DNA from: Brevinematales bacterium
Lineage (GTDB): Bacteria > Spirochaetota > Brevinematia > DTOW01
Direction: 5' to 3'
DNA: 64,000 nt
Assembly: GCA_026415355.1 (NCBI GenBank)
Contig: JAOAHF010000008.1
Span: forward strand, 1-64,000
The notes beneath the pieces are model-generated. The model worked only from the letters and a program-made list of their open reading frames with translations. It was not told where the DNA came from and ran no database searches. The position numbers and the translations under genes were made by a program. Numbering within the stretch: position 1 is the first letter of the stretch; each line of letters begins with the position of its first letter. Positions 1 to 64,000 of the stretch are shown one piece after another.

Positions 1-83
1 CCCTAACACACTTCACCAAACTCCCTACCTCAAAATTAATATAATTAAGACACTAAGTAACTCTTTGTATATTTTTGAGTAAT

Positions 84-112
84 TTGACAATTCTAGATAT
101 TTTTGCTAACTT
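84..112 (+). promoter_or_regulatory. Sigma-70-type promoter of the carotenoid operon
   Basis: TTGACA lies at 84-89, followed by a 17-bp spacer and an extended -10 element TGCTAACTT at 104-112. The predicted start of transcription is near 119, which leaves a leader of about 30 nt. That leader contains the ribosome binding site GAGAGG just before the ATG at 150. The match and geometry are good; transcription itself is inferred. Confidence 0.6.
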
Positions 113-149
113 TTTAAATTAAACATCAAATTCAAATAGAGAGGTAGTT

Positions 150-1586
150 ATGAAAGTAATAGTGGTAGGTAGTGGTTTAGGGGGTTTATCTGCAGCCATC
201 AATTTAAAAAGCTTAGGATTGGATGTTGAAATTGTTGAAAAGAACTCACATGTTGGAGGTAGGATGAATTTCATAGAAAAGGATGACTTTTACTTTGATA
301 CAGGACCTTCTTTACTCATAATGCTCAATCCTCTTAAAAAACTTTTCGAAAGCAATAACAGAAAACTTGAAGATTACATAAAAGTAAAACTCATAGACCC
401 AACTTATAGAGTTTACTTTGAAAAAGACAAAAGTATAATCGAACCATCCGTAGTTATACCTGAATATCTAAAACAAATACCTAACGAAATAGGAAATCTA
501 CTGAAATTTTTTGGTGATATATCAAACATGTATCAATTTGTAATAGATAACCTTGTGTACAAAAACTTTAATACTATATTTGATATGATAACTTTAAAAG
601 GTGCTATAAACGCTTTAAAGTTTGGTTTTCTATCAAATCTATACTCAAAAACTTCTAGTTATTTCAAAGACTATAGGATGAAATGGCTTAATACTTTTCA
701 ATCAATGTATCTAGGTGTTTCTCCATACGAAGCTCCCTTCGCTTATGCTGTTGTCAACTATATGGAGAGTGTAGAAGGTGTATACTATGCACTTGGAGGT
801 ATGTACAAGGTAGCAGAAGCCGTTAAAAGATTAGCAGAAGAACTTGGAGTAAAAATCACCACTAATACTGAAGTATTACAAATAAGATCTCTCAAAGATA
901 AAAAAGTCTTGGTAACAAATAAAGGTGAAATTGAAACAGATATAGTCGTTATAAACGCAGATCTACCATACGCAAAGGAGAAACTACTAGGTAAAAAAAT
1001 ACCAAAATACAAATACTCTTGTTCAACACTTATGTACTATATAGGTTATGATGGAGAAACAGAACTCCTACATCACAACGTATTTTTTGGTACAAAGTTT
1101 AAAGAAGTACTCGACGATATATTCAAAACAGGTAAATTCAATAGTGATATATCTTTCTATGTTCACGTATCATCAAAAACAGATAAGCACCATGCTCCTC
1201 CAGGAAGTGAAAATATATATATCCTTGTTCCTGTCTCTAACCTTAATGTTTCGAAAGAAGATTTCACTAAAATTTCTGATGAAGTACTCAATCTAGTATA
1301 TGATAGACTAGAAAAAAGAACAAGCTTCCGAAGAAACAAAGTTAGATTCGTTTTGAAAAGAACACCTGTTGATTGGAAAAATCTATATAACCTACAATAC
1401 GGTAGTACCTTCGGTCTATCTCACGTTTTATTCCAATCGGCATACTTTAGACCTAAAAACTACGAAAAACACGAAAGGGGTATATACTACGTTGGCTCTT
1501 CAACCATACCTGGAAGCGGAATACCAATGGTAATAATATCAGGAGAATTAGTAAAAGAAAGAATCAAAAATGACTATAAGTTATAA
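150..1586 (+). CDS. crtI: Phytoene desaturase-family (CrtI/CrtN-like) carotenoid oxidoreductase
   Basis: This 478-residue flavoprotein should introduce double bonds into phytoene, or a C30 equivalent, to make a coloured polyene. The N-terminus has the FAD-binding GxGxxG motif (Gly7, Gly9, Gly12), then a beta strand and the VGGRM sequence typical of CrtI enzymes. The C-terminus has the family's closing FAD motif around GSGIPMVIISG. The length is normal for the family. A ribosome binding site GAGAGG precedes the ATG. It is the first gene of an operon with a cruF-like and a crtB-like gene, and its last 17 bp overlap the next gene. The exact step count, and C30 against C40 substrate, cannot be told from sequence; related CrtO- or CrtP-like oxygenases share the fold. 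Confidence 0.88.
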   Translation: MKVIVVGSGLGGLSAAINLKSLGLDVEIVEKNSHVGGRMNFIEKDDFYFDTGPSLLIMLNPLKKLFESNNRKLEDYIKVKLIDPTYRVYFEKDKSIIEPSVVIPEYLKQIPNEIGNLLKFFGDISNMYQFVIDNLVYKNFNTIFDMITLKGAINALKFGFLSNLYSKTSSYFKDYRMKWLNTFQSMYLGVSPYEAPFAYAVVNYMESVEGVYYALGGMYKVAEAVKRLAEELGVKITTNTEVLQIRSLKDKKVLVTNKGEIETDIVVINADLPYAKEKLLGKKIPKYKYSCSTLMYYIGYDGETELLHHNVFFGTKFKEVLDDIFKTGKFNSDISFYVHVSSKTDKHHAPPGSENIYILVPVSNLNVSKEDFTKISDEVLNLVYDRLEKRTSFRRNKVRFVLKRTPVDWKNLYNLQYGSTFGLSHVLFQSAYFRPKNYEKHERGIYYVGSSTIPGSGIPMVIISGELVKERIKNDYKL

Positions 1587-2364
1587 GAAAATAACAAAAC
1601 ACATATTTTTTGTAGGACTAGCAGTTGGTATTTTTAGCATATTAGGTTATGTTCTAAAAACTTACATAGGATTACCTACTGATATAAAAACTAATACAAT
1701 AGAAGAGTTGATACCACATATATTTATATTACTTACGCTTTTTACATCTTTTTTAGTTGGAATTATTTCTCTCGGTGTTAGCAAAACAACAATACTTTTA
1801 ATAATAACTTTTATTGTATCCTTTATTCTCGAATTATCCTCAACCTACAATGGTTTCCCTTATGGACTTTACAAGTATTCTGATAAAATGGGATTTAAAT
1901 TATTAGGTGAAGTTCCTTTTCTGATACCTCTGTCTTGGTTTTCTATAATACTACCTTCTCTCGTTATATCCTACAAATTAGGTTTTAGAGGATATCCTGT
2001 AGTCTTATTCAGCTCAATACTTGTTCTAATATGGGATTTGTCTCTAGAATATTTTGCAAGCTATATCAAAAAATTCTGGATATGGGAAGAAGGCTTCTTC
2101 TACACAATGCCTATAGAAAATTGGTTTGGCTGGTTTCTTACTGCTTTGGTAATATATTCTATCTACTGGATTATGTACAAAGAAGATGGTGAAAATATAC
2201 AATACTGCGAATACGCTTTTTTCAACTATCTCCTAATAACACTATTTTCATCCTTATTTTCACTATTCTACGGTGGTATTATACCCGGATTTCTTACTAT
2301 AGGAGGTGTTGCTGTATTAATACTCTACTCAATATCAAGAGGTATTAAATTATGGAGCAGTTAG
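1570..2364 (+). CDS. cruF: CruF-like carotenoid hydratase family membrane protein
   Basis: The protein has 264 residues and about seven to eight hydrophobic segments. It resembles the carotenoid biosynthesis protein family (DUF422) that includes CruF and bisanhydrobacterioruberin hydratase, which add water across the end of a psi-end carotenoid. The clearest family signature is the central stretch with ELSST, GFPYG, Y and then GVPFLIPLSW-type residues (here GEVPFLIPLSW), near residues 85-120. It overlaps crtI by 17 bp and the crtB-like gene by 13 bp, which suggests translational coupling and one pathway. The hydratase role is inferred from family and context; an isomerase or structural role cannot be excluded. 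Confidence 0.75.
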   Translation: MTISYKKITKHIFFVGLAVGIFSILGYVLKTYIGLPTDIKTNTIEELIPHIFILLTLFTSFLVGIISLGVSKTTILLIITFIVSFILELSSTYNGFPYGLYKYSDKMGFKLLGEVPFLIPLSWFSIILPSLVISYKLGFRGYPVVLFSSILVLIWDLSLEYFASYIKKFWIWEEGFFYTMPIENWFGWFLTALVIYSIYWIMYKEDGENIQYCEYAFFNYLLITLFSSLFSLFYGGIIPGFLTIGGVAVLILYSISRGIKLWSS

Positions 2365-3242
2365 ACAAAGCTTTTGAGTACTGTAAATTTATAATGCAAA
2401 AACACGCTAAAACTTTCTACATGGCAGCTCAGAAATTACCATACGAAGAACAAAAACACTTTTGGAGCATATACGCATATTGTAGAACAGTAGATGATAT
2501 AGCAGATGAATACTTCCTAAAAGATACCAACCAAGGAATAAAAGAACTTCAAAATATAAAAAATTCTCTTATATTATCTTTCAACCAAAAATATTCAGGT
2601 ACCAACCTTATATTCTTAGCATTAAATAAAACATTTGAAAATTATAAGTTTAACATAGATCCCTTTTTAGAACTTATAGAAGGAGCTATTTGGGATTTAA
2701 CATCAAAAGAGATAAAAACATTGGAAGATCTCTTAGAATACTCAAAACTTGTCGCAGGATCAGTAGGAGCAATGCTATTACCAATAATTTCAAACCAACC
2801 TGATAAAATCTACAATCACGCATACAATTACGGTACTTTCATGCAGATAGTTAACATAATAAGAGATGTTGGAGAAGATTTGAAGAATAGAAATAGAATA
2901 TACCTACCCAAAGATATGATTACACAGTACAACATAAGTATTGACAACTTGAGAAATGGAATAGTAACCACAAATTACAAGAAACTAATCGAAGATCTTA
3001 TGGAAATAGCAGAAAAAATGTTTTTTGAAAACGTATCTTCTATTAATTACCTCAGAAAAGACGTTAGAAGGTCAATACACCTTGCCGGATTATGGTATCT
3101 CGAAATACTTAACTCAGTAAGATTTTCAAATTACGACAATCTAAGTAAAAGAAATTATGTACCCAAATACATGAAATACATATCACTACTAGGAGGATAT
3201 AAACTAAGAAAAAACATTCTAAAGTCTATATTCTTAGTATAA
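2352..3242 (+). CDS. crtB: Phytoene/squalene synthase family protein (CrtB-like)
   Basis: This 296-residue all-helical prenyl synthase should join two prenyl diphosphates head to head to form phytoene (from GGPP) or dehydrosqualene (from FPP). The first Mg-binding motif is CRTVDDIAD, with Asp48, Asp49 and Asp52. The second is IIRDVGEDL near residue 170, followed by the typical RIYLP sequence. The length is normal. It starts inside the end of the cruF-like gene and closes the operon. No lycopene cyclase or GGPP synthase is present in the window, so the carbon number of the product is open. Confidence 0.87.
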   Translation: MEQLDKAFEYCKFIMQKHAKTFYMAAQKLPYEEQKHFWSIYAYCRTVDDIADEYFLKDTNQGIKELQNIKNSLILSFNQKYSGTNLIFLALNKTFENYKFNIDPFLELIEGAIWDLTSKEIKTLEDLLEYSKLVAGSVGAMLLPIISNQPDKIYNHAYNYGTFMQIVNIIRDVGEDLKNRNRIYLPKDMITQYNISIDNLRNGIVTTNYKKLIEDLMEIAEKMFFENVSSINYLRKDVRRSIHLAGLWYLEILNSVRFSNYDNLSKRNYVPKYMKYISLLGGYKLRKNILKSIFLV

Positions 3243-3384
3243 CTGAAGAGTTCCCATATATACTGTCAAAATTTAGGGAAAAAGCATTCTACAACCAAAA
3301 ACAAAATTCCATAAAGAAATTAACCTAAACACAACTAAGCACTTCAATATCTCTTAGAATCAAAGTAGTTCAGAGCAAGGTAGA

Positions 3385-4686
3385 TTATACAGGTGTTTTT
3401 TGTAGAAGACTACCTATTAATGTATTACCTATCAACTTTTCAACTCTAACTTTCACAAACTTACCTATAAGACTTTCATCTCCCTCAAAAGCAACTACTT
3501 TATTGTACTCTGTTCTACCCACCAGCTGATTTTTATATTTACCTCTTTCTTCTACAAGTACTTCAAATTCTTTACCCACATCTTTTAAATTACTCTCCTT
3601 ACTTATTGAATGTTGTAGCTTTATAAGCCTTTGTATCCTCTCAACTTTAACATCTTCTGGGACTTGCTCTGAAAAAGTCTCTGCCGGCGTTCCTTTCTTG
3701 GGATTGAATATAAACATATAAGAAAAATCAAATCTTACTTCATTAACTAAATTAAGTGTCATATTAAAATCTTCCTCTGTCTCTGATGGAAAACCAACTA
3801 TTATATCTGTTGAAATTGAAGCATCTGGCATTTTATTCCTAACGTACTCTATCATCTTAACATAATACTCATAAGTATATCCTCGTTTCATAAGCTTAAG
3901 AATCCTATTTGAACCACTTTGAACTGGTAAATGGAAGTACCTGCACACCTTATCAAGCTCAGAAATCCTGTCTATTAGATCTTCTTTGAAGTTTATAGGA
4001 TGAGAGGTTAAAAATCTTATTCTTTTAAGTCCTTCTATTTTATTAACCTCTGTCAATAACTCTTTAAAACTCGTTCCTATATCTCTACCGTAGGAGTTTA
4101 TATTTTGCCCTAATAGTAAAACTTCAACAACTCCTTCATCAACTAACCTTCTGATGTCATCTATTATATCCTTAATTGGCCTACTAACTTCTTTACCTCT
4201 CGTCTTAGGCACTATACAATATGTACACGAGTGATTACACCCATGTATCACAGTTACAGAAGCCTTGAACGGAAACTGGTAATCTATCGCAGGAGGTAAA
4301 AATTCATACTTATCCATTCTAACATCAACAACATAACTGTCTCTATTTAGAATATGACTTATCATCCTACTCCTATTGTAGGTACCAAAGACTCCATCTA
4401 TATGGGGAGCAACCTCAAATAACTTATGCCCCCAACTCTGAGCCATACATCCTGTTATGTATATCTTAAGATTAGGCTTCTTTGATTTTAGCCCTTTAAA
4501 GTAACCAAGTCTACCTAATACTCTCTCTTCTGCAGTATTTCTTACACTGCAAGTGTTTATTATAACAACATCAGCATCGTCCTCTTTTTCAGCCTCGGAA
4601 AGTCCAGTATTTTTAAGTATTTTTTTTACTTCAAAAGAATCTGATAAATTCATTTGGCAACCGTAAGTTTCTATAAAAAACTTCAT
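3385..4686 (-). CDS. miaB: tRNA-2-methylthio-N6-dimethylallyladenosine synthase MiaB
   Basis: This 433-residue radical SAM enzyme adds a methylthio group to i6A at position 37 of tRNAs reading UNN codons. All six cluster-binding cysteines are visible. Cys10, Cys46 and Cys80 are in the N-terminal UPF0004 domain, and Cys150, Cys154 and Cys157 form the radical SAM CxxxCxxC motif. The C-terminal 65 residues look like a TRAM RNA-binding domain. The start YGCQMN is the family's usual beginning. It converges on the crtB-like gene with 142 bp between the stops. The related MtaB enzymes are less likely given the YGCQMN start and overall motif spacing. Confidence 0.93.
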   Translation of the reverse strand: MKFFIETYGCQMNLSDSFEVKKILKNTGLSEAEKEDDADVVIINTCSVRNTAEERVLGRLGYFKGLKSKKPNLKIYITGCMAQSWGHKLFEVAPHIDGVFGTYNRSRMISHILNRDSYVVDVRMDKYEFLPPAIDYQFPFKASVTVIHGCNHSCTYCIVPKTRGKEVSRPIKDIIDDIRRLVDEGVVEVLLLGQNINSYGRDIGTSFKELLTEVNKIEGLKRIRFLTSHPINFKEDLIDRISELDKVCRYFHLPVQSGSNRILKLMKRGYTYEYYVKMIEYVRNKMPDASISTDIIVGFPSETEEDFNMTLNLVNEVRFDFSYMFIFNPKKGTPAETFSEQVPEDVKVERIQRLIKLQHSISKESNLKDVGKEFEVLVEERGKYKNQLVGRTEYNKVVAFEGDESLIGKFVKVRVEKLIGNTLIGSLLQKTPV

Positions 4687-4884
4687 AGTTCATCACCAAT
4701 TCCTACTATTATTATAAGATATAATAACCTTACCTTTCCAAGCAATTACATTTCTTAGTGCAACCTTAATTCTTTTATTAAGAAATTTCCAAACTTCATG
4801 CATTTCAAAATCTTCATCATGGATTAAACAACTCTTATCAAACTCACATACAATAGATCATACCTCTCTAGACATTTCTGAAAC

Positions 4885-4914
4885 TTGATTTGGTTTGGGA
4901 CATTATGTTATATT
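4885..4914 (+). promoter_or_regulatory. Probable promoter of tldD
   Basis: TTGATT at 4885-4890 and TATATT at 4909-4914 are 18 bp apart. The predicted transcription start near 4921 lies downstream of the ATG at 4895 but upstream of the GAGGA at 4930-4934. This supports the internal ATG at 4943 as the real start of tldD. Confidence 0.4.
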
Positions 4915-4942
4915 ATTCTATCATCCTCTGAGGATAATTATT

Positions 4943-6310
4943 ATGATTGAGATACTAAGAGATGATATAAGCAAGATAAGTAGTGAATTTTGTGACATTA
5001 GATTTGAGATATATGATGGCACTCAAATAATAGTTTCAGAAACGGGAATTGAGGAAGTTTCAAAAAAAAAGAGCTCTGGTGGAGCAGTAAGAATTCTCGA
5101 TAATGGTGGTCTTGCTTTTGCATCATTCAATTCTATTGAGAAAATAAAAGATATTCTAAAGAATACAAAGCAATCAGCAAAATTGATAGGATCAAAATCA
5201 AAAATATCTCTATCAAGTTACCAAGCAATAACTGATAGTGTTAAAACAGATTATCAAATAGATCCTAGGGATATATCTCTCGAGGAAAAAGTTGAAGTCT
5301 GTAAAAGGTATTCCCAGATACTAAAAAGTAATCCAAAGATTAGAAGTGTTAGAGTTCGGTATCTAGACTACAACCTAAAAAAGTACTATGTTAACTCTGA
5401 AGGTAGTTGTATTGAAATGGAGTTTATATACAGTGGTATATCACTTGTAGCATATGGAGTTGAAGGGACTAATGTTCAAAGGAGTGCTGAATCTATAGCA
5501 AGATACGGTGGATTCGAAGTAGTAAACAATTTGGACAGTTTAGCCGAGGAGGTTTCAAAGAGAGCCGTTGATTTACTCTATGCAGAGCAAATTGTAGGTG
5601 GGGTATACGATGTAATAATAGATCCTAGACTTACGGGAGTATTCGCCCACGAAGCATTTGGACACTTATCAGAAGCTGACCATGTTTATGGAAATAACAA
5701 AATTATGGACGTAATGAAAATAGGTAGAAGATTTGGTCCTGAATTTTTGAATATAATCGATGATGGTAACATAAAAGGAATTGTAGGATACACACCTTAT
5801 GATGATGACGGAATACCAGCTCAAAGAACACATTTAGTTAAAAACGGAGTTTTAAATGCTCGTCTTCACTCAAGACTTACTTCAAAGGTTATGAATGAAC
5901 CAGTTTCTGGAAATTCAAGAGCTCTCTCTTATGAATACCCACCTATTGTTAGAATGACAAATACCTATATTGACAATGGTGATACACCTGTCGATGAACT
6001 ATTCGATAAACTAGGTAATGGAATATATGTTATAGATTTCCTTGGAGGGCAAACAAACCTTGAAATGTTTACATTTTCTGCTGCGTACGGATACAAGGTT
6101 GAAAATGGTAAACCTACAAAATTACTTAGAGATATAACACTAACTGGAAATGTTTTTGACACACTTAACAATATAGTTGCCATAGGTAACAATCTTAAAC
6201 TTCACAGTACCATGGGTGGATGCGGTAAAGGTGGACAATCACCTTTACCTGTTGGTGATGGAGGGCCGCATATCCTAGTTAAAAATGTTTTGATTGGAGG
6301 TAAAATTTAG
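4943..6310 (+). CDS. tldD: TldD/PmbA-family metalloprotease (TldD)
   Basis: This 455-residue protein is the TldD half of the TldD/TldE zinc protease family, which processes modified peptides and degrades small proteins. The metal-binding HExxxH motif is seen as HEAFGH at residues 236-241. The conserved C-terminal GGCGKGGQSPLPVGDGG stretch is intact. I chose the ATG at 4943 over the one at 4895 because GAGGA lies 8 nt upstream, the extra 16 residues look unlike the family, and a promoter maps between the two. A TldE/PmbA partner is not next door. The following bactofilin gene begins 4 bp after its stop, so the two are probably co-transcribed. Confidence 0.9.
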   Translation: MIEILRDDISKISSEFCDIRFEIYDGTQIIVSETGIEEVSKKKSSGGAVRILDNGGLAFASFNSIEKIKDILKNTKQSAKLIGSKSKISLSSYQAITDSVKTDYQIDPRDISLEEKVEVCKRYSQILKSNPKIRSVRVRYLDYNLKKYYVNSEGSCIEMEFIYSGISLVAYGVEGTNVQRSAESIARYGGFEVVNNLDSLAEEVSKRAVDLLYAEQIVGGVYDVIIDPRLTGVFAHEAFGHLSEADHVYGNNKIMDVMKIGRRFGPEFLNIIDDGNIKGIVGYTPYDDDGIPAQRTHLVKNGVLNARLHSRLTSKVMNEPVSGNSRALSYEYPPIVRMTNTYIDNGDTPVDELFDKLGNGIYVIDFLGGQTNLEMFTFSAAYGYKVENGKPTKLLRDITLTGNVFDTLNNIVAIGNNLKLHSTMGGCGKGGQSPLPVGDGGPHILVKNVLIGGKI

Positions 6311-6314
6311 TGAT

Positions 6315-6755
6315 ATGTCTGATGATATATCTAGAATAATAAAGGAAGAGAGATTACCAGTAAAAAAAGTAAATACAATAATAGGAATAAATACTGTTTT
6401 TAGGGGAAATTTTGTAGTAGAAGGCCCCTTGAGAGTGGATGGAAATTACGAAGGAGATATAAAATCTCTTGATATGATAATAATAGGTTCTTTCGGAAAA
6501 GTTAAGGGTAACTTATACGGTGAGATCGTAATCATAGGTGGGAGCGTAAAAGGTAATGTATTTGCCACAAAACAAATAATACTTCTAAGTACATCAAAAG
6601 TCATAGGAGATCTGACATCTCAAAAAATACTAATAGATGAAGGAGCAAGATTTAGAGGGAAATTCAATAGAGTTTCATCAGACATCCTAAACGATATCTT
6701 CAAAAAACAAGTAGAACCATTTATCCAAGAAGAAAAGAATAAGTGGGTCTGGTAA
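6315..6755 (+). CDS. Bactofilin-family cytoskeletal protein
   Basis: This 146-residue protein belongs to the bactofilin (DUF583) family, which polymerises without nucleotides into filaments of stacked right-handed beta-helices. Short repeating turns such as VEGPLRVDGNYEGDI and VIIGGSVKGNV mark successive helix rungs over residues about 25-115. Short charged tails flank the core, as is usual. The ATG at 6315 is preferred, with GGAGG at 6296-6300 inside the end of tldD; spacing of 14 nt is long. An upstream in-frame TTG at 6294 has no ribosome site. In other spirochaetes bactofilins affect cell shape and helical form; its role here is inferred. Confidence 0.85.
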   Translation: MSDDISRIIKEERLPVKKVNTIIGINTVFRGNFVVEGPLRVDGNYEGDIKSLDMIIIGSFGKVKGNLYGEIVIIGGSVKGNVFATKQIILLSTSKVIGDLTSQKILIDEGARFRGKFNRVSSDILNDIFKKQVEPFIQEEKNKWVW

Positions 6756-6757
6756 TA

Positions 6758-7474
6758 CTAATTCTTCCATGATCTAATTTCTATAACTTTTGTAGTTAGC
6801 GTTAAGAATAATATTATCCAAAATATAAAGAACGCCAAATCTTTCGTATCTATTACACCAGTTAGGAAGTTTGTGTAATGGTTAAGAAAAGACAACTCTG
6901 ATAAAATATTCGATAACAAATCATCTGCAACTATACCACTTAATACATCTATAAACCACAACAGAAAAACAACAGCAAAACCTATTATTCCAGAAACCAT
7001 TTGATTTTGAGACAAAGATGAAGCAAACAAACCAACTGATAGAAAAGCACTCATAGTGAGTATAAAACCAATATATCCCGAAATTATAGTACCATAATCG
7101 GGTTTTCCATAAATGGATATTATGATTACATATACTAGTGTCAAGAATAATCCACTCAGGAATATTGTCAAGCTAGCAAGGTACTTACCTATAACTACTT
7201 GATAGATTTTTATAGGAGCAGTTCTCAATAGCTCATAAGTTCCCGCTTTTTTTTCTTCCGCCAAAAGTCTCATCGTTAGCAGAGGAGAAATCAACATACC
7301 AGCTATTATCATGTTATTCAAAACTCTACTCATATCAGATATACGAGTGTATGATATATAAAAATGAAATAGATAACCCGAAATAACTAAAAACCCAAAC
7401 ATCAAAACATAAGCAACAGGCGTTGTAAAATAAACTATAAGTTCTTTTTTGTATATATACCAAATCTTTTTCAT
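6758..7474 (-). CDS. ABC-2 type transporter permease (GldF-like)
   Basis: The protein has 238 residues and six hydrophobic segments. It begins with the short cytoplasmic helix and KKEL sequence, then TPVAYV, as in ABC-2 permeases of the type named GldF in gliding bacteria. The RLLAEEKKAGTYELL stretch near residue 75 is the family's conserved loop. The ATP-binding partner and a GldG-like protein are not in the window downstream of this gene on the reverse strand, so substrate and role are unknown. The ATG at 7474 is preferred to an upstream TTG at 7492; it begins 4 bp after the accB stop. It converges with the bactofilin gene with a 2-bp gap. Confidence 0.78.
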   Translation of the reverse strand: MKKIWYIYKKELIVYFTTPVAYVLMFGFLVISGYLFHFYISYTRISDMSRVLNNMIIAGMLISPLLTMRLLAEEKKAGTYELLRTAPIKIYQVVIGKYLASLTIFLSGLFLTLVYVIIISIYGKPDYGTIISGYIGFILTMSAFLSVGLFASSLSQNQMVSGIIGFAVVFLLWFIDVLSGIVADDLLSNILSELSFLNHYTNFLTGVIDTKDLAFFIFWIILFLTLTTKVIEIRSWKN

Positions 7475-7478
7475 AGTT

Positions 7479-8000
7479 TTAAACCATTTCAATTATCATT
7501 AATACATCGCCAGCCTTGACGACTTCAGCATTATTTTTGACTATTTTTATTAGCTTACCTGATACAGGAGACTTTATCTCATTCATAACTTTCATTGCTT
7601 CAACTATACATAAAGTTTGACCAGCATTTACATGCTCTCCTTCCTTTACAAAAGGTTCTGCCCCAGGGGAAGAAGATCTATACATAGTTCCATTTATCGG
7701 TGATTTAACTTTGTGATACTTAGTATCGTCAGAAAAATCATCTTTAGGTTTAGCATCAGATACCCTTGAAGGTTTAGCTTGTTGTTTAGCCTGTTGATGT
7801 GTAACTGAGGTACTAGAATGAGTACTCCCTTGCTGGATACTAGGAATCAGATGTACAGATGGTATTACTTTTCTCTCCTTTGAAAACTTTATGTACATTT
7901 CCTTAGTTTCTACTGTTAACTCTTCAAGATTGTTTTCTTTAAAAATTTCAGAGAGCTTCTGTATTTCATCCATTGGCAAACTGAAGTTCTTGTCTTCCAT
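7479..8000 (-). CDS. accB: Acetyl-CoA carboxylase biotin carboxyl carrier protein
   Basis: This 173-residue protein carries biotin between the biotin carboxylase and carboxyltransferase of acetyl-CoA carboxylase, the first step of fatty-acid synthesis. The biotinylation motif EAMKVMNE places the modified lysine at residue 137. The hammerhead domain spans residues 95-173. An N-terminal helical region (1-45) and a Gln, Ser and Pro-rich linker (50-90) precede it, as in typical AccB. A good ribosome binding site GAGGTGG precedes the ATG. It is not next to accC here; accA lies far away at 56 kb, so the complex is encoded at scattered loci. Confidence 0.93.
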   Translation of the reverse strand: MEDKNFSLPMDEIQKLSEIFKENNLEELTVETKEMYIKFSKERKVIPSVHLIPSIQQGSTHSSTSVTHQQAKQQAKPSRVSDAKPKDDFSDDTKYHKVKSPINGTMYRSSSPGAEPFVKEGEHVNAGQTLCIVEAMKVMNEIKSPVSGKLIKIVKNNAEVVKAGDVLMIIEMV

Positions 8001-8064
8001 AACCCACCTCTAGCAGTTAATGATATATAATAGGCGATTTTGAATTCAATTTTTCAATAAATAT

Positions 8065-10110
8065 CTAGGAAATTCTCGAACCACTATCTATTTCCTCATC
8101 AACGGTTATTAATACAAGCTTACCTTTATCATCTTTTGCCGCAAGAAGCATACCATAAGATGTTTCTCCCATAATAGTTGCGGGTTTCAGATTGTTAACT
8201 ATTATTATCTCTTTACCTACAACATCTTCCGGATTATAGTATTGTCCTATACCTGCTATTATCTGTTTCTCCATATTTCCTACTTCTATCAAGAGCTTTA
8301 GCAGTTTTTTAGATTTGGGTAACCTTGATGCTTCCTTAACTCTAGCAACTCTTAAATCAATTTTTTTGAAATAATCTATATCAATAAGCTCATCAGTAGG
8401 TATAGTCTCTATATTCTCTTTTTGTGCTGAGTACTTTAGCTTACTTACCTGTTTTTCAATCACTTCATCAGGTATTTTTGTGAATAATGGTTCTATATCT
8501 TTGGATATTCTTACACCAGTTTTAACTTTAGTTATACCTATCTCATCCCAATTAATTTTCTTCACATAATCCGCTGGATACCCTAACATCATAAGAAGCC
8601 TTTTTGAAGAAGTAGGCATAAATGGATACATAGCAAGCCCTAGAGTGAATATCACTTGCACAGCAACAAACAACTTAGTGTTAAATTCATCAGTATCTGG
8701 CATTAGAGTCCAAATCTTAGCTTCATCAACATATTTGTTGCCAAGAAATGCAATTTCTCTCAGATATTTTATAGCTTGCCTAAACTCAAACTTATCAAGC
8801 AACTTACCTATAGTTTGTGGTATTTCTTCCAGATTTTTTAGAATACTTTGCTCAAGAGATGAATACTTATTGGTATTAGGTGATGGTATTATACCATCAT
8901 TTTTAGAGTTCAAAAACTTTAAAACCCTTGAAACAAGATTACCAAAAGCATTAGCTAGTTCTTCATTTACCTTTTCTTGAAACTCACGCCAGTAGAAATT
9001 AGCATCTTTTGTTTCAGGCATATTTAGACAAAGATAATATCTAACTGCATCAGGATTGAATTCGCTAACTATATCATCAACCCATATAGCCCAGTTTCTT
9101 GATGTTGATATTTTTTCACCTTCTAAGTTCATAAATTCGTTTGCAGGTATATTGTAAGGTAATATCCAACCACCTTTTTGTGCAAGTAATGTAGCAGGCC
9201 ATATTATGGCATGAAATGGGATATTATCCTTACCTATAAAATGTATTAGTTTAGTCTCTGGATTAAGCCAATATTCTTTCCATTTATCAGGCTGTCCTAT
9301 TTTTTGTGCCCACTCTACCGTTGAAGATATATAGCCTATAGGTGCCTCAAACCACACATACATAACTTTACCTTTCGCTTCTTCTAATGGTATAGGTATA
9401 CCCCAGTCCAGATCTCTTGATATAGGTCTATCTTTCAAACCTTCATTTATCCAAGATAAAGCAAAATCTCTTACATTAGGTTTCCAATCCAACTTTGACT
9501 CAAGATATTCTCTTAGTTGTTTTTCAAATTGTTTTAGTACAAAATACCAATGCTTTGTAGTTTTCATAACAGGTTTACTATTACATATAGCACACTTAGG
9601 ATCTACAAGATCTGTAGGATCAAGTGTAGAACCACATCTCTCACATTGATCTCCTTTAGCATATTCATAACTACACTTTGGGCATTTACCAGTTATATAT
9701 CTATCAGGTAAAAACATCTTCTCATTATCGCAATAAAATTGTTCCTGCTCCTTTACAACAGTATAACCATTATTAACAAGATTTAAGAAAAATTCTTGTG
9801 ATATTTTGAAATGAACTTCTCTATGAGTACCCGAAAAGTTATCGAATTCTATACTCATTTTCCTAAAACTTTCTTTTATATTCTCATGATACTTCTTAAC
9901 AACTTCCTCAGGAGTAGTATTTTCCTGTATTGCTCGTATAGTTATAGGTACTCCATGTTCATCAGTACCACATATAAAGATAACATCATCTCCCTTCATT
10001 TTCCTGTACCTATAATATATATCAGCAGGAAGATAAGCACCTGCAATATGCCCTATATGTATAGGCCCATTTGCATAAGGTAACGCAGCAGTAATAAGAT
10101 ATCTACCCAT
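8065..10110 (-). CDS. metG: Methionyl-tRNA synthetase
   Basis: This 681-residue class I aminoacyl-tRNA synthetase charges tRNA-Met. It has the HIGH motif (HIGH in IHIGHIAGA) near residue 20 and a KMSKS variant, KISTS, near residue 333. Two CxxC zinc knuckles appear near residues 145-180. The last 110 residues form an EMAP-like tRNA-binding domain that supports dimerisation (IDLRVARV start). The length fits the long bacterial form. A strong ribosome binding site GGGAGG precedes the ATG. It runs just upstream of accB on the same strand, with 64 bp between. Confidence 0.96.
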   Translation of the reverse strand: MGRYLITAALPYANGPIHIGHIAGAYLPADIYYRYRKMKGDDVIFICGTDEHGVPITIRAIQENTTPEEVVKKYHENIKESFRKMSIEFDNFSGTHREVHFKISQEFFLNLVNNGYTVVKEQEQFYCDNEKMFLPDRYITGKCPKCSYEYAKGDQCERCGSTLDPTDLVDPKCAICNSKPVMKTTKHWYFVLKQFEKQLREYLESKLDWKPNVRDFALSWINEGLKDRPISRDLDWGIPIPLEEAKGKVMYVWFEAPIGYISSTVEWAQKIGQPDKWKEYWLNPETKLIHFIGKDNIPFHAIIWPATLLAQKGGWILPYNIPANEFMNLEGEKISTSRNWAIWVDDIVSEFNPDAVRYYLCLNMPETKDANFYWREFQEKVNEELANAFGNLVSRVLKFLNSKNDGIIPSPNTNKYSSLEQSILKNLEEIPQTIGKLLDKFEFRQAIKYLREIAFLGNKYVDEAKIWTLMPDTDEFNTKLFVAVQVIFTLGLAMYPFMPTSSKRLLMMLGYPADYVKKINWDEIGITKVKTGVRISKDIEPLFTKIPDEVIEKQVSKLKYSAQKENIETIPTDELIDIDYFKKIDLRVARVKEASRLPKSKKLLKLLIEVGNMEKQIIAGIGQYYNPEDVVGKEIIIVNNLKPATIMGETSYGMLLAAKDDKGKLVLITVDEEIDSGSRIS

Positions 10111-10416
10111 TTCTACCTCCCAAATCTAAGCTAGCTAATCTATGATTATTATATAAAATCTTCCTATTAATTTACACAAAAAGTATTTGGAGTCTAATAA
10201 CGAAATAAAGTTATTACAAAAAACAGAAAACTTTTGTTATCTTACCGAAGTTAAATTTTAGTTTGTTTCTCATCTTGAATCAATATCAACAATTATTGAA
10301 TTATGCTTTTTAAACTTATTCTCATTAAAATTACTAGTCAAAAAATAAACTTTATTGAAAGGAAACCATTCTTATTTTAAAATACAACTTATATTATCTA
10401 TGTGGGAGGGGAATGT
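10111..10416. other. Divergent intergenic region between metG and ftsZ
   Basis: This AT-rich 306-bp region separates two divergently transcribed essential genes. It holds a good forward promoter for ftsZ (separate entry). On the reverse strand a TATAAT-like box lies about 40 bp before metG, but its -35 region is weak. No coding potential or RNA gene was seen. Confidence 0.6.
10355..10383 (+). promoter_or_regulatory. Promoter of ftsZ
   Basis: TTGAAA at 10355-10360 and TAAAAT at 10378-10383 are separated by exactly 17 bp. The predicted start near 10390 gives a 27-nt leader with GGAGG at 10405-10409. The match is close to consensus. Confidence 0.6.
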
Positions 10417-11631
10417 ATGTATGAATTTGATGAAAACCCTACTAACATAAAAGTTGTAGGTGTTGGTGGGGGTGGATGTAATGCTGTAAAAAGAATGATA
10501 GAAGCTAACATTAAAAACGTAGACTTTATAGCAATTAACACTGACTCACAGGTTTTGGCTAATAATCCAGCACCTTCAAAGATTCAGATAGGACAAAAAC
10601 TAACTAGAGGTCTAGGAGCAGGAGCAAATCCTAAAGTTGCTGAAGAAGCAGCCAATGAAGATAGGGATATTATAGAAGATGCTCTTAGAGGATCTGATAT
10701 GGTATTTATAACTTGTGGTATGGGAGGGGGAACAGGTACTGGTGCTTCACCTGTAGTAGCACAAATAGCTAGAAGTCTAGGTGCTCTCACAGTAGCTGTA
10801 GTTACAAAACCATTCCTATTTGAAGGCAAAAAAAGGATGGAAAAGGCCGAAGAAGGTATAAAAAAGCTAAAACAGTATGTAGATACACTAATTGTTATAT
10901 CAAATCAAAACTTATTCAAAGTTGTTGATAAAAAAGTACCTATAGAAGAAGCATTTCGTAAATCCGACGAAGTACTCATGCATGCTATACAAGGTATGTC
11001 AGATATAATAACTAAACCAGGATTGATAAACGTCGATTTTGCAGATGTAAGAACTGTACTAAAAGAAGGTGGAGAAGCCCTTATGGGAATAGGTGTTGAT
11101 ACAGATCCAAAAACCGCAGCACAAAAAGCGATAAATAATCCTATAGTTGATAATATATCCTTTAAAGGAGCTAAAGCAGTACTTGTTAATATATCTGGTT
11201 CAAAGAAGATGTCATTAGATGATGTAAGTATGATTATGGAGGTAATAAACGAAACAGCTGATAAAGAAGCAAATATAATAATGGGGGCAACTATCGATGA
11301 AAACACTCACGACGATAGCATAAGAGTAGTTGTTATAGCAACAGGACTATCTTCAGAAACAAATACTTCAAGCATTTCAAGTAACCAGAATGTTAGTATC
11401 ACTGAAGATAAGGAAACTCAAAAACTTAGAGAAGGTGAAGTTAGAGTAGTACCAGGAATAGGTAAAATAATATCAAGACAAGACTTTTTATCAAGGCGTA
11501 GGATCCCTAAACCACAAGATGATTTTGAAACTGATATGTTAGATCCTTCTACACCTGCTATACTAAGGAAAAATAGATTTACTTTACCTACAGAAAATGA
11601 CTACAATGACGAAATCCAGAGAAGATTTTAA
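10417..11631 (+). CDS. ftsZ: Cell division GTPase FtsZ
   Basis: This 404-residue tubulin homologue forms the division ring. The nucleotide-binding GGGGCNA motif near residue 16 and the tubulin signature GGGTGTGA near residue 107 are intact. After the globular core (to about residue 315) comes a linker of about 50 residues. Then comes a conserved C-terminal peptide ([10 protein letters not shown]) that would bind FtsA or other anchors, followed by an extra tail of about 17 residues ending in RRF. The ATG at 10417 is preferred over a GTG at 10402 because GGAGG lies 7 nt upstream. It is not next to ftsA or ftsQ. Its stop overlaps the stop of the convergent lipoprotein gene. Confidence 0.97.
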
Positions 11632-12092
11632 TTTGTTAAAGTTATATTTGTAATGTTACTTAAAGGACTAAAAACTCTCTTTGATGATGAATAAGAAGCA
11701 ACAGCGATATAATATAGTGTACTAGTCGTTAATTTGCTTCCATCTGGTAAATTGGTTATGATGTAATAATACTCTCTCGTTACAGATGATACTGGAGCAA
11801 ATACAGTTGGTATATCTCCAAAATTACCTTTCAGATAAGGTTTATCAAATTGATTTGTTGAATTTCTATCCCTATAAATTTCATTAGAATTAGTTGTTAT
11901 AAACACTACATACCCAGAAAAATAGTTCTCACTATTATTACCCCACCATCTAATTTCTATCTGATTTGTCGATACTTGCTTCAAGTATACACCTAATGGT
12001 GGATTCAATGGAAAGTTATATTGCATTGCACCAATAACACATCCGCTGATCATAGAAGCAACAATAACTAGCAAAAACTTCATCCTAAACAT
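11628..12092 (-). CDS. Small putative lipoprotein with fibronectin type III-like domain
   Basis: This 154-residue exported protein starts with a signal peptide (MFRMK, then a hydrophobic run) ending in the lipobox ISGC, so Cys18 should be lipid-modified. The mature part has the alternating pattern and conserved Trp and Tyr positions of a fibronectin III-like beta sandwich ([31 protein letters not shown]). The function is unknown; cell-surface binding is a guess. No ribosome site precedes the ATG, and the promoter -10 box ends 6 nt upstream. The last 4 bp (TTAA) are shared with the ftsZ stop on the other strand. Confidence 0.7.
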
Positions 12093-12098
12093 GCTATA

Positions 12099-12127
12099 AT
12101 TATGGTATAATCACTATCACAAATCAA
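12099..12127 (-). promoter_or_regulatory. Promoter giving a likely leaderless lipoprotein mRNA
   Basis: On the reverse strand TTGATT (12122-12127), a 17-bp spacer and CATAAT (12099-12104) form a near-consensus promoter. Only 6 nt separate the -10 box from the ATG at 12092, so transcription should start at or next to the A of the start codon. Confidence 0.5.
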
Positions 12128-12198
12128 ATTTACTTAAACTCCTAAAAAATCAACTTCATTATTACTATAACTCTGGTAAATTATCTCATTTAAAACTA

Positions 12199-13464
12199 TC
12201 AAGTCTTTCTTTTCTTCTTCTCTGAAGCAGGAAACAAAACATTGTTCAGTATAAGCCTATACCCCGGAGAATTTGGATTTAACGAGATATCGGTAGGAGG
12301 ATCTCCAATGTAATGTGCAAAGTCTTCAGGATCATGACCTCCGAGAAAACAAAAAGCTCCTCTACCTATTTCTCCTCTTATGTACTTAGCGTATCCTGAT
12401 AATTTTGTGTCTAGATACTCAGCAAGTACAACTATGTTCTCTTTGAGTTTGGATTTGTTAAAAGCTGTTGTTTGTCCCAAAAATTCTTTTATTTCCAAAG
12501 TATGATTTTGAACTAACATACTACTAACAGGATCATATTTAGCGGAAAACTCCCTAAGGTAAAAATACTCTGGATGATCAAAAGTACTAATTAGATAGTT
12601 TGGGTAGTCAATATCAGAGTATTCATACATGTAAGGATCTAAAATAAGTCTGAAGTTTTTGAAAGCCATAGTTAAGTTAAAATCCAGCCTAGATTCATAA
12701 TCTTTATCCACAGGTGTTCTATCAAAGATCTCTGGAACTATATCTGTATTAACAGACGACAGAGCAATATCAAGTGTATCGGTACCTGCACACATACCGA
12801 ATAAAAAACCTCCATCTTCTATAAATCTCCTAATTTTCAAAGCAACTTGTTTTTTCATATCTGCTACACTATTGAATCCCTTTCTTCTAGACATTGACTC
12901 AAGATATTCTACCATTCTAACATACCAAGGATCCCTACTATAACTTGACCAAAATTTACCAAACTGTCCTGTAAAATCTTCATGATCAAAATGAAGCCAG
13001 TCTATCTCGAGAAACTTCAATTTATCATCTAGTATATCCTCATCAGTCAGTTCAGTAAATGGAATATCAGCATACTTTAAAGCAATTTCAACAGCATCAT
13101 CATAAGGAAGTTCTATCTTCAACCTGTACAATCCAATTTTAGGAGCTTTGGTAAGTCTTATTACATTTATGTTCTCAGTATTTGTAAGATCATTTATCTG
13201 TTTCCAAGAGAAGCTTGATATAAACTCATATAAAACTTTTTCCCGCCTTAAGTAGGAAATTGAAAATTCATTGTACGGTATCACAAAACTACCTCCCCTA
13301 TAGTTTAAAATCCAATACGATTCAATACCTTGCAATAGTGTATTATACACAACACCATAAGGTTTAAGGTGATCAACTTGTCTAGAATCCATAGGTATAA
13401 GGATATAATTCGGAAAAGCATCCAAAGCTAATATTAATAAAAAAATCACTAACAAAAGTTTCAT
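12199..13464 (-). CDS. Secreted protein of the family often mislabelled asparagine synthetase B
   Basis: The protein has 421 residues with a signal peptide (KLLLVIFLLILALDAFP). I recognise it as a family common in Bacteroidetes and relatives and often annotated asparagine synthetase B. Shared features are ILIPMD and DHLKPYG at the N-terminus, LNYRGGSF, DWLHFDHEDFTGQ, GGFLFGMCAGTD and a C-terminal GGHDPEDF followed by NSPGYRLILNNVLFP. It has none of the AsnB synthetase motifs. The GGFLFGMCAG segment recalls the nucleophile elbow of class I glutamine-amidotransferase-like proteins, with Cys as candidate nucleophile. The biochemical role is unknown. The ATG at 13464 puts the signal peptide first; an earlier start at 13545 would add 27 unlike residues. 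Confidence 0.7.
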   Translation of the reverse strand: MKLLLVIFLLILALDAFPNYILIPMDSRQVDHLKPYGVVYNTLLQGIESYWILNYRGGSFVIPYNEFSISYLRREKVLYEFISSFSWKQINDLTNTENINVIRLTKAPKIGLYRLKIELPYDDAVEIALKYADIPFTELTDEDILDDKLKFLEIDWLHFDHEDFTGQFGKFWSSYSRDPWYVRMVEYLESMSRRKGFNSVADMKKQVALKIRRFIEDGGFLFGMCAGTDTLDIALSSVNTDIVPEIFDRTPVDKDYESRLDFNLTMAFKNFRLILDPYMYEYSDIDYPNYLISTFDHPEYFYLREFSAKYDPVSSMLVQNHTLEIKEFLGQTTAFNKSKLKENIVVLAEYLDTKLSGYAKYIRGEIGRGAFCFLGGHDPEDFAHYIGDPPTDISLNPNSPGYRLILNNVLFPASEKKKRKT

Positions 13465-13663
13465 AAATAGTATTCTAAACAATATACAACACAAAAATGA
13501 ATTAACCATCACACCAAAAAATGAAATAGCTAGAAACACTAACACTGTTAGACATCTAATTTAAAGCGATCTTTCAAACATCAAAACCTACAAAAATATA
13601 AGATCTCAAATAAAATCAACTTAAAGAATATTCTGCCGAACCTTTACACAATTATCACAGTAA

Positions 13664-14050
13664 TTATCCTTTGTTTTCGTACCTTTGGACAAAATCTATA
13701 AGGTACTTTTCAACAATATTCACTATATCTAGTAGTTTATTAACATCTATCCTCGATATATTACAAATCAAACTATCCTTCTTACGAGAAACTTCTATAC
13801 ATTCAGTGATTAAACTGTAAGTTATGCTATTTATTCGTTCCAATAATTTTGATTTCAAAATTTCTGTATACCTGTAAGAAACTGTCGGAGTACCTGTTTC
13901 GTATGACATTATAAGATCAGAAAAATGCTTAAGCATAGAAGTAATAATATAGGGAATATAATACCTGTAATCAGAATCCAGAAGTCTCCTGACAAGATAG
14001 ATTTCATAATCTATAGTCGAAATTAGAGGTCTCAAGTAATCGTAGTTCAT
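13664..14050 (-). CDS. Hypothetical helical protein downstream of the sulfur carrier gene
   Basis: This 128-residue protein is predicted to be mostly helical, rich in Tyr, Ile and Ser, and has no signal peptide or membrane segment. I do not recognise the family. It begins 6 bp after the stop of the MoaD/ThiS-like gene and probably shares its transcript, so a link to that sulfur carrier is possible but unproven. A GTG at 14053 directly precedes the chosen ATG. Confidence 0.55.
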   Translation of the reverse strand: MNYDYLRPLISTIDYEIYLVRRLLDSDYRYYIPYIITSMLKHFSDLIMSYETGTPTVSYRYTEILKSKLLERINSITYSLITECIEVSRKKDSLICNISRIDVNKLLDIVNIVEKYLIDFVQRYENKG

Positions 14051-14056
14051 CACAGA

Positions 14057-14350
14057 TTAATTACTTAGATTTCCTCCCGCTATTGCTGGTAATATTGTTA
14101 TAGTATCCCCATCCTTTAATCTTGTATTTTCACCTTCAAAGTCTTTAGCATTAGTGTTATTTATAAATATAGTTAAGAATTTTCTCATATTACCGACTTC
14201 ATCAAATAACCTATCTTTCAAATTTGGATAAATTTCTGTCAATTCCAACAGCGCATCCCTAAGGGTTTGCCCCTTTACTTCTATAGCTATTTCCTTCTTG
14301 TTCTCAACATAAACCCTCAGTGGAGCAGGTACTTTTATTAACACTTTCAT
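14057..14350 (-). CDS. MoaD/ThiS-like ubiquitin-fold sulfur carrier with extended C-terminus
   Basis: This 97-residue protein has the beta-grasp pattern of MoaD-type carriers, with hydrophobic strands, a helix over residues 28-45 (TLRDALLELTEIYP) and the closing DGDTITILPAIAGG. In family members the diglycine is the last residue pair and is adenylated, then thiocarboxylated. Here it is followed by four residues, NLSN. The family form with an insertion LFDEVGNMRKFLTIFINN resembles the longer archaeal-type MoaD or SAMP-like proteins. A strong ribosome site (AGGAGGAG) and promoter precede it. No MoeB-like activator or JAMM protease is present in the window. The role may be molybdopterin, thiamine, tRNA thiolation or conjugation. 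Confidence 0.8.
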   Translation of the reverse strand: MKVLIKVPAPLRVYVENKKEIAIEVKGQTLRDALLELTEIYPNLKDRLFDEVGNMRKFLTIFINNTNAKDFEGENTRLKDGDTITILPAIAGGNLSN

Positions 14351-14381
14351 TGCTCTACTCCTCCTATAAGTTTCTCCGAAT

Positions 14382-14410
14382 TTTATATAATATAACTATG
14401 ATTTAGTCAA
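14382..14410 (-). promoter_or_regulatory. Promoter of the sulfur carrier gene
   Basis: On the reverse strand TTGACT (14405-14410) and TATAAA (14382-14387) are separated by 17 bp. The predicted leader of about 25 nt contains AGGAGGAG. Confidence 0.5.
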
Positions 14411-15082
14411 ATTACAACAGACAGCACTCAAAAACCATCTGTAATGTATAATTCTCTAAAATTATTCCTCTACTCATGAAACAAAGAACAAACAAAAGAT
14501 AAAATTTTTACACCTACATCCAACGAACATAAACAACCACGAATTCTTCAAATCCTTTAATGACATTTGTATACTCAACACTTAACTATTTTCCCACTCA
14601 GTACCCAGATTACTAATCAACACACTAACCTTGTAGTTGTTTATGTTAATATCCGTAATCCATAAAATCTTTTTCACAACCCTTTCTAAAAGTGTGTTTT
14701 TATCTTGTTGTGTATCTTATTCATAGCTATTACTATCATAATAACTTTGATAGCCTCTCTGACTCTATCAATTCTCATATTCTCAACATCCTCACAAGCT
14801 ACAGATTATGTTTTATCCCAAATCCACTACAAAAACCTATTTATACCATCACAATATCTACAAATACAATTACCATACTTTTGTTTTATGTCTCTGCCTT
14901 TGTAGTAATTCTTGATAATTAGTTTTCTCTGCATCCTACGTTGATTGTCGAAAAGAGTATCAAAAATGGTATAATGTTTAATATCCCAGATTAGGTGTAT
15001 TCTAGTACTCCATACAAACTTCTTATTGATCTACTCATACAATTATCTCACAATTTTTTGAATTCCCTTACTTTATATAAAC
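14411..15082. other. Gene-poor AT-rich region
   Basis: No convincing gene is visible in these roughly 670 bp. Short open frames near 14692-14922 have no ribosome site and encode hydrophobic or low-complexity peptides in overlapping frames. No tRNA-like or GC-rich structured RNA was recognised. It could be long regulatory sequence or a decayed gene. Confidence 0.5.
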
Positions 15083-15111
15083 TTGACAAATCTTATATTT
15101 TAGTTTATTAT
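15083..15111 (+). promoter_or_regulatory. Promoter upstream of the short-chain dehydrogenase
   Basis: TTGACA at 15083-15088, a 17-bp spacer and TATTAT at 15106-15111 make one of the best promoter matches in the window. Predicted transcription starts near 15118, immediately before a tetranucleotide repeat, giving an 80-nt leader. Confidence 0.65.
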
Positions 15112-15118
15112 ATTAACT

Positions 15119-15159
15119 AGTTAGTTAAACCTACTAGTTAGTTAGTTAGTTAGTTAGTT
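15119..15159 (+). repeat. AGTT tetranucleotide tandem repeat in the leader
   Basis: Two AGTT units at 15119-15126 and six uninterrupted units at 15136-15159 are separated by 9 bp. The tract begins right at the predicted transcription start. Such short tandem repeats can change copy number by strand slippage. Confidence 0.85.
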
Positions 15160-15160
15160 A

Positions 15161-15179
15161 ACATTTGTTATACAAATGT
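15161..15179 (+). promoter_or_regulatory. Operator-like perfect palindrome
   Basis: ACATTTGT, a 3-bp centre TAT, then ACAAATGT form a perfect 8-3-8 inverted repeat. It lies between the tandem repeat and the ribosome site (GGAGGTGAT, 15186-15194). It has the size of a TetR- or LacI-type operator, or could form a small RNA hairpin before the ribosome site. No regulator gene is adjacent. Confidence 0.5.
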
Positions 15180-15198
15180 CTTTATGGAGGTGATAATT

Positions 15199-15996
15199 AT
15201 GAAAAACTTAGAGACTTTAATTTCCTTGTCCGGTAAAACATGTATGGTAACTGGCGCTGGAGATGGTATAGGAATTGCTACAGCCGAGATTTTGGGTAGT
15301 GCTGGTGCCAAAATCTACGCTGTTGACATTAGAGAAGACAAACTTGATAAAATGAAAAAGGACTTTAGTACTAAAGGGATAGAAATAGAAGTATTTAAGT
15401 GTGATTTATCAGTAAAGGAAGAAATAGATAACTTATGGCAAAGTTTACGTAACAGAGAACCTGACATATTAGTAAATAATGTTGGTATATATCCTTTTAG
15501 AGATTTCCTTGAAGTAGACGAAGAAATTTTAGATAAAACCATAAGTGTTAATCTTAAATCATGTTTTTGGATGTGCCAGAAAATGATAAAATCAAACATT
15601 AAAAGAGGTAAGGGAGGAATAATAGTAAATGTATCTTCAATAGAAGCACTAATACCTTTTGTAGAAGGACTTGTTCACTATACTTCATCTAAAGCAGGAG
15701 TAATAGCAATAACCAGAGCACTAGCTAAAGAATACAGCAATAAAGGTTTTAGAATTAACGCTATACTCCCAGGCGGTATTGTAACTAGAGGAACCAAAGT
15801 TAGTGCAAAAAACGCGATAATTGAATTTGATGTAAAAAAACTTATATCTGGCATTAAGTTTTGGAACAGATTGCCTTCCAAAAGGGTAGGAAAACCTGAA
15901 GACGTGGGAAAAGTTATACTTGCTATTGTAAGTGATTTATTCTCTTACGTTTACGGAGCTATAATACCAGTTGACGGTGGTTTTTTGGTATCATAA
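15199..15996 (+). CDS. Short-chain dehydrogenase/reductase (SDR family)
   Basis: This 265-residue NAD(P)-dependent oxidoreductase has a classical SDR layout. The cofactor motif is TGAGDGIG near residue 18, NNVG lies near residue 93, a catalytic Ser is in NVSS near residue 145 and YTSSK near residue 159 supplies the Tyr and Lys. The C-terminal IIPVDGG stretch is typical of the FabG-like group. An acidic residue after the second strand (AVDIRED) favours NAD. The substrate is unknown. The ATG at 15199 is chosen because GGAGGTGAT lies just upstream; the ATG at 15184 overlaps that site. Its leader carries a repeat and a palindrome, suggesting regulated expression. Its stop abuts the next, convergent gene. 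Confidence 0.88.
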   Translation: MKNLETLISLSGKTCMVTGAGDGIGIATAEILGSAGAKIYAVDIREDKLDKMKKDFSTKGIEIEVFKCDLSVKEEIDNLWQSLRNREPDILVNNVGIYPFRDFLEVDEEILDKTISVNLKSCFWMCQKMIKSNIKRGKGGIIVNVSSIEALIPFVEGLVHYTSSKAGVIAITRALAKEYSNKGFRINAILPGGIVTRGTKVSAKNAIIEFDVKKLISGIKFWNRLPSKRVGKPEDVGKVILAIVSDLFSYVYGAIIPVDGGFLVS

Positions 15997-16593
15997 TTAC
16001 CTAAAAGGTGAAAGTTCTTTCTTACTATATTCAGCTCGCTCTTTTATTTTCTTGCTAGATTCATACTCTCTTATTATTATGTTTGATATCTCTTTTGTCA
16101 AGAAAAACTTGACAGTAGATGGTTTTTCAACTCTTAATTCATACGGTGGGAAACTCCACACAGCAAAATTAGGATACTCATCTGTTGGCAAATCATATTT
16201 TTTCTTTGCATCTGCGAGTAATTCTGAATATGAATATATCGCTGGATTGAAATTAATTATCATGTTAAATAAAATCCCTTTGTCAAATGAAAAATAAGCA
16301 CTCCTAACATAAGGAAGAGCTACTGCCTTTAGTACAAATGGTTTGTCTTTATCAAACAAACCTAGATAACTAGTTTCATCGACTTCAAGAAACTCATCTT
16401 CTTCGATAATTTTCTCAACATTACTTCTCATCATTCCAATCGATATACCTCTATAAGTAAAGTTTGTGATCAAGTAAGTTCTATTTGTATATGGATTATA
16501 GTTTGTTAGGAAAACTATTTCTTGAGATTTTGTTATAAACGGTATAATGGAAAATAGAATTATGTAAAGCACCAAAATAAGTAATCTAATCAT
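15997..16593 (-). CDS. Hypothetical exported or membrane-anchored protein
   Basis: This 198-residue protein begins with a hydrophobic N-terminal segment (residues 3-22) that could be a signal peptide or anchor, followed by a soluble domain. The stretch near residues 135-165 (KKYDLPTDEYP, then VWSFPPYELRVEKP) resembles the pattern of small periplasmic domains in spirochaete hypothetical proteins, but I do not recognise a named family. It has no operon partner and ends exactly where the SDR gene ends on the other strand. Confidence 0.6.
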   Translation of the reverse strand: MIRLLILVLYIILFSIIPFITKSQEIVFLTNYNPYTNRTYLITNFTYRGISIGMMRSNVEKIIEEDEFLEVDETSYLGLFDKDKPFVLKAVALPYVRSAYFSFDKGILFNMIINFNPAIYSYSELLADAKKKYDLPTDEYPNFAVWSFPPYELRVEKPSTVKFFLTKEISNIIIREYESSKKIKERAEYSKKELSPFR

Positions 16594-16642
16594 ATAAAAA
16601 TATTCGGAATGTTCACTTTTTCTAAAAATTCAAAAAAAAAAC

Positions 16643-17467
16643 TTAGACTTTCTTTTGGTAGAAGAAAACATTTCCATCCTTTAGAGATTTAAACTTATCC
16701 GTCACTCCAAAAAGACTCTCAGTAGGGCTTAAGAAAAGATATCCATCTGGGTTCATAGATAGATATATATTCTCAATAACCTTTTTAACTGATTCCTCAT
16801 CCATGTATATTAGTACATTTCTGCACATTACTATATCAACATTTCTTATACCGTTATCGTGTAAAAGATTATGATAATCAAATCTCAAATATTTCTTTAG
16901 CTCTTCTTTTACAGCAACTTTATTTTGATCAAACTTTGAAAAGTACTTACTCACAATATATTGGGGTACATCCTGAAGCTTCTCAATATTATAAATACCT
17001 TTCTGCGCTATCTCCAGACATTTGAGACTTATATCAGATGCTATTACCTCTAATCTTGATTTAATATTATTTTCCTCAAAAGACTCAAGAAATGAAATAA
17101 GCATCGAATAGGGTTCTTCCCCCGTTGCACAACCTGCACTCCACGCCTTTATCTTATATATTCCCTGTTGTTCTCTTTTCAGAGAGAGCTCAGGTATAAT
17201 CTTATTCTTTATAAACTCAAACTGTTCGTAATGTCTAAAAAACTTCGTAAAGTTCGTCGTTATACTATCAACAAATTCCATCATTTTTTCTTCATCCCTT
17301 GTAATCACAGATAAATAATCTTCCAATGATACTCCTTCATGTTTTGCCTGAGAGATTATCTTTCTCTTAAGCACTGAAATGTTACTATTAGTAAAATATA
17401 TACCACTCCAAGAATGGATGAGATTTATGTATTTCTCGAGCAATTCCTGCTGAATGTCAATTTCCAT
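16643..17467 (-). CDS. cheR: Chemotaxis methyltransferase CheR
   Basis: This 274-residue enzyme transfers methyl groups from S-adenosylmethionine to glutamates on chemoreceptors, tuning adaptation. The N-terminal helical domain (1-80) ends in TTNFTKFFRH, a conserved CheR motif that here has TKFF in place of the usual TxFFR. The SAM-binding motif AGCATGEEPYS follows near residue 110, and the CRNVLIYMD motif lies near residue 212. The length is typical and it has no tetrapeptide-binding extension. It lies downstream of flaB on the same strand but beyond a clear terminator, so it is probably transcribed separately. Other che genes are absent from the window. Confidence 0.94.
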   Translation of the reverse strand: MEIDIQQELLEKYINLIHSWSGIYFTNSNISVLKRKIISQAKHEGVSLEDYLSVITRDEEKMMEFVDSITTNFTKFFRHYEQFEFIKNKIIPELSLKREQQGIYKIKAWSAGCATGEEPYSMLISFLESFEENNIKSRLEVIASDISLKCLEIAQKGIYNIEKLQDVPQYIVSKYFSKFDQNKVAVKEELKKYLRFDYHNLLHDNGIRNVDIVMCRNVLIYMDEESVKKVIENIYLSMNPDGYLFLSPTESLFGVTDKFKSLKDGNVFFYQKKV

Positions 17468-17689
17468 TGTAATGATTAGTGTAAAATTATTATTGCTACC
17501 TTTTCAACTACTGAAACTCTGAGATGTATGCTGTCAAGAGCTCGATTGTAAATGAAATTCTTCAAAATCCCAACTTCAAACTCATTTATACCTTTTCGTA
17601 AGCTCATATTCATCCCAACTACTTATATCTCTTTTTAAATTAATCCTTACCAAAATTCTCTTAAAAACTAAAGTGTACTAAGAAGTAAT

Positions 17690-17712
17690 TTAAAAAGGGG
17701 CTAACGCCCCTT
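17690..17712 (-). terminator. Intrinsic terminator of flaB
   Basis: A perfect 7-bp GC-rich stem (AAGGGGC with GCCCCTT, 17695-17712) with a 4-nt loop begins 5 nt after the flaB stop on the reverse strand and runs into a U-rich tract. This is the clearest intrinsic terminator in the window. Confidence 0.85.
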
Positions 17713-17717
17713 AATTG

Positions 17718-18593
17718 TTATCCCCTCAATAGAGACAATATTGCTTGAGGTCTTGCATTAGCCTGTGCTAAAAGTGCTATACTTGCATTAAGCAATATCT
17801 GATTCTTTGTAAAGTCACTCATTTCGTTAGCCATATCTGTATCCCTAATTCTAGATTCTGCTGCTTGCATATTTTCGTATCCTGTTAGTAGTGATTTAGC
17901 AGCATACATAAGCCTATTTTGATATGCACCTAAATCTGCTCTTTGTTTGTTAACCCTAGTTAAGGCCTTATCAACTAATCCTATAACAGCATTTGCTTTA
18001 TCTGGAGTAGATAACGATATGAACGAAGCTGTCAAAGGATTACCAACAGGGTTTTTGAGACCAAGTCCTTGTGAATTCATAGTACCAATATAAATTTGGA
18101 TTCTCTGATCCATATTAGCACCTATGTGTAACCACATACTACCAGTAATATTATTTTCACCAGTGAATTTCGCAAATCTACCTGTCAACAAGTTCATACC
18201 GTTAAACTGAGCATGAGATGCTATCCTGTCAATTTCAGCTATAAGCGCCGATACTTCAACTTGGATATATAGCCTATCTTCATCGGTGTATATACCGTTT
18301 GATGCCTGAACTGCAAGTTCCCTTAATCTCTGAAGTACATTTGTAGTTTGTTCAAGATACCCTTCAGCAACTTGAATAAACGAAATTCCATCTTCAGCGT
18401 TCATCTCGGCTCTTCTAAGCCCTCTGATTTGAGATCTCATTTTTTCAGAAACAGCTAAACCTGCAGCATCATCCCCGGCCTTGTTTATTTTCATACCCGA
18501 GGATAATTTTTCAATATTAGCATCAACATCCCAACCTTTGGTTTTTACCATTCGGTTGGCAAAAATTGAACTAATGTTATGGTTGATTATCAT
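17718..18593 (-). CDS. flaB: Periplasmic flagellin FlaB
   Basis: This 291-residue protein forms the core of the spirochaete periplasmic flagellar filament. It has the conserved N-terminal coiled-coil domain (MIINHN, then [22 protein letters not shown]) and the C-terminal domain (LGAYQNRLM, ending ILSLLRG). The middle is short, without the large variable domain of external flagellins. Segments such as [15 protein letters not shown] and [12 protein letters not shown] are very FlaB-like. No signal peptide is present, as expected for export through the flagellar system. The inner ATG at 18593 has AGGAGG at 6-nt spacing; the ATG two codons upstream overlaps that site. It is a single-gene transcript with its own promoter and terminator. 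Confidence 0.96.
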
Positions 18594-18616
18594 ACACATC
18601 CTCCTTGATGTTTTTA

Positions 18617-18634
18617 CTAGGCATCCTTGCCTAG
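18617..18634 (-). promoter_or_regulatory. Stem-loop in the flaB leader
   Basis: CTAGGC and GCCTAG pair around a 6-nt loop, about 12 nt upstream of the flaB ribosome site. It could stabilise the message or bind a translation regulator. It is short, so chance is possible. Confidence 0.35.
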
Positions 18635-18647
18635 CATTTCAGTATTA

Positions 18648-18674
18648 TTGTCGTTACTTTTTCCTAAACCTTTA
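18648..18674 (-). promoter_or_regulatory. Possible sigma-28-like flagellar promoter of flaB
   Basis: On the reverse strand TAAA (18671-18674), a 15-bp spacer and AACGACAA (18648-18655) match the sigma-28 pattern TAAA-N15-GCCGATAA at 4/4 and 5/8 positions. It lies in the 103-bp gap between flaB and the upstream gene, which is the expected place. Confidence 0.4.
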
Positions 18675-18696
18675 GTTTTTAACCTTAAAGCAAAAT

Positions 18697-19200
18697 CTAA
18701 TATCCTAAAATCTTACTTAGTTTTCTAAAAACCTCATCAACAGATCCTGCTTCAATTATAGGTTCTCTTTGTCTGTAATCTATTTTTTTACCAGCTACTT
18801 CTTTACTCCATCCTTCAACAAAGCTACAAGAGATTATAGGTTTGTTGAATTGCCACGCGTAAGCAATCTCTGAAAGTGTGCCTGCTCCACCACCTACTAC
18901 AACAACTACATCCGCAGAAAGAACATTTATATAATTCCTAGCAAATCCCATACCTGTTGGTATAACTATAGTAGCAAATTTAGTAGCGTTATCCAAACTA
19001 TCGTAAGGAGTTATTGCAACTACTATTCCTCCTTCCTCAAAAGCCCCTTTACTAGCCCAGTCCATAACTCCATCTCTACCACCTGTTATCAAAATCCATC
19101 CATTCCTAGCAACAAACTTACCTATTTCATATGCAACTCTATTCTTATCTTCAAACTCTCCGCTATCACCTATTAGAAGGACCTGCTTTTTTCTGTTCAT
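18697..19200 (-). CDS. LOG-like nucleotide-binding family protein (TIGR00725 type)
   Basis: This 167-residue Rossmann-fold protein belongs to the family related to LOG cytokinin phosphoribohydrolases and the so-called lysine decarboxylases. The signatures are GDSGE near residue 11, ITGGRDGVMDWASKGA near residue 38 and GGGAGTLSEIAYAW near residue 102, corresponding to the PGGxGTxxE motif. LOG enzymes release free bases from nucleoside monophosphates; activity on a nucleotide is plausible, but the true substrate is unknown. It starts 4 bp after the TPR gene stop, in an operon rpsA, TPR protein, this gene. Confidence 0.82.
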   Translation of the reverse strand: MNRKKQVLLIGDSGEFEDKNRVAYEIGKFVARNGWILITGGRDGVMDWASKGAFEEGGIVVAITPYDSLDNATKFATIVIPTGMGFARNYINVLSADVVVVVGGGAGTLSEIAYAWQFNKPIISCSFVEGWSKEVAGKKIDYRQREPIIEAGSVDEVFRKLSKILGY

Positions 19201-19204
19201 AAAA

Positions 19205-19867
19205 CTATTTATAGCTTTGTAAAAGTAAATCTATAAGATTAGCAATCTTTGTAGCTTCAGAATCAGAATACCTATTACTCATAATAGATAGCATTTGTTT
19301 TGCTTCCTCAACTCTATTTAAGTAAATATATATCTCAGCAGATTTACTAACCGACATAGGAGATAAGAAAGACTTCGGATAATTTTCGTATATAACCTTA
19401 TAAAATTTCAGAGCATTATCAAACATTCCCATCTCTTCATAAGTCTGTGCTACATTGAATAAAGCAACTACTCTTAAAAATTCGGATCTCGAATTAGTAG
19501 ACTTTGAGTAATAAGATAATGCTGTATCCAAAAGTCTTCTCTGGTCATTGAAATAGATATCTCCTAATATTATATTTGCAATAGAAACTATATCGTAGTC
19601 TTTTTTTGTCTCAGATATCTCTTGCAATACAGATACAAAGTTCTGAAAGCTTTGCTCCAAAGTTTGACTATCTCTTGAATTTACATAACTAAAATAAGCA
19701 ACATCAAATTTATCTTTTAACGCTCTTTCTTCAGCTTTTCTTGATTCAAAAAATATTAACGAAATTACCAATACCACAACTAAAATTCCCAGACCTACCA
19801 AAAAGTAAACCCAATTTTTCTCAACAAACTCAACTAACTCGTAGAAGATCTTGATTATATTTTCCAT
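19205..19867 (-). CDS. Membrane-anchored TPR protein (YfgM-like)
   Basis: This 220-residue protein has one N-terminal membrane segment (residues about 18-40) and a periplasmic helical domain with tetratricopeptide-like repeats (for example ALFNVAQTYEEMGMFDNALKFY near residues 130-152). This layout is like YfgM/AncA, which attaches to the Sec translocon, and like assembly-complex lipoproteins such as BamD. Which partner it serves is unknown. It lies 10 bp downstream of rpsA and 4 bp upstream of the LOG-like gene. Confidence 0.7.
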   Translation of the reverse strand: MENIIKIFYELVEFVEKNWVYFLVGLGILVVVLVISLIFFESRKAEERALKDKFDVAYFSYVNSRDSQTLEQSFQNFVSVLQEISETKKDYDIVSIANIILGDIYFNDQRRLLDTALSYYSKSTNSRSEFLRVVALFNVAQTYEEMGMFDNALKFYKVIYENYPKSFLSPMSVSKSAEIYIYLNRVEEAKQMLSIMSNRYSDSEATKIANLIDLLLQSYK

Positions 19868-19877
19868 TATTATTCCC

Positions 19878-21575
19878 CTATTTCGACTTCTTCTTTGTTT
19901 TCTTGTCGGAAGACTTTATTGTAAGTCCTTTGGTTTTCAGTAAATCTGCTAAGGTACCTTTCTTAATTTCTGTTGGCTCCGAAACAACAAATTCTTTTTT
20001 CGCTTCTTCTATTTGCTTTTTTTCGAGAGCCTTTATACTTAATTCCACTATCTTTTCCGAAGGTACAACTTTAGTAACTATAGCAGTTACACTATCTCCT
20101 ACTTTGAACTTTTCTTTATGATCAATCCCCTTCTCAAGGGAAACTTGTGAAGACATTATATAACCTTCCACTTCACTACCCAAATCAACCACAATTCTAT
20201 CATCTCTAATTTCTTTAACCACACCACTTACAACACTACCTCTAGGATTCATTTCAGCGAATCTTTCCCAAGGATTACCTTCAAGCCTTTTAACACTCAA
20301 TATCAACAACCTTTCTCTCTTATCAACTTTCATTATTAGTGCTTCTACCATCTGACCCTTTGAATAAAGTTTTCTTAGATTTACATCTTCTTCCTTCCAT
20401 GAAATCTCATTCTTTCTTATCAATCCTTCAACCCCATCTGCTATACCAACAAATACAGCATTATCTACTATAGCATTAACCCTCCCTCTTATAATTTGTC
20501 CCTTCTTATACCTTTCTTCAATATTTTCCCAAGGATCTGGTAAGAGCTGTTTGACACCTATCCTTACAATTCTCCTTTGATTGTCAAAGGATATTATCTT
20601 ACCTTTCAAGGTATCTCCTACCTCAAACTCATCTTTAAGTGATCTTGGTCTTCTGTTCCATGACAAATCAGTGTTACTTACTACTCCTCTTACTCCATCT
20701 TCTATTTCAACAACACAATACCTATCTCTAACTAGAATAACCTTACCACTAACAATATCTCCTTCTTTGTGAGAGGAAACAAACTCTTCGAAAGGATCTC
20801 TTTCTATCTGCTTTCTTCCAACTCTAATCCTACCCTTCTCTTTATCAACTTCAAGTACCTTAACAGTCATCTTATCGCCTATATGTACTAAATCACTTAT
20901 ATTCGAGACTTTCTTCCAAGAAAGATCACTTACATGTAACAAAGCATTCACACCATCTATATCAAGTATAATATACTTCTCTGATATCTTCTTAACTATT
21001 CCCTCTACTTCATCTCCAACATTAATACTTGATAATACACTCTCCCTCTTAGCCTTTAGTTGTTCTTCCAAAATTGCCTTCCTAGAAACAACAAACTGAC
21101 CTTCTTTCTTATTTATTATCTTAAACTCAAACTCCTTACCAACATAAGATGACGGATCTACGCTAATTCTCGTTAAATCAGCTTGAGAAGCAGGTAAAAA
21201 TCCCTTTAAATTAGTACCCAGATCAATTAGGAAGCCTTTTAATACTTTTATTTTACTATCCTTAACGGACTCATTTCTATACACCACTTTAACAACTTTA
21301 CCAACAACAGGTTCACCAGAAGAAAGTTTACTCTTAAGCTCTTCAAGCTTCTCTTTTCTTGCAGCGACAAACCTTGATCCTTGAATGCCATTAGAAGTTT
21401 CCACAACTGCTATCCTAACCTTATCTCCTATCTTCGGAACAATATCAAAGTCACTTATAGGAACAGCAACTTCAGACTTATATCCACAATCAATAAATAC
21501 ATCTCTTTCTCCAACCAAGACAACTTCACCCTCAACTATTGAGGCATTCTTGAATAAATCAATAGACTCAGCCAT
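19878..21575 (-). CDS. rpsA: 30S ribosomal protein S1
   Basis: This 565-residue protein is made of six consecutive S1 OB-fold RNA-binding domains. The repeats are seen in motifs such as VEGIVKKISEKYIILDIDGV, GRVNAIVDNAVFVGIADGV and SGVVKEIRDDRIVVDLGSE. It recruits mRNA to the 30S subunit, which matters for messages with weak or absent ribosome sites. The C-terminus is Lys-rich (KKTKKKSK). The length is close to E. coli S1 (557 residues). A weak site GGGTGA precedes the ATG and a good promoter lies upstream. There is no fused IspH or cytidylate kinase domain, unlike some other lineages. Confidence 0.95.
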   Translation of the reverse strand: MAESIDLFKNASIVEGEVVLVGERDVFIDCGYKSEVAVPISDFDIVPKIGDKVRIAVVETSNGIQGSRFVAARKEKLEELKSKLSSGEPVVGKVVKVVYRNESVKDSKIKVLKGFLIDLGTNLKGFLPASQADLTRISVDPSSYVGKEFEFKIINKKEGQFVVSRKAILEEQLKAKRESVLSSINVGDEVEGIVKKISEKYIILDIDGVNALLHVSDLSWKKVSNISDLVHIGDKMTVKVLEVDKEKGRIRVGRKQIERDPFEEFVSSHKEGDIVSGKVILVRDRYCVVEIEDGVRGVVSNTDLSWNRRPRSLKDEFEVGDTLKGKIISFDNQRRIVRIGVKQLLPDPWENIEERYKKGQIIRGRVNAIVDNAVFVGIADGVEGLIRKNEISWKEEDVNLRKLYSKGQMVEALIMKVDKRERLLILSVKRLEGNPWERFAEMNPRGSVVSGVVKEIRDDRIVVDLGSEVEGYIMSSQVSLEKGIDHKEKFKVGDSVTAIVTKVVPSEKIVELSIKALEKKQIEEAKKEFVVSEPTEIKKGTLADLLKTKGLTIKSSDKKTKKKSK

Positions 21576-21612
21576 AAGATGTTCACCCTATTTTTACATA
21601 CGATGTGTGATT

Positions 21613-21642
21613 ATTTTAATGATCACGTAAAGTATATGTCAA
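21613..21642 (-). promoter_or_regulatory. Promoter of rpsA
   Basis: On the reverse strand TTGACA (21637-21642) and TAAAAT (21613-21618) are 18 bp apart. The predicted leader is about 30 nt. Confidence 0.55.
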
Positions 21643-21985
21643 ATTTACTGATTTACTGACTAAAGTTTCATCAAGAGTTTTGTATTTTTCGTTAAACAAT
21701 ACTCTGAACATTTAGTATTTATAACTATTAAGGTACTTCCCAAATCTTATCCTCTAACACTAGTAGAACCTATCTTAACTAGAAAGTAATAAAAAATATA
21801 AAAAACACAGAATTCTTTACTCCTATCTCTCTCCAATTTAATTCTCAATCCCTTGGCTATCAAACCAGACATCCACTACTCAAGCAAACTCACAACCCAC
21901 CTTTCTGGCTTATCTCATCTTCCTACAAACTTATAAAAGTAATCTTTGAAATCTACCGCAAATTTCATTGAAAATACCGAAATCT
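21643..21985. other. Intergenic region between rpsA and V-ATPase F
   Basis: These 343 bp are AT-rich and separate divergent operons. I see no open frame, RNA gene or strong forward promoter. The forward operon promoter must lie here but only weak matches are visible. Confidence 0.5.
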
Positions 21986-22315
21986 ATGAAAATAGTAGGT
22001 TTATTTGATAAATATACTTCGGAGATTTTCAAATTCTTAGGAGTTGATGTTATACAAGTTAACCCAAATGATCAAAACTTGAGCACTACGGTTATCGAGT
22101 ACCTCAGCAATATTAAAAACGATAAAAAGATTTTTTCTGTACTTATATCTAAAAATATATCATCAAGAATAAGAAAAGATCTCGAGGATTTTGTATTGTC
22201 AAACACTAGACCTTCAATAGTAGAAGTTGATCCTATTTACAACATAGAAAAGTACGAAGATTACGAAACTATGATAAAGAGAGTAATAAGAGAAACAATA
22301 GGTATAAGATTATAG
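21986..22315 (+). CDS. atpF: V/A-type ATP synthase subunit F
   Basis: This protein of about 109 residues is the small central-stalk subunit F of a V/A-type ATPase. The family pattern is clear. An N-terminal strand (MKIVGLFDK) leads to ISKNISSRIRKDLEDF, corresponding to the usual ITERIAEKIREEI, then RPSIVEVDP, and a final helix, MIKRVIRETIGIRL. The ATG at 21986 fits the family start; an in-frame TTG at 21968 would add six residues. No ribosome site is seen. It is followed 8 bp later by subunit E. Subunits A, B, D and K are not in the window. Confidence 0.83.
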   Translation: MKIVGLFDKYTSEIFKFLGVDVIQVNPNDQNLSTTVIEYLSNIKNDKKIFSVLISKNISSRIRKDLEDFVLSNTRPSIVEVDPIYNIEKYEDYETMIKRVIRETIGIRL

Positions 22316-22323
22316 GGGGTAGT

Positions 22324-22923
22324 ATGGCTATCGATAATTTAGTAAAGGTTCTTGAAGAAGAGGTCAGTAAAGAAATTTCCGAGATACTCACTTCTGCTCG
22401 CTTAGAGTACGAAAGAATTCTAAATACCTCAAAATCTAAAATAGACGAAGAGTTTGAGTCCAAAAGGAAAGAACTAGTCGATAATTACAACAGAAAAATT
22501 TTACTAGACAAACTTTACATAGAATCTGAGACCAATAGAGAAATAAACGCAGTACTAAGTCAAGTTTTGAGGGAACTACAAAATGATATAACATATACAC
22601 TGAAAAAGAAGATACTTTCTCTGGATAATTACAAAGAGCTAATAGTTCGCTTAATAAATAAATCAATAAAGTCGTTAAAAGCCAAAGATTCTATTACTAT
22701 AATCATTTCAAGAAATGACTACGCGAATCACAAAGATTACATATCTCAAGAGATAAAAAAGATAGGTATACAATTTGAGTTATCTGAAGGAGATATCGAA
22801 GGTGGAGCCATGATAAAGTACAAAAACATAACTATTGATGTATCCATTGACAGAATAGTGGAAATGTTTACACCAGTTATGATGAACAGCATATACAAAG
22901 CACTACCTAAGACAAAACTATGA
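22324..22923 (+). CDS. atpE: V/A-type ATP synthase subunit E
   Basis: This 199-residue peripheral-stalk subunit has a long N-terminal coiled coil (residues about 5-80, rich in Glu, Lys and Ser). The compact C-terminal domain ends in GGAMIKYKNITIDVSIDRIVEMF, similar to the G(G)xxxxxxNTLEARL region of subunit E. It should pair with a subunit G or H not seen here. GGGGG precedes the ATG. The last 4 bp (ATGA) overlap the next gene. Confidence 0.82.
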   Translation: MAIDNLVKVLEEEVSKEISEILTSARLEYERILNTSKSKIDEEFESKRKELVDNYNRKILLDKLYIESETNREINAVLSQVLRELQNDITYTLKKKILSLDNYKELIVRLINKSIKSLKAKDSITIIISRNDYANHKDYISQEIKKIGIQFELSEGDIEGGAMIKYKNITIDVSIDRIVEMFTPVMMNSIYKALPKTKL

Positions 22924-23642
22924 ATCAGGATAAGTTATTAGTTGTTATTCCCACATACAACGAATCAGAAAATATCTCAGAAATAATACAAGAAATACTA
23001 ATTTCATTTGATAAATGCGATATTCTTGTAGTTGATGACAATTCTCCAGATGGTACTGCTGAAATAGTTAAATCTAAGTTTGCTAATAACAGTAGAGTTA
23101 ATATAATAGTAAGACATGGCAAAAGAGGATTAGGTAGAGCTTACGTTGATGGATTTAAGTGGGGAATTGAGAAAGGGTATGGTTACCTACTAGGAATGGA
23201 TGCTGATTTCTCACACGATCCTAAGGAAATACCTAATTTCTACAAGAAGCTACAGGAATACGACGTTGTTGTAGGATCCAGATATCTGAATGGAATAAGA
23301 GTGCTAAACTGGGATTTGAAAAGATTGATATTAAGTCAACTAGGTACAATTTATGCTAGAATAATAACAGGATTAAAACTAACAGATATGACTGGAGGTT
23401 TTAATGGTTACAGAGCAGAAGTTCTAAAATCAATAGGCTTGGACAAAATTGATTCAAATGGCTACGCATTTCAGATAGAGCTAAAGTTTAGATCATACGT
23501 AAAAGGATTTAAAATAATCGAAATACCTATCATATTCAAAGAAAGGGAAAAAGGATATAGTAAAATGAATAAAAGAATAATACTTGAAGCTATGTTTGAA
23601 TGCATAAAACTTAGAATTAATAAAATATTAGGAAGGATATGA
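22920..23642 (+). CDS. Polyprenol-phosphate mannose synthase (family GT2)
   Basis: This 240-residue glycosyltransferase resembles dolichol-phosphate mannose synthase, which moves mannose from GDP-mannose to a lipid carrier for use outside the membrane. The motifs are PTYNESENI near residue 11, VVDDNSPDGT near residue 37, MDADFSHDP near residue 92 (the DxD-like metal site) and GSRY near residue 118. It lacks C-terminal membrane helices, so it is the soluble or peripheral form. It overlaps subunit E and SbcD genes by 4 bp each, so all four genes are probably translated from one message. Confidence 0.88.
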   Translation: MNQDKLLVVIPTYNESENISEIIQEILISFDKCDILVVDDNSPDGTAEIVKSKFANNSRVNIIVRHGKRGLGRAYVDGFKWGIEKGYGYLLGMDADFSHDPKEIPNFYKKLQEYDVVVGSRYLNGIRVLNWDLKRLILSQLGTIYARIITGLKLTDMTGGFNGYRAEVLKSIGLDKIDSNGYAFQIELKFRSYVKGFKIIEIPIIFKEREKGYSKMNKRIILEAMFECIKLRINKILGRI

Positions 23643-24781
23643 AAATACTACATACTTCGGATTGGCATCTAGGAGTAAAAGTACCATACTTAGGCGAAGA
23701 TCGTATAGAAGAACAAGAAAAAATAGTACAAGAAATAGAAAAAATAATAGAAGAAAGAAACATAGATGTTGTGATAATATCAGGTGATATATACGAAAAT
23801 CCTATACCTTCATCAAAAGTGGAAAAAGTCTTTTACAAGTTCATAGCAAACGTCTGCGGAGATATGAATAAATATGTTTTTTCTATAGCCGGCAACCATG
23901 ATAGTATTGAAAAGCTCGATTCCTTGAATATTTTCTCTAAAGTTTTTAACAATAGATTTAAAAATTTTTACATAGGCAGCAGTTACAACCCCAAAAATCT
24001 AGTATTTGATCTTAATGGCTTAGCATTTATTGGAATACCCTTTATACCAAGATTCAAGTATTCAGGAGAATATCAAAATATTTTTGAAACGATATTACGC
24101 GATACAATAAAAACTGTTAATAACAGCTACGTAGTACTTCTCTCTCATGATACTATCGAAGGAGTAAACTACTCAAATACCGAAGTTAGATATGATGACA
24201 AGACTTTAGTACTCAGTTCTATTTACAAAGTACCTAATTTTAATAGAGTTCTGTACTGGGGACTTGGTCATATACACAAATATCATGAAATACTAAAAAA
24301 TAGAATCTATTATTCAGGAAGTATAGTTCAGATCGACTTCGGAGAAAAAAATCAACAAAAGGGTGTAATTGTTGTTGATATCTCCGAATCAAATATCGAA
24401 GCGGATTTTGTTGAATTAAAACAAAAGAGTACTTTCGTAGAGTATGAAGTAAAGGAAGATTATGAGCTTGATAAAATCATAGAAGATGAAAAAGAAAATG
24501 AAAACTTTGTTAAAATTAAAATAAATAAAGAAACGATATCGGAATCTCTAATTAGAACCGCTTATTCTAAGTTAAAAAACTTAATTATACTTAAACAAAG
24601 AAAAGAATCTAGAGAAGTAGAAAGAGATTTAAAAGATAAAGATCAGCTAAATTTATCAGACGTTATCGGTTTTTTCAAAAAATTTTGTAAAGAGAAAGAA
24701 AAAATGACTGACGATAAAATCGAAAAACTAACTAAGAAAATCGAAGAAATTATAGATCACTGGAGAGAAAATCCAAAGTAA
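23639..24781 (+). CDS. sbcD: DNA repair exonuclease subunit SbcD (Mre11-like)
   Basis: This 380-residue metallophosphoesterase is the nuclease half of the SbcCD complex that opens hairpins and DNA ends. The metal-binding motifs are HTSDWHLG near residue 5, GDIYEN near residue 47, GNHDS near residue 83, LLSHD near residue 166 and GHIHK near residue 210. The C-terminal 100 residues are charged and helical and may be the SbcC-binding region. SbcC is not adjacent; the only large coiled-coil ATPase here is the separate SMC gene at 31-35 kb. Confidence 0.9.
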   Translation: MKILHTSDWHLGVKVPYLGEDRIEEQEKIVQEIEKIIEERNIDVVIISGDIYENPIPSSKVEKVFYKFIANVCGDMNKYVFSIAGNHDSIEKLDSLNIFSKVFNNRFKNFYIGSSYNPKNLVFDLNGLAFIGIPFIPRFKYSGEYQNIFETILRDTIKTVNNSYVVLLSHDTIEGVNYSNTEVRYDDKTLVLSSIYKVPNFNRVLYWGLGHIHKYHEILKNRIYYSGSIVQIDFGEKNQQKGVIVVDISESNIEADFVELKQKSTFVEYEVKEDYELDKIIEDEKENENFVKIKINKETISESLIRTAYSKLKNLIILKQRKESREVERDLKDKDQLNLSDVIGFFKKFCKEKEKMTDDKIEKLTKKIEEIIDHWRENPK

Positions 24782-24875
24782 AGAACTTCGGCAACATTTA
24801 TTTCCAAGAGATAGAAGCGATAAAACATTTTAAATTCCGAAATTTGACTTACAGTTTATAAGGCTTTACTAATAG

Positions 24876-25592
24876 TTATCTTATAATTTCTTCAGGTTCT
24901 TCCGACCACTGTATTTTCTCCAGAGACTCCTGAGCTATTTCTTTTACTTTAGGCATAAAATTCCCTCTTATAACTTTTATCAACGCTCCGAAAGCCTTTC
25001 TATCACCTATTTCGCCAAGTGCCTTTACTATATCACCTGCCAATCCTTGATCTGGAGTCGTCTCTAAAACATCTATCAATGCTGGTACAGCTTCTTTAGC
25101 TTTCATTTTACCAAGCCCTAAAGCAACACTTCTTTTAACTATTGGATCAGAATCATATCTCAGTGCTCTTATGAGATTTGGAATTGTTGATGGATCTTTA
25201 ACTTTTGACAGAGCATCCGCAGCAGCAGACCTTACTTCCCAAAATGGATTTACTTGTCTAGCACCAATTCTAACTATCCTATCATTACCTTCTTCAAGAC
25301 CAGCTATAAGAGTGTTTATAGCCTTTTTATAAGTTTTTTCAGATATGGAATTCTTAGCACCTCTCTCAAACATATCACCTAATCTTCTTATTGCTAGTAT
25401 CTTAACTGCTTCGTCATCACTATTCATTGCCGCATTGCATAGCTCGTCTACTGAACTTTCATTAACAGGCAAACTGTTAAAATACTTTTCTAAGTCTTTT
25501 CTCTCAGGGTAGTTGTGAACACCAAATAGACTATAGTTTGATATTATAAATACTACTAGACAACCCATAATTACTACAACTAACTTTTTCAT
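24876..25592 (-). CDS. Exported HEAT-repeat protein
   Basis: This 238-residue protein has a signal peptide or N-terminal anchor (residues 3-22) followed by about five HEAT-like repeats. Examples are DEAVKILAIRRLGDM, VRSAAADALSKVKD and VKRSVALGLGKMKAKEAVPALIDVL. Such solenoids act as scaffolds for protein binding; the partner is unknown. A ribosome site GAGAGAGG and a promoter precede it. It is a single gene, divergent from the giant outer-membrane protein gene. Confidence 0.8.
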   Translation of the reverse strand: MKKLVVVIMGCLVVFIISNYSLFGVHNYPERKDLEKYFNSLPVNESSVDELCNAAMNSDDEAVKILAIRRLGDMFERGAKNSISEKTYKKAINTLIAGLEEGNDRIVRIGARQVNPFWEVRSAAADALSKVKDPSTIPNLIRALRYDSDPIVKRSVALGLGKMKAKEAVPALIDVLETTPDQGLAGDIVKALGEIGDRKAFGALIKVIRGNFMPKVKEIAQESLEKIQWSEEPEEIIR

Positions 25593-25616
25593 ATCCTACC
25601 TCTCTCGTATAAGTAA

Positions 25617-25645
25617 ATTATTTATAAACTAATATTGAATGTCAA
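25617..25645 (-). promoter_or_regulatory. Promoter of the HEAT-repeat gene
   Basis: On the reverse strand TTGACA (25640-25645) and AATAAT (25617-25622) are 17 bp apart. A leader of about 20 nt holds the ribosome site. Confidence 0.5.
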
Positions 25646-25722
25646 GAAATATATAGCAAAAAATAAAACAAACCCTAACCTTGAATTCATATAACTTGAA
25701 TTTATAGAATTTCAGAGGCTTT

Positions 25723-28700
25723 ATGAAAAATATTCTATCAATTTTTCTTTCACTTTTGGCGTCATTACTTATTTTCTCACTAACAGTAGCACAAGATATT
25801 AATACCCATATTCAAGAAACAAGTAAACAAGAAAATACAACAAGCGAAGAAGAAAAAGAATTAACAAACGATTACAAAGTAGATTATGAAAGCCTACTCT
25901 CAATAAGAGTAAAGGAAATTGAAGAAGAAACATTGCCTAACTATTTTGACTATGTTGTTGATGAAAAAATGCCACAGTTTGACCTCCAGAATGGTGATAA
26001 GGAATACATCCTAGAAAAATCAATTTCAAATATAGAAAGATTAGCAAACTACAATGAAATAGTCAAAGAAATACTAATCGAAGATGAGAAACAGAAAAGA
26101 GAATATTATAGGCTTGAAAGACCTATAGTTGCAGTTGATATCGAACAACTCGACAGTAGAGTTTTTGCTAGAGGTAATGTATTGTTTGGTTTATCTTATG
26201 GTAGCATAAGAAGAACACCTGACATCACAACTCCTGTTTCCTCTTTCATAAAGGAAAACTTTAATGTCAATCAAGATATGAGAGTTTTATCAACTAGCAA
26301 GATAGGTAACAAAGTCAGTGTAGATATTGAATTTGATCAGAAAAGTGCGATAAATAGATTTAACGTATCTTACAAAGAACCTGAAAAATCACCACAAACT
26401 CAACCACAATTAATTCAACAACAAGCAACTAATCAGACAAGAGAAGAATCATTTGTTAGAGAACTGACTTTTGGTGAGATAAGCTTTTCAAAATCTAGCA
26501 GTAAATATGTTAATTATACTGCCATTTCAAGATCTGCACAAGGTATAAAGTTTGTAGGTAAAAGAGACAAGTTTTCTATCGAAGCAATCGGAACACTTTC
26601 AACAACAGTACCTACAAAAAGATCATTTTCTGGAACTAAAAGAGTATCCGAAAGAAGTATAAGAGATATTGATTTTATAAAAAGAAAATTCTTCAAATTA
26701 CCTGACAATAACGTTGACGTAGGATCTATAGTACTTTTAGTGTCTGTGTCTTCTTTAGAACCATTTGACTTGTATATTGACGGAATAGCTTTCAGGAAAA
26801 TGATACCCGGAAATGAGTATATATACGACAGATTTAATAATGAAATAGAACTTAAGTACTCCTTAGATATAAACAAGTCTCTTGCTATATTTTACACACA
26901 CAGTTCAGGACAACCTATAACATTTTCAACTAACATATACAAAGGAACTGGCAGTGACAATAAAGAGTATCTATACCTTTTTAAACCAAGTATAGGATAT
27001 TCACCTTACGAAGCAAAAAATTTGTACTCAATAGGTACAATCGACATTAATCTATCTCAAGGTTTTGACATATATGTATATTTGACTTCTGATCCTAACA
27101 TATCCACCAGTCTTCAGTTCAAACCTTCTGACTATTATATTGATGTCACCAGAGGAATCATAAGATTCAATAATCCTCAACCTTTCTTATCAAATGCTAA
27201 CTATAATATATACAATTTGAATAGAGACCCTCTAGATGTTGAATCAACATACACATTTAGGATCAGATACTATGAAAACATAACAACTTACCAATTAGAT
27301 TTTGATATTGTAGAGGGTAGTGAGGAAGTTAGAATAAATGGAGTACTCATACCAAAGGACAAATACACCATATTTTACCCAATCGGTAGAATAATATTTA
27401 GAGATACAACACTCATAAACGAAGGAGATAGAGTAGAAATATCCTATGAATATAGACCTTTTTTTGGCGGTAGCCAGAAAATATCTTTAGGCACTATAGC
27501 GGAATATCAATTATCTGACTTTATGAACAGTAAGCTATCAACTGCTTTTTGGATTTCTCAAAGTGGAGGAACAGCTCCTAGACTTACATCTAGTACCCCT
27601 GAAACAGGAATAATAACTTCACTAGTAAATAGAATTGACTTTAAAAACCTCTTTAATATACAAAACAAAAATCTAAACACATATCTTGATTTTGAGTGTG
27701 CTGTATCAATAGTAAATCCCAATTCTTTTGGTGCAGTCATAATAGATGACTTCGAAGTTAATAAAAAATCATTCTTGCTGACAAAAGATGAAGATTCTTG
27801 GATTCTATCATCACCATCAATAAACGATGGATGCTTTTATACTAACAGGGGAAAACTCTACTACAAAGATTACAGACAGTACTACGCAAATGAATCTTTT
27901 ACTCTCATGTCTTATACCTGGAATTTACCTTCATCTCAGATATTACCATACTCACAGAAACCTGGACCTTACATAGCAAGTGGCGGTAGATTATCTCCTG
28001 GAGACTTTCCTAATGTATCTCAGTTTTCTTTGGTCTTTGACTATGACTTTTCTGACGGTAACTGGGTTGGTGCTATGTTACTCTTAAGTTCAGCAGGTGT
28101 TGATCTATCAGATATAAGCGAAATAATAGTTTCATACAAACTTCAGATGGACAACGATTTTGATAACAATTATGATGATAACAATACAAACAAAATTACA
28201 TTGCTCTTGCAGTTGGGTACCTTTTCGGAAGATATAGATGGTGACAATTTCTTAGACACTGAAATATCAGCATCTCAGAATGGTTTTGATTTCAATGATC
28301 CAACAAATGCTAATACAGTAATAACTAAGATAGGTAGTGGCAGAAAAGGCACAGGTAATGGTAGAATTGATACTGAAGACATTAACAAAAACGGACGTCT
28401 TGACAAAGAAGAAAATTTTGTCTCATTCTCTAACACTGTCGAAGGTAGTGGTTGGAAAAAGTTGTCTATAAATATAAACTCTTTATCGCCATCTCAGATT
28501 GAAATACTCAAGAAAACCTATCTATCCAGAATAATACTGAAAAAGAATGCTGGTTTAAAGGGCAGAGTATTAGTAGATGAAATTCAATTTAAATTTAGAA
28601 CAACAAGGAATTATAAAATCGATGGAATACTAGTCAGAGATCCTTACCAGATAAAATCTACTACTATCTCCGTATATGATTCCCCATTGTATCTGAAAAA

Positions 28701-31353
28701 CAGATTTTTCAACATAGAAGCAAAAACACCAGAAGAAAAAGAACGATTACAAGAGTACTCATATCTCCACGGGACAAGTGCAATATCAGTCTCCGAAGCA
28801 AAATCAATAGATGAAACATCACTAAGAATCACTTATTTTCTTTCAAACGTCTCTATAGATACTAATTCTGTCCCTTACGAAGGAGGAAGAGAAGGTGTTG
28901 TTAATATAAGTTTCAATAGCTCCCAAAACTTATCACCTTATTCAAAGCTAGTATGGTATCTTTTTATACCAACTGTAAATGAAGCAGGACAACAGATTAA
29001 ACAATCAGGAGATACACTCGAGGATGAGGTGATAGTAGTAAGACTCATATCAAAAGAAAGAGATTACTTTGAATTCAACATACCTATTTCAAGGCTTAGA
29101 AAAGATTATTGGAATAGGCTAGAACTCAGAATAAGGGAAGATTATAAGCTCATCCTTAATAACAATATCTATGATACAGTCTACCCGAATGTTGTAGGTT
29201 TTCCTTTATTTAGAGATATAAACGCCTTGGAACTAGGAGTTAGAGTTAGTGAAAATTCTGTCGAACCTATTAACATAGGAGAAATCTGGTTTAATGAGTT
29301 TTTCTTGACAGATGTAAATTGGTCTATAAGTAGCGCTATTAATTCAACCCTTAACCTTCAGTATACAGGTGACGTAAATATCTTTGGGATTAATATCATT
29401 TCAATGCCATATATAGTAATGTCTATTGAAAACATATTCCCAAACTTCAAAGGTACTGGGGGAAAGGAAAACGCAAATATCCTTACATATACTCACTATC
29501 ACTCTTCCGAACTATTCAAGATACTAGGACTAAATCACTCTTTCTCAATACAAAGAGAAAACTCAGTAAAAGATCCAACACTACCAGAATATTTACTCTA
29601 CAATAATACATCAAGAGCATTTAGATATTCCTTGAATGCTAAACACAATCTATCTATATTACCCACTTTATCTTACTCCTTCTCAGATAGACAAAATACT
29701 ATCTCACAAAATGGTCTTATAAACTTAGGGACTAATCTATTCATACAAAATACAATCTCAGAAGAAGTCGGACTGGATTCATCCATAAGTATATCTTACA
29801 ACTTATTATTGTTAAATAACACATTTTCACTTCGTAATACACTTGATCTTTCATCAAGTTATAATGCTAAAAACGTTAACACTAAAACCAATGATGTTTT
29901 TCTATTCTCATCACCTTCATTTCAAAATTGGGTTTATACTCTAGGACTCTCAAGTGGAATCAACTACCTATCTTTTGGAATAAACAACAACTTCAAACAC
30001 TCTGAGACTTTTTACACATCTGAAAACAAACCTATAAACTTCGTTGAAGAATTATCAAAGGTTTCTATACCCCAAAGAAATCAGTATTCTTTGAATTTAC
30101 TTTTCGAAGGGTTTAGAGAAAGAGGTATTAGAAGAGAAGTCTATGAAAGTGATACACTATCCATGTCTTATGCTAATCTTATGAACTTTGCTAATGTTTA
30201 TATAACCCCATCTTATGAGTTTAAAGACTTTAATTTTAATTACACTTCAAACATGATAAGAAGAGATATTCAAATGAACGGTAGAATTACGTATAAAGTT
30301 GATATAAATGTCAATAGATTGATATTTAGCATACTTTCTCTCAATTCATCACATAACACAACATTTTCTGCAAATAGTATCGACTACAATCTCAAATGGT
30401 ACGATTTCTACACAAATAACCTATACAGAGGAGTAATTGCAATACCTTTCTACGAATACATAGGTTTGTTTGGATATGAAAATCTGAGCAATGCTTTAGT
30501 CTTTGTATCCAACCTGTATAATTTAAGAAGCATAGTTAATCAATTTTCCTCAGCCGGTATTTCTCTATCACTAATACCACAAGAAGACATACTCTTGAGT
30601 CTGATACCAAGAAATTATTCTTTAGATTATTCAACTACTACAGTGAGAGAGCTTAGTAGTTTTAGACAACTAAATAGATCTTCTTTTTCTGCTGTTTCCT
30701 ACATCCCTATCCACAAAATAAACTGGTTTATATTCAAGCGATCAACTAACATCTCTGTAAATGATGTCCAAACCACTTTGTCAGTCATAAGAGAAGAAGA
30801 TCTAAACGCTTCGATACTCAAAACTACTGCAAGTTTCTCTTCTTCTTTTTCTGGGATTCTAGAGCAACAAAATAGTTTTTCAATATCCTATACAATATCC
30901 TATCTATACCAGGATATCATAACAAACTTGCCAAATTTCTACAAAGATTTCGGTATAGGACTAGTACCACCTCAAACACTCTTTAATTCAATATCTCACA
31001 ACGTAAGATTACTACTAACATTTTCATATACTTCTAACGAAGAATTTGATATAATATTCACAAAACTGAAGGCAAAATCAGTTATAGAAAATAAAGAAGA
31101 ACTAAACTTTTCTCTTGAAAATCCTTGGTACAACAATAATAAATTCACAAGTTTTAGAAGGAAAGTTTTTGAGCTGAATTTCTTTCACGAAACAAGTATT
31201 AATCTATCAGATTTTGTTAGATTTAGTGGATACTTGAAATTCCTATTATCTCAATTATCAGAAGTTTTCGTTCAGAATGATTTGGTAAACGAAAAGTTTC
31301 TTGATTATATACCAGGTATAGAAGTAGGTATAAACATAAGAGTAGTATTTTAG
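25723..31353 (+). CDS. Giant outer-membrane protein, SprA/Sov-like
   Basis: This 1876-residue protein has a signal peptide (residues 1-24, ending TVAQ), long beta-rich stretches and a C-terminal Phe, as in outer-membrane barrels. Several local features recall SprA/Sov, the barrel of the type IX secretion system. They are SINRFNVSY-like text near residue 205, repeated plug-like domains with strand pattern DRVEISYEYRPFFGG near residue 580, and IIDDFE near residue 672 with following WILSSP. They also include calcium-loop-like DIDGDNFLD and DINKNGRLD near 845 and 888. SprA is usually about 2300-2500 residues, so this one is shorter. The rest of a type IX system is not in the window. The family call is from reading only. 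Confidence 0.55.
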   Translation: MKNILSIFLSLLASLLIFSLTVAQDINTHIQETSKQENTTSEEEKELTNDYKVDYESLLSIRVKEIEEETLPNYFDYVVDEKMPQFDLQNGDKEYILEKSISNIERLANYNEIVKEILIEDEKQKREYYRLERPIVAVDIEQLDSRVFARGNVLFGLSYGSIRRTPDITTPVSSFIKENFNVNQDMRVLSTSKIGNKVSVDIEFDQKSAINRFNVSYKEPEKSPQTQPQLIQQQATNQTREESFVRELTFGEISFSKSSSKYVNYTAISRSAQGIKFVGKRDKFSIEAIGTLSTTVPTKRSFSGTKRVSERSIRDIDFIKRKFFKLPDNNVDVGSIVLLVSVSSLEPFDLYIDGIAFRKMIPGNEYIYDRFNNEIELKYSLDINKSLAIFYTHSSGQPITFSTNIYKGTGSDNKEYLYLFKPSIGYSPYEAKNLYSIGTIDINLSQGFDIYVYLTSDPNISTSLQFKPSDYYIDVTRGIIRFNNPQPFLSNANYNIYNLNRDPLDVESTYTFRIRYYENITTYQLDFDIVEGSEEVRINGVLIPKDKYTIFYPIGRIIFRDTTLINEGDRVEISYEYRPFFGGSQKISLGTIAEYQLSDFMNSKLSTAFWISQSGGTAPRLTSSTPETGIITSLVNRIDFKNLFNIQNKNLNTYLDFECAVSIVNPNSFGAVIIDDFEVNKKSFLLTKDEDSWILSSPSINDGCFYTNRGKLYYKDYRQYYANESFTLMSYTWNLPSSQILPYSQKPGPYIASGGRLSPGDFPNVSQFSLVFDYDFSDGNWVGAMLLLSSAGVDLSDISEIIVSYKLQMDNDFDNNYDDNNTNKITLLLQLGTFSEDIDGDNFLDTEISASQNGFDFNDPTNANTVITKIGSGRKGTGNGRIDTEDINKNGRLDKEENFVSFSNTVEGSGWKKLSININSLSPSQIEILKKTYLSRIILKKNAGLKGRVLVDEIQFKFRTTRNYKIDGILVRDPYQIKSTTISVYDSPLYLKNRFFNIEAKTPEEKERLQEYSYLHGTSAISVSEAKSIDETSLRITYFLSNVSIDTNSVPYEGGREGVVNISFNSSQNLSPYSKLVWYLFIPTVNEAGQQIKQSGDTLEDEVIVVRLISKERDYFEFNIPISRLRKDYWNRLELRIREDYKLILNNNIYDTVYPNVVGFPLFRDINALELGVRVSENSVEPINIGEIWFNEFFLTDVNWSISSAINSTLNLQYTGDVNIFGINIISMPYIVMSIENIFPNFKGTGGKENANILTYTHYHSSELFKILGLNHSFSIQRENSVKDPTLPEYLLYNNTSRAFRYSLNAKHNLSILPTLSYSFSDRQNTISQNGLINLGTNLFIQNTISEEVGLDSSISISYNLLLLNNTFSLRNTLDLSSSYNAKNVNTKTNDVFLFSSPSFQNWVYTLGLSSGINYLSFGINNNFKHSETFYTSENKPINFVEELSKVSIPQRNQYSLNLLFEGFRERGIRREVYESDTLSMSYANLMNFANVYITPSYEFKDFNFNYTSNMIRRDIQMNGRITYKVDINVNRLIFSILSLNSSHNTTFSANSIDYNLKWYDFYTNNLYRGVIAIPFYEYIGLFGYENLSNALVFVSNLYNLRSIVNQFSSAGISLSLIPQEDILLSLIPRNYSLDYSTTTVRELSSFRQLNRSSFSAVSYIPIHKINWFIFKRSTNISVNDVQTTLSVIREEDLNASILKTTASFSSSFSGILEQQNSFSISYTISYLYQDIITNLPNFYKDFGIGLVPPQTLFNSISHNVRLLLTFSYTSNEEFDIIFTKLKAKSVIENKEELNFSLENPWYNNNKFTSFRRKVFELNFFHETSINLSDFVRFSGYLKFLLSQLSEVFVQNDLVNEKFLDYIPGIEVGINIRVVF

Positions 31354-31446
31354 TAATAATTTTTTGAGTACAACAACAAAGCAAAAATTCCTCAATATCC
31401 AATAGAATTTAAAAAATACAGTACAGAGTCTATTTCCGAAACCAGT

Positions 31447-34400
31447 TTATGTCAAAACATCCTGAAGTCTGTAAGATACTATCTTTGATACACCTTTTTC
31501 TTCCATTGTGACACCATAGATATCTTGACATATTTCTATGGTAGATTTATTATGTGAGACAATTATGAATTGTGCTCTATCTTGAAATGCAAGAATAAGT
31601 TTTTTAAACCTCTCCGTGTTCTCATCATCGAGCGGAGCATCAACTTCATCCATTATAACAACCGGAGTGTTATTTATCAAAAGTGCAGAAAATATGAATA
31701 TTATTCCAACAAGTGCTTTTTCACCACCCGAGAGCAAAAACAAGTTTCTTATTTTTTTACCTGGTATATTAACTATTAACTCGATACCACCATCAACTAA
31801 ATCATCATCATTAATCTTAATTTCTACTCCTCCACCAGCAAAAACTTCTTTAAAAATGTTACTTATTATATCACTTATACTTGTAATAGACTTTGAAACA
31901 ATAGTATGTATTTCATTATCAATATTCCTTATCATATCTTCTATTCTTTGCTTACCTTGGAGTATATCATTTAAGTTCGTCATGAGATAATTATACTCTT
32001 CTTTTATTTTCTCGAACTGCTCTAAAGCAGATTCATTTATAAATCCTATTCTTTTGATCTCATTCTTAAGTTGTAAAATAATTTTGCCTATCTCTTCAAC
32101 ACTTTGATCAACACCAACCGATTCTATCTCATCAATTCTAACTCCATATTTCTCCAAAAACTCCTCTTCTAAGTTTTCTAAATGCTCACTTAATGTCGAG
32201 ATCTTTTGATCCAAAACTGAAAGTTCTTTTTCTATTTTACTTATTTCTTCACTCAATATATCTCTTTCTGAGAGAGCTTTTCTGTATTCTTGAGTCAGCT
32301 CTTTTATGGTGTATGATTTGTCTGAAATAAATTTTAAGAGACTATCTCTAGAGGCACTTAGTTCGTTTATTTGTGACGATAATATTTCAACTTCAGAAGT
32401 ATTTCTGACTATGTTACTTTCCTCACTCTTTATATCATCTTGTCTCGATTTTATAAATACATCAATCTTGTCAATTTCTTCATCGATTTTATTGATCCTA
32501 TCAAGAGACGAATTCCTATCGGAAGAAAGAATACTAGTTTGTATTTCAATTTGAGTAAGCTCATTTTTTCTATGGTATAAAGTTGAGCTAATAGACTGTA
32601 ACTCAAAATCAATACTACTAACAGAAAACCTTTCTGAGACCTTTTTCATAGTATTTTTTAACAAAGCATTGATATCTTCAATATCATTCTGAATATCTAT
32701 TTCTATATCTGGGCAGTACTCTTTCACCTCTTCCATAAGATTCTTTATTTTCTTTTCGAGATTTAACAATTGATCACCCAACAAATTTTTTTCATTCTTG
32801 AGCGAGAATAGCCTGTTTTGATATACCTTCATTTCGTTTATAGTTGCATTAATTTCTTTTTCATACCTTCTCATTTCTTCCGTTTTCACAGAAATAACCA
32901 GTACAGTTTCTTTGTATTTCTCTTTAAGTTGTGACAGAATTTCCTTTGAAGCCGTAAGTTTATGATTAAGTTCATTTATTCTGTTTTTTGTTACAACCAT
33001 TTTTTCATCTATCTCTATCTTTTTTGATAGAAATTCTGTAGCACTTGATAAAAATGGTAGAGTTTTTATATCTTCATATATAGAAAGTGACAGAGACTTT
33101 ATCTCATCAATACTGCTTTTAACATCGTTAATTGCAATATCAATACCTAGTATTGTATCACAAATACTAATAATCTTTTGAGATACAAAATCAACTTTAC
33201 TTATAAACTCCCCAACTCTTAATGCACTACTACTTATGTTATTTGAGAACTCTTTAAACAGAGTTTCAGAAGTTTTTGAAAGAGTGTTGATTAAAGATTG
33301 TAGATTATTTATCTCTATTTCGGTTTCTTGAATCATTTTTGAAACAGAGTTTATTTCCTTAGCCATCTCATCCTTATCAAAATTTAGTCTATTCAATTCT
33401 TCAGAAATTGAATTTCTCTGACTTTCTTTTTCTTTTAGCATGTTATCTAGATTCGAGATATTAGCTCCTAGTTCATCCATAGTTTTTGCAATCTCATAAT
33501 TTCTTGCATTTAAAAATCGTATACTTAGAAGACTATTTTCAATTTCTCTTAAATCATCTTTGATAATTTGAAATCTTTCCACTACATTGTTCTTCTCTTC
33601 TTCCAGTATTGCTTTTTGACGCTCAAGGTTGCTTATCTCACTTCTTAGGCTTTCTAGCTTAAAGTTGAGATCCCCGATTTCTTTCTCAATTTCTGATATT
33701 TTCTTAATTAGTAATTGTTTTTCGTTTAAAAGTTCTTCAATTCTCAAAGTTTCCTTTTTAATAGAGGCCTGATACAATTCTATTGTTTTTTTTGACATCT
33801 CTATTTTGGACTCAAGAGATTTTTTATCAATTTCTTTTGACTTCATCTGTTTTTCGATCTCACTTAATCTCTCTCTCTCGATAGAAAGTATTGAATTTTC
33901 ATTCTGTATTTTTTCATCAATAGTTGTTATTTGGCTCGAAAGTTTCTCTCGGATATGATATCTTTCATCCAATTGTCTCTGTAATTTTTCTCTTTCTTTT
34001 TTCAAGTGATTGATTTCATTTTGGTAACTTTTAACTCTTTTGTATATGTATATTTTCTCGAAATTCTCTAACTCTTCTGAGAGCCTCTTGTAGACTTGTA
34101 GCTTTTCCGATTCATTTTTGAGCCTCAAGTATTCTTTTTCAGTTGCTTCTAGTTTGACAGTAAGCACAGACAAATGGTGATTAATGTCTTGCAACTTTTT
34201 TTCTGCTTCTTTTTTCTTAAATTTAACTTTGGAAAGTCCTAAAAGTTCATCGACATAGTTTCTTTTCTCCTGGGGAGTACCTACAACAAGTCTATCCACC
34301 TCTCCCTGTCCTACAATAGCATAACCCTCCTTACCGAAACCCGTTCCAAGAAATAAACTAATTACATCTTTAACTCTAGCTTCTTGACCGTTAATTAGTA

Positions 34401-34740
34401 CTTTACCCTCTCCAGATCGGTAATATCTTTTAGTTATCTCAATTTCATCAAACGGCAATTGAAGTATCCTTGAAGTATTATCAAACGTTAAAGATACTTC
34501 AGCAACACTCAATGATGATCTATACTGAGACCCTGAAAAAAGAATATCCTCAAATGTATCACCTCTTAGCACTTTTAAACTACTCTCACCAAGTACCCAC
34601 CTTATTGAATCAATAATATTACTTTTACCACTTCCATTTGGACCTATTATTGCGGTAATTGGAGAATGAAACTCTATTTTGCACCTATCAGCAAAGGACT
34701 TAAAACCGAAGATTTCAACCTTTTTGAGAAAAACAGGCAT
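31447..34740 (-). CDS. smc: Chromosome segregation ATPase SMC, no visible hinge
   Basis: This 1097-residue protein compacts and segregates chromosomes. The head is complete: Walker A GPNGSGKS (33-40), the ABC signature LLSGGEKAL starting at residue 1002 and Walker B VVIMDEVDAPL near 1027. Between them lie about 800 residues of coiled coil. Canonical SMC has a globular hinge of about 120 residues with conserved glycines at the middle; residues 480-600, the exact midpoint, show only helical, Ser and Ile-rich sequence and no such glycines. Spirochaete SMCs can be divergent, so this may be a lineage trait. ScpA and ScpB are not in the window. GGGAGGGG precedes the ATG. Confidence 0.9.
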   Translation of the reverse strand: MPVFLKKVEIFGFKSFADRCKIEFHSPITAIIGPNGSGKSNIIDSIRWVLGESSLKVLRGDTFEDILFSGSQYRSSLSVAEVSLTFDNTSRILQLPFDEIEITKRYYRSGEGKVLINGQEARVKDVISLFLGTGFGKEGYAIVGQGEVDRLVVGTPQEKRNYVDELLGLSKVKFKKKEAEKKLQDINHHLSVLTVKLEATEKEYLRLKNESEKLQVYKRLSEELENFEKIYIYKRVKSYQNEINHLKKEREKLQRQLDERYHIREKLSSQITTIDEKIQNENSILSIERERLSEIEKQMKSKEIDKKSLESKIEMSKKTIELYQASIKKETLRIEELLNEKQLLIKKISEIEKEIGDLNFKLESLRSEISNLERQKAILEEEKNNVVERFQIIKDDLREIENSLLSIRFLNARNYEIAKTMDELGANISNLDNMLKEKESQRNSISEELNRLNFDKDEMAKEINSVSKMIQETEIEINNLQSLINTLSKTSETLFKEFSNNISSSALRVGEFISKVDFVSQKIISICDTILGIDIAINDVKSSIDEIKSLSLSIYEDIKTLPFLSSATEFLSKKIEIDEKMVVTKNRINELNHKLTASKEILSQLKEKYKETVLVISVKTEEMRRYEKEINATINEMKVYQNRLFSLKNEKNLLGDQLLNLEKKIKNLMEEVKEYCPDIEIDIQNDIEDINALLKNTMKKVSERFSVSSIDFELQSISSTLYHRKNELTQIEIQTSILSSDRNSSLDRINKIDEEIDKIDVFIKSRQDDIKSEESNIVRNTSEVEILSSQINELSASRDSLLKFISDKSYTIKELTQEYRKALSERDILSEEISKIEKELSVLDQKISTLSEHLENLEEEFLEKYGVRIDEIESVGVDQSVEEIGKIILQLKNEIKRIGFINESALEQFEKIKEEYNYLMTNLNDILQGKQRIEDMIRNIDNEIHTIVSKSITSISDIISNIFKEVFAGGGVEIKINDDDLVDGGIELIVNIPGKKIRNLFLLSGGEKALVGIIFIFSALLINNTPVVIMDEVDAPLDDENTERFKKLILAFQDRAQFIIVSHNKSTIEICQDIYGVTMEEKGVSKIVSYRLQDVLT

Positions 34741-34824
34741 CCATCCCCTCCCACGAAGAGTATTATATATGTCAATTCCAAATCTATTCTACTTACTCTT
34801 ACAAAAAACCAACTATCCATACAA

Positions 34825-36234
34825 TTATTTGAATTTTACTACAAGTATACAAACATCATCACTTATCTCCTGGTCTGAAAATTCTTTCAAATTTTCTATT
34901 AATTTCTCAACTATTTCTTTAGGTTGATCTTGATTTAAACTCACAAGTATATCCTTAAGTCTAGATATTCCAAACTCTCTACCCCTCCTGTCGATTTGTT
35001 CTATTAAGCCATCTGTATAAAGTACTAGCATATCACCAGTATTAACTGTTACAGACTTTTTAACAAAATCTATTTTCTCAAATATACCCAAAGGTCTTGT
35101 ATCCGCATTTAGTAGAATTATATCTTTATTTTTAACAAGTATTCCTGGAACATGCCCCGCATTTATGTAGTATAACATTTTACTCTTGGGAATATATGTA
35201 AGGATAAACAGGGTTATAAAAGTCATTAAACTTTCTTCACTATACAGATGTTTATAGATAAATGAATTCACACTCTTCACTACACTACCCAAGTTTTTAG
35301 GAGTTATAAGTATCGAGTTTATTATCGCCTTAACCATCATAGCAACAAGTCCTGCTGATACTCCTTTACCTGCAACATCTCCTATTGTGAATGAGAATAT
35401 ATTTTCACCTTCTATTATATCTAGGTAATCACCACCAATGTTATAAGCAGGAATGTATACCCCATAGGATTCAAACCACTTGTTGTTTATGTAATTAGTA
35501 GGTATGAGTCTGGATTGTATTTGAGATGCTATTTTCAAATCTTCCTCAAGAACTTTTTTCTTCTCAGCATCAGTTATGGTCTTAAACATCATACCAAGTA
35601 TATTAATAAATTGTGACATATAAAAAAGCTTTCTGAAACTGACTGTATCAGATCTAAAGAACACTAAGCCAATCAGATCATAATTCGGAGAGTATATCGG
35701 TATAATGAAATTAGAATCGGTTTCTAACATAAGCCTATAAGAGCTCTCAAAAACACTTTTAGGGACTAGTGTAGTATTATTAGTATCTATAAATGGCAAC
35801 CTAGCTTTATTGGAACTTATAAATTCAGATATAAGCAAACCATCTTTAGGTAGTCCCTTAAGGAAGTTAATCTTAGAATCTGTTCCTACTAGTTCGTAGA
35901 AATCGTGCCCAGTATCCATGTAAACAGAAACATTATTTACCTTTAAACCTATTGTATTGAATATACTTTTAATAACATTGAAAAAATCTTTCCTATTAGG
36001 AAAATCGTACATTCTTGTAAAAATTATTTCAACAAAATCTACCAGAAAATTCTTGCTTAAACTCAAATTGGCTTTGTATAAAAAAACCATCCCGATAACA
36101 GTCAAAGAATAAACCAGAATCATAATACTTGATAGATTGGGAAACATAAACGATAGAGATACAAATATAGATGAATATATTATCAAAGATACTAATCTTC
36201 CGTACCTTGAGAGCAGCAGTTTGAATATTATCAT
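34825..36234 (-). CDS. Membrane-bound SpoIIE/RsbU-type PP2C phosphatase
   Basis: The 469-residue protein has two N-terminal membrane segments (residues about 12-50), a middle GAF-like sensory region (about 70-215) and a C-terminal PP2C-type Ser/Thr phosphatase domain (about 235-469). The phosphatase motifs are IGGDYLDI, GDVAGKGVSAGLVAMM, NAGHVP, DMLVLYTDGL and DVCILVVK. In partner-switching systems such enzymes dephosphorylate an anti-sigma antagonist. The target is not encoded nearby. Its ATG lies 3 bp after the apt stop, with a TTG directly before it. Confidence 0.85.
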   Translation of the reverse strand: MIIFKLLLSRYGRLVSLIIYSSIFVSLSFMFPNLSSIMILVYSLTVIGMVFLYKANLSLSKNFLVDFVEIIFTRMYDFPNRKDFFNVIKSIFNTIGLKVNNVSVYMDTGHDFYELVGTDSKINFLKGLPKDGLLISEFISSNKARLPFIDTNNTTLVPKSVFESSYRLMLETDSNFIIPIYSPNYDLIGLVFFRSDTVSFRKLFYMSQFINILGMMFKTITDAEKKKVLEEDLKIASQIQSRLIPTNYINNKWFESYGVYIPAYNIGGDYLDIIEGENIFSFTIGDVAGKGVSAGLVAMMVKAIINSILITPKNLGSVVKSVNSFIYKHLYSEESLMTFITLFILTYIPKSKMLYYINAGHVPGILVKNKDIILLNADTRPLGIFEKIDFVKKSVTVNTGDMLVLYTDGLIEQIDRRGREFGISRLKDILVSLNQDQPKEIVEKLIENLKEFSDQEISDDVCILVVKFK

Positions 36235-36237
36235 CAA

Positions 36238-36747
36238 CTAATAAACTATAAGAGAGTATACAGGAATACCTATATTCTCTCTTCCTTTCAGAAAGGATAG
36301 CTCAACTAGAAAAGCAGCACCAACTACTTGCCCGCCTAGTTTATTCACCATATCTATCATGGCTTTAGTAGTACCACCTGTGGCTAAAAGGTCATCAACT
36401 ACTAACACTTTTTCACCATTTGATATTGCATCCTCATGCATTTCAAGAACAGCATTTCCATATTCGAGAGAATAACTGTAAGATATTGTCTTATATGGCA
36501 ACTTCCCTTGCTTCCTCACAGGTACAAAACCGCATCCTTTGAGATATGCTAACAAAGAACCAAATACAAAACCTCTTGCTTCGGGTGCAACTATCTTATC
36601 AATTTGAATATCCTTTACCAACTCATAAAGATCGTTAACAGCACTTTTAAACACTCTACCTTCTTTGAATAGCGTTGTTAAATCTCTAAATATTATACCA
36701 CTTATGGGAAAGTCTGGAACATCTCTTATGAACTTCTTATAGTCCAT
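36238..36747 (-). CDS. apt: Adenine phosphoribosyltransferase
   Basis: This 169-residue purine salvage enzyme makes AMP from adenine and PRPP. The PRPP-binding motif VVDDLLATGGTT is intact near residue 120. The N-terminal FPISGIIFRDLTTL and the APEARGF motif are typical of Apt. The ribosome site GGAGGAG precedes the ATG closely. It is followed after 3 bp by the SpoIIE gene, probably co-transcribed. Confidence 0.94.
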   Translation of the reverse strand: MDYKKFIRDVPDFPISGIIFRDLTTLFKEGRVFKSAVNDLYELVKDIQIDKIVAPEARGFVFGSLLAYLKGCGFVPVRKQGKLPYKTISYSYSLEYGNAVLEMHEDAISNGEKVLVVDDLLATGGTTKAMIDMVNKLGGQVVGAAFLVELSFLKGRENIGIPVYSLIVY

Positions 36748-36844
36748 AGCTCCTCCAAATACTTCTAAACTTAATCTTATACCTGTTTTTTTATTCCTTT
36801 CAACTTTAAAATTCTCATATATAACCCAAAACTAAAAGTAATCA

Positions 36845-37924
36845 TCAAAAAACTTTCTGGTAAATATTTTTCGTCTCTGTTATAAATCTCTCAAATGAGT
36901 ATATACTCAAGTACTTTCCCAATTTCTTAACTAGATTTTTTCTTTCGTATGGTTTTTCAAGAAAGTAAGACAACTTAGCGGAAAGACTCTCAGCAGAGTA
37001 AGGATCAAAAAATATTTCATTCTCTTCAAAAAACAACTCTCTCATAACAGGTATATCAGACACCAAAGGCAAAGTCCCCTGTTGTATTGATTCAAACGGT
37101 ACAAGACCAAATCCTTCCGCTAATGAAGATAAAACAGTAATCTCTGCATCCTTATAGAAGGATATTAGTTCATCATAAAATACTCCATCTAGAGCAACTA
37201 CCCTATTACCAACACCAGCATTTTTTATTTCTTCATCAAGGTAATCATATACCTCAAACTTCTTACCAATAATTACTAAATACAAATTAGGATAATCTTT
37301 ATTTAACATTCCTAATGCTCTAACAACAACACCAAAGTTTTTGTGAGGTTTTCTTATTCCTACACAAAGTATATACTTTTCTATTCCGTATTTCTTTTTT
37401 ACATCAACATAAGAATAGTTACTTACTAAAGGATTTAAAGCAGGATTATAAACTACGAAAGTCCTAGATGAAATATTAGGATACAACTCTAGAAGTTCTT
37501 TTCTAGTATTTTCTGAAACACATATCACAGCACTTGCTTTTTCAATCGAATTTTTCATTAAGTTTTTTGCAACCGCGTTCTTCAAAGTACTGCCATAATT
37601 GAATTTAAACTGAATCAAATCATGTATTGTTACAACATAAGGTAATACTGAAAGAAATGACTTATTGTAGTTGACATAATGTACCAAGTCCACATCTTTT
37701 GATCTTTTTTCAGCCAAGAATGTAGAAATCTGTTCTTTCAACGAGTATATTGATTCTGAAGTTTCAATGGTTGATATATTTTTAAAAAACTTGTCTATTG
37801 ACTCTTTACTACCCATAAGTGTCAAATGAATATCATCAGAATTCAGAAGCCCATATATTAACATTCTAGTATAACTACCTATACCTGTCCTTGTTATGCT
37901 TCTTGCATCCAAAAGCACTCTCAT
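36845..37924 (-). CDS. Glycosyltransferase family 4 protein
   Basis: This 359-residue GT-B enzyme starts with MRVLLDARSI and TGIGSYTR, the usual opening of mannosyl- or rhamnosyl-type GT4 enzymes. The acceptor domain includes YVVTIHDL near residue 90. The donor domain includes YILCVGIRKPHKN near residue 185, and the C-terminal EGFGLVPFE motif near residue 270 binds the nucleotide sugar. The sugar and acceptor are unknown; cell-surface polysaccharide is likely. The ribosome site is separated from the ATG by a hairpin (separate entry). Confidence 0.88.
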   Translation of the reverse strand: MRVLLDARSITRTGIGSYTRMLIYGLLNSDDIHLTLMGSKESIDKFFKNISTIETSESIYSLKEQISTFLAEKRSKDVDLVHYVNYNKSFLSVLPYVVTIHDLIQFKFNYGSTLKNAVAKNLMKNSIEKASAVICVSENTRKELLELYPNISSRTFVVYNPALNPLVSNYSYVDVKKKYGIEKYILCVGIRKPHKNFGVVVRALGMLNKDYPNLYLVIIGKKFEVYDYLDEEIKNAGVGNRVVALDGVFYDELISFYKDAEITVLSSLAEGFGLVPFESIQQGTLPLVSDIPVMRELFFEENEIFFDPYSAESLSAKLSYFLEKPYERKNLVKKLGKYLSIYSFERFITETKNIYQKVF

Positions 37925-37954
37925 ACTTAAAGAAATATTCTTAAGTATCTCCTC
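37922..37954 (-). promoter_or_regulatory. Ribosome site separated from the start codon by a hairpin
   Basis: On the reverse strand GAGGAG (37949-37954) is followed at once by an 11-bp stem (arms 37938-37948 and 37923-37934, one bulged base, 3-nt loop), which ends inside the ATG at 37922-37924. Unfolded, the site is 24 nt from the ATG, too far. Folded, the two are brought together. No other start codon lies closer. Confidence 0.55.
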
Positions 37955-38034
37955 AATAATTTTCTAATCAACTTTACCAACACAAAATTAAAATAGGATG
38001 TACAGCATTTCTATACTCATAGCTCTATGTAAAT

Positions 38035-39081
38035 TTATCTCCTTACAGTTCTTTGAGATACTTTCTGATTTGGGTGTTGAAAGTCATCATCTAGTTGTGT
38101 AAATATAATTCTACCCGAAGATGTTTGAAGAACACTTGTAACCTTTACTTCAACTTCCTTACCTATATATTCTCTACCATTTTCTAAAACAATCATAGTT
38201 CCATCAGGCAGATAACCTACACCTTGAGTTTTTTCTTTTCCTTCTTTCATTATCTGAACAGTCAGCTTTTCACCCGGTAAATATATTTGTCTTAATGCAA
38301 CAGCAAGATCGTTTATATTAAGTACCTTTATACCTTCTATTCTGGCAACTTTGTTTAGGTTGTAATCGTTTGTTATTATTGCACCATTTATATCCTTTGC
38401 TAATCTAAGGAGTTTTTCATCTGTCTTGTGAATGTTTTCGTAATCTCTTGTGATTATCTTAAGGTTTACATGAGGTATTTCTTTAAGCTCATTTAGGATA
38501 TCAAGACTTCTTCTGGCCCTATTTCTCTTAGTATTTTCTTGTGAATCTGCTAACATTTGTATTTCATGTAGCACAAACTTAGGCACATATATAACACCAT
38601 CCAGAAAACCAGTTTTTGCGATTTCAGATATTCTACCATCTATTATTGCTGATGTGTCAAGTATCTTGTATCTATACGGAGATATTTCTTGCTCTTGATG
38701 TGATATCTCTCTTTCTATCGAGGGTGCATAAAAAGGTTTTAGTCCCTTAACAAAAATAGGAGTAAAGAAACCTATGTATGAAAAAGCAAGCTGGATAAAA
38801 GGTTTTATATCCGACTTATACCCAAGAGCAGAAAAAATATCCTTTAATATTGTATCCAGTAGCGTACCCAGATAAAAACCTGCTATACCCCCAAGAAAAG
38901 AATATATTATGTCAAACTTTATATTTGTCACTACTCTTTCAATAAAGAATGTTATAAAACCAAATACTACTCCAACTATTGTATACAATATTACTTCATT
39001 AACGATAATACCATAAACTAATCCAAGTATAGATAATAAAAATATAGGTACAATTAATCTAAGTAGCTGCCTTGGTTTCAT
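38035..39081 (-). CDS. YacL-like membrane protein with PIN and TRAM domains
   Basis: This 348-residue protein has about four N-terminal membrane helices (residues 8-115), a PIN nuclease domain (about 138-265) and a TRAM RNA-binding domain (about 270-335). Catalytic acidic residues are visible in ILDTSAIIDGR (Asp142, Asp148), LHEIQ and IITNDYNLNKVA. This order is that of Bacillus YacL, whose RNA target is unknown. GGGGG lies 10 nt before the ATG. Confidence 0.9.
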   Translation of the reverse strand: MKPRQLLRLIVPIFLLSILGLVYGIIVNEVILYTIVGVVFGFITFFIERVVTNIKFDIIYSFLGGIAGFYLGTLLDTILKDIFSALGYKSDIKPFIQLAFSYIGFFTPIFVKGLKPFYAPSIEREISHQEQEISPYRYKILDTSAIIDGRISEIAKTGFLDGVIYVPKFVLHEIQMLADSQENTKRNRARRSLDILNELKEIPHVNLKIITRDYENIHKTDEKLLRLAKDINGAIITNDYNLNKVARIEGIKVLNINDLAVALRQIYLPGEKLTVQIMKEGKEKTQGVGYLPDGTMIVLENGREYIGKEVEVKVTSVLQTSSGRIIFTQLDDDFQHPNQKVSQRTVRR

Positions 39082-39184
39082 AAATCACAACCCCCTAATC
39101 TATATTGAATTATTGTAAAAGATTAACTGATAGACTTAACATTTTAGAAACATTACCTATACTTATAATATACTTACTGTATAT

Positions 39185-42043
39185 ATGAACTTCGATAAAC
39201 TTTTTTCATACTTAGGTAAAGAAAACACTATAACTCCAGATAGGTTACTCTCGTCCATAGAAGAGGCAAAACAACAAGCTTACGAAGAATCTAGCGAAAT
39301 GACTCAGCAAAAAGAGAATCAGTATTTTGATTCATATGAATTGAATTTAAGCTATGGAGAAACATCAGGTAGCAAATCTTCTGAAAGAACATCTTACATA
39401 GAATCATCTATTCCAGAAGGACCTAATGAATCTCAAAGAGATGAAATAGATAAATTTCTATCTGTATTTGATGACCCATTGCCAACATATGAAACTATAA
39501 AAGATTTAACAATACCGGATGTAATCAAACAAGAAATACAATCTAAGTTCGTTAAAGAAGAAGCAACACAAATCTCACAAGAAGTAGAAAAGGAGACTTA
39601 TATACCCGAACAATCTTCGGAACCTCTTGATCTGCTTAAGGATTTTAAAATAGGAGAAGTTGAAGAAGAAAAACTATCATCCGAAGAGCTTGAAAGTATT
39701 TTGGGAATAGAAAGAAAAGAAAAAGTAACATCCTACGAAGAATCTTTAGATAAAGAAGAAGAAAGTATAAAAACATCTGAACTTACCTGGGAACAATATG
39801 AGAAAGAAAGTAAAGATACATTCAAACCTGAAGAAAGAATAGAATTCAGTTTCGAAGAACCTGAAAAACCTTTCGAACTAGGTCAGCAAGAAGAAAGTCT
39901 TTTGTTTTCTAGCGAGTTTGGAGAAAGTAAAGATTTAGGACTTGAAAGATTTACTCCAGAAGACTCCTTTATCGAAGCAGAAAAGATTATAAAAGGATTT
40001 GAAGAGGCCGAAGAAGTTTCATCAGAAACTTCACCTCCAGATGAGTTTTTTGAAGAACTTCAAAGAGAAACTGCAGAACCTTTCGAGAGAATAACAGAAG
40101 TTGCTCCTGAACAAAAAATATATCCTAAGGAATTAGTAGAAGAATCAAAAGAATATATACCCAAATCTTACCCCGTAGAGAAACCTACTAAACCATCTGA
40201 ACTAGATCCATCGAAAGTAGTATCAATACTTAAGCAGTATCCAAGCGATATAAGGAGAGCAGTTAAAGATCTTATAACAAATGGTATAATTACAGAAGCA
40301 CAAATAGAAGAGTTATTTAACTTCATTTCCAGTCAACCACAACCCAAAGATCTGAAAAATTACATAATAAGTATAGCCCCCTTCTACAGATTTGAAGAAC
40401 AACCTACAAGAAGAGTTATAATAGCAGCAAAGAAAAGTAAAGCTGAAGAAGCACTTGAAAAAGTCCTGAAAAGATCTGTAATAGCAGTTGGTATAATAGG
40501 TCTCATGGCAATAATTGGTTTTGTAGTATTTACAACAGTCTCAAGAATGATGTACTCCGAAAACCTTTACAATAGGGGACTTAATCTTATAGACGCTGGC
40601 TACTACGATGAAGCAGAGAAATTATTTGCCAGAGCAGAAGAAGTAGGTGGCAAAAAAGTAGAATGGTATAATACATATGCTCAAAGATATTTATATAATA
40701 ATGTACCTGAAAGAGCCGTCAAAAAATTAGAGGACGCTCTAAAGATATGGCCTTATGACTATAAAACTAGCCTAAACTATGTCGAAGCCTTAACCAAACT
40801 TCCTATACCAAACTTCGAAACAGCACTTAAATATTCTGAAGAGTTTCGTAGAAAAGAAGATAACAGTTTCCGTGGCATTGATCTCAATGCACAAGTGTAC
40901 GTAAAAATGGGTGACTACTACAAAATGAAGAACTATTACAAAGATGCAGAAATACTATACATGAAGTACTTAAAATCAAAAGATAATGTCCATATACCTT
41001 CACTATTTAGATTGATATCAATATACATAAGACTTGATCAGAAAGAAAAAGTAGATGAAATACATGATTATATAAAAAAACTCGACGAAAAAGCTGTCTC
41101 GGAACCAGTTGGAGTAGAGATGGCTAGATATTACATTGATAAAAATGATCTGAGTAGAGCTAAGAAGATTCTGTTTGAGTTATCAACTATAAATCCTAAA
41201 GATCCAGAATATTACTATGAATTTGCCAGGTACTTATTTAAGAATGAAAACTATAGAGAATCAATCAAAAATCTCAATACATCGCTTAAATTAAATCCAA
41301 AACACGCAAAATCATATATTCTTTTAGCCAATATTGATTATTTAGTTGGCAATAAGAATTCTGCTATTGAAAACTACAAAAAAGCAATATCCATAGATCC
41401 ATCACAAAAAGAAGCATATTTCAAACTCGGTGACATTTTTTATGAAAATAAGGAATATACCACAGCCTTAGGATATTATCTAGAAGGTTTAAAAATAGGC
41501 GAACCTGAAGATGTAAACTATTTATCTTCAATAAACTACAACATAGCTAAGATATATTATAACAATGGTATGCTAAATGAATCTCTCAAATACCTCTCAT
41601 ACTCTTACATACGTGATCCACAAAATCCTCTTCTGTCACAGTTTATGGGTAACATATATCTAGAACTCGGTAAACCCGATATGGCATTAGTCCAGTATAA
41701 CAAATCAATAGAAGGTTATCAAAAGATACTAGAAGAAATACCAGCTCTTAATCCCAAGATCATAAAACATAGAGAACTAACTTCATTCTTAATAAGAACA
41801 TACAATAATCAAGGAGTTGCTTACATACTCATAGATAGTAAAAATAATGTAAAAAATGCTCTGCTGAGTTGGTGGGAAGCCAAAAACTATGCTGAAAAGA
41901 TAAATTCTATTTACCCAAACGCAGAATATAACTTAAAACTCATACTTCACCCAACTATGATAAAATACAGAAACTTTTCTGTTGATAAGGAAATACCTGA
42001 TTCTATACCCAAGTATATATACTCTTATATCTCAAAAGATTAA
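39185..42043 (+). CDS. Large membrane TPR protein with acidic N-terminal region
   Basis: The 952-residue protein has three parts. Residues 1-345 are very rich in Glu and Ser, with many EE-containing short motifs, and are probably disordered in the cytoplasm. One membrane helix lies at about 429-452. The remaining 500 residues form about ten tetratricopeptide repeats outside the membrane, for example GLNLIDAGYYDEAEKLFARAE and NYKKAISIDPSQKEAYFKLG. I do not recognise a named family. A TATAAT box lies 15 nt before the ATG and no ribosome site is seen. Confidence 0.78.
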   Translation: MNFDKLFSYLGKENTITPDRLLSSIEEAKQQAYEESSEMTQQKENQYFDSYELNLSYGETSGSKSSERTSYIESSIPEGPNESQRDEIDKFLSVFDDPLPTYETIKDLTIPDVIKQEIQSKFVKEEATQISQEVEKETYIPEQSSEPLDLLKDFKIGEVEEEKLSSEELESILGIERKEKVTSYEESLDKEEESIKTSELTWEQYEKESKDTFKPEERIEFSFEEPEKPFELGQQEESLLFSSEFGESKDLGLERFTPEDSFIEAEKIIKGFEEAEEVSSETSPPDEFFEELQRETAEPFERITEVAPEQKIYPKELVEESKEYIPKSYPVEKPTKPSELDPSKVVSILKQYPSDIRRAVKDLITNGIITEAQIEELFNFISSQPQPKDLKNYIISIAPFYRFEEQPTRRVIIAAKKSKAEEALEKVLKRSVIAVGIIGLMAIIGFVVFTTVSRMMYSENLYNRGLNLIDAGYYDEAEKLFARAEEVGGKKVEWYNTYAQRYLYNNVPERAVKKLEDALKIWPYDYKTSLNYVEALTKLPIPNFETALKYSEEFRRKEDNSFRGIDLNAQVYVKMGDYYKMKNYYKDAEILYMKYLKSKDNVHIPSLFRLISIYIRLDQKEKVDEIHDYIKKLDEKAVSEPVGVEMARYYIDKNDLSRAKKILFELSTINPKDPEYYYEFARYLFKNENYRESIKNLNTSLKLNPKHAKSYILLANIDYLVGNKNSAIENYKKAISIDPSQKEAYFKLGDIFYENKEYTTALGYYLEGLKIGEPEDVNYLSSINYNIAKIYYNNGMLNESLKYLSYSYIRDPQNPLLSQFMGNIYLELGKPDMALVQYNKSIEGYQKILEEIPALNPKIIKHRELTSFLIRTYNNQGVAYILIDSKNNVKNALLSWWEAKNYAEKINSIYPNAEYNLKLILHPTMIKYRNFSVDKEIPDSIPKYIYSYISKD

Positions 42044-42050
42044 ATGTTAA

Positions 42051-42081
42051 GCACATACCATGTGCATTTTACAAAATGCAC
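42051..42081. promoter_or_regulatory. Overlapping alternative hairpins between convergent genes
   Basis: GCACAT-ACC-ATGTGC (42051-42065) and GTGCATTTT-AC-AAAATGCAC (42062-42081) are both perfect inverted repeats and share 4 bp, so only one can form at a time. Neither is followed by a long U tract. A bidirectional terminator or RNA stabiliser is possible. Confidence 0.45.
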
Positions 42082-42209
42082 AAAACTTATGTATAAACTC
42101 TAATATCTCAAGACTAATATCTCTTCAAATAAAGCTATTTAATCAGGTACACACAACTCTTCAACCATTACAAAAAATGCTTGACAGATAGAAATAAATA
42201 CTGATTAAA

Positions 42210-42641
42210 CTATACCTTAAGAGACACTATTATTCCCGTTAGTTCCTTTATAATACCCTTGACTTTGAGCTTACTAAGCTCCGAAGATATAACATCTTCT
42301 AACATTTGTTTTAGTTTCTCATCATTTACAACCAAAACTTTAAGAATTTTATCTTTATTTCTATTGGATGACTTCTCAATAACTCTCACGACTTGTAGTA
42401 CTTTAGTTATAAGCTCTTTTAATACCTCTCTATATGTTGATATATTATCCTCTCTAAAACCTTTTTCGGTATCCTCACCAAGTTTATTAAGCTTTTTGAG
42501 TATTTCATCCAAATCTGAACTTACCAATCTACCAACTTCTTGTTGTAGGTTATCAAAAAAAAACGTATTAGTTCTATAACTTCCAGATTTTGATATTTTT
42601 GTAGGGGAGTAACCCCTATTTTGTATTTTTGGTACGTTCAT
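42210..42641 (-). CDS. YaaR-like DUF327 family protein
   Basis: This 143-residue helical protein resembles the YaaR (DUF327) family of unknown function. The N-terminus is variable, then FFDNLQQEVG, a middle helix with YREVLKELITKVLQVV, and the family-like end with DEKLKQMLEDVISSE and KELTGIIVSL. It lies 11 bp downstream of the acidic-protein gene on the same strand. No ribosome site precedes the ATG, so translational coupling is possible. Confidence 0.72.
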   Translation of the reverse strand: MNVPKIQNRGYSPTKISKSGSYRTNTFFFDNLQQEVGRLVSSDLDEILKKLNKLGEDTEKGFREDNISTYREVLKELITKVLQVVRVIEKSSNRNKDKILKVLVVNDEKLKQMLEDVISSELSKLKVKGIIKELTGIIVSLKV

Positions 42642-42652
42642 ATTGTTTTAGT

Positions 42653-42880
42653 TTACTCTTCATCCTCAAACTCTTCATCCTCAAAATCCTCTTCCTCTTC
42701 TTCTATTTCTTCAAACTCTTCATCTTCATAATCTTCAAATAAATCTTCATCCTCAAACTCTTCATCCTCTACATCCTCAAATTCATCATCAAAATCTTCC
42801 TCGTCGAAATCTTCATCATCAAAATCTTCCTTATCTCCCATAAATAAAAACCTTGAATATCCAATGAGATTTTCTTCCAT
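42653..42880 (-). CDS. Small extremely acidic protein
   Basis: This 75-residue protein starts with MEENLIGYSRFLFMGDKE and continues as almost pure Glu and Asp with regularly spaced Phe or Tyr (DFDDEDF, FEDEE). About two thirds of residues are acidic. A perfect ribosome site (AGGAGGTAAG) and a promoter precede it, so it is very likely a real gene. No family is recognised. Acidic tails like this occur in RNA polymerase delta and in DNA-mimic or histone-binding proteins, but no such domain is present. Its reading frame consists of short imperfect DNA repeats. Confidence 0.75.
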   Translation of the reverse strand: MEENLIGYSRFLFMGDKEDFDDEDFDEEDFDDEFEDVEDEEFEDEDLFEDYEDEEFEEIEEEEEDFEDEEFEDEE

Positions 42881-42911
42881 AACTTACCTCCTGTCAAAGA
42901 TTGTGAAGAAT

Positions 42912-42939
42912 AATATACAATTTTTCAACAATTTTACAA
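42912..42939 (-). promoter_or_regulatory. Promoter of the acidic-protein gene
   Basis: On the reverse strand TTGTAA (42934-42939) and TATATT (42912-42917) are 16 bp apart, with TATTAT overlapping at 18 bp. The leader of about 25 nt includes AGGAGGTAAG. Confidence 0.45.
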
Positions 42940-43348
42940 ACTAAAGTTTTTAATACTCGAATGAACAAAAAACAACCGTAAACATATAGCAAGTCACCAA
43001 TTGATTTTTGTAGATAAAAACAGAATGAATATAAAACTCTAATCAAACAAGTATTTAGAAATACTTCTTATATCACCACTGACTCAATACTCACCCCTAA
43101 AAGTTGATAAAGTATAATTTTTTACCAAATTGTGTAAGTATTATACAGCGTATAAATATTACACTTTTTAGCTATAAGTATCAAAAAATGACTCTGAACT
43201 ACAGTAGAAATCTAGAACAAAAAATCTTGTTGGCCTTTCGGAAAAACACAAAACCATCCCATTTGTTATAAATAATAAATAGAGTACCAAAATCTCAAAC
43301 TCCAGATAAAATACACTTCGTTTAACCAATTAGCAAAACTAAATAAAT
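42940..43348. other. AT-rich intergenic region before clpB
   Basis: No gene or RNA is recognised in these roughly 410 bp. No CIRCE heat-shock element was found. It lies between divergent promoters. Confidence 0.5.
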
Positions 43349-43364
43349 TGGCACAATATTTGTA
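43349..43364 (+). promoter_or_regulatory. Possible sigma-54-type promoter of clpB
   Basis: TGGCAC, 5 bp, then TTGTA match the -24/-12 pattern TGGCAC-N5-TTGCA except for one base at -12, with the correct 12-bp GG to GC distance. Transcription would start near 43375, just before AGGAGGTGAT. An overlapping sigma-70 reading (TTGGCA at 43348, 18 bp, TATAGA at 43372) would start inside the ribosome site and fits less well. Confidence 0.4.
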
Positions 43365-43392
43365 TCAATTGTATAGAGTTAGGAGGTGATAT

Positions 43393-45984
43393 ATGAATTT
43401 ATCAAAATTGACATTAAAATCTCGTGAAGCAGTACAAAAGGCAACAGAGATAGCGGATAAGAATGATAACCAAGAAGTTAATAACGAGCATCTTTTGTTA
43501 GCACTTATAACTGAAAAAGAGAATTTTGTTCATACATTGCTAAAAAGTATGGAGGTAAGGATTGACGACCTCAGTAAAGAGATAAATTATTTGATATCTC
43601 AAAAGCCTAAAATACAAGGGATAAGTTCAACATACATAGGTGGAGACTTCAAGAAAACACTTGATTATGCCTTAGAAGAAGCAAATAAGATGAAAGATGA
43701 GTTTGTATCAACGGAACACTTGATGCTAGGTATTTTAAGAAGTTCCAATGGACAACTCAAATCCATCCTAGATAAATACGGTATAACCTACAATAACTTC
43801 TACACTTTGACCAAGGAAACAAAAGGTAATAAGAGAGTAGTAGATGAAACACCCGAAGAAAAATACAATGCTTTGCAAAGATATACAAAAGATCTTACAG
43901 AACTTGCAAGGATAGGAAAGCTAGATCCTGTGATAGGCAGAGATAGTGAGATAAGAAGAACCATTCAAATATTGCTTAGAAGGACTAAGAATAATCCTGT
44001 ATTGATTGGTGAAGCTGGAGTCGGTAAAACAGCTATAGTTGAAGGTATTGCTAGAAGGATAGTAGATAACGATGTACCTGAAGGTCTTAAAGGTAAAAGA
44101 ATATTAGCTCTTGACTTGGGTGCACTAATAGCCGGTACTAAATTTAGGGGTGAGTTTGAAGAAAGATTAAAAGCTGTTATGAATGAAGTTATAGAATCAA
44201 ACGGTGAGATAATACTATTTATAGATGAAATACACATGATAGTAGGTGCTGGCGCAGCTGAAGGAGCACTTGACGCAGGTAATATGCTCAAGCCAGCATT
44301 AGCAAGGGGAGAAATAAAGGTTATAGGTGCTACTACAATCAATGAATACAGAAAATACATAGAAAAAGATAGAGCACTTGAGAGGAGATTTCAACCTGTT
44401 TTTGTTGCTGAACCTTCTGTTGAGGACACAATAGCAATACTAAGGGGAATAAAAGAAAAGTATGAAGTACATCATGGAGTTAAAATATCAGACAAGGCAT
44501 TGGTTGCAGCAGCAACACTATCACATAGATATATTTCAGATAGATTTTTACCTGACAAAGCTATAGACTTGATAGATGAATCCGCATCTAGAATAAGAAT
44601 GGAAATTGATAGTATGCCTCAGGAGATTGACGAGTTGAACAGAAGTATTGCAAGACTTGAGATTGAGAAGCATGCTTTGGAGAAAGATAACTCTACTGAA
44701 TCAAAAGACAGGTTGGCTAAAGTAGAAGCGGAACTTGCAGATCTTAGTGAGAAACTTAATTCCTTAAAGGCTCAGTGGCAAAAAGAAAAAGAAATAATTT
44801 CTAGAATAAAATCTCTGAAGGAAGAAATCGATCAATTATCCATACTCGAAGATAGATACATAAGAGAAGCAAACTACAATAAGGTAGCAGAAATAAGGTA
44901 CGGTCTTAAACCCCAAAAACAAAAAGAAGTTGATGAACTAACTCAGAAGCTCAAAGAATTACAAAAGGATGGGTCCCTTCTAAGAGAAGAAGTAACAGAA
45001 GAAGACGTTGCTAAAATAGTATCTGAATGGACTGGTATTCCTGTAAAGAGAATGTTGGAAAGTGAAAGAGAAAGATTAACCAAAATGGAAGAAGAACTAA
45101 AGAAAAGAGTAGTAGGACAAGATCATGCGGTCATAGCAGTTTCGAATGCTATAAGAAGAGCTAGAGCTGGAATCCAAGATGAAAATAGACCTTTAGGTTC
45201 ATTTATGTTTTTAGGTCCTACCGGCGTAGGGAAAACAGAACTTGCCAAAACGCTTGCTTGGTTCTTGTTTGACACTGAAAAGGCAATGATTAGAATTGAT
45301 ATGTCAGAGTATATGGAAAAACATTCCGTAGCAAGACTTATAGGTGCTCCACCAGGATACGTAGGTTACGAAGAAGGTGGACAACTTACAGAAGCAGTAA
45401 GAAGAAGACCTTTCTCAGTTATATTATTTGACGAAATAGAAAAAGCACATCCTGATGTATTCAATATACTATTACAGATACTTGATGATGGAAGATTAAC
45501 TGACGGACAGGGTAGAACTGTTGATTTCAGAAACACAATAATAATAATGACATCTAACATCTTAACTGATTTAGTATCTACTATTCCTCAAGAAAGTATA
45601 AATAGCGAAGAAATTAGGGAGAAAATAGTAAAAGAACTAACTAAATTCTTTAGACCAGAATTCATAAACAGAATAGACGAAATACTAATATTCAGAAAAC
45701 TTAGTAAGAACGATGTTATCAATATTATAGACATACAACTCGAGAAAGTTATTGAAAGACTAAAAGATAAGAAAATATCACTAAAGATTGATGATAGTGT
45801 CAAAGAATACCTATCTAAGGTGGGATACGACGAGACGTTTGGAGCCAGACCTCTCAAGAGAGCAATCCAAAGAGAAATACTTGACAAACTTTCTTTACAT
45901 ATTGTAAGCGGCAAAATAAAAGAAGGTGATACAGTTGTAGTTTCCTACCAATCCAGCGATATCAAATTTATAACTTATAACTAA
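43393..45984 (+). CDS. clpB: ATP-dependent disaggregase ClpB
   Basis: This 863-residue AAA+ chaperone rescues aggregated proteins together with DnaK. It has the N-terminal substrate domain (1-150), a first ATPase domain with GEAGVGKTA near residue 205, and a long coiled-coil middle domain (about 400-525) typical of ClpB rather than ClpC. The second ATPase domain has GPTGVGKTE near residue 608 and a C-terminal domain closes it. No ClpP-binding loop is obvious. The length is typical. It has a perfect ribosome site AGGAGGTGAT and its own promoter. Confidence 0.96.
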
Positions 45985-46016
45985 TGGTGTAAATGTAAAC
46001 TAACTCACATAACTTC

Positions 46017-46865
46017 TCAAAATTGTACGATAACAAGGTTTTGAGAAGTAGTAATATCAAATTTAGAGGTAGTTGTTTCCAGTGAATCTCTTAAATCATT
46101 GATGAATTCTTCAACTGTAGGATCAACAACTACCTCATACTCTATGTATCCTTCCGAAAGACTTTTTCTCTTCTTTATTTTGACACTTGGTAAACTATCT
46201 AATAAAGATGAGAACTCTTTTTCGCTAGAAACCTTCTTAATCCCTATAACCCTCAAAGATACCATTTCTCCTTTCTCCAGATATTTAACAACTTTATTTA
46301 GAACTTCATTAAACCCATCTTCAGAGAGCTTTGAAATTACTTTCTCTATCTTTTCGGAAGTATTACCCGCTATTAGTACATTAGTTGAAATAATCGCTTT
46401 ACCTAAACCTCTAGCAGTTGAGACATCATAAGCACCTATTACAATCCTAGCATATAATTGACGAACCCTTACTGAAGGGACACCAGGATAAGAGTTTTGC
46501 ATTTGCTGCATCTCTTTATCTTCCACCTTAGCTGATATTTCAACATAAACATTACCACCGGCCTCGCTAGCAAGAAGTTGTGAAAATGTCATACCTTGTC
46601 CTTTTTTTTCTTCATATATGCTCGTTACCTTTTTTCTTATCTTTTCTAGAATTGTAGATTCAACATACTCAATATTTCGACTTGATAGTTTGTCATTTAT
46701 CAAACTTACTACTAATAATGTATAGTCATCATTTTGATATTCTTTTTCCGGCAAAACCACAAACTTCAAGCTAGATAAAATTTTACTATTTTCCTGTGAT
46801 ACTGCTTCAGGAGTAGTCACAAGAATAAATATAAACAATAAATACAACAAACCACTCACTTTCAT
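46017..46865 (-). CDS. Exported protein of unknown function next to the CsgG-like gene
   Basis: This 282-residue protein has a signal peptide (residues 1-24, ending AVSQ). The soluble part starts with a strand pattern (KFVVLPEKE, then LLVVSLINDKLSSRNIEYVE) resembling the opening of CsgG- or LpoB-like domains, where a conserved nucleotide-like fold checks for small proteins. A second domain covers residues about 190-282. I do not recognise a named family. It begins 12 bp after the CsgG-like gene stop and surely shares its transcript, so the two may form one envelope complex. Confidence 0.65.
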   Translation of the reverse strand: MKVSGLLYLLFIFILVTTPEAVSQENSKILSSLKFVVLPEKEYQNDDYTLLVVSLINDKLSSRNIEYVESTILEKIRKKVTSIYEEKKGQGMTFSQLLASEAGGNVYVEISAKVEDKEMQQMQNSYPGVPSVRVRQLYARIVIGAYDVSTARGLGKAIISTNVLIAGNTSEKIEKVISKLSEDGFNEVLNKVVKYLEKGEMVSLRVIGIKKVSSEKEFSSLLDSLPSVKIKKRKSLSEGYIEYEVVVDPTVEEFINDLRDSLETTTSKFDITTSQNLVIVQF

Positions 46866-46877
46866 ATCTAAGCTCCA

Positions 46878-48716
46878 TTAGTAACTAGTTAAATATTTAT
46901 CATATAAAAAAGACATAGGATGCCACCAGAGTATTGGTATAACAATATTTATACCGAACTCCCATTCAAGATCACTTATGTTGTTCATGTAATCCCCTGG
47001 ATCCCAAAATCCTAATATAAACGATATGTAAGGTGGAGCATCATCAACACTAACTCCAAATTCAAACTCTATAGGCCAATTCCATGGAGAGAACACCACT
47101 CCATTTGGCACCTTGGTCTCAATGGTATCTGATATTTTGTAAATATAATCATATTGGTAAGATACCTTTGAGCTTATTATTGAGAGTCCTTCGATCAAAG
47201 GAAATATAGAGACTCTTAAAAAAAACGATGGTTCAGCATATCTAATTGCAGTATATAACAATCTACCATTGAAACTAGCTGACGTAAGCTTTACCTCTTT
47301 AGATGAATCATCTAGCGGCGTATAACTCCCAAACCATAATTTAAAACCTGTTTCAATAAAAGTACCTTCCCATATTCTTAACCTAAGAAAGTCGATAGAA
47401 AAGTTAAATGATAGAATTTGAGTTGCATTTTCGAATAGTTCGTAGTTATTGTATAGAGATTTTGAAGTCATACCTGGGGTAGTAAAACCACCCAACCATC
47501 CACCACCAAGCCTCACACCTATTCCGGGTGCTGACAATATAAATCCCAGAACCTCACCTACTGCTCCCACAGTAGCACTGACCGTTTTTGAGACACCCTC
47601 TGAAAATTCTTTTTGCTGCATTTTGCCTATAGATTCTCTCTCAGCAGATGTCATATATGCTTGGAATTTTCTAGCCCAATCTATGGTAGCACTCTCAACC
47701 ATTGCAAGCTTAAGATTTAGTTCAGTTCTACCAGTTTTTTCATCTTTCACCAGCACACCGTACAAAAACGCATCAACACTATAAAATTTACCAAATTCTT
47801 TTCTAGTCGCAAAAAACACTGACTCTTTATAACCTTCCTTACTTATCTGATCAATTATTCTACTCAAGTTTGCCCTATCAACAACCCTAACTCCAGGTAT
47901 ATTCGCTTGCACTAAAGCACTAGTCATTTTATCAACAGCAGCTGTATCATCTATCCCCATTCCTGTATTTATGAAAAATACAGATATAGATTTTATACCC
48001 TTCCCATAAGAAGATATTGCCTCCTCATTTATTGACTTCCAACTACTAAGTAATGAATTTGGATTTTTGTATATAGCTTCATCTATTACTGCGTCTAAAC
48101 TCGTTTTGAAGTCCTTCCTATTCATACCTATTTCGTATGACCAAATTACTTGAGTAGTTTCAATTTCTATAAGTTTTAGTACCAAAGATATATTAGGTTC
48201 TCCACCAGCTAACGGATTATTGTTTATAGAACCATAAAGAATATATTCAACTCCCAGTCTCTTACCAAACTCTTTTATGTCATTTTGATCTATGAAACCT
48301 GTTGATGATAAATTCATCTCTTTTAGAGCCATTTCAACAACAACATCCTCAACCAATCTAAATTTACCAGTTTCTAAAAGTATTGTAGATATATCATCCT
48401 TTATTTTACTAGCACCAACTCTGTAACCACTCTTGTTATTAAAGTCCCAAACATATATTACTATTTTCTTTTTTGCATTAGCAAACACTCCTACTTTCAG
48501 AAGATTATCTCTTATTTCCAATTTGAGCTCATCATAAGATCTTAAATTCAGAGATGAATCTGGATCATAGTCCTTAACCACTGACCTAGTTGAAGTAGAT
48601 GAATAATCGTAAGATGTGCCTAAACCAGCTCTTGCGAAAGAAAAACTGTTAACCATAAGTATCAATAACACGTATGAAATCATTGAGAAGTAGCTCCTAG
48701 AAACAATCAATCCCAT
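46878..48716 (-). CDS. CsgG-domain outer-envelope protein
   Basis: This 612-residue protein has a signal peptide (residues about 10-30) and a first CsgG-like domain (residues 75-205). The motifs are VIYVWDFNNKSGYRVGASKI, then TGKFRLVEDVVVEMALKEMNLS and LGVEYILYGSI, which match the FENKS, GRFxVVER and GADxxVxGxI pattern of the CsgG family. A second similar domain spans about 225-360. The C-terminal 230 residues are beta-rich with many aromatic residues and may form an outer-membrane barrel or lamina-like domain. No curli subunit genes are nearby. An AAGGAGGA ribosome site precedes it. Confidence 0.75.
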   Translation of the reverse strand: MGLIVSRSYFSMISYVLLILMVNSFSFARAGLGTSYDYSSTSTRSVVKDYDPDSSLNLRSYDELKLEIRDNLLKVGVFANAKKKIVIYVWDFNNKSGYRVGASKIKDDISTILLETGKFRLVEDVVVEMALKEMNLSSTGFIDQNDIKEFGKRLGVEYILYGSINNNPLAGGEPNISLVLKLIEIETTQVIWSYEIGMNRKDFKTSLDAVIDEAIYKNPNSLLSSWKSINEEAISSYGKGIKSISVFFINTGMGIDDTAAVDKMTSALVQANIPGVRVVDRANLSRIIDQISKEGYKESVFFATRKEFGKFYSVDAFLYGVLVKDEKTGRTELNLKLAMVESATIDWARKFQAYMTSAERESIGKMQQKEFSEGVSKTVSATVGAVGEVLGFILSAPGIGVRLGGGWLGGFTTPGMTSKSLYNNYELFENATQILSFNFSIDFLRLRIWEGTFIETGFKLWFGSYTPLDDSSKEVKLTSASFNGRLLYTAIRYAEPSFFLRVSIFPLIEGLSIISSKVSYQYDYIYKISDTIETKVPNGVVFSPWNWPIEFEFGVSVDDAPPYISFILGFWDPGDYMNNISDLEWEFGINIVIPILWWHPMSFLYDKYLTSY

Positions 48717-48952
48717 AGAATCCTCCTTCCATGCTTCACTATTATAATCAATATACCTATAGAATTCAAGATATTCAGTCAGTTTAGTAACTAAATCGGT
48801 AAAATATTAATAATGATGGTATTTTATAGAGTTCCGAACAAATATTCTAAAAGATGGAAATAAAAAATATTAACATTATAGGTCCCCAAAAATTAACTTA
48901 AAACTCATAATATAAACAAAATCTAAATTTCATCAAGCTATCCCGCTGTAAT

Positions 48953-48982
48953 TTGAAATATTACAATTATACTGCTGATAAT
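48953..48982 (+). promoter_or_regulatory. Promoter giving a likely leaderless V-ATPase C mRNA
   Basis: TTGAAA (48953-48958) and GATAAT (48977-48982) are 18 bp apart. Only 8 nt separate the -10 box from the ATG at 48991, so the message would start 0-2 nt before the start codon. No ribosome site is present. Confidence 0.5.
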
Positions 48983-48990
48983 TCAGTATT

Positions 48991-49980
48991 ATGAGTTACT
49001 CAACCACAATGGCTTTGTTAATGTATCATATAAGAAGAGAATTTTATAAAACAATTGATACAAGTATAATTGATACGCTTTCCTCTTTTAGTAGAGAAAA
49101 CATATTAGAAACGTTTCATATGTTCGAAAAACAAAAACTAGACTACGAAGATATAAAAAAGTACATTATTAACCTTCCGACAGAATTCTCAAAAAAGATA
49201 CTAAAGATAACAAGGGATCCTGACATAAAAGAACTAATAGAAGCATATTTATTATACTACGAATTCTACAACCTAAACACTATGCTAAGAGCAAAACTAA
49301 GTGGACATAATGAAAGTGATTTGTTTCTATTCAACTACTCTTCAACATCTTCTGTAGAAGAAATAAGAAAACTAGAAAAAATCGAAGATATAAAAAACCT
49401 ATACATCAAGATAATGATACACCACAAACTAAAAAATAAAAATCTATACAACACAGTCAAAACTTTAACATTATCAAGTGTATCTGATTTACTTCTATAT
49501 TCAAGCATCGAGTACTATCAGAACCTTTTATCAAAGAAAGTTAAATTTGGGCACAATTTCACATCTCTTGTGATTACAAAAGCATTCTATGAAATTGCCT
49601 TAATGCTTGCTAAAATGAAGTTTTTATCTGGAATCGACGTAGAAGGGTATATACACTCTCTAACATTCTTAGAAGACAGACAAAACATATTAGTCGAATT
49701 GTTTGTTTCTGATAGAGATAGTTTCATTAAAAAATGTATAGACTTAAAAGTCATACCACCAAACTTTATAGTAACTGATATAGACGATATCGACAAGATG
49801 AAAAATATCATACTCAAAAACAAAGCAAAGAATATTATCATAGGAAACCCCCTAGATCCATCAACAATAGTCGCAATGATAATACTAAGAGAAATAGATA
49901 TGAAAAACTACTTTTCTATAATTGGTGGCTTTGAAAGCGGCTTTTCTTTTGAAAAAGTTAGACAAATGTTAATACTATAG
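48991..49980 (+). CDS. atpC: V/A-type ATP synthase subunit C
   Basis: This 329-residue protein matches the subunit C (AC39-like) pattern that links the rotor ring to the central stalk. Three repeated helical units can be seen, each with a segment like YYEFYNLNTMLRAKLSG near residue 91. The C-terminus AMIILREIDMKNYFSIIGGFESGFSFEKVRQML corresponds to the family's final LLxKExExKNLRxIxxG unit. The sequence is divergent, so the call rests on pattern and on the adjacent subunit I gene. An in-frame stop at 48979 leaves this ATG as the first usable start. Confidence 0.75.
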   Translation: MSYSTTMALLMYHIRREFYKTIDTSIIDTLSSFSRENILETFHMFEKQKLDYEDIKKYIINLPTEFSKKILKITRDPDIKELIEAYLLYYEFYNLNTMLRAKLSGHNESDLFLFNYSSTSSVEEIRKLEKIEDIKNLYIKIMIHHKLKNKNLYNTVKTLTLSSVSDLLLYSSIEYYQNLLSKKVKFGHNFTSLVITKAFYEIALMLAKMKFLSGIDVEGYIHSLTFLEDRQNILVELFVSDRDSFIKKCIDLKVIPPNFIVTDIDDIDKMKNIILKNKAKNIIIGNPLDPSTIVAMIILREIDMKNYFSIIGGFESGFSFEKVRQMLIL

Positions 49981-49989
49981 GAGGAAGAT

Positions 49990-51894
49990 ATGTTATTCCC
50001 CGAAAGAATGGTAGAAATAACTGTGCTAACTGTTGATGATTTTTTGAAACCTATATCTGATTATCTTATTAAGTTCGGCGAATTTGAAGTTAAAACTGTC
50101 ACAGATAAAAATGCATCTAAACTACTTAAACTCAAACCTAAAGACAACAACGAAAATGAAAAATTCTCAAATCTCAAGACAAGACTCGATAAACTCTCCC
50201 TTGCAATGAAGATAGACGAAAACAAAATAAAATTAACAATCGAAGAAAGAGAACCTTTATCTATAGAAGATATAGAAAGAAGACTCTCAAAAATAGAAAA
50301 CGATTTTTATACTGTAACATCAGCGATTGAGAAAATTGAAAAAGAAGCACTAGAACTTAGGATAAAGAAACTTAACCATCAAATAACTAAAGAATTATCA
50401 TTCAAAAATATACCAAAAGAATTTTTTGTAACAGTTATAGTGGTTACCAAATATGATGCAGGACCTATCATCAAAAACTTATCATCTCTACCAAGTATAA
50501 TAGAAGAAATTGAAACCTTTGGAGATCTATCAATAATACTAGTTGCTCTACCTCAGGGTTATAAAAGTGAAATAATAAAACTATCTACTTCTTTTATAAA
50601 GTTTATTGATATTGCAAATGTAATAACAGAAGATGTAAACATAAAAGATATTGAAGAAAAACTAAAGGATATAGAGCTAGAAAAGAAAAAACTAACCTCG
50701 ACTCTTGATAAGATCATCGAAACACACACTGAAGAGATACTAACTCTTTACAAAGGACTATGGTTTGTAAACTCTTCAATGAGGATAAAAAACGCATCAA
50801 TTAAAGGAGGAAAGTTTATAATATTTTCAGGTTGGATCCCCGAAAAACACTCAAAAACAGTAGTCGAAGAACTAAAAAGAATAACAAATGATATATCAGT
50901 TATTGAGTTAAAAAATGCAAAGAATCTCATTAAAGAAGATAAAAATACAATAATACCTACTAAGTTAAATAACCCTAAAATGCTAAGGTCATTTGAATCC
51001 CTCGTAAAGTTATATGCTATACCCAGGTTCTATGAAATAGATCCTACGGTAATATTTGCAGTCTTGTATGTAATATTCTATGGGATGATGTTTGGTGACG
51101 TAGGACAAGGACTTGTCTTATCAGTTGTATCTGCCTTACTTTTCTGGAAATTCAAAAGTTTTAGAGTAGTAGCAGGACTTGGGATAGCAGTTGGATTATC
51201 AGCAGCATTATTCGGATTTCTATATGGTTCTGTATTTGGTGTAGAAGAAAAAATAATACCCGCCATGTGGACTTCTCCATTACACGACGTATTGAAGTTA
51301 ATGAAAGTATCTATACTAATAGGTTTTATAGTTATATTCATAGGACTTCTATTCAACATCGTAAATACAGTAATAGAGCATAACTTACCTAAACTGTTAC
51401 TCGGAAGTAAAGGAATTCCTGGTCTAGTTTTTTATACCTTTTTGATAGGATATCCTATTTATGCTCTTGTTTTTGGTAGCAGTTTAAACACAAATTTAAT
51501 GGCTTTAGGTATCCTAATACCTTTGCTCATGTTTGTTATTGAAAGTATTATCGAAGCAAAGAAACATAACCATGACATATCTCCTGTTGCAATATTCTTC
51601 GAGCTATTCGAAGTTTTCATATCATTTGTAAGCAATACAATATCATTCATCCGAATAGCAGGTTTCGCACTTAATCACACTGCTCTTATGATCACTTTCT
51701 TCTCAATAGCAGAAGTTGTAAAAGGTGGATTTATAGGTGATATCATTGCGTTGTTTATAATAGTTTTTGGACAAATATTCATAATAGGTTTTGAAGGATT
51801 AATAGTTGGTATACAAGCTCTAAGGCTAAGTTTCTATGAATTCTTTACTAAATTTTTCAGAGGTGGTGGTAAGGCTTTTGATCCACTCAAGTAG
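49990..51894 (+). CDS. atpI: V/A-type ATP synthase subunit I
   Basis: This 634-residue membrane subunit has a cytoplasmic N-terminal half (1-340) with long helices and two small globular lobes. The C-terminal half has about seven membrane helices, including FIRIAGFALNHTALMITF near residue 555 with the essential Arg557-type residue, and MFGDVGQGLVL near residue 364. It forms the proton or sodium half-channels with the K ring. GGAGG precedes the ATG, 9 bp after the subunit C stop. Confidence 0.9.
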   Translation: MLFPERMVEITVLTVDDFLKPISDYLIKFGEFEVKTVTDKNASKLLKLKPKDNNENEKFSNLKTRLDKLSLAMKIDENKIKLTIEEREPLSIEDIERRLSKIENDFYTVTSAIEKIEKEALELRIKKLNHQITKELSFKNIPKEFFVTVIVVTKYDAGPIIKNLSSLPSIIEEIETFGDLSIILVALPQGYKSEIIKLSTSFIKFIDIANVITEDVNIKDIEEKLKDIELEKKKLTSTLDKIIETHTEEILTLYKGLWFVNSSMRIKNASIKGGKFIIFSGWIPEKHSKTVVEELKRITNDISVIELKNAKNLIKEDKNTIIPTKLNNPKMLRSFESLVKLYAIPRFYEIDPTVIFAVLYVIFYGMMFGDVGQGLVLSVVSALLFWKFKSFRVVAGLGIAVGLSAALFGFLYGSVFGVEEKIIPAMWTSPLHDVLKLMKVSILIGFIVIFIGLLFNIVNTVIEHNLPKLLLGSKGIPGLVFYTFLIGYPIYALVFGSSLNTNLMALGILIPLLMFVIESIIEAKKHNHDISPVAIFFELFEVFISFVSNTISFIRIAGFALNHTALMITFFSIAEVVKGGFIGDIIALFIIVFGQIFIIGFEGLIVGIQALRLSFYEFFTKFFRGGGKAFDPLK

Positions 51895-51932
51895 AAAGAA
51901 ATCACTTTTCAGTTTCAGAATTTTTGCTGATT

Positions 51933-52021
51933 GGAGAGGTGCCAGAGCGGACGATTGGGGCAGACTCGAAATCTGCTGTTCTCCTTTGGGAGAACCGTGG
52001 GTTCGAATCCCACCCTCTCCG
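51933..52021 (+). tRNA. tRNA-Ser (anticodon CGA)
   Basis: The 89-nt sequence folds as a class II tRNA. The acceptor GGAGAGG pairs with CCTCTCC (52014-52020), with G73 at 52021. The anticodon stem GCAGA/TCTGC encloses the loop CTCGAAA (anticodon 51967-51969). The long variable arm is TTCTCC/GGGAGAA, and the T arm is GTGGG-TTCGAAT-CCCAC. CCA is not encoded. argC starts one base later. Confidence 0.95.
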
Positions 52022-52022
52022 A

Positions 52023-53051
52023 ATGGATAAAATAAAAGTTGGAGTAGTAGGTGCTAGCGGATATACAGGAGCTGAACTTTTAAAAATCCTAAGTAAACAT
52101 AAATACGTAGAAATATCCTTTATTACCTCAAGAACACTCGTAGGGGAAAAAGCAAATAAGGTTTTTCCCGAGTTACCACATCTCAACATAACATTCTCTG
52201 ACACAGAAAAAATTGTAAAAAGTATATCTAAAAGTGATGTCAATGTAATGTTTTTGACCCTACCACACGAACCAGCTATTGAGATAACACATATACTAAA
52301 TTCTAAAGGTATAAAAGTAATAGATTTAAGTGCATCGTACAGATTCAAAAATAAAGATGTATTTGAAACAGCATATAAAATACACCATCCATACCCTGAA
52401 TTATTAGCTAAATCAGTCTGGGGTTTATCTGAAGTATTCAGAAATGAAATCAAAAATGGAGAAATAATTGCAAACCCTGGATGTTATCCAACAAGTATAT
52501 CTTTAGGAATTTATCCTCTCGTAGAAATAAAGGAGAAAATAAATCTAAATGATATAATAATTGACTCAAAGTCAGGTATCTCAGGGAAAGGCAAAAAAGT
52601 ATCTGAAGATTCATTATTCGTAGAACATAACGAGAACTTTTACGCATATGGATTACCGTTACACAGACACACTCCAGAAATAGAGCAGTTTGTATACCTC
52701 AAGTTTAATCAAAAAGTAAATATTCTATTTGTACCACACGTAATACCTATGGATAGAGGAATATTTTCCTCTATATACATACCAGCAGAAGGAGTATCAC
52801 AAAAAATGTTGGAAGACCTTTATAGATCATACTACGATAATGAATACTTTGTCCATCTAGTAGATGGAATACCTCAAACTAAATGGGTTTCAAACACAAA
52901 TAACTGTATGATAAGTGTAAAATATCTTGAGAGAAATGGCAGAATAGTTATATTTTCAGCAATTGATAACCTTATCAAGGGTGCATCAGGACAAGCAGTT
53001 CAGAATATGAATATTATGATGAGTATTGATGAGAAAGAAGGTCTTGTTTAG
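52023..53051 (+). CDS. argC: N-acetyl-gamma-glutamyl-phosphate reductase
   Basis: This 342-residue enzyme catalyses the third step of arginine synthesis, reducing N-acetylglutamyl phosphate with NADPH. The N-terminal KVGVVGASGYTGAELL binds the cofactor, Cys154 in NPGCYPT is the catalytic nucleophile, and PLHRHTPEIEQ near residue 218 is family-typical. The start at 52023 matches the family; any upstream start would read through the tRNA. Only one base separates it from the tRNA-Ser 3' end and no ribosome site is possible outside the tRNA. No other arginine genes are nearby. Its stop abuts the next convergent gene. Confidence 0.95.
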   Translation: MDKIKVGVVGASGYTGAELLKILSKHKYVEISFITSRTLVGEKANKVFPELPHLNITFSDTEKIVKSISKSDVNVMFLTLPHEPAIEITHILNSKGIKVIDLSASYRFKNKDVFETAYKIHHPYPELLAKSVWGLSEVFRNEIKNGEIIANPGCYPTSISLGIYPLVEIKEKINLNDIIIDSKSGISGKGKKVSEDSLFVEHNENFYAYGLPLHRHTPEIEQFVYLKFNQKVNILFVPHVIPMDRGIFSSIYIPAEGVSQKMLEDLYRSYYDNEYFVHLVDGIPQTKWVSNTNNCMISVKYLERNGRIVIFSAIDNLIKGASGQAVQNMNIMMSIDEKEGLV

Positions 53052-54173
53052 CTAAAAATTGTATATAAACCTAGCTATGTCGGTGGTACCATTCTTTATA
53101 TTAGCTTTTCTGATATTCTCTTGGAATCTTCTAACCTGATCCTCATCAAACAAAAGTTTTCTCACTTTTTCAACAACTTTTCTAGGCTTAGTCTCATAGA
53201 AGCCTAGAGAATTTTGTTCAACAAACTCTACATTACCCTTTTCCTGTTCCCATATATAGGATGTTATTATAAGTGGTTTCTCTAGAATAAGTGTCTCCAT
53301 TACTGTTGCAGGCCCACCTTTAGTTATAACTACACTAGACATATTCATAAGGTCATACATAAAATCAACAAACCCATATACTACTACTCTTTTGTTAGTA
53401 TATTTCTTGGCAATATTTTCACTTTTCTGCTTAAGAATTTCATTTCTACCGCAAACTATAGCTATCTCAACATCAAGATCAGATTTAGCAATCTCTTCTA
53501 AAAAAAGCTCACCGTTTGGTAACCCTTCACCTCCACCAGCAATCAAAACTAGATGTTTATCTAGTGAAAAACCATATCTATCTTTGAGTTTTCTAATTTC
53601 ATCATCTGGAAGTTTTGAGTTAAACTTTCTATTGAGGATTATTGGTAAAACTGCTATCCTATCAGGTGAAACACCATACCTAATCGCATAGTTTTTCATC
53701 CTTTCACTAAACACTACAAGATCAATATCAGGATATGTAAACCATATTGGATGACAAGTAAATGGATCTGTTGCTATAACTAAAACTTTTGTATTCAACT
53801 TTTCTTCTTTAACTATCTCATAAACAGGCTTTATTACAAAAAAGTGATCAATAACAATCTTATCAGGTTTTTCTGTTAGAATATAATTTTTTACATGCTT
53901 TTTTATGTACAGATTTACTAAATCAACCTCAATCTTTCTAATTAGGTAGAGTTTACTTATAGCATATATAGAATTCCATATAGGTGGAAAGAAATTCGAT
54001 GCTGTTGAATATCCCTTTTCAATTATATTTCTTACATAATTAGGAGCACCCGTAAGCCCATCATACAACAAAGGTTCAACTTCAGGATACAATGCTTTAA
54101 GTTCATCTGCTAATGCTCTTGCTGCAGATATGTGTCCTGCACCAGCCTTAACATACATTATTGAAACTTTCAT
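53052..54173 (-). CDS. Diacylglycerol glycosyltransferase (MGDG synthase/UgtP-like)
   Basis: This 373-residue GT-B enzyme resembles MGDG synthase and processive diacylglycerol glucosyltransferases, which put sugars on diacylglycerol at the membrane face. The N-terminal segment AGAGHISAARAL near residue 10 is the family's diacylglycerol-binding region. DHFFVIKPV lies near residue 110 and the donor site GGGEGLPNG near residue 214. The C-terminal TKGGPATVMETLILEKPLI near residue 285 binds the nucleotide sugar. Sugar choice cannot be read. GGAGG precedes the ATG, 13 bp after the SDR stop. Confidence 0.85.
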   Translation of the reverse strand: MKVSIMYVKAGAGHISAARALADELKALYPEVEPLLYDGLTGAPNYVRNIIEKGYSTASNFFPPIWNSIYAISKLYLIRKIEVDLVNLYIKKHVKNYILTEKPDKIVIDHFFVIKPVYEIVKEEKLNTKVLVIATDPFTCHPIWFTYPDIDLVVFSERMKNYAIRYGVSPDRIAVLPIILNRKFNSKLPDDEIRKLKDRYGFSLDKHLVLIAGGGEGLPNGELFLEEIAKSDLDVEIAIVCGRNEILKQKSENIAKKYTNKRVVVYGFVDFMYDLMNMSSVVITKGGPATVMETLILEKPLIITSYIWEQEKGNVEFVEQNSLGFYETKPRKVVEKVRKLLFDEDQVRRFQENIRKANIKNGTTDIARFIYNF

Positions 54174-54186
54174 ATATTCCTCCTAA

Positions 54187-54852
54187 TCAAGCAAATTTCC
54201 AAACATCAACATCATCTCCAGAAGAAACATTTATAATATTTTCAGCAACTTTAAATACTATCTCTGCTACATCTTCAGGTGGTCTACCAACAAAATTAGT
54301 CATTCTTGTCTGCGTCATATCAGGATTGACAGATATAACCTTTATGTTATGTAATTCTTTAGCAATCGCTTGAGTAAAACCTCTCACTCCAAACTTAGTA
54401 GCACAGTATGTAGTCAATTCAGAAAAACCTGTTTTACCTGCCCCACTCGATATGTTGATTATCTTATCCTTAACATATGGAAGTAAAATTTTAGTTATCT
54501 TGATAAGTCCTTCAAGATTAACTCTAACCTGCAAAGCTATCTCATCAAACGTTTGATCTTCAAGTTTTTTCCAAGCAATAACACCAGCATTATTTACTAA
54601 TATATCAATTCTACTGTATCTACCTATAACCTCTGCTACAAATTTCTTTATACTATTATCATCAACTAAATTGAGATAATAAAAAAACACGCTCTTAGCC
54701 CCTAAATCTATACAATCTCTTTTTACTCTTTCTGCTTCTTCTGCATCTTTATAGTATGAGAAAACTACATTATACCCCGACTTAGCAAACCTTAAACAAA
54801 TCGCTCTACCTATACCTATACTTCCTCCAGTAACTAAAACAACCTTAGACAT
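54187..54852 (-). CDS. Short-chain dehydrogenase/reductase (SDR family)
   Basis: This 221-residue classical SDR has the cofactor motif TGGSIGIG near residue 8, NNAG near residue 87, Ser in INISSGAG near residue 135 and YCATK near residue 148. A basic residue after the second strand region suggests NADPH. It is shorter than FabG at the C-terminus. It resembles the SDR upstream at 15 kb only in fold. The substrate is unknown; it precedes the lipid glycosyltransferase gene. No ribosome site precedes the ATG, and a TAG stop lies immediately before it in frame. Confidence 0.87.
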   Translation of the reverse strand: MSKVVLVTGGSIGIGRAICLRFAKSGYNVVFSYYKDAEEAERVKRDCIDLGAKSVFFYYLNLVDDNSIKKFVAEVIGRYSRIDILVNNAGVIAWKKLEDQTFDEIALQVRVNLEGLIKITKILLPYVKDKIINISSGAGKTGFSELTTYCATKFGVRGFTQAIAKELHNIKVISVNPDMTQTRMTNFVGRPPEDVAEIVFKVAENIINVSSGDDVDVWKFA

Positions 54853-54862
54853 CTAGATTAAT

Positions 54863-54890
54863 AGTATATGCTAATATATAACCATTTCAA
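54863..54890 (-). promoter_or_regulatory. Promoter with a very short leader before the SDR gene
   Basis: On the reverse strand TTGAAA (54885-54890) and TATACT (54863-54868) are 16 bp apart. Ten nt separate the -10 box from the ATG at 54852, so the leader would be about 4 nt. Confidence 0.45.
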
Positions 54891-55074
54891 ATTAGATTTA
54901 CAATTAAGAATGACAGATAACAACTACCCCAAAATTAATACCCAAATAACCAAAACCTAATTAGATATATACATTAAGATCCAAAAATTTACTAACTGAT
55001 ACAAAAAATACACTAACTCTCTCAAAGGATTTTAGATTAAATAGACTTTGAAAAATTCTATGACTAGTTCAAAA

Positions 55075-56256
55075 TTAAGCATCAAAATAACAAGAATGAT
55101 AAGAAGATTCTAATACTTCCAAACCTGTTCTGTGCTTCTGGATATCATCCGACTCAAATGAGTTTTTTATAAGCCTTATATCATCTCCACCATATCTTTT
55201 CAATAAAGCATTGAGCAATTCAATAGCAACAACAGACTCAATTACAACTCCAGCAGAGGGTACAGCAGTCACATCAGATCTTTCAACATGTGCTAGAAAT
55301 TCTTCCTTCGTAACCATATCAACAGACTTTTTAGGTTTCATGAGAGTAGAAATTGGTTTCATAACTGCTCTTAATATAATAGGCTCTCCATTTGTCATTC
55401 CGCCCTCTATTCCACCAGCATTATTAGAATATCTTACAAATCTTCTACCATTCCAAGATATTTCATCATGCACTTGACTACCACTTACCATACCCATCTT
55501 AAATCCCATTCCAAACTCAACTCCTTTTATTGCCTGAATACTCATAACAGCATACGCAATTCTGGCATCTATCTTATCTTCCCAATGTGTATAACTACCT
55601 AAACCTATTGGAGGATTCAGGACAACTATTTCTATGATACCACCTATAGTATCTCCTTCTGATTTAACTTTGTCTATGTAAGATTTTATCTCATTTTCAA
55701 ATTCAGGGTTTCCAATACCAACATCAGATAACAGAGAATTTTCAATTATATCTTTGTATGTAAGCCCATTTAAATCAACCTTAATTCCACCAAAAACAAC
55801 AACATGCGAAAATATTCTAACATCAAAAAATTTCTCAAGAGTATACTTTGCCAATGCTCCTACACAAACTCTTGCTGATGTCTCTCTAGCACTTGCTCTC
55901 TCAAGTACATCTCTTATATCATCAAAACCATATTTTAAGACTCCTATCAAATCTGCGTGTCCAGGTCTAGGTTTAGTAACTTTAGGAGGATTTTTATCCT
56001 TCCAATTTTCCCAATCCTTATTCCATACAACCATCGATATAGGGCTACCTATCGTTTTACCGTTTCTAACACCACCTATTATATCGACAGTATCTTTCTC
56101 TATTTTCATTCTACCGCCTCTACCATACCCTTTCTGTCTTCTCGAGAGTTCATTGTTGATATAATCAACATCTATTGGTATATTTGAAGGAAAACCATAA
56201 GCTATTACAGATATACCTCTACCATGAGATTCACCAGATGTAAAATATTTTATCAT
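55075..56256 (-). CDS. aroC: Chorismate synthase
   Basis: This 393-residue FMN-dependent enzyme makes chorismate, the branch point to aromatic amino acids and folate. The motifs are SGESHGRG near residue 7, RRQKGYGRGGRM near residue 39, RASARETSARV near residue 121 and the C-terminal VAPSAGVVIES-type stretch (here AVPSAGVVIES). The length suits the long bacterial form. It starts 4 bp after the accA stop and its ribosome site AGGTAAAG lies in the end of accA. No other aro genes are adjacent. Confidence 0.95.
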   Translation of the reverse strand: MIKYFTSGESHGRGISVIAYGFPSNIPIDVDYINNELSRRQKGYGRGGRMKIEKDTVDIIGGVRNGKTIGSPISMVVWNKDWENWKDKNPPKVTKPRPGHADLIGVLKYGFDDIRDVLERASARETSARVCVGALAKYTLEKFFDVRIFSHVVVFGGIKVDLNGLTYKDIIENSLLSDVGIGNPEFENEIKSYIDKVKSEGDTIGGIIEIVVLNPPIGLGSYTHWEDKIDARIAYAVMSIQAIKGVEFGMGFKMGMVSGSQVHDEISWNGRRFVRYSNNAGGIEGGMTNGEPIILRAVMKPISTLMKPKKSVDMVTKEEFLAHVERSDVTAVPSAGVVIESVVAIELLNALLKRYGGDDIRLIKNSFESDDIQKHRTGLEVLESSYHSCYFDA

Positions 56257-56260
56257 AAAT

Positions 56261-57214
56261 TTACTTTACCTCGTAAACTCCAAGATTCCTAAATTTCGAA
56301 TATCTCATCTTTATGAGTTGTTCATTTGAAAACTTAGACAGGGTATCAATTTCCTTGATTAGTTCTGACTTTAGGTTGTTGAAAACAAATTCTGGATTTC
56401 TATGTGCTCCTCCAAGAGGTTCTTTGATAATTTTATCAACTATACCAAATTCTTTGCACCACTTTGCAGTTAGTTTAAGAGCTTTTGCTGCCTCAGGTGC
56501 TTTCGAAGCATCTTTCCAAAGTATCGAAGCACATCCTTCTGGAGATATAACAGAGTATATAGCATACTCCAACATAAAAATTCTATCAACGACTCCTATC
56601 GCAAGAGCTCCGCCACTACCTCCTTCGCTAATGACAACTCCAATCAATGGTGTCTTGAGTCCCGACATCTCAAAGAGATTTCTCGCTATAGCCTCACCTT
56701 GACCTCTCTCCTCTGCTCCAACACCAGGATATGCTCCAGCAGTATCTATAAATGTTATAACAGGTATTCTAAATCTCTCAGCTAACTTCATAACCCTTAA
56801 AGCCTTTCTGTATCCCTCCGGATGAGGCATACCAAAATTCCTCTTTATTTTCTCTTCAACTGTTTTTCCCTTCTCCTGCCCAACTATGCATACGCTCTTC
56901 CCGTCCAACTTACCAAAACCTGCTATTATCGCTTTGTCATCACCAAAATACCTATCACCTGCAAGTTCAATAAAATCCTTAAAAATGCTATTAAGATAAT
57001 CAACAAAAGTAGGTCTCTCAGGATGCCTCGATATCTCAACTATTTGCCATTCCGTAAGATTTGAGTATACCTTGTTTTTTATGTCCTCCAACTGTTTGTA
57101 TAAATTTTTTATTTCCGGAGCGTTATCATCAAGACCTAATGAATTTTTCATTTCTTCTATCTTTTTTTCCATTTCAACAATTGGTGTCTCAAAACTCAAA
57201 GGTTTAACATCCAT
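56261..57214 (-). CDS. accA: Acetyl-CoA carboxylase carboxyltransferase subunit alpha
   Basis: This 317-residue subunit transfers the carboxyl group from biotin to acetyl-CoA together with AccD. Family motifs are [14 protein letters not shown] near residue 128, [24 protein letters not shown] near residue 155 and [13 protein letters not shown] near residue 197. The length is normal. AGGAGGC precedes the ATG, 10 bp after the htrA stop. The partner biotin carrier gene is at 7.5-8 kb; accC and accD are not in the window. Confidence 0.96.
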
Positions 57215-57224
57215 AACTTGCCTC

Positions 57225-58757
57225 CTATTTAATTGAAAAACCTCTTATCATCAACATACCGTTTCTATAAAATTTGATAAGGAATCTTTTCTGATTCTGA
57301 TTATTTCTTGAAAATTTCTCAAAATCACTTATGTTATCTATTTTCTGATTATTTATTTCTATGATTACATCTCCTTTCTGGAGTATTCCGCTAAAACTAC
57401 TATCCTCTTTAACATCAATAACAACTACTCCATTACCATTTGGATTATTACTAACAATTACGCCTTTATACTCTTTCTGTGTCGATTGATTTGAATCTCC
57501 TTCCTCATATCTTTTTGCAAGTTCATCAGAACTCGGTCTTGCAGTAACCTTTAAGTTAAAATCTATATACTTCCCATCCCTGAAGACTTTAACTTTAGCA
57601 ATTTCTCCCGGAGATTTCGAAGCAATATTATCAAGCAAATCGTCAAATTTTGAGATTTTCTTACCATCGACTTCAACTATTATATCACCCTGTTTTATAC
57701 CTTCTCTTTCAGCAGGACTTCCAGGCTCAACTCTACTTACAAGTACTCCTACATCACTTGGTAGATTTAGTTGCTTCCTAGTTTCTTCATCTAGTTCCGA
57801 TATACTAACCCCTATATAACCTCTTTCAACCTTACCCTTGTCTATAAGTTGTTTTATAACTCTTTTAGCAGTATTTATAGGTATTGCAAGCCCAATACCA
57901 ACATTACCTGCAGTACCTGTAAGCTGATTAGGTGATATTATCATAGTATTTATACCAATAACCTCTCCAAATATATTAACTAAAGGTCCTCCACTATTAC
58001 CTGGATTTATTGGAGCATCTGTTTGAATATACTTGGAAAACACATTACCCTGAATATCCCTGTTAACCGCACTTATCGTTCCAAATGTAAAAGTACCATT
58101 CAAACCAAAAGGATTACCTACAGCGATAGCAAAATCACCAACTTTAACCTTATCAGAATCACCTAGTATTGCTACAGGTAGATCTTCTCTAGGATCTATT
58201 TTTAGCAACGCTATATCCGTTTCTTCATCATAACCGATAACTCGCGCTTTATACTCTTTCCCTGAACTAAGTATGGTTACTATAATATTTTTTGCTATCT
58301 TACCGGCAGGTCTTATCACATGCAAATTGCTAAGTATGTAACCATCTTTTGATATTATAAATCCAGAACCCAGACTAGGTATAACCTTTCTATACTTTCT
58401 CTCTTTAGGAGTTTCAGGTAAATCAAAAAATCTCCTCAAAAGTTCATCATCAAAGAAAAAGTTAAATGGATCTCGGTATGTATATTCAATAACATCTTCA
58501 CTCTTTATGTTTACTACAACGGGAGACACTTTTTGTGCAACCTCATTAAGAACTTTTTGAACAGCATAAGCATATTTGTACTCTTCAGGAAGCTTAGATA
58601 AATCAACACTGCTAGCAAAAGACAAAAAGCCTGATTGCGATCCACCACAACTCACTCCTAAAAAACTAAACGAAAGTATAACACCAAATAAAAATCCCGT
58701 CAAGATAAGATTTAACACAAACCAATTCTTCATAAATTTTAAAAAAAATCGCTTCAT
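57225..58757 (-). CDS. HtrA/DegP-type serine protease with two PDZ domains
   Basis: This 510-residue envelope protease and chaperone degrades misfolded exported proteins. The N-terminal hydrophobic segment (14-36) could be a signal anchor; the following GVSC might be a relaxed spirochaetal lipobox. The catalytic triad is His146 (NLHV), Asp181 (TDIALL) and Ser255 (GNSGG). PDZ1 spans about 310-400 and PDZ2 about 425-505. GGAGG precedes the ATG. It leads an operon with accA and aroC. Confidence 0.94.
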
Positions 58758-58918
58758 ATAAGCCTCCGAAGATTTAATTAGATTGTAAATTTATAAAAAC
58801 ATTACTTTCAATTCAAAAGAAAACAAATATGAAAAATACAAAATTCTAAAAATCTTTAACCTTCAAACACTCTGCTTTTGAAAAATTTTCGATTTCTCTG
58901 TAGAAGTACAGTTAACTT

Positions 58919-58947
58919 TTGAATCTAGATAACATCTTGATTATAAT
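58919..58947 (+). promoter_or_regulatory. Promoter giving a likely leaderless lipoprotein mRNA
   Basis: TTGAAT (58919-58924), a 17-bp spacer and a perfect TATAAT (58942-58947) lie upstream of the ATG at 58956, leaving 8 nt after the -10 box. The message would start 0-2 nt before the ATG. No ribosome site is present. Confidence 0.6.
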
Positions 58948-58955
58948 TAAACTAG

Positions 58956-59606
58956 ATGATAGTAGTTTTCTTTATCATAATGTTTTTTACATCTTCTTGT
59001 AATCTACTGCCTGAGCAGGATGACCTTTATAATAAAGATTTCTTATTTGACGATTTTCAATCATTTGACAACTCTATATGGACAGCCAGAGAAACATTTA
59101 TAGGTTTTTCTCAGTTGAAAAGAGAGAATGTTTCAATCTCTAATGGATTTATCTTATTTAGTATAAGAGAAGACTCAACAGACAGTAGTGGTATATCATC
59201 GATACCATTATTTCCGAGAGGTAGATTTTCTATTTATGCGCTTAACAAGCTTACAAATGTTGCATTAGAAATGGAGTTATTTTCATACAGAGAAAACTCC
59301 AAAATTTCATTCAAGTACTACTTTGATGATACTATAAATACCAATGTAGTAGAAACATATTTCGTTTCGCCACTTACAAACATCTATTTCACTTTATCGA
59401 ATACATTCATGTCAGATACTTCACTGCTAACAATAATAGTCTACAATAGTAGTATTGTTTTTCTAATTAACAATAGCGAAATAACTAGGTTTAGTATAAA
59501 CACTCCCAATAACTTTGAAGTCAGAATAAACACATATATGATTAAATACGATATAAGATCCTTTAGGAGGAATGTTTATATCGATTACTTTTCATACCAA
59601 AAGTGA
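58956..59606 (+). CDS. Putative lipoprotein with beta-sandwich-like domain
   Basis: This 216-residue protein has a short, uncharged hydrophobic leader ending in FTSSC, so Cys15 may be lipidated under relaxed spirochaete rules. The mature part has the pattern of a concanavalin-like or LamG-like beta sandwich. It contains DDFQSFDNSIWTARET near the start, as in family GH16-like and DUF1080-like proteins, and ends in YIDYFSY. No catalytic motif is clear. An in-frame TAG directly precedes the ATG, so this is the first start. The last 15 bp overlap the transketolase gene on the other strand. Confidence 0.65.
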   Translation: MIVVFFIIMFFTSSCNLLPEQDDLYNKDFLFDDFQSFDNSIWTARETFIGFSQLKRENVSISNGFILFSIREDSTDSSGISSIPLFPRGRFSIYALNKLTNVALEMELFSYRENSKISFKYYFDDTINTNVVETYFVSPLTNIYFTLSNTFMSDTSLLTIIVYNSSIVFLINNSEITRFSINTPNNFEVRINTYMIKYDIRSFRRNVYIDYFSYQK

Positions 59607-60554
59607 AGATTTTTTCCTTTTCATTAGATTGATTGCTGCATTTTTTATATGCTTATAGTCAAGTCCGAAATGTTCCAATAACTCATAAGGTTTCCCGGAT
59701 ACACCAAATACATCATTAACTGCCACAAATTCCATAGGTACAGGTTTTTTTGAAGCTAGTACTCTTGCAATCATACTACCAAGTCCATTTATTACTTGGT
59801 GCTCCTCTACGACAAGTATTGCTCCTGTTTCCTCTGCAGACTTTAATATAACTTCTTCATCAAGAGGCTTTAGTGTACTTAAGTTTACAACTCTTGCAGA
59901 TATTCCTTCTTTCTTAAGCTCCTCTGAAGCTTTTATACTTTCAGAAACGGTTATTCCGTAAGATATAATAGTTAGATCTTCTCCATCAACAAAAACCCTA
60001 CCCTTACCAAACTCGAAAGTATCATTCTCAGAAGTTAAAACAGGATAGGGAGCTCTACTCAACCTTACATAGAATGGACCAAACTCATTAGCAACATATC
60101 TAGTTATCTTTTTAGCCTCTATATAATCAACAGGGCACAACACTCTCATATTAGGTAACACTGCCATTATCGCAACATCCTCTAAAGATTGTGCTGTAGC
60201 ACCATCTTCTCCTACTGTAACACCCACATGAGACGCAACGAGCTTAACATTCAGGTTATTGTAACAAATAGAGATTCTTATAAAATCATACGCTCTATTT
60301 GTTAGAAAAACCGCAAATGATGTAGCGAAAGTTATAAATCCTTCTTTTGCTAGACCTGCCGCTATACCTACCATATTCTGCTCTGCTATACCAGTATTAT
60401 AGAATCTATCTGGAAACTTGAACTTGAAATACTCTGCTCTAGTTGAATCTTCAAGATCTGCTGATAAAACTATTATTTTTTCATTTTCATACCCTAACTT
60501 TACAAGCTCTTCACCAAATCCATCTCTAGTAGGTTTAGGCTGAATTTCAATCAT
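59592..60554 (-). CDS. Transketolase, C-terminal subunit
   Basis: This 320-residue protein carries the pyrimidine-binding and C-terminal domains of transketolase. The motifs are STRAEYFKFKFPDRFYNTGIAEQN near residue 32, with the catalytic Glu in AEQN, and VGEDGATAQSLEDVA near residue 113. The C-terminal regulatory domain spans about 190-310. It overlaps the N-terminal subunit gene by 8 bp (ATGATTGA). Together they are about 600 residues, the split form common in thermophiles and many anaerobes. Confidence 0.93.
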   Translation of the reverse strand: MIEIQPKPTRDGFGEELVKLGYENEKIIVLSADLEDSTRAEYFKFKFPDRFYNTGIAEQNMVGIAAGLAKEGFITFATSFAVFLTNRAYDFIRISICYNNLNVKLVASHVGVTVGEDGATAQSLEDVAIMAVLPNMRVLCPVDYIEAKKITRYVANEFGPFYVRLSRAPYPVLTSENDTFEFGKGRVFVDGEDLTIISYGITVSESIKASEELKKEGISARVVNLSTLKPLDEEVILKSAEETGAILVVEEHQVINGLGSMIARVLASKKPVPMEFVAVNDVFGVSGKPYELLEHFGLDYKHIKNAAINLMKRKKSSLLV

Positions 60555-61392
60555 CGTTTCCTCCCTTAAGCTCTTTTAATGCATTATCCAATTCCTCCTT
60601 ATTAGGAGCCCTACCATGAAAAGTATGTTTGTATTCCATAAAGGATACCCCCTTACCTTTCACAGTGTTTGCTACTATTATTGTAGGTTTGCCACTACCC
60701 CTACTTGAAGTAAAAGCATCTAAAGCATCAAATATCTCATTGAAATTATGGCCATCTATTTCTATGTAGTTCCATCCGAAGGATTCCCATCTATCCTTTA
60801 GAGGTTCTATACTCAAGATATCGTTAACAAAACCATTTTCTTGTACCTTGTTATAGTCAATAATAGCACAAAGATTCTCAATTCTGTGATGAGATGCAAA
60901 CATAGCTGCTTCCCATATACTACCTTCTTGCACCTCACCATCTCCTAAAATAACATAAACACTATAATCCTTCTTTTTATACCTAGCACCTAAAGCCATT
61001 CCTATACCCGCAGATAATCCTTGCCCCAAAGAACCAGTATTGAATTCTATCCCTGGCACATCTACACAAACATGTCCTTGAAAAATATGTCCAAATCTTC
61101 TAAAACCTTTCATCAAATCTTCTTCTTTGAAGAAACCAGCTTTGGCTAAGGTAAGATAAACTACAGGAGTAGCATGTCCTTTAGAAATTATGACCCTATC
61201 CCTGTCATCCCAATCAGGATTTTTAGGATCATATTTCAACTTATAAAAGTATAATGATAACATAATCTCAACCAACGACATTGATCCACCAGGATGACCA
61301 CTATTCACTTCATGAGTCATAATAAGAATTTTCTCTCTCACTTCTCTGGCTGTTTGTTTCAACTTCTCAACATCTAACTTTTGTCCAACCAT
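60547..61392 (-). CDS. Transketolase, N-terminal subunit
   Basis: This 281-residue protein carries the thiamine-diphosphate-binding domain of transketolase. The motifs are HPGGSMSLVEI near residue 33, ISKGHATPVVYL near residue 69, GSLGQGLSAGIGMALG near residue 117 and the thiamine-diphosphate signature GDGEVQEGSIWEAA near residue 150. It acts with the next gene in the pentose phosphate pathway. GGGGG precedes the ATG at 11-nt spacing. Confidence 0.93.
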   Translation of the reverse strand: MVGQKLDVEKLKQTAREVREKILIMTHEVNSGHPGGSMSLVEIMLSLYFYKLKYDPKNPDWDDRDRVIISKGHATPVVYLTLAKAGFFKEEDLMKGFRRFGHIFQGHVCVDVPGIEFNTGSLGQGLSAGIGMALGARYKKKDYSVYVILGDGEVQEGSIWEAAMFASHHRIENLCAIIDYNKVQENGFVNDILSIEPLKDRWESFGWNYIEIDGHNFNEIFDALDAFTSSRGSGKPTIIVANTVKGKGVSFMEYKHTFHGRAPNKEELDNALKELKGGNDD

Positions 61393-61584
61393 CAGTTTTC
61401 GCCCCCAAAATACTACTTTAATTATAAAAGTTAAAAATATTAGATAAAAAATTCAACGACAAAACTACTTTACTACTCAATTTACCTCTATTAGAAAGTA
61501 AATTGAGGCTATAACTCATTTGTTCGAAAAAATATCCTATCAAACCTAAACTTTATAAACTAGTATTGTAGTAAAAACTTCTTT

Positions 61585-61590
61585 TATAAT
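61585..61590 (+). promoter_or_regulatory. -10 box of a probable pnp promoter
   Basis: A perfect TATAAT lies 36 bp before the ATG of pnp. The -35 region is weak (GTATTG at 16 bp), so the promoter is tentative. Confidence 0.35.
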
Positions 61591-61626
61591 ACCTGAATAA
61601 ACTTATACATTGAAAGGTTTATCATT

Positions 61627-63765
61627 ATGAATGGTTTAAAAGTTTTTAGTAGAGAGATAGGTGGCAAAAAGTTTGTAGTTGAAACAGGGCATATTGCAAA
61701 GCAATCTGATTCTGCTGTACTAGTTAGATATGGAGATGTAGTTGTTTTATCAACAGTAAATTACGGTGATAAAGTTCAAGATGTAGATTTCGTACCCTTA
61801 ACTGTAAATTATGTTGAGAAATTCTATGCATCTGGTAAGATACCAGGAGGTTTCGTTAAAAGAGAAAGTAAATTTTCTGACAAAGAGATCCTAATATCAA
61901 GGCTTATAGATAGACCTATAAGACCACTTTTTCCCAGAGGATTTATAAACGAAGTTCAAGTAATAACAATGGTACTATCAGCAGATCAGATAAATCCTTC
62001 GGATGTAGTAGCCATTTTTGCTTCTTCAATAGCGCTTATGATTTCATCCCTACCGTTTAGGGGACCTGTTGGAGGAGTAAGAGTTGGATATATAAATGGA
62101 AATTACATTTTGAATCCTACCTTCGCACAAATAGACGAATCACTTATAGACATAATAGTAGCAGGAACAGAGCGCGGTATCACAATGATAGAAGGGGGTA
62201 CCAAAGGAGTAAATGAGGAAGAAATGTACGGAGCACTAGAATTTGCGAATAGATATATAATAGAACTAATAGATTTCCAAAAAGAAATAGCAAAACAAAT
62301 AGGAAAAGAGAAAATTCAAATAGAACAAAGAGAACTTCCAAAAGAAGTTTTTGACATAATATGGAAGTACGAAAAACAGATGAAAGAAGCAATGAATGTC
62401 CAGGACAAAAAAACAAGAGAAAGCAATATGGATGAAATCGTAAATTCAATAAGAAACGATATAATCCAAAATTTAGGTGAAGAAGCAAACAACATAAATT
62501 GGAATGATGTAACATTTTACATAGAAGAGATGGAAAGAGATATACTAAGAAGACAAGTTTTGGAAGAAGGTATAAGGATAGATGGAAGAAAACCAAAAGA
62601 AATAAGACCAATATGGTGCGAACTTGGAGTACTTCCCAGAACACATGGATCTGCAATTTTCACTAGAGGACAAACGCAAAGTTTAGGTATAACAACACTC
62701 GGTAGTGCCAGTGATGTACAATTCATAGATGATATCGAAGAAGAAGGATTTAAAAGATTTATGTTACATTATAACTTTCCACCTTTCTCTACTGGAGAAG
62801 TCAAAAAGCTAGGCCCTGTATCCAGAAGAGAAATAGGACATGGGCATCTTGCAGAAAGAGCAATTGAAGCAGTTTTACCACCCGAAGATAAGTTTCCATA
62901 TACAATAAGAGTAGTTTCAGAAATACTTGAATCAAACGGTTCTTCATCTATGGCAACGGTATGCAGTGCTTCACTTTCGCTCATAGATGCTGGAGTACCA
63001 ATATCTGATCTGGTAGCAGGTATAGCAATGGGTATAGTGCTTGATGAAAAAACAGGTAAATACGACCTGATAGTCGATATACAAGGACTCGAAGATAAGT
63101 TTGGTGACATGGACTTCAAAGTAGCAGGTACTAGAGATAAAATAACAGCATTCCAAATGGATCTCAAAATTGAAGGATTACCTCTACCCATCCTAAAAGA
63201 AGCACTCTATATAGCAAAAGAAGCAAGGAATAAAATACTTGATATAATGGAAGAAAAAGTAAAAGGAAAAGAGCTAAAAATATCAGATCACGCACCTAGA
63301 ATAAAATTTATAAAAACTGATCCTGACAAATTAGCAGATGTAATAGGCCCCGGTGGTAAAGTAATAAAGAAGATAATACAAGACACCGGAGTTAAAATCG
63401 ATATATCACCTGAAGGCAAAATAACAATATCTTCAAAACCAGGAGAGGGAGATATAGAAAAAGCTTACAACATAATAAAAAATATAATTGAAGGTGTAAA
63501 AGTAGGAGATATTGTCACAGGTCCTATAACTAGGATTGAAGATTACGGCGTATTTATCGAAGTTATGCCTGGAAAGGAAGGTATGATCCACGTATCAAAA
63601 CTATTTAGATCTAGAGTAAAAGATATAAGAGAATACTTGAGCATAGGAGACACAATAACAGCAAAAGTTATCTCAATTGATAATCTAGGTAGAATAGCTT
63701 TATCTAGAATCGATGCAGAGAAGGAAATAATAGATAAATCAATTTCAACACAAAGGAAACAGTAA
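61627..63765 (+). CDS. pnp: Polyribonucleotide nucleotidyltransferase (PNPase)
   Basis: This 712-residue phosphorolytic 3'-5' exoribonuclease degrades mRNA. It has two RNase PH-like domains (residues 5-140 and about 320-545) joined by a helical region. A KH domain (DKLADVIGPGGKVIKKII, near residue 568) and an S1 domain (GPITRIEDYGVFIEVMPGKEGMIHVS, near residue 635) follow. RTHGSAIFTRGQTQ near residue 337 is part of the active site. The length is typical. rpsO is not directly upstream, unlike in many bacteria, and the gene has its own leader. Confidence 0.97.
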   Translation: MNGLKVFSREIGGKKFVVETGHIAKQSDSAVLVRYGDVVVLSTVNYGDKVQDVDFVPLTVNYVEKFYASGKIPGGFVKRESKFSDKEILISRLIDRPIRPLFPRGFINEVQVITMVLSADQINPSDVVAIFASSIALMISSLPFRGPVGGVRVGYINGNYILNPTFAQIDESLIDIIVAGTERGITMIEGGTKGVNEEEMYGALEFANRYIIELIDFQKEIAKQIGKEKIQIEQRELPKEVFDIIWKYEKQMKEAMNVQDKKTRESNMDEIVNSIRNDIIQNLGEEANNINWNDVTFYIEEMERDILRRQVLEEGIRIDGRKPKEIRPIWCELGVLPRTHGSAIFTRGQTQSLGITTLGSASDVQFIDDIEEEGFKRFMLHYNFPPFSTGEVKKLGPVSRREIGHGHLAERAIEAVLPPEDKFPYTIRVVSEILESNGSSSMATVCSASLSLIDAGVPISDLVAGIAMGIVLDEKTGKYDLIVDIQGLEDKFGDMDFKVAGTRDKITAFQMDLKIEGLPLPILKEALYIAKEARNKILDIMEEKVKGKELKISDHAPRIKFIKTDPDKLADVIGPGGKVIKKIIQDTGVKIDISPEGKITISSKPGEGDIEKAYNIIKNIIEGVKVGDIVTGPITRIEDYGVFIEVMPGKEGMIHVSKLFRSRVKDIREYLSIGDTITAKVISIDNLGRIALSRIDAEKEIIDKSISTQRKQ

Positions 63766-64000
63766 AAACTAAATCAGAATAAAAATTATCTGAATTTATT
63801 TATCAGGTAAATTTACACAAATTGCACCAATCAATCTAAAAAACTCTAACCGTTATCAACCGCTTATCACAAAGAATATCTAGGTTTTGGTAAACAAAAA
63901 AAACCAAACCCAAGTTAACTTCTACTATATTTCCACATAATATCTTCTCATAAAATCTCAATAACTATTCAAAGTTTCTAATGTAATTAGCGGATAAATT

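Follow-up and report, generated by a model that had tools for sequence, protein, structure and literature searches.

A giant SprA-like protein in a Brevinematales spirochaete, the probable translocon of a type-9-like export route

The SprA-like Gene and Its Surroundings

The window, by which we mean the whole stretch of 64,000 nucleotides that was analysed, is part of a spirochaete chromosome. It encodes a flagellin as well as a TPR protein (39185–42043, + strand), part of which matches FlcA, a collar protein of the periplasmic flagella (9e-67, below the cut-off), and both agree with the FlaB spirochaete host named in the first-pass annotation. The GldF-like permease and the Bacteroidetes-style secreted protein that had also been reported from the window were not seen among the window proteins scanned, which were a subset of the ORFs. 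A carotenoid gene cluster coding for a phytoene desaturase family protein, a CruF-like hydratase, and a phytoene synthase is located at positions 150–3242 (+).

The SprA-like gene is an intact ORF with an ATG start and no internal stop. It is single-copy, being the sole match in its own genome (1.76 Mb, 80 contigs). The features of the gene and of the encoded protein are collected in Table 1. No T9SS operon was seen around the SprA gene in the neighbourhoods of 41 loci; the neighbours mostly code for unrelated proteins (M23 peptidase, DHH, STAS-domain, and ion-channel proteins), with flagellar rod genes in some lineages.

Table 1. Features of the SprA-like gene (window coordinates).
Feature	Position	Strand	Evidence
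SprA-like outer-membrane translocon gene (putative), 1876 aa	25723..31353	+	ORF; family profile vs SprA 6h3i 1.6e-49; Foldseek top four matches SprA for both halves
Putative signal peptide, residues 1–24	25723..25794	+	Hydrophobic N-terminus ending in VAQ, by eye
Conserved SprA core, about residues 135–1250	26125..29472	+	Profile–SprA alignment; AlphaFold2 model, pLDDT 81; Foldseek 9.3e-37 to 8gl6
IIDDFE motif, residues 673–678	27739..27756	+	Aligned with YIDDFE of Bacteroidetes SprA
WILSSP motif, residues 693–698	27799..27816	+	Aligned with WTLSSI of Bacteroidetes SprA; W693 invariant among closer relatives
Acidic loop EDIDGDNFLD, residues 836–845	28228..28257	+	E836 and D837 invariant in 36 spirochaete sequences
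Acidic loop EDINKNGRLD, residues 885–894	28375..28404	+	D886 invariant, E885 nearly invariant (36 spirochaete sequences)
C-terminal barrel part, residues 1183–1876, 26 strands in model	29269..31350	+	pLDDT 86; Foldseek 1.4e-13 to SprA 8gl8, next unrelated match 1.7e-3
C-terminal Phe codon, F1876	31348..31350	+	Nearly invariant in the family (36 spirochaete sequences)

The motifs that had been reported for this protein (a signal peptide, IIDDFE, WILSSP, two acidic loops, and a C-terminal Phe, the last being typical of BAM substrates) were all present, the signal peptide being judged by eye from the N-terminus MKNILSIFLSLLASLLIFSLTVAQ. Like W693, the residue G670 is invariant among the closer relatives. 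In a bona fide Bacteroidetes SprA (L200, 2709 bits to TIGR04189), the same motif columns read YIDDFESSEIPLDLKSNSWTLSSIP; the calcium-loop-like motif is typical of the family but is weakly kept in L200. As these residues are invariant or nearly invariant in the family and occupy the same columns in the Bacteroidetes protein, we conclude from the alignments that the motifs are not due to chance.

Homology to SprA

The first-pass annotation had read the protein as SprA/Sov and proposed a profile-HMM search, the outcome of which depended on the query. When the single window sequence was compared with Pfam, NCBIfam, and the PDB, no SprA model was matched, which by itself speaks against the SprA/Sov reading. 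The protein gave no match to TIGR04189 (equivalog cut-off of 200 bits) or to Pfam SprA_N, and nothing was found in its own genome with the SprA_N model, the controls of which were likewise silent. Two other spirochaete members of the family matched TIGR04189 at 6e-28 and 3e-37 (97–128 bits), below the cut-off. Meanwhile, a 36-row profile of the spirochaete family matched SprA of F. johnsoniae (6h3i) at 1.6e-49. The alignment was collinear, with the profile positions 105–659 and 743–1139 corresponding to SprA 116–885 and 988–1529, respectively. In the reverse direction, the spirochaete profile detected the Bacteroidetes SprA that scores 2709 bits to TIGR04189 (4e-20), and it also detected a protein of Cloacimonadota (L145) that lies above the TIGR04189 cut-off with 534 bits. 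The examined members from Poribacteria and Elusimicrobia score below this cut-off.

The fold was modelled with AlphaFold2 as two overlapping halves, and the models were compared with the PDB by Foldseek. For the first half (residues 108–1260, mean pLDDT 81), the four best matches were all SprA (9.3e-37 to 9.8e-25; best 8gl6), and the same was seen for the second half (residues 930–1876, mean pLDDT 86; 1.4e-13 to 3.1e-11; best 8gl8). The next matches after SprA followed at 5e-7 (probability 0.51) and 1.7e-3. As most of the second half has no sequence-level evidence of its own, its modelled fold is independent support for the relation to SprA. The models superpose loosely on SprA (TM of about 0.4–0.5 by query length), which we attribute to their being half barrels. 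The C-terminal 690 residues were modelled as 26 consecutive barrel-length strands, in agreement with the earlier description of the protein as beta-rich; with the halves modelled separately, a closed barrel of ~36 strands and its lateral opening are outside the view of these models.

We also considered that the protein might be an unrelated giant barrel or autotransporter resembling SprA in local motifs only. The silence of the single-sequence searches would fit such a protein, but SprA is matched both by the family profile and in the comparison of folds, and other barrels reach at best 1.7e-3 for the C-terminal half; the probability of this explanation is negligible, and it was rejected. Homology across most of the length, together with the predicted SprA fold, indicates that the giant protein is genuinely related to SprA, as the annotation had supposed. 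It resembles SprA/Sov of the Bacteroidetes T9SS (TIGR04189; 6h3i, 8gl6, 8gl8) in its collinearity over SprA 116–1529, in its motif columns, and in the best matches of both model halves. It differs in its length (about 1880 aa in spirochaetes, about 2400 aa in Bacteroidetes), in scoring below the TIGR04189 cut-off, and in giving no match to Pfam SprA_N.

PorV Carriers and Sorting-Domain Cargo

Relatives of the protein were found in 86 of 296 Spirochaetota genomes by the single-sequence search and in 129 with an 18-row profile. The same genomes were searched for PorV and for type IX sorting domains, as the annotation had proposed, and PorV-like carriers as well as sorting-domain proteins were present. 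The PorV/PorQ-family model (NF033709) matched in 191 of the 296 genomes, above the cut-off in 50, and the type A sorting domain (CTD, TIGR04183) in 113, above the cut-off in 99. In these partly above-cut-off matches, the spirochaetes resemble the type A branch of the T9SS. The genome of the window contains five sorting-domain matches, of which the two listed are above the cut-off, and a PorV-family match (6.8e-12 to NF033709) that is below it.

In raw counts that ignore shared ancestry, SprA and PorV (E<1e-10) occur together in 110 genomes, SprA alone in 19, PorV alone in 22, and neither in 145. The corresponding raw counts for SprA and CTD, again with shared ancestry ignored, are 93, 36, 20, and 147 genomes, or 36, 1, 6, and 11 at the family level. 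Among the 27 genomes with at least three CTD matches, all but one, which is 76% complete, contain a SprA homologue.

The cargo and carrier genes are often arranged in tandem. Among the matches listed, all 16 CTD–PorV pairs within 400 bp, spread over 12 genomes and 9 families, are on the same strand with the CTD gene 5' of PorV. A CTD protein is the upstream same-strand neighbour of 17 of the 39 sampled PorV genes and the downstream neighbour of two, in a sample that leans to many-copy genomes. In the genus of the window, CTD proteins of at least 2146 aa and of 2377 aa are followed by a PorV-family protein of 544 aa (L081). A comparable pair lies at a contig edge in the genome of the window itself (L107): the ORF there, of which the end is on the contig, bears a CTD and is followed after 16 bp by a PorV-family gene. 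The tail of this ORF matches an FlgD Ig-like model (1.2e-8) better than TIGR04183 (1.5e-4, below the cut-off). The sorting domain and the Ig-like domain of FlgD are related to each other, and with the FlgD model the better one here, some of the CTD calls may be something else. Likewise, the weak PorV matches may include FadL-like barrels that have no part in export.

These data bear on the possibility that the SprA-like barrel has another job, such as inserting or anchoring some other surface component, and that its co-occurrence with CTD and PorV is incidental. SprA is present without a CTD match in 36 of the 129 genomes, and one family (f46) has SprA and no CTD match at all. However, absent matches can stem from the narrow TIGR04183 model, and the strong co-occurrence and the cargo–PorV tandems speak against an incidental association, so that we regard this explanation as unlikely.

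Several further observations concern the carriers and the cargo. The PorV-family proteins of the window's genus (L081:13607-15238 and L083:2078-3715) carry an extra C-terminal region, and residues 356–412 of the former, within this region, weakly match FlgD models. A subtilase of the window's genome (L080:7061-9160) ends in a tail that weakly matches the type A sorting domain (3.5e-4, below the cut-off). The PorV protein of genome G000 gives a weak PorP_fam match (4e-5). Three genomes (G012, G025, and G036) have 61–82 PorV and 66–78 sorting-domain first-look candidates each, partly scored, the highest numbers among the genomes listed. Finally, in several families a protein of 1000–1175 aa, TPR-like by eye and with a signal-like N-terminus, is divergently transcribed beside a PorV-family gene (L195, L196, L198, and L199). 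This neighbour is a candidate SprE-like partner; an NCBIfam search of the one examined (L199) matched no family.

Search for the Motor and the Sortase

The GldK–N part of the proposed partner search had a different outcome. Searches of 25 spirochaete genomes detected neither GldL, GldN, nor a full-length PorU, whereas a Bacteroidetes control genome gave clear matches of 196 bits (1.3e-57), 195 bits (2e-57), and 1227 bits, respectively. GldM was not found in the same set either, in a search run without a positive control. The matches to the PorU model cover the CTD region only in nearly all spirochaetes, the exception being one isolated C25-like region in genome G047. In this, the spirochaetes differ from the T9SS of Bacteroidetes. 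As the motor and the sortase were searched for and not detected, we do not class the spirochaete system, as seen in these genomes, as a canonical T9SS.

As SprA itself is far diverged, the short motor proteins could escape the Bacteroidetes models. A complete canonical T9SS might accordingly be present, with its motor (GldLM), ring (GldKN), and sortase diverged beyond recognition by these models. The SprA homologue drops from 2709 bits in Bacteroidetes to about 97–128 bits, and a similar loss would hide GldL or GldN. PorU, however, is long, yet its model finds the CTD region alone in nearly all spirochaetes. We therefore consider a hidden canonical system possible but somewhat doubtful.

Proposed Export Route

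In the T9SS of F. johnsoniae, the substrates enter SprA, bind the loops of PorV at the lateral opening, and exit as a carrier–cargo complex; energy is needed for the release step (PMC10994853). A single PorV serves the type A substrates, while those of type B have dedicated carriers, by which they are also anchored (PMC12635249, PMC9143113).

We think it likely that the giant protein serves as the translocon in the outer membrane for a type-9-like export route that uses cargo-dedicated PorV carriers and an energy source that is either not Gld or very divergent. By analogy with the F. johnsoniae structures (PMC10994853), Sec would carry the cargo to the periplasm, and the cargo CTD would enter the SprA-like pore and bind to the loops of a barrel of the PorV family, which would be docked at the lateral opening. 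The cargo would then depart as a PorV–cargo complex. Since homologues of GldL, GldM, and GldN were not detected, the release might be driven by a very divergent or different energy transducer.

As many cargo genes adjoin their own PorV, the carrier is probably cargo-specific, and it may stay bound as a surface anchor, as is the case for type B cargo with SprF/PorP. Many spirochaete PorV genes directly follow a single CTD cargo gene, whereas in Bacteroidetes one general PorV serves the type A cargo (PMC12635249). The pairing of a cargo with its own carrier barrel is shared with the SprB–SprF/PorP-type pairs of type B (PMC12635249, PMC9143113), but the spirochaete pairs consist of PorV-family carriers and type-A-like CTDs.

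Distribution and Origin of the Family

In a scan of named genomes, relatives were also found in Spirochaetia, Aerophobetes, Elusimicrobia, Poribacteria, Cloacimonadota, Zixibacteria, Fermentibacterota/Aegiribacteria, WOR-3/Stahlbacteria, Firestonebacteria, Caldiserica, and Marinimicrobia. The SprA-like proteins of Cloacimonadota, Poribacteria, Elusimicrobia, WOR-3, Zixibacteria, and others belong to the same family, the Cloacimonadota protein L145 passing TIGR04189. The T9SS was found only in Bacteroidetes in a survey of 2016 (PMC4793230), and its genes were stated to be absent outside the FCB phyla in 2024 (PMC11285876). No report of SprA in spirochaetes was found in the open-licence literature, and an earlier mention elsewhere is possible.

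A 50-row protein tree, built by a quick method with a simple model, unrooted for the family and including one Bacteroidetes SprA of certain origin, placed Spirochaetota on one side of a branch (support 100) and the FCB-type phyla, including Bacteroidetes SprA, in a separate clan (100). Elusimicrobia (95) and Poribacteria (100) each formed a group of their own. As Spirochaetota form one clan and the known FCB SprA proteins another, a recent transfer from Bacteroidetes is unlikely. Recent transfer or contamination would be suggested by the T9SS being best known from Bacteroidetes, and by a spirochaete-like copy (L114) in a Bacteroidetes-named bin. It is countered by the separation in the tree, by the ordinary spirochaete genes on the window contig, by the presence of the family in 129 of 296 genomes, and by the position of L114 on a contig apart from the bin's own SprA. 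We judged such an origin highly improbable and rejected it. The annotation had suggested a divergent or ancestral SprA-like translocon in a spirochaete; a SprA relative is indeed present, but it belongs to a phylum-wide family, divided along phylum lines, and is not peculiar to this organism.

Tentatively, and with somewhat less than even confidence, we propose that Spirochaetota and many other phyla share the SprA–PorV–CTD module as an outer-membrane export route of ancient origin, in which the PorV carriers are dedicated to their cargo and neither the GldKLMN motor nor the PorU sortase takes part, and that the gliding motor of Bacteroidetes was added later. As the family of the translocon also occurs in Spirochaetota, Poribacteria, Elusimicrobia, and other phyla, the core of type 9 export is much broader than described, and the order in which translocon, carriers, and motor were assembled becomes testable. 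Poribacteria have many sorting-domain proteins, for which no known secretion genes were found (PMC3909097); their SprA-like proteins offer a possible route.

Two bins deserve a separate remark. L114 belongs to the Bacteroidetes bacterium ADurb.Bin145 (G296), which has a canonical SprA on another contig as well as canonical GldL, GldN, and PorU, and the L114 contig is probably mis-binned. A genome labelled Marinifilum sp. (G297) has a SprA-like protein (L133) and many sorting domains, while GldL and full PorU were not found in it; since L133 falls by Poribacteria in the tree, the bin may be mixed or wrongly labelled.
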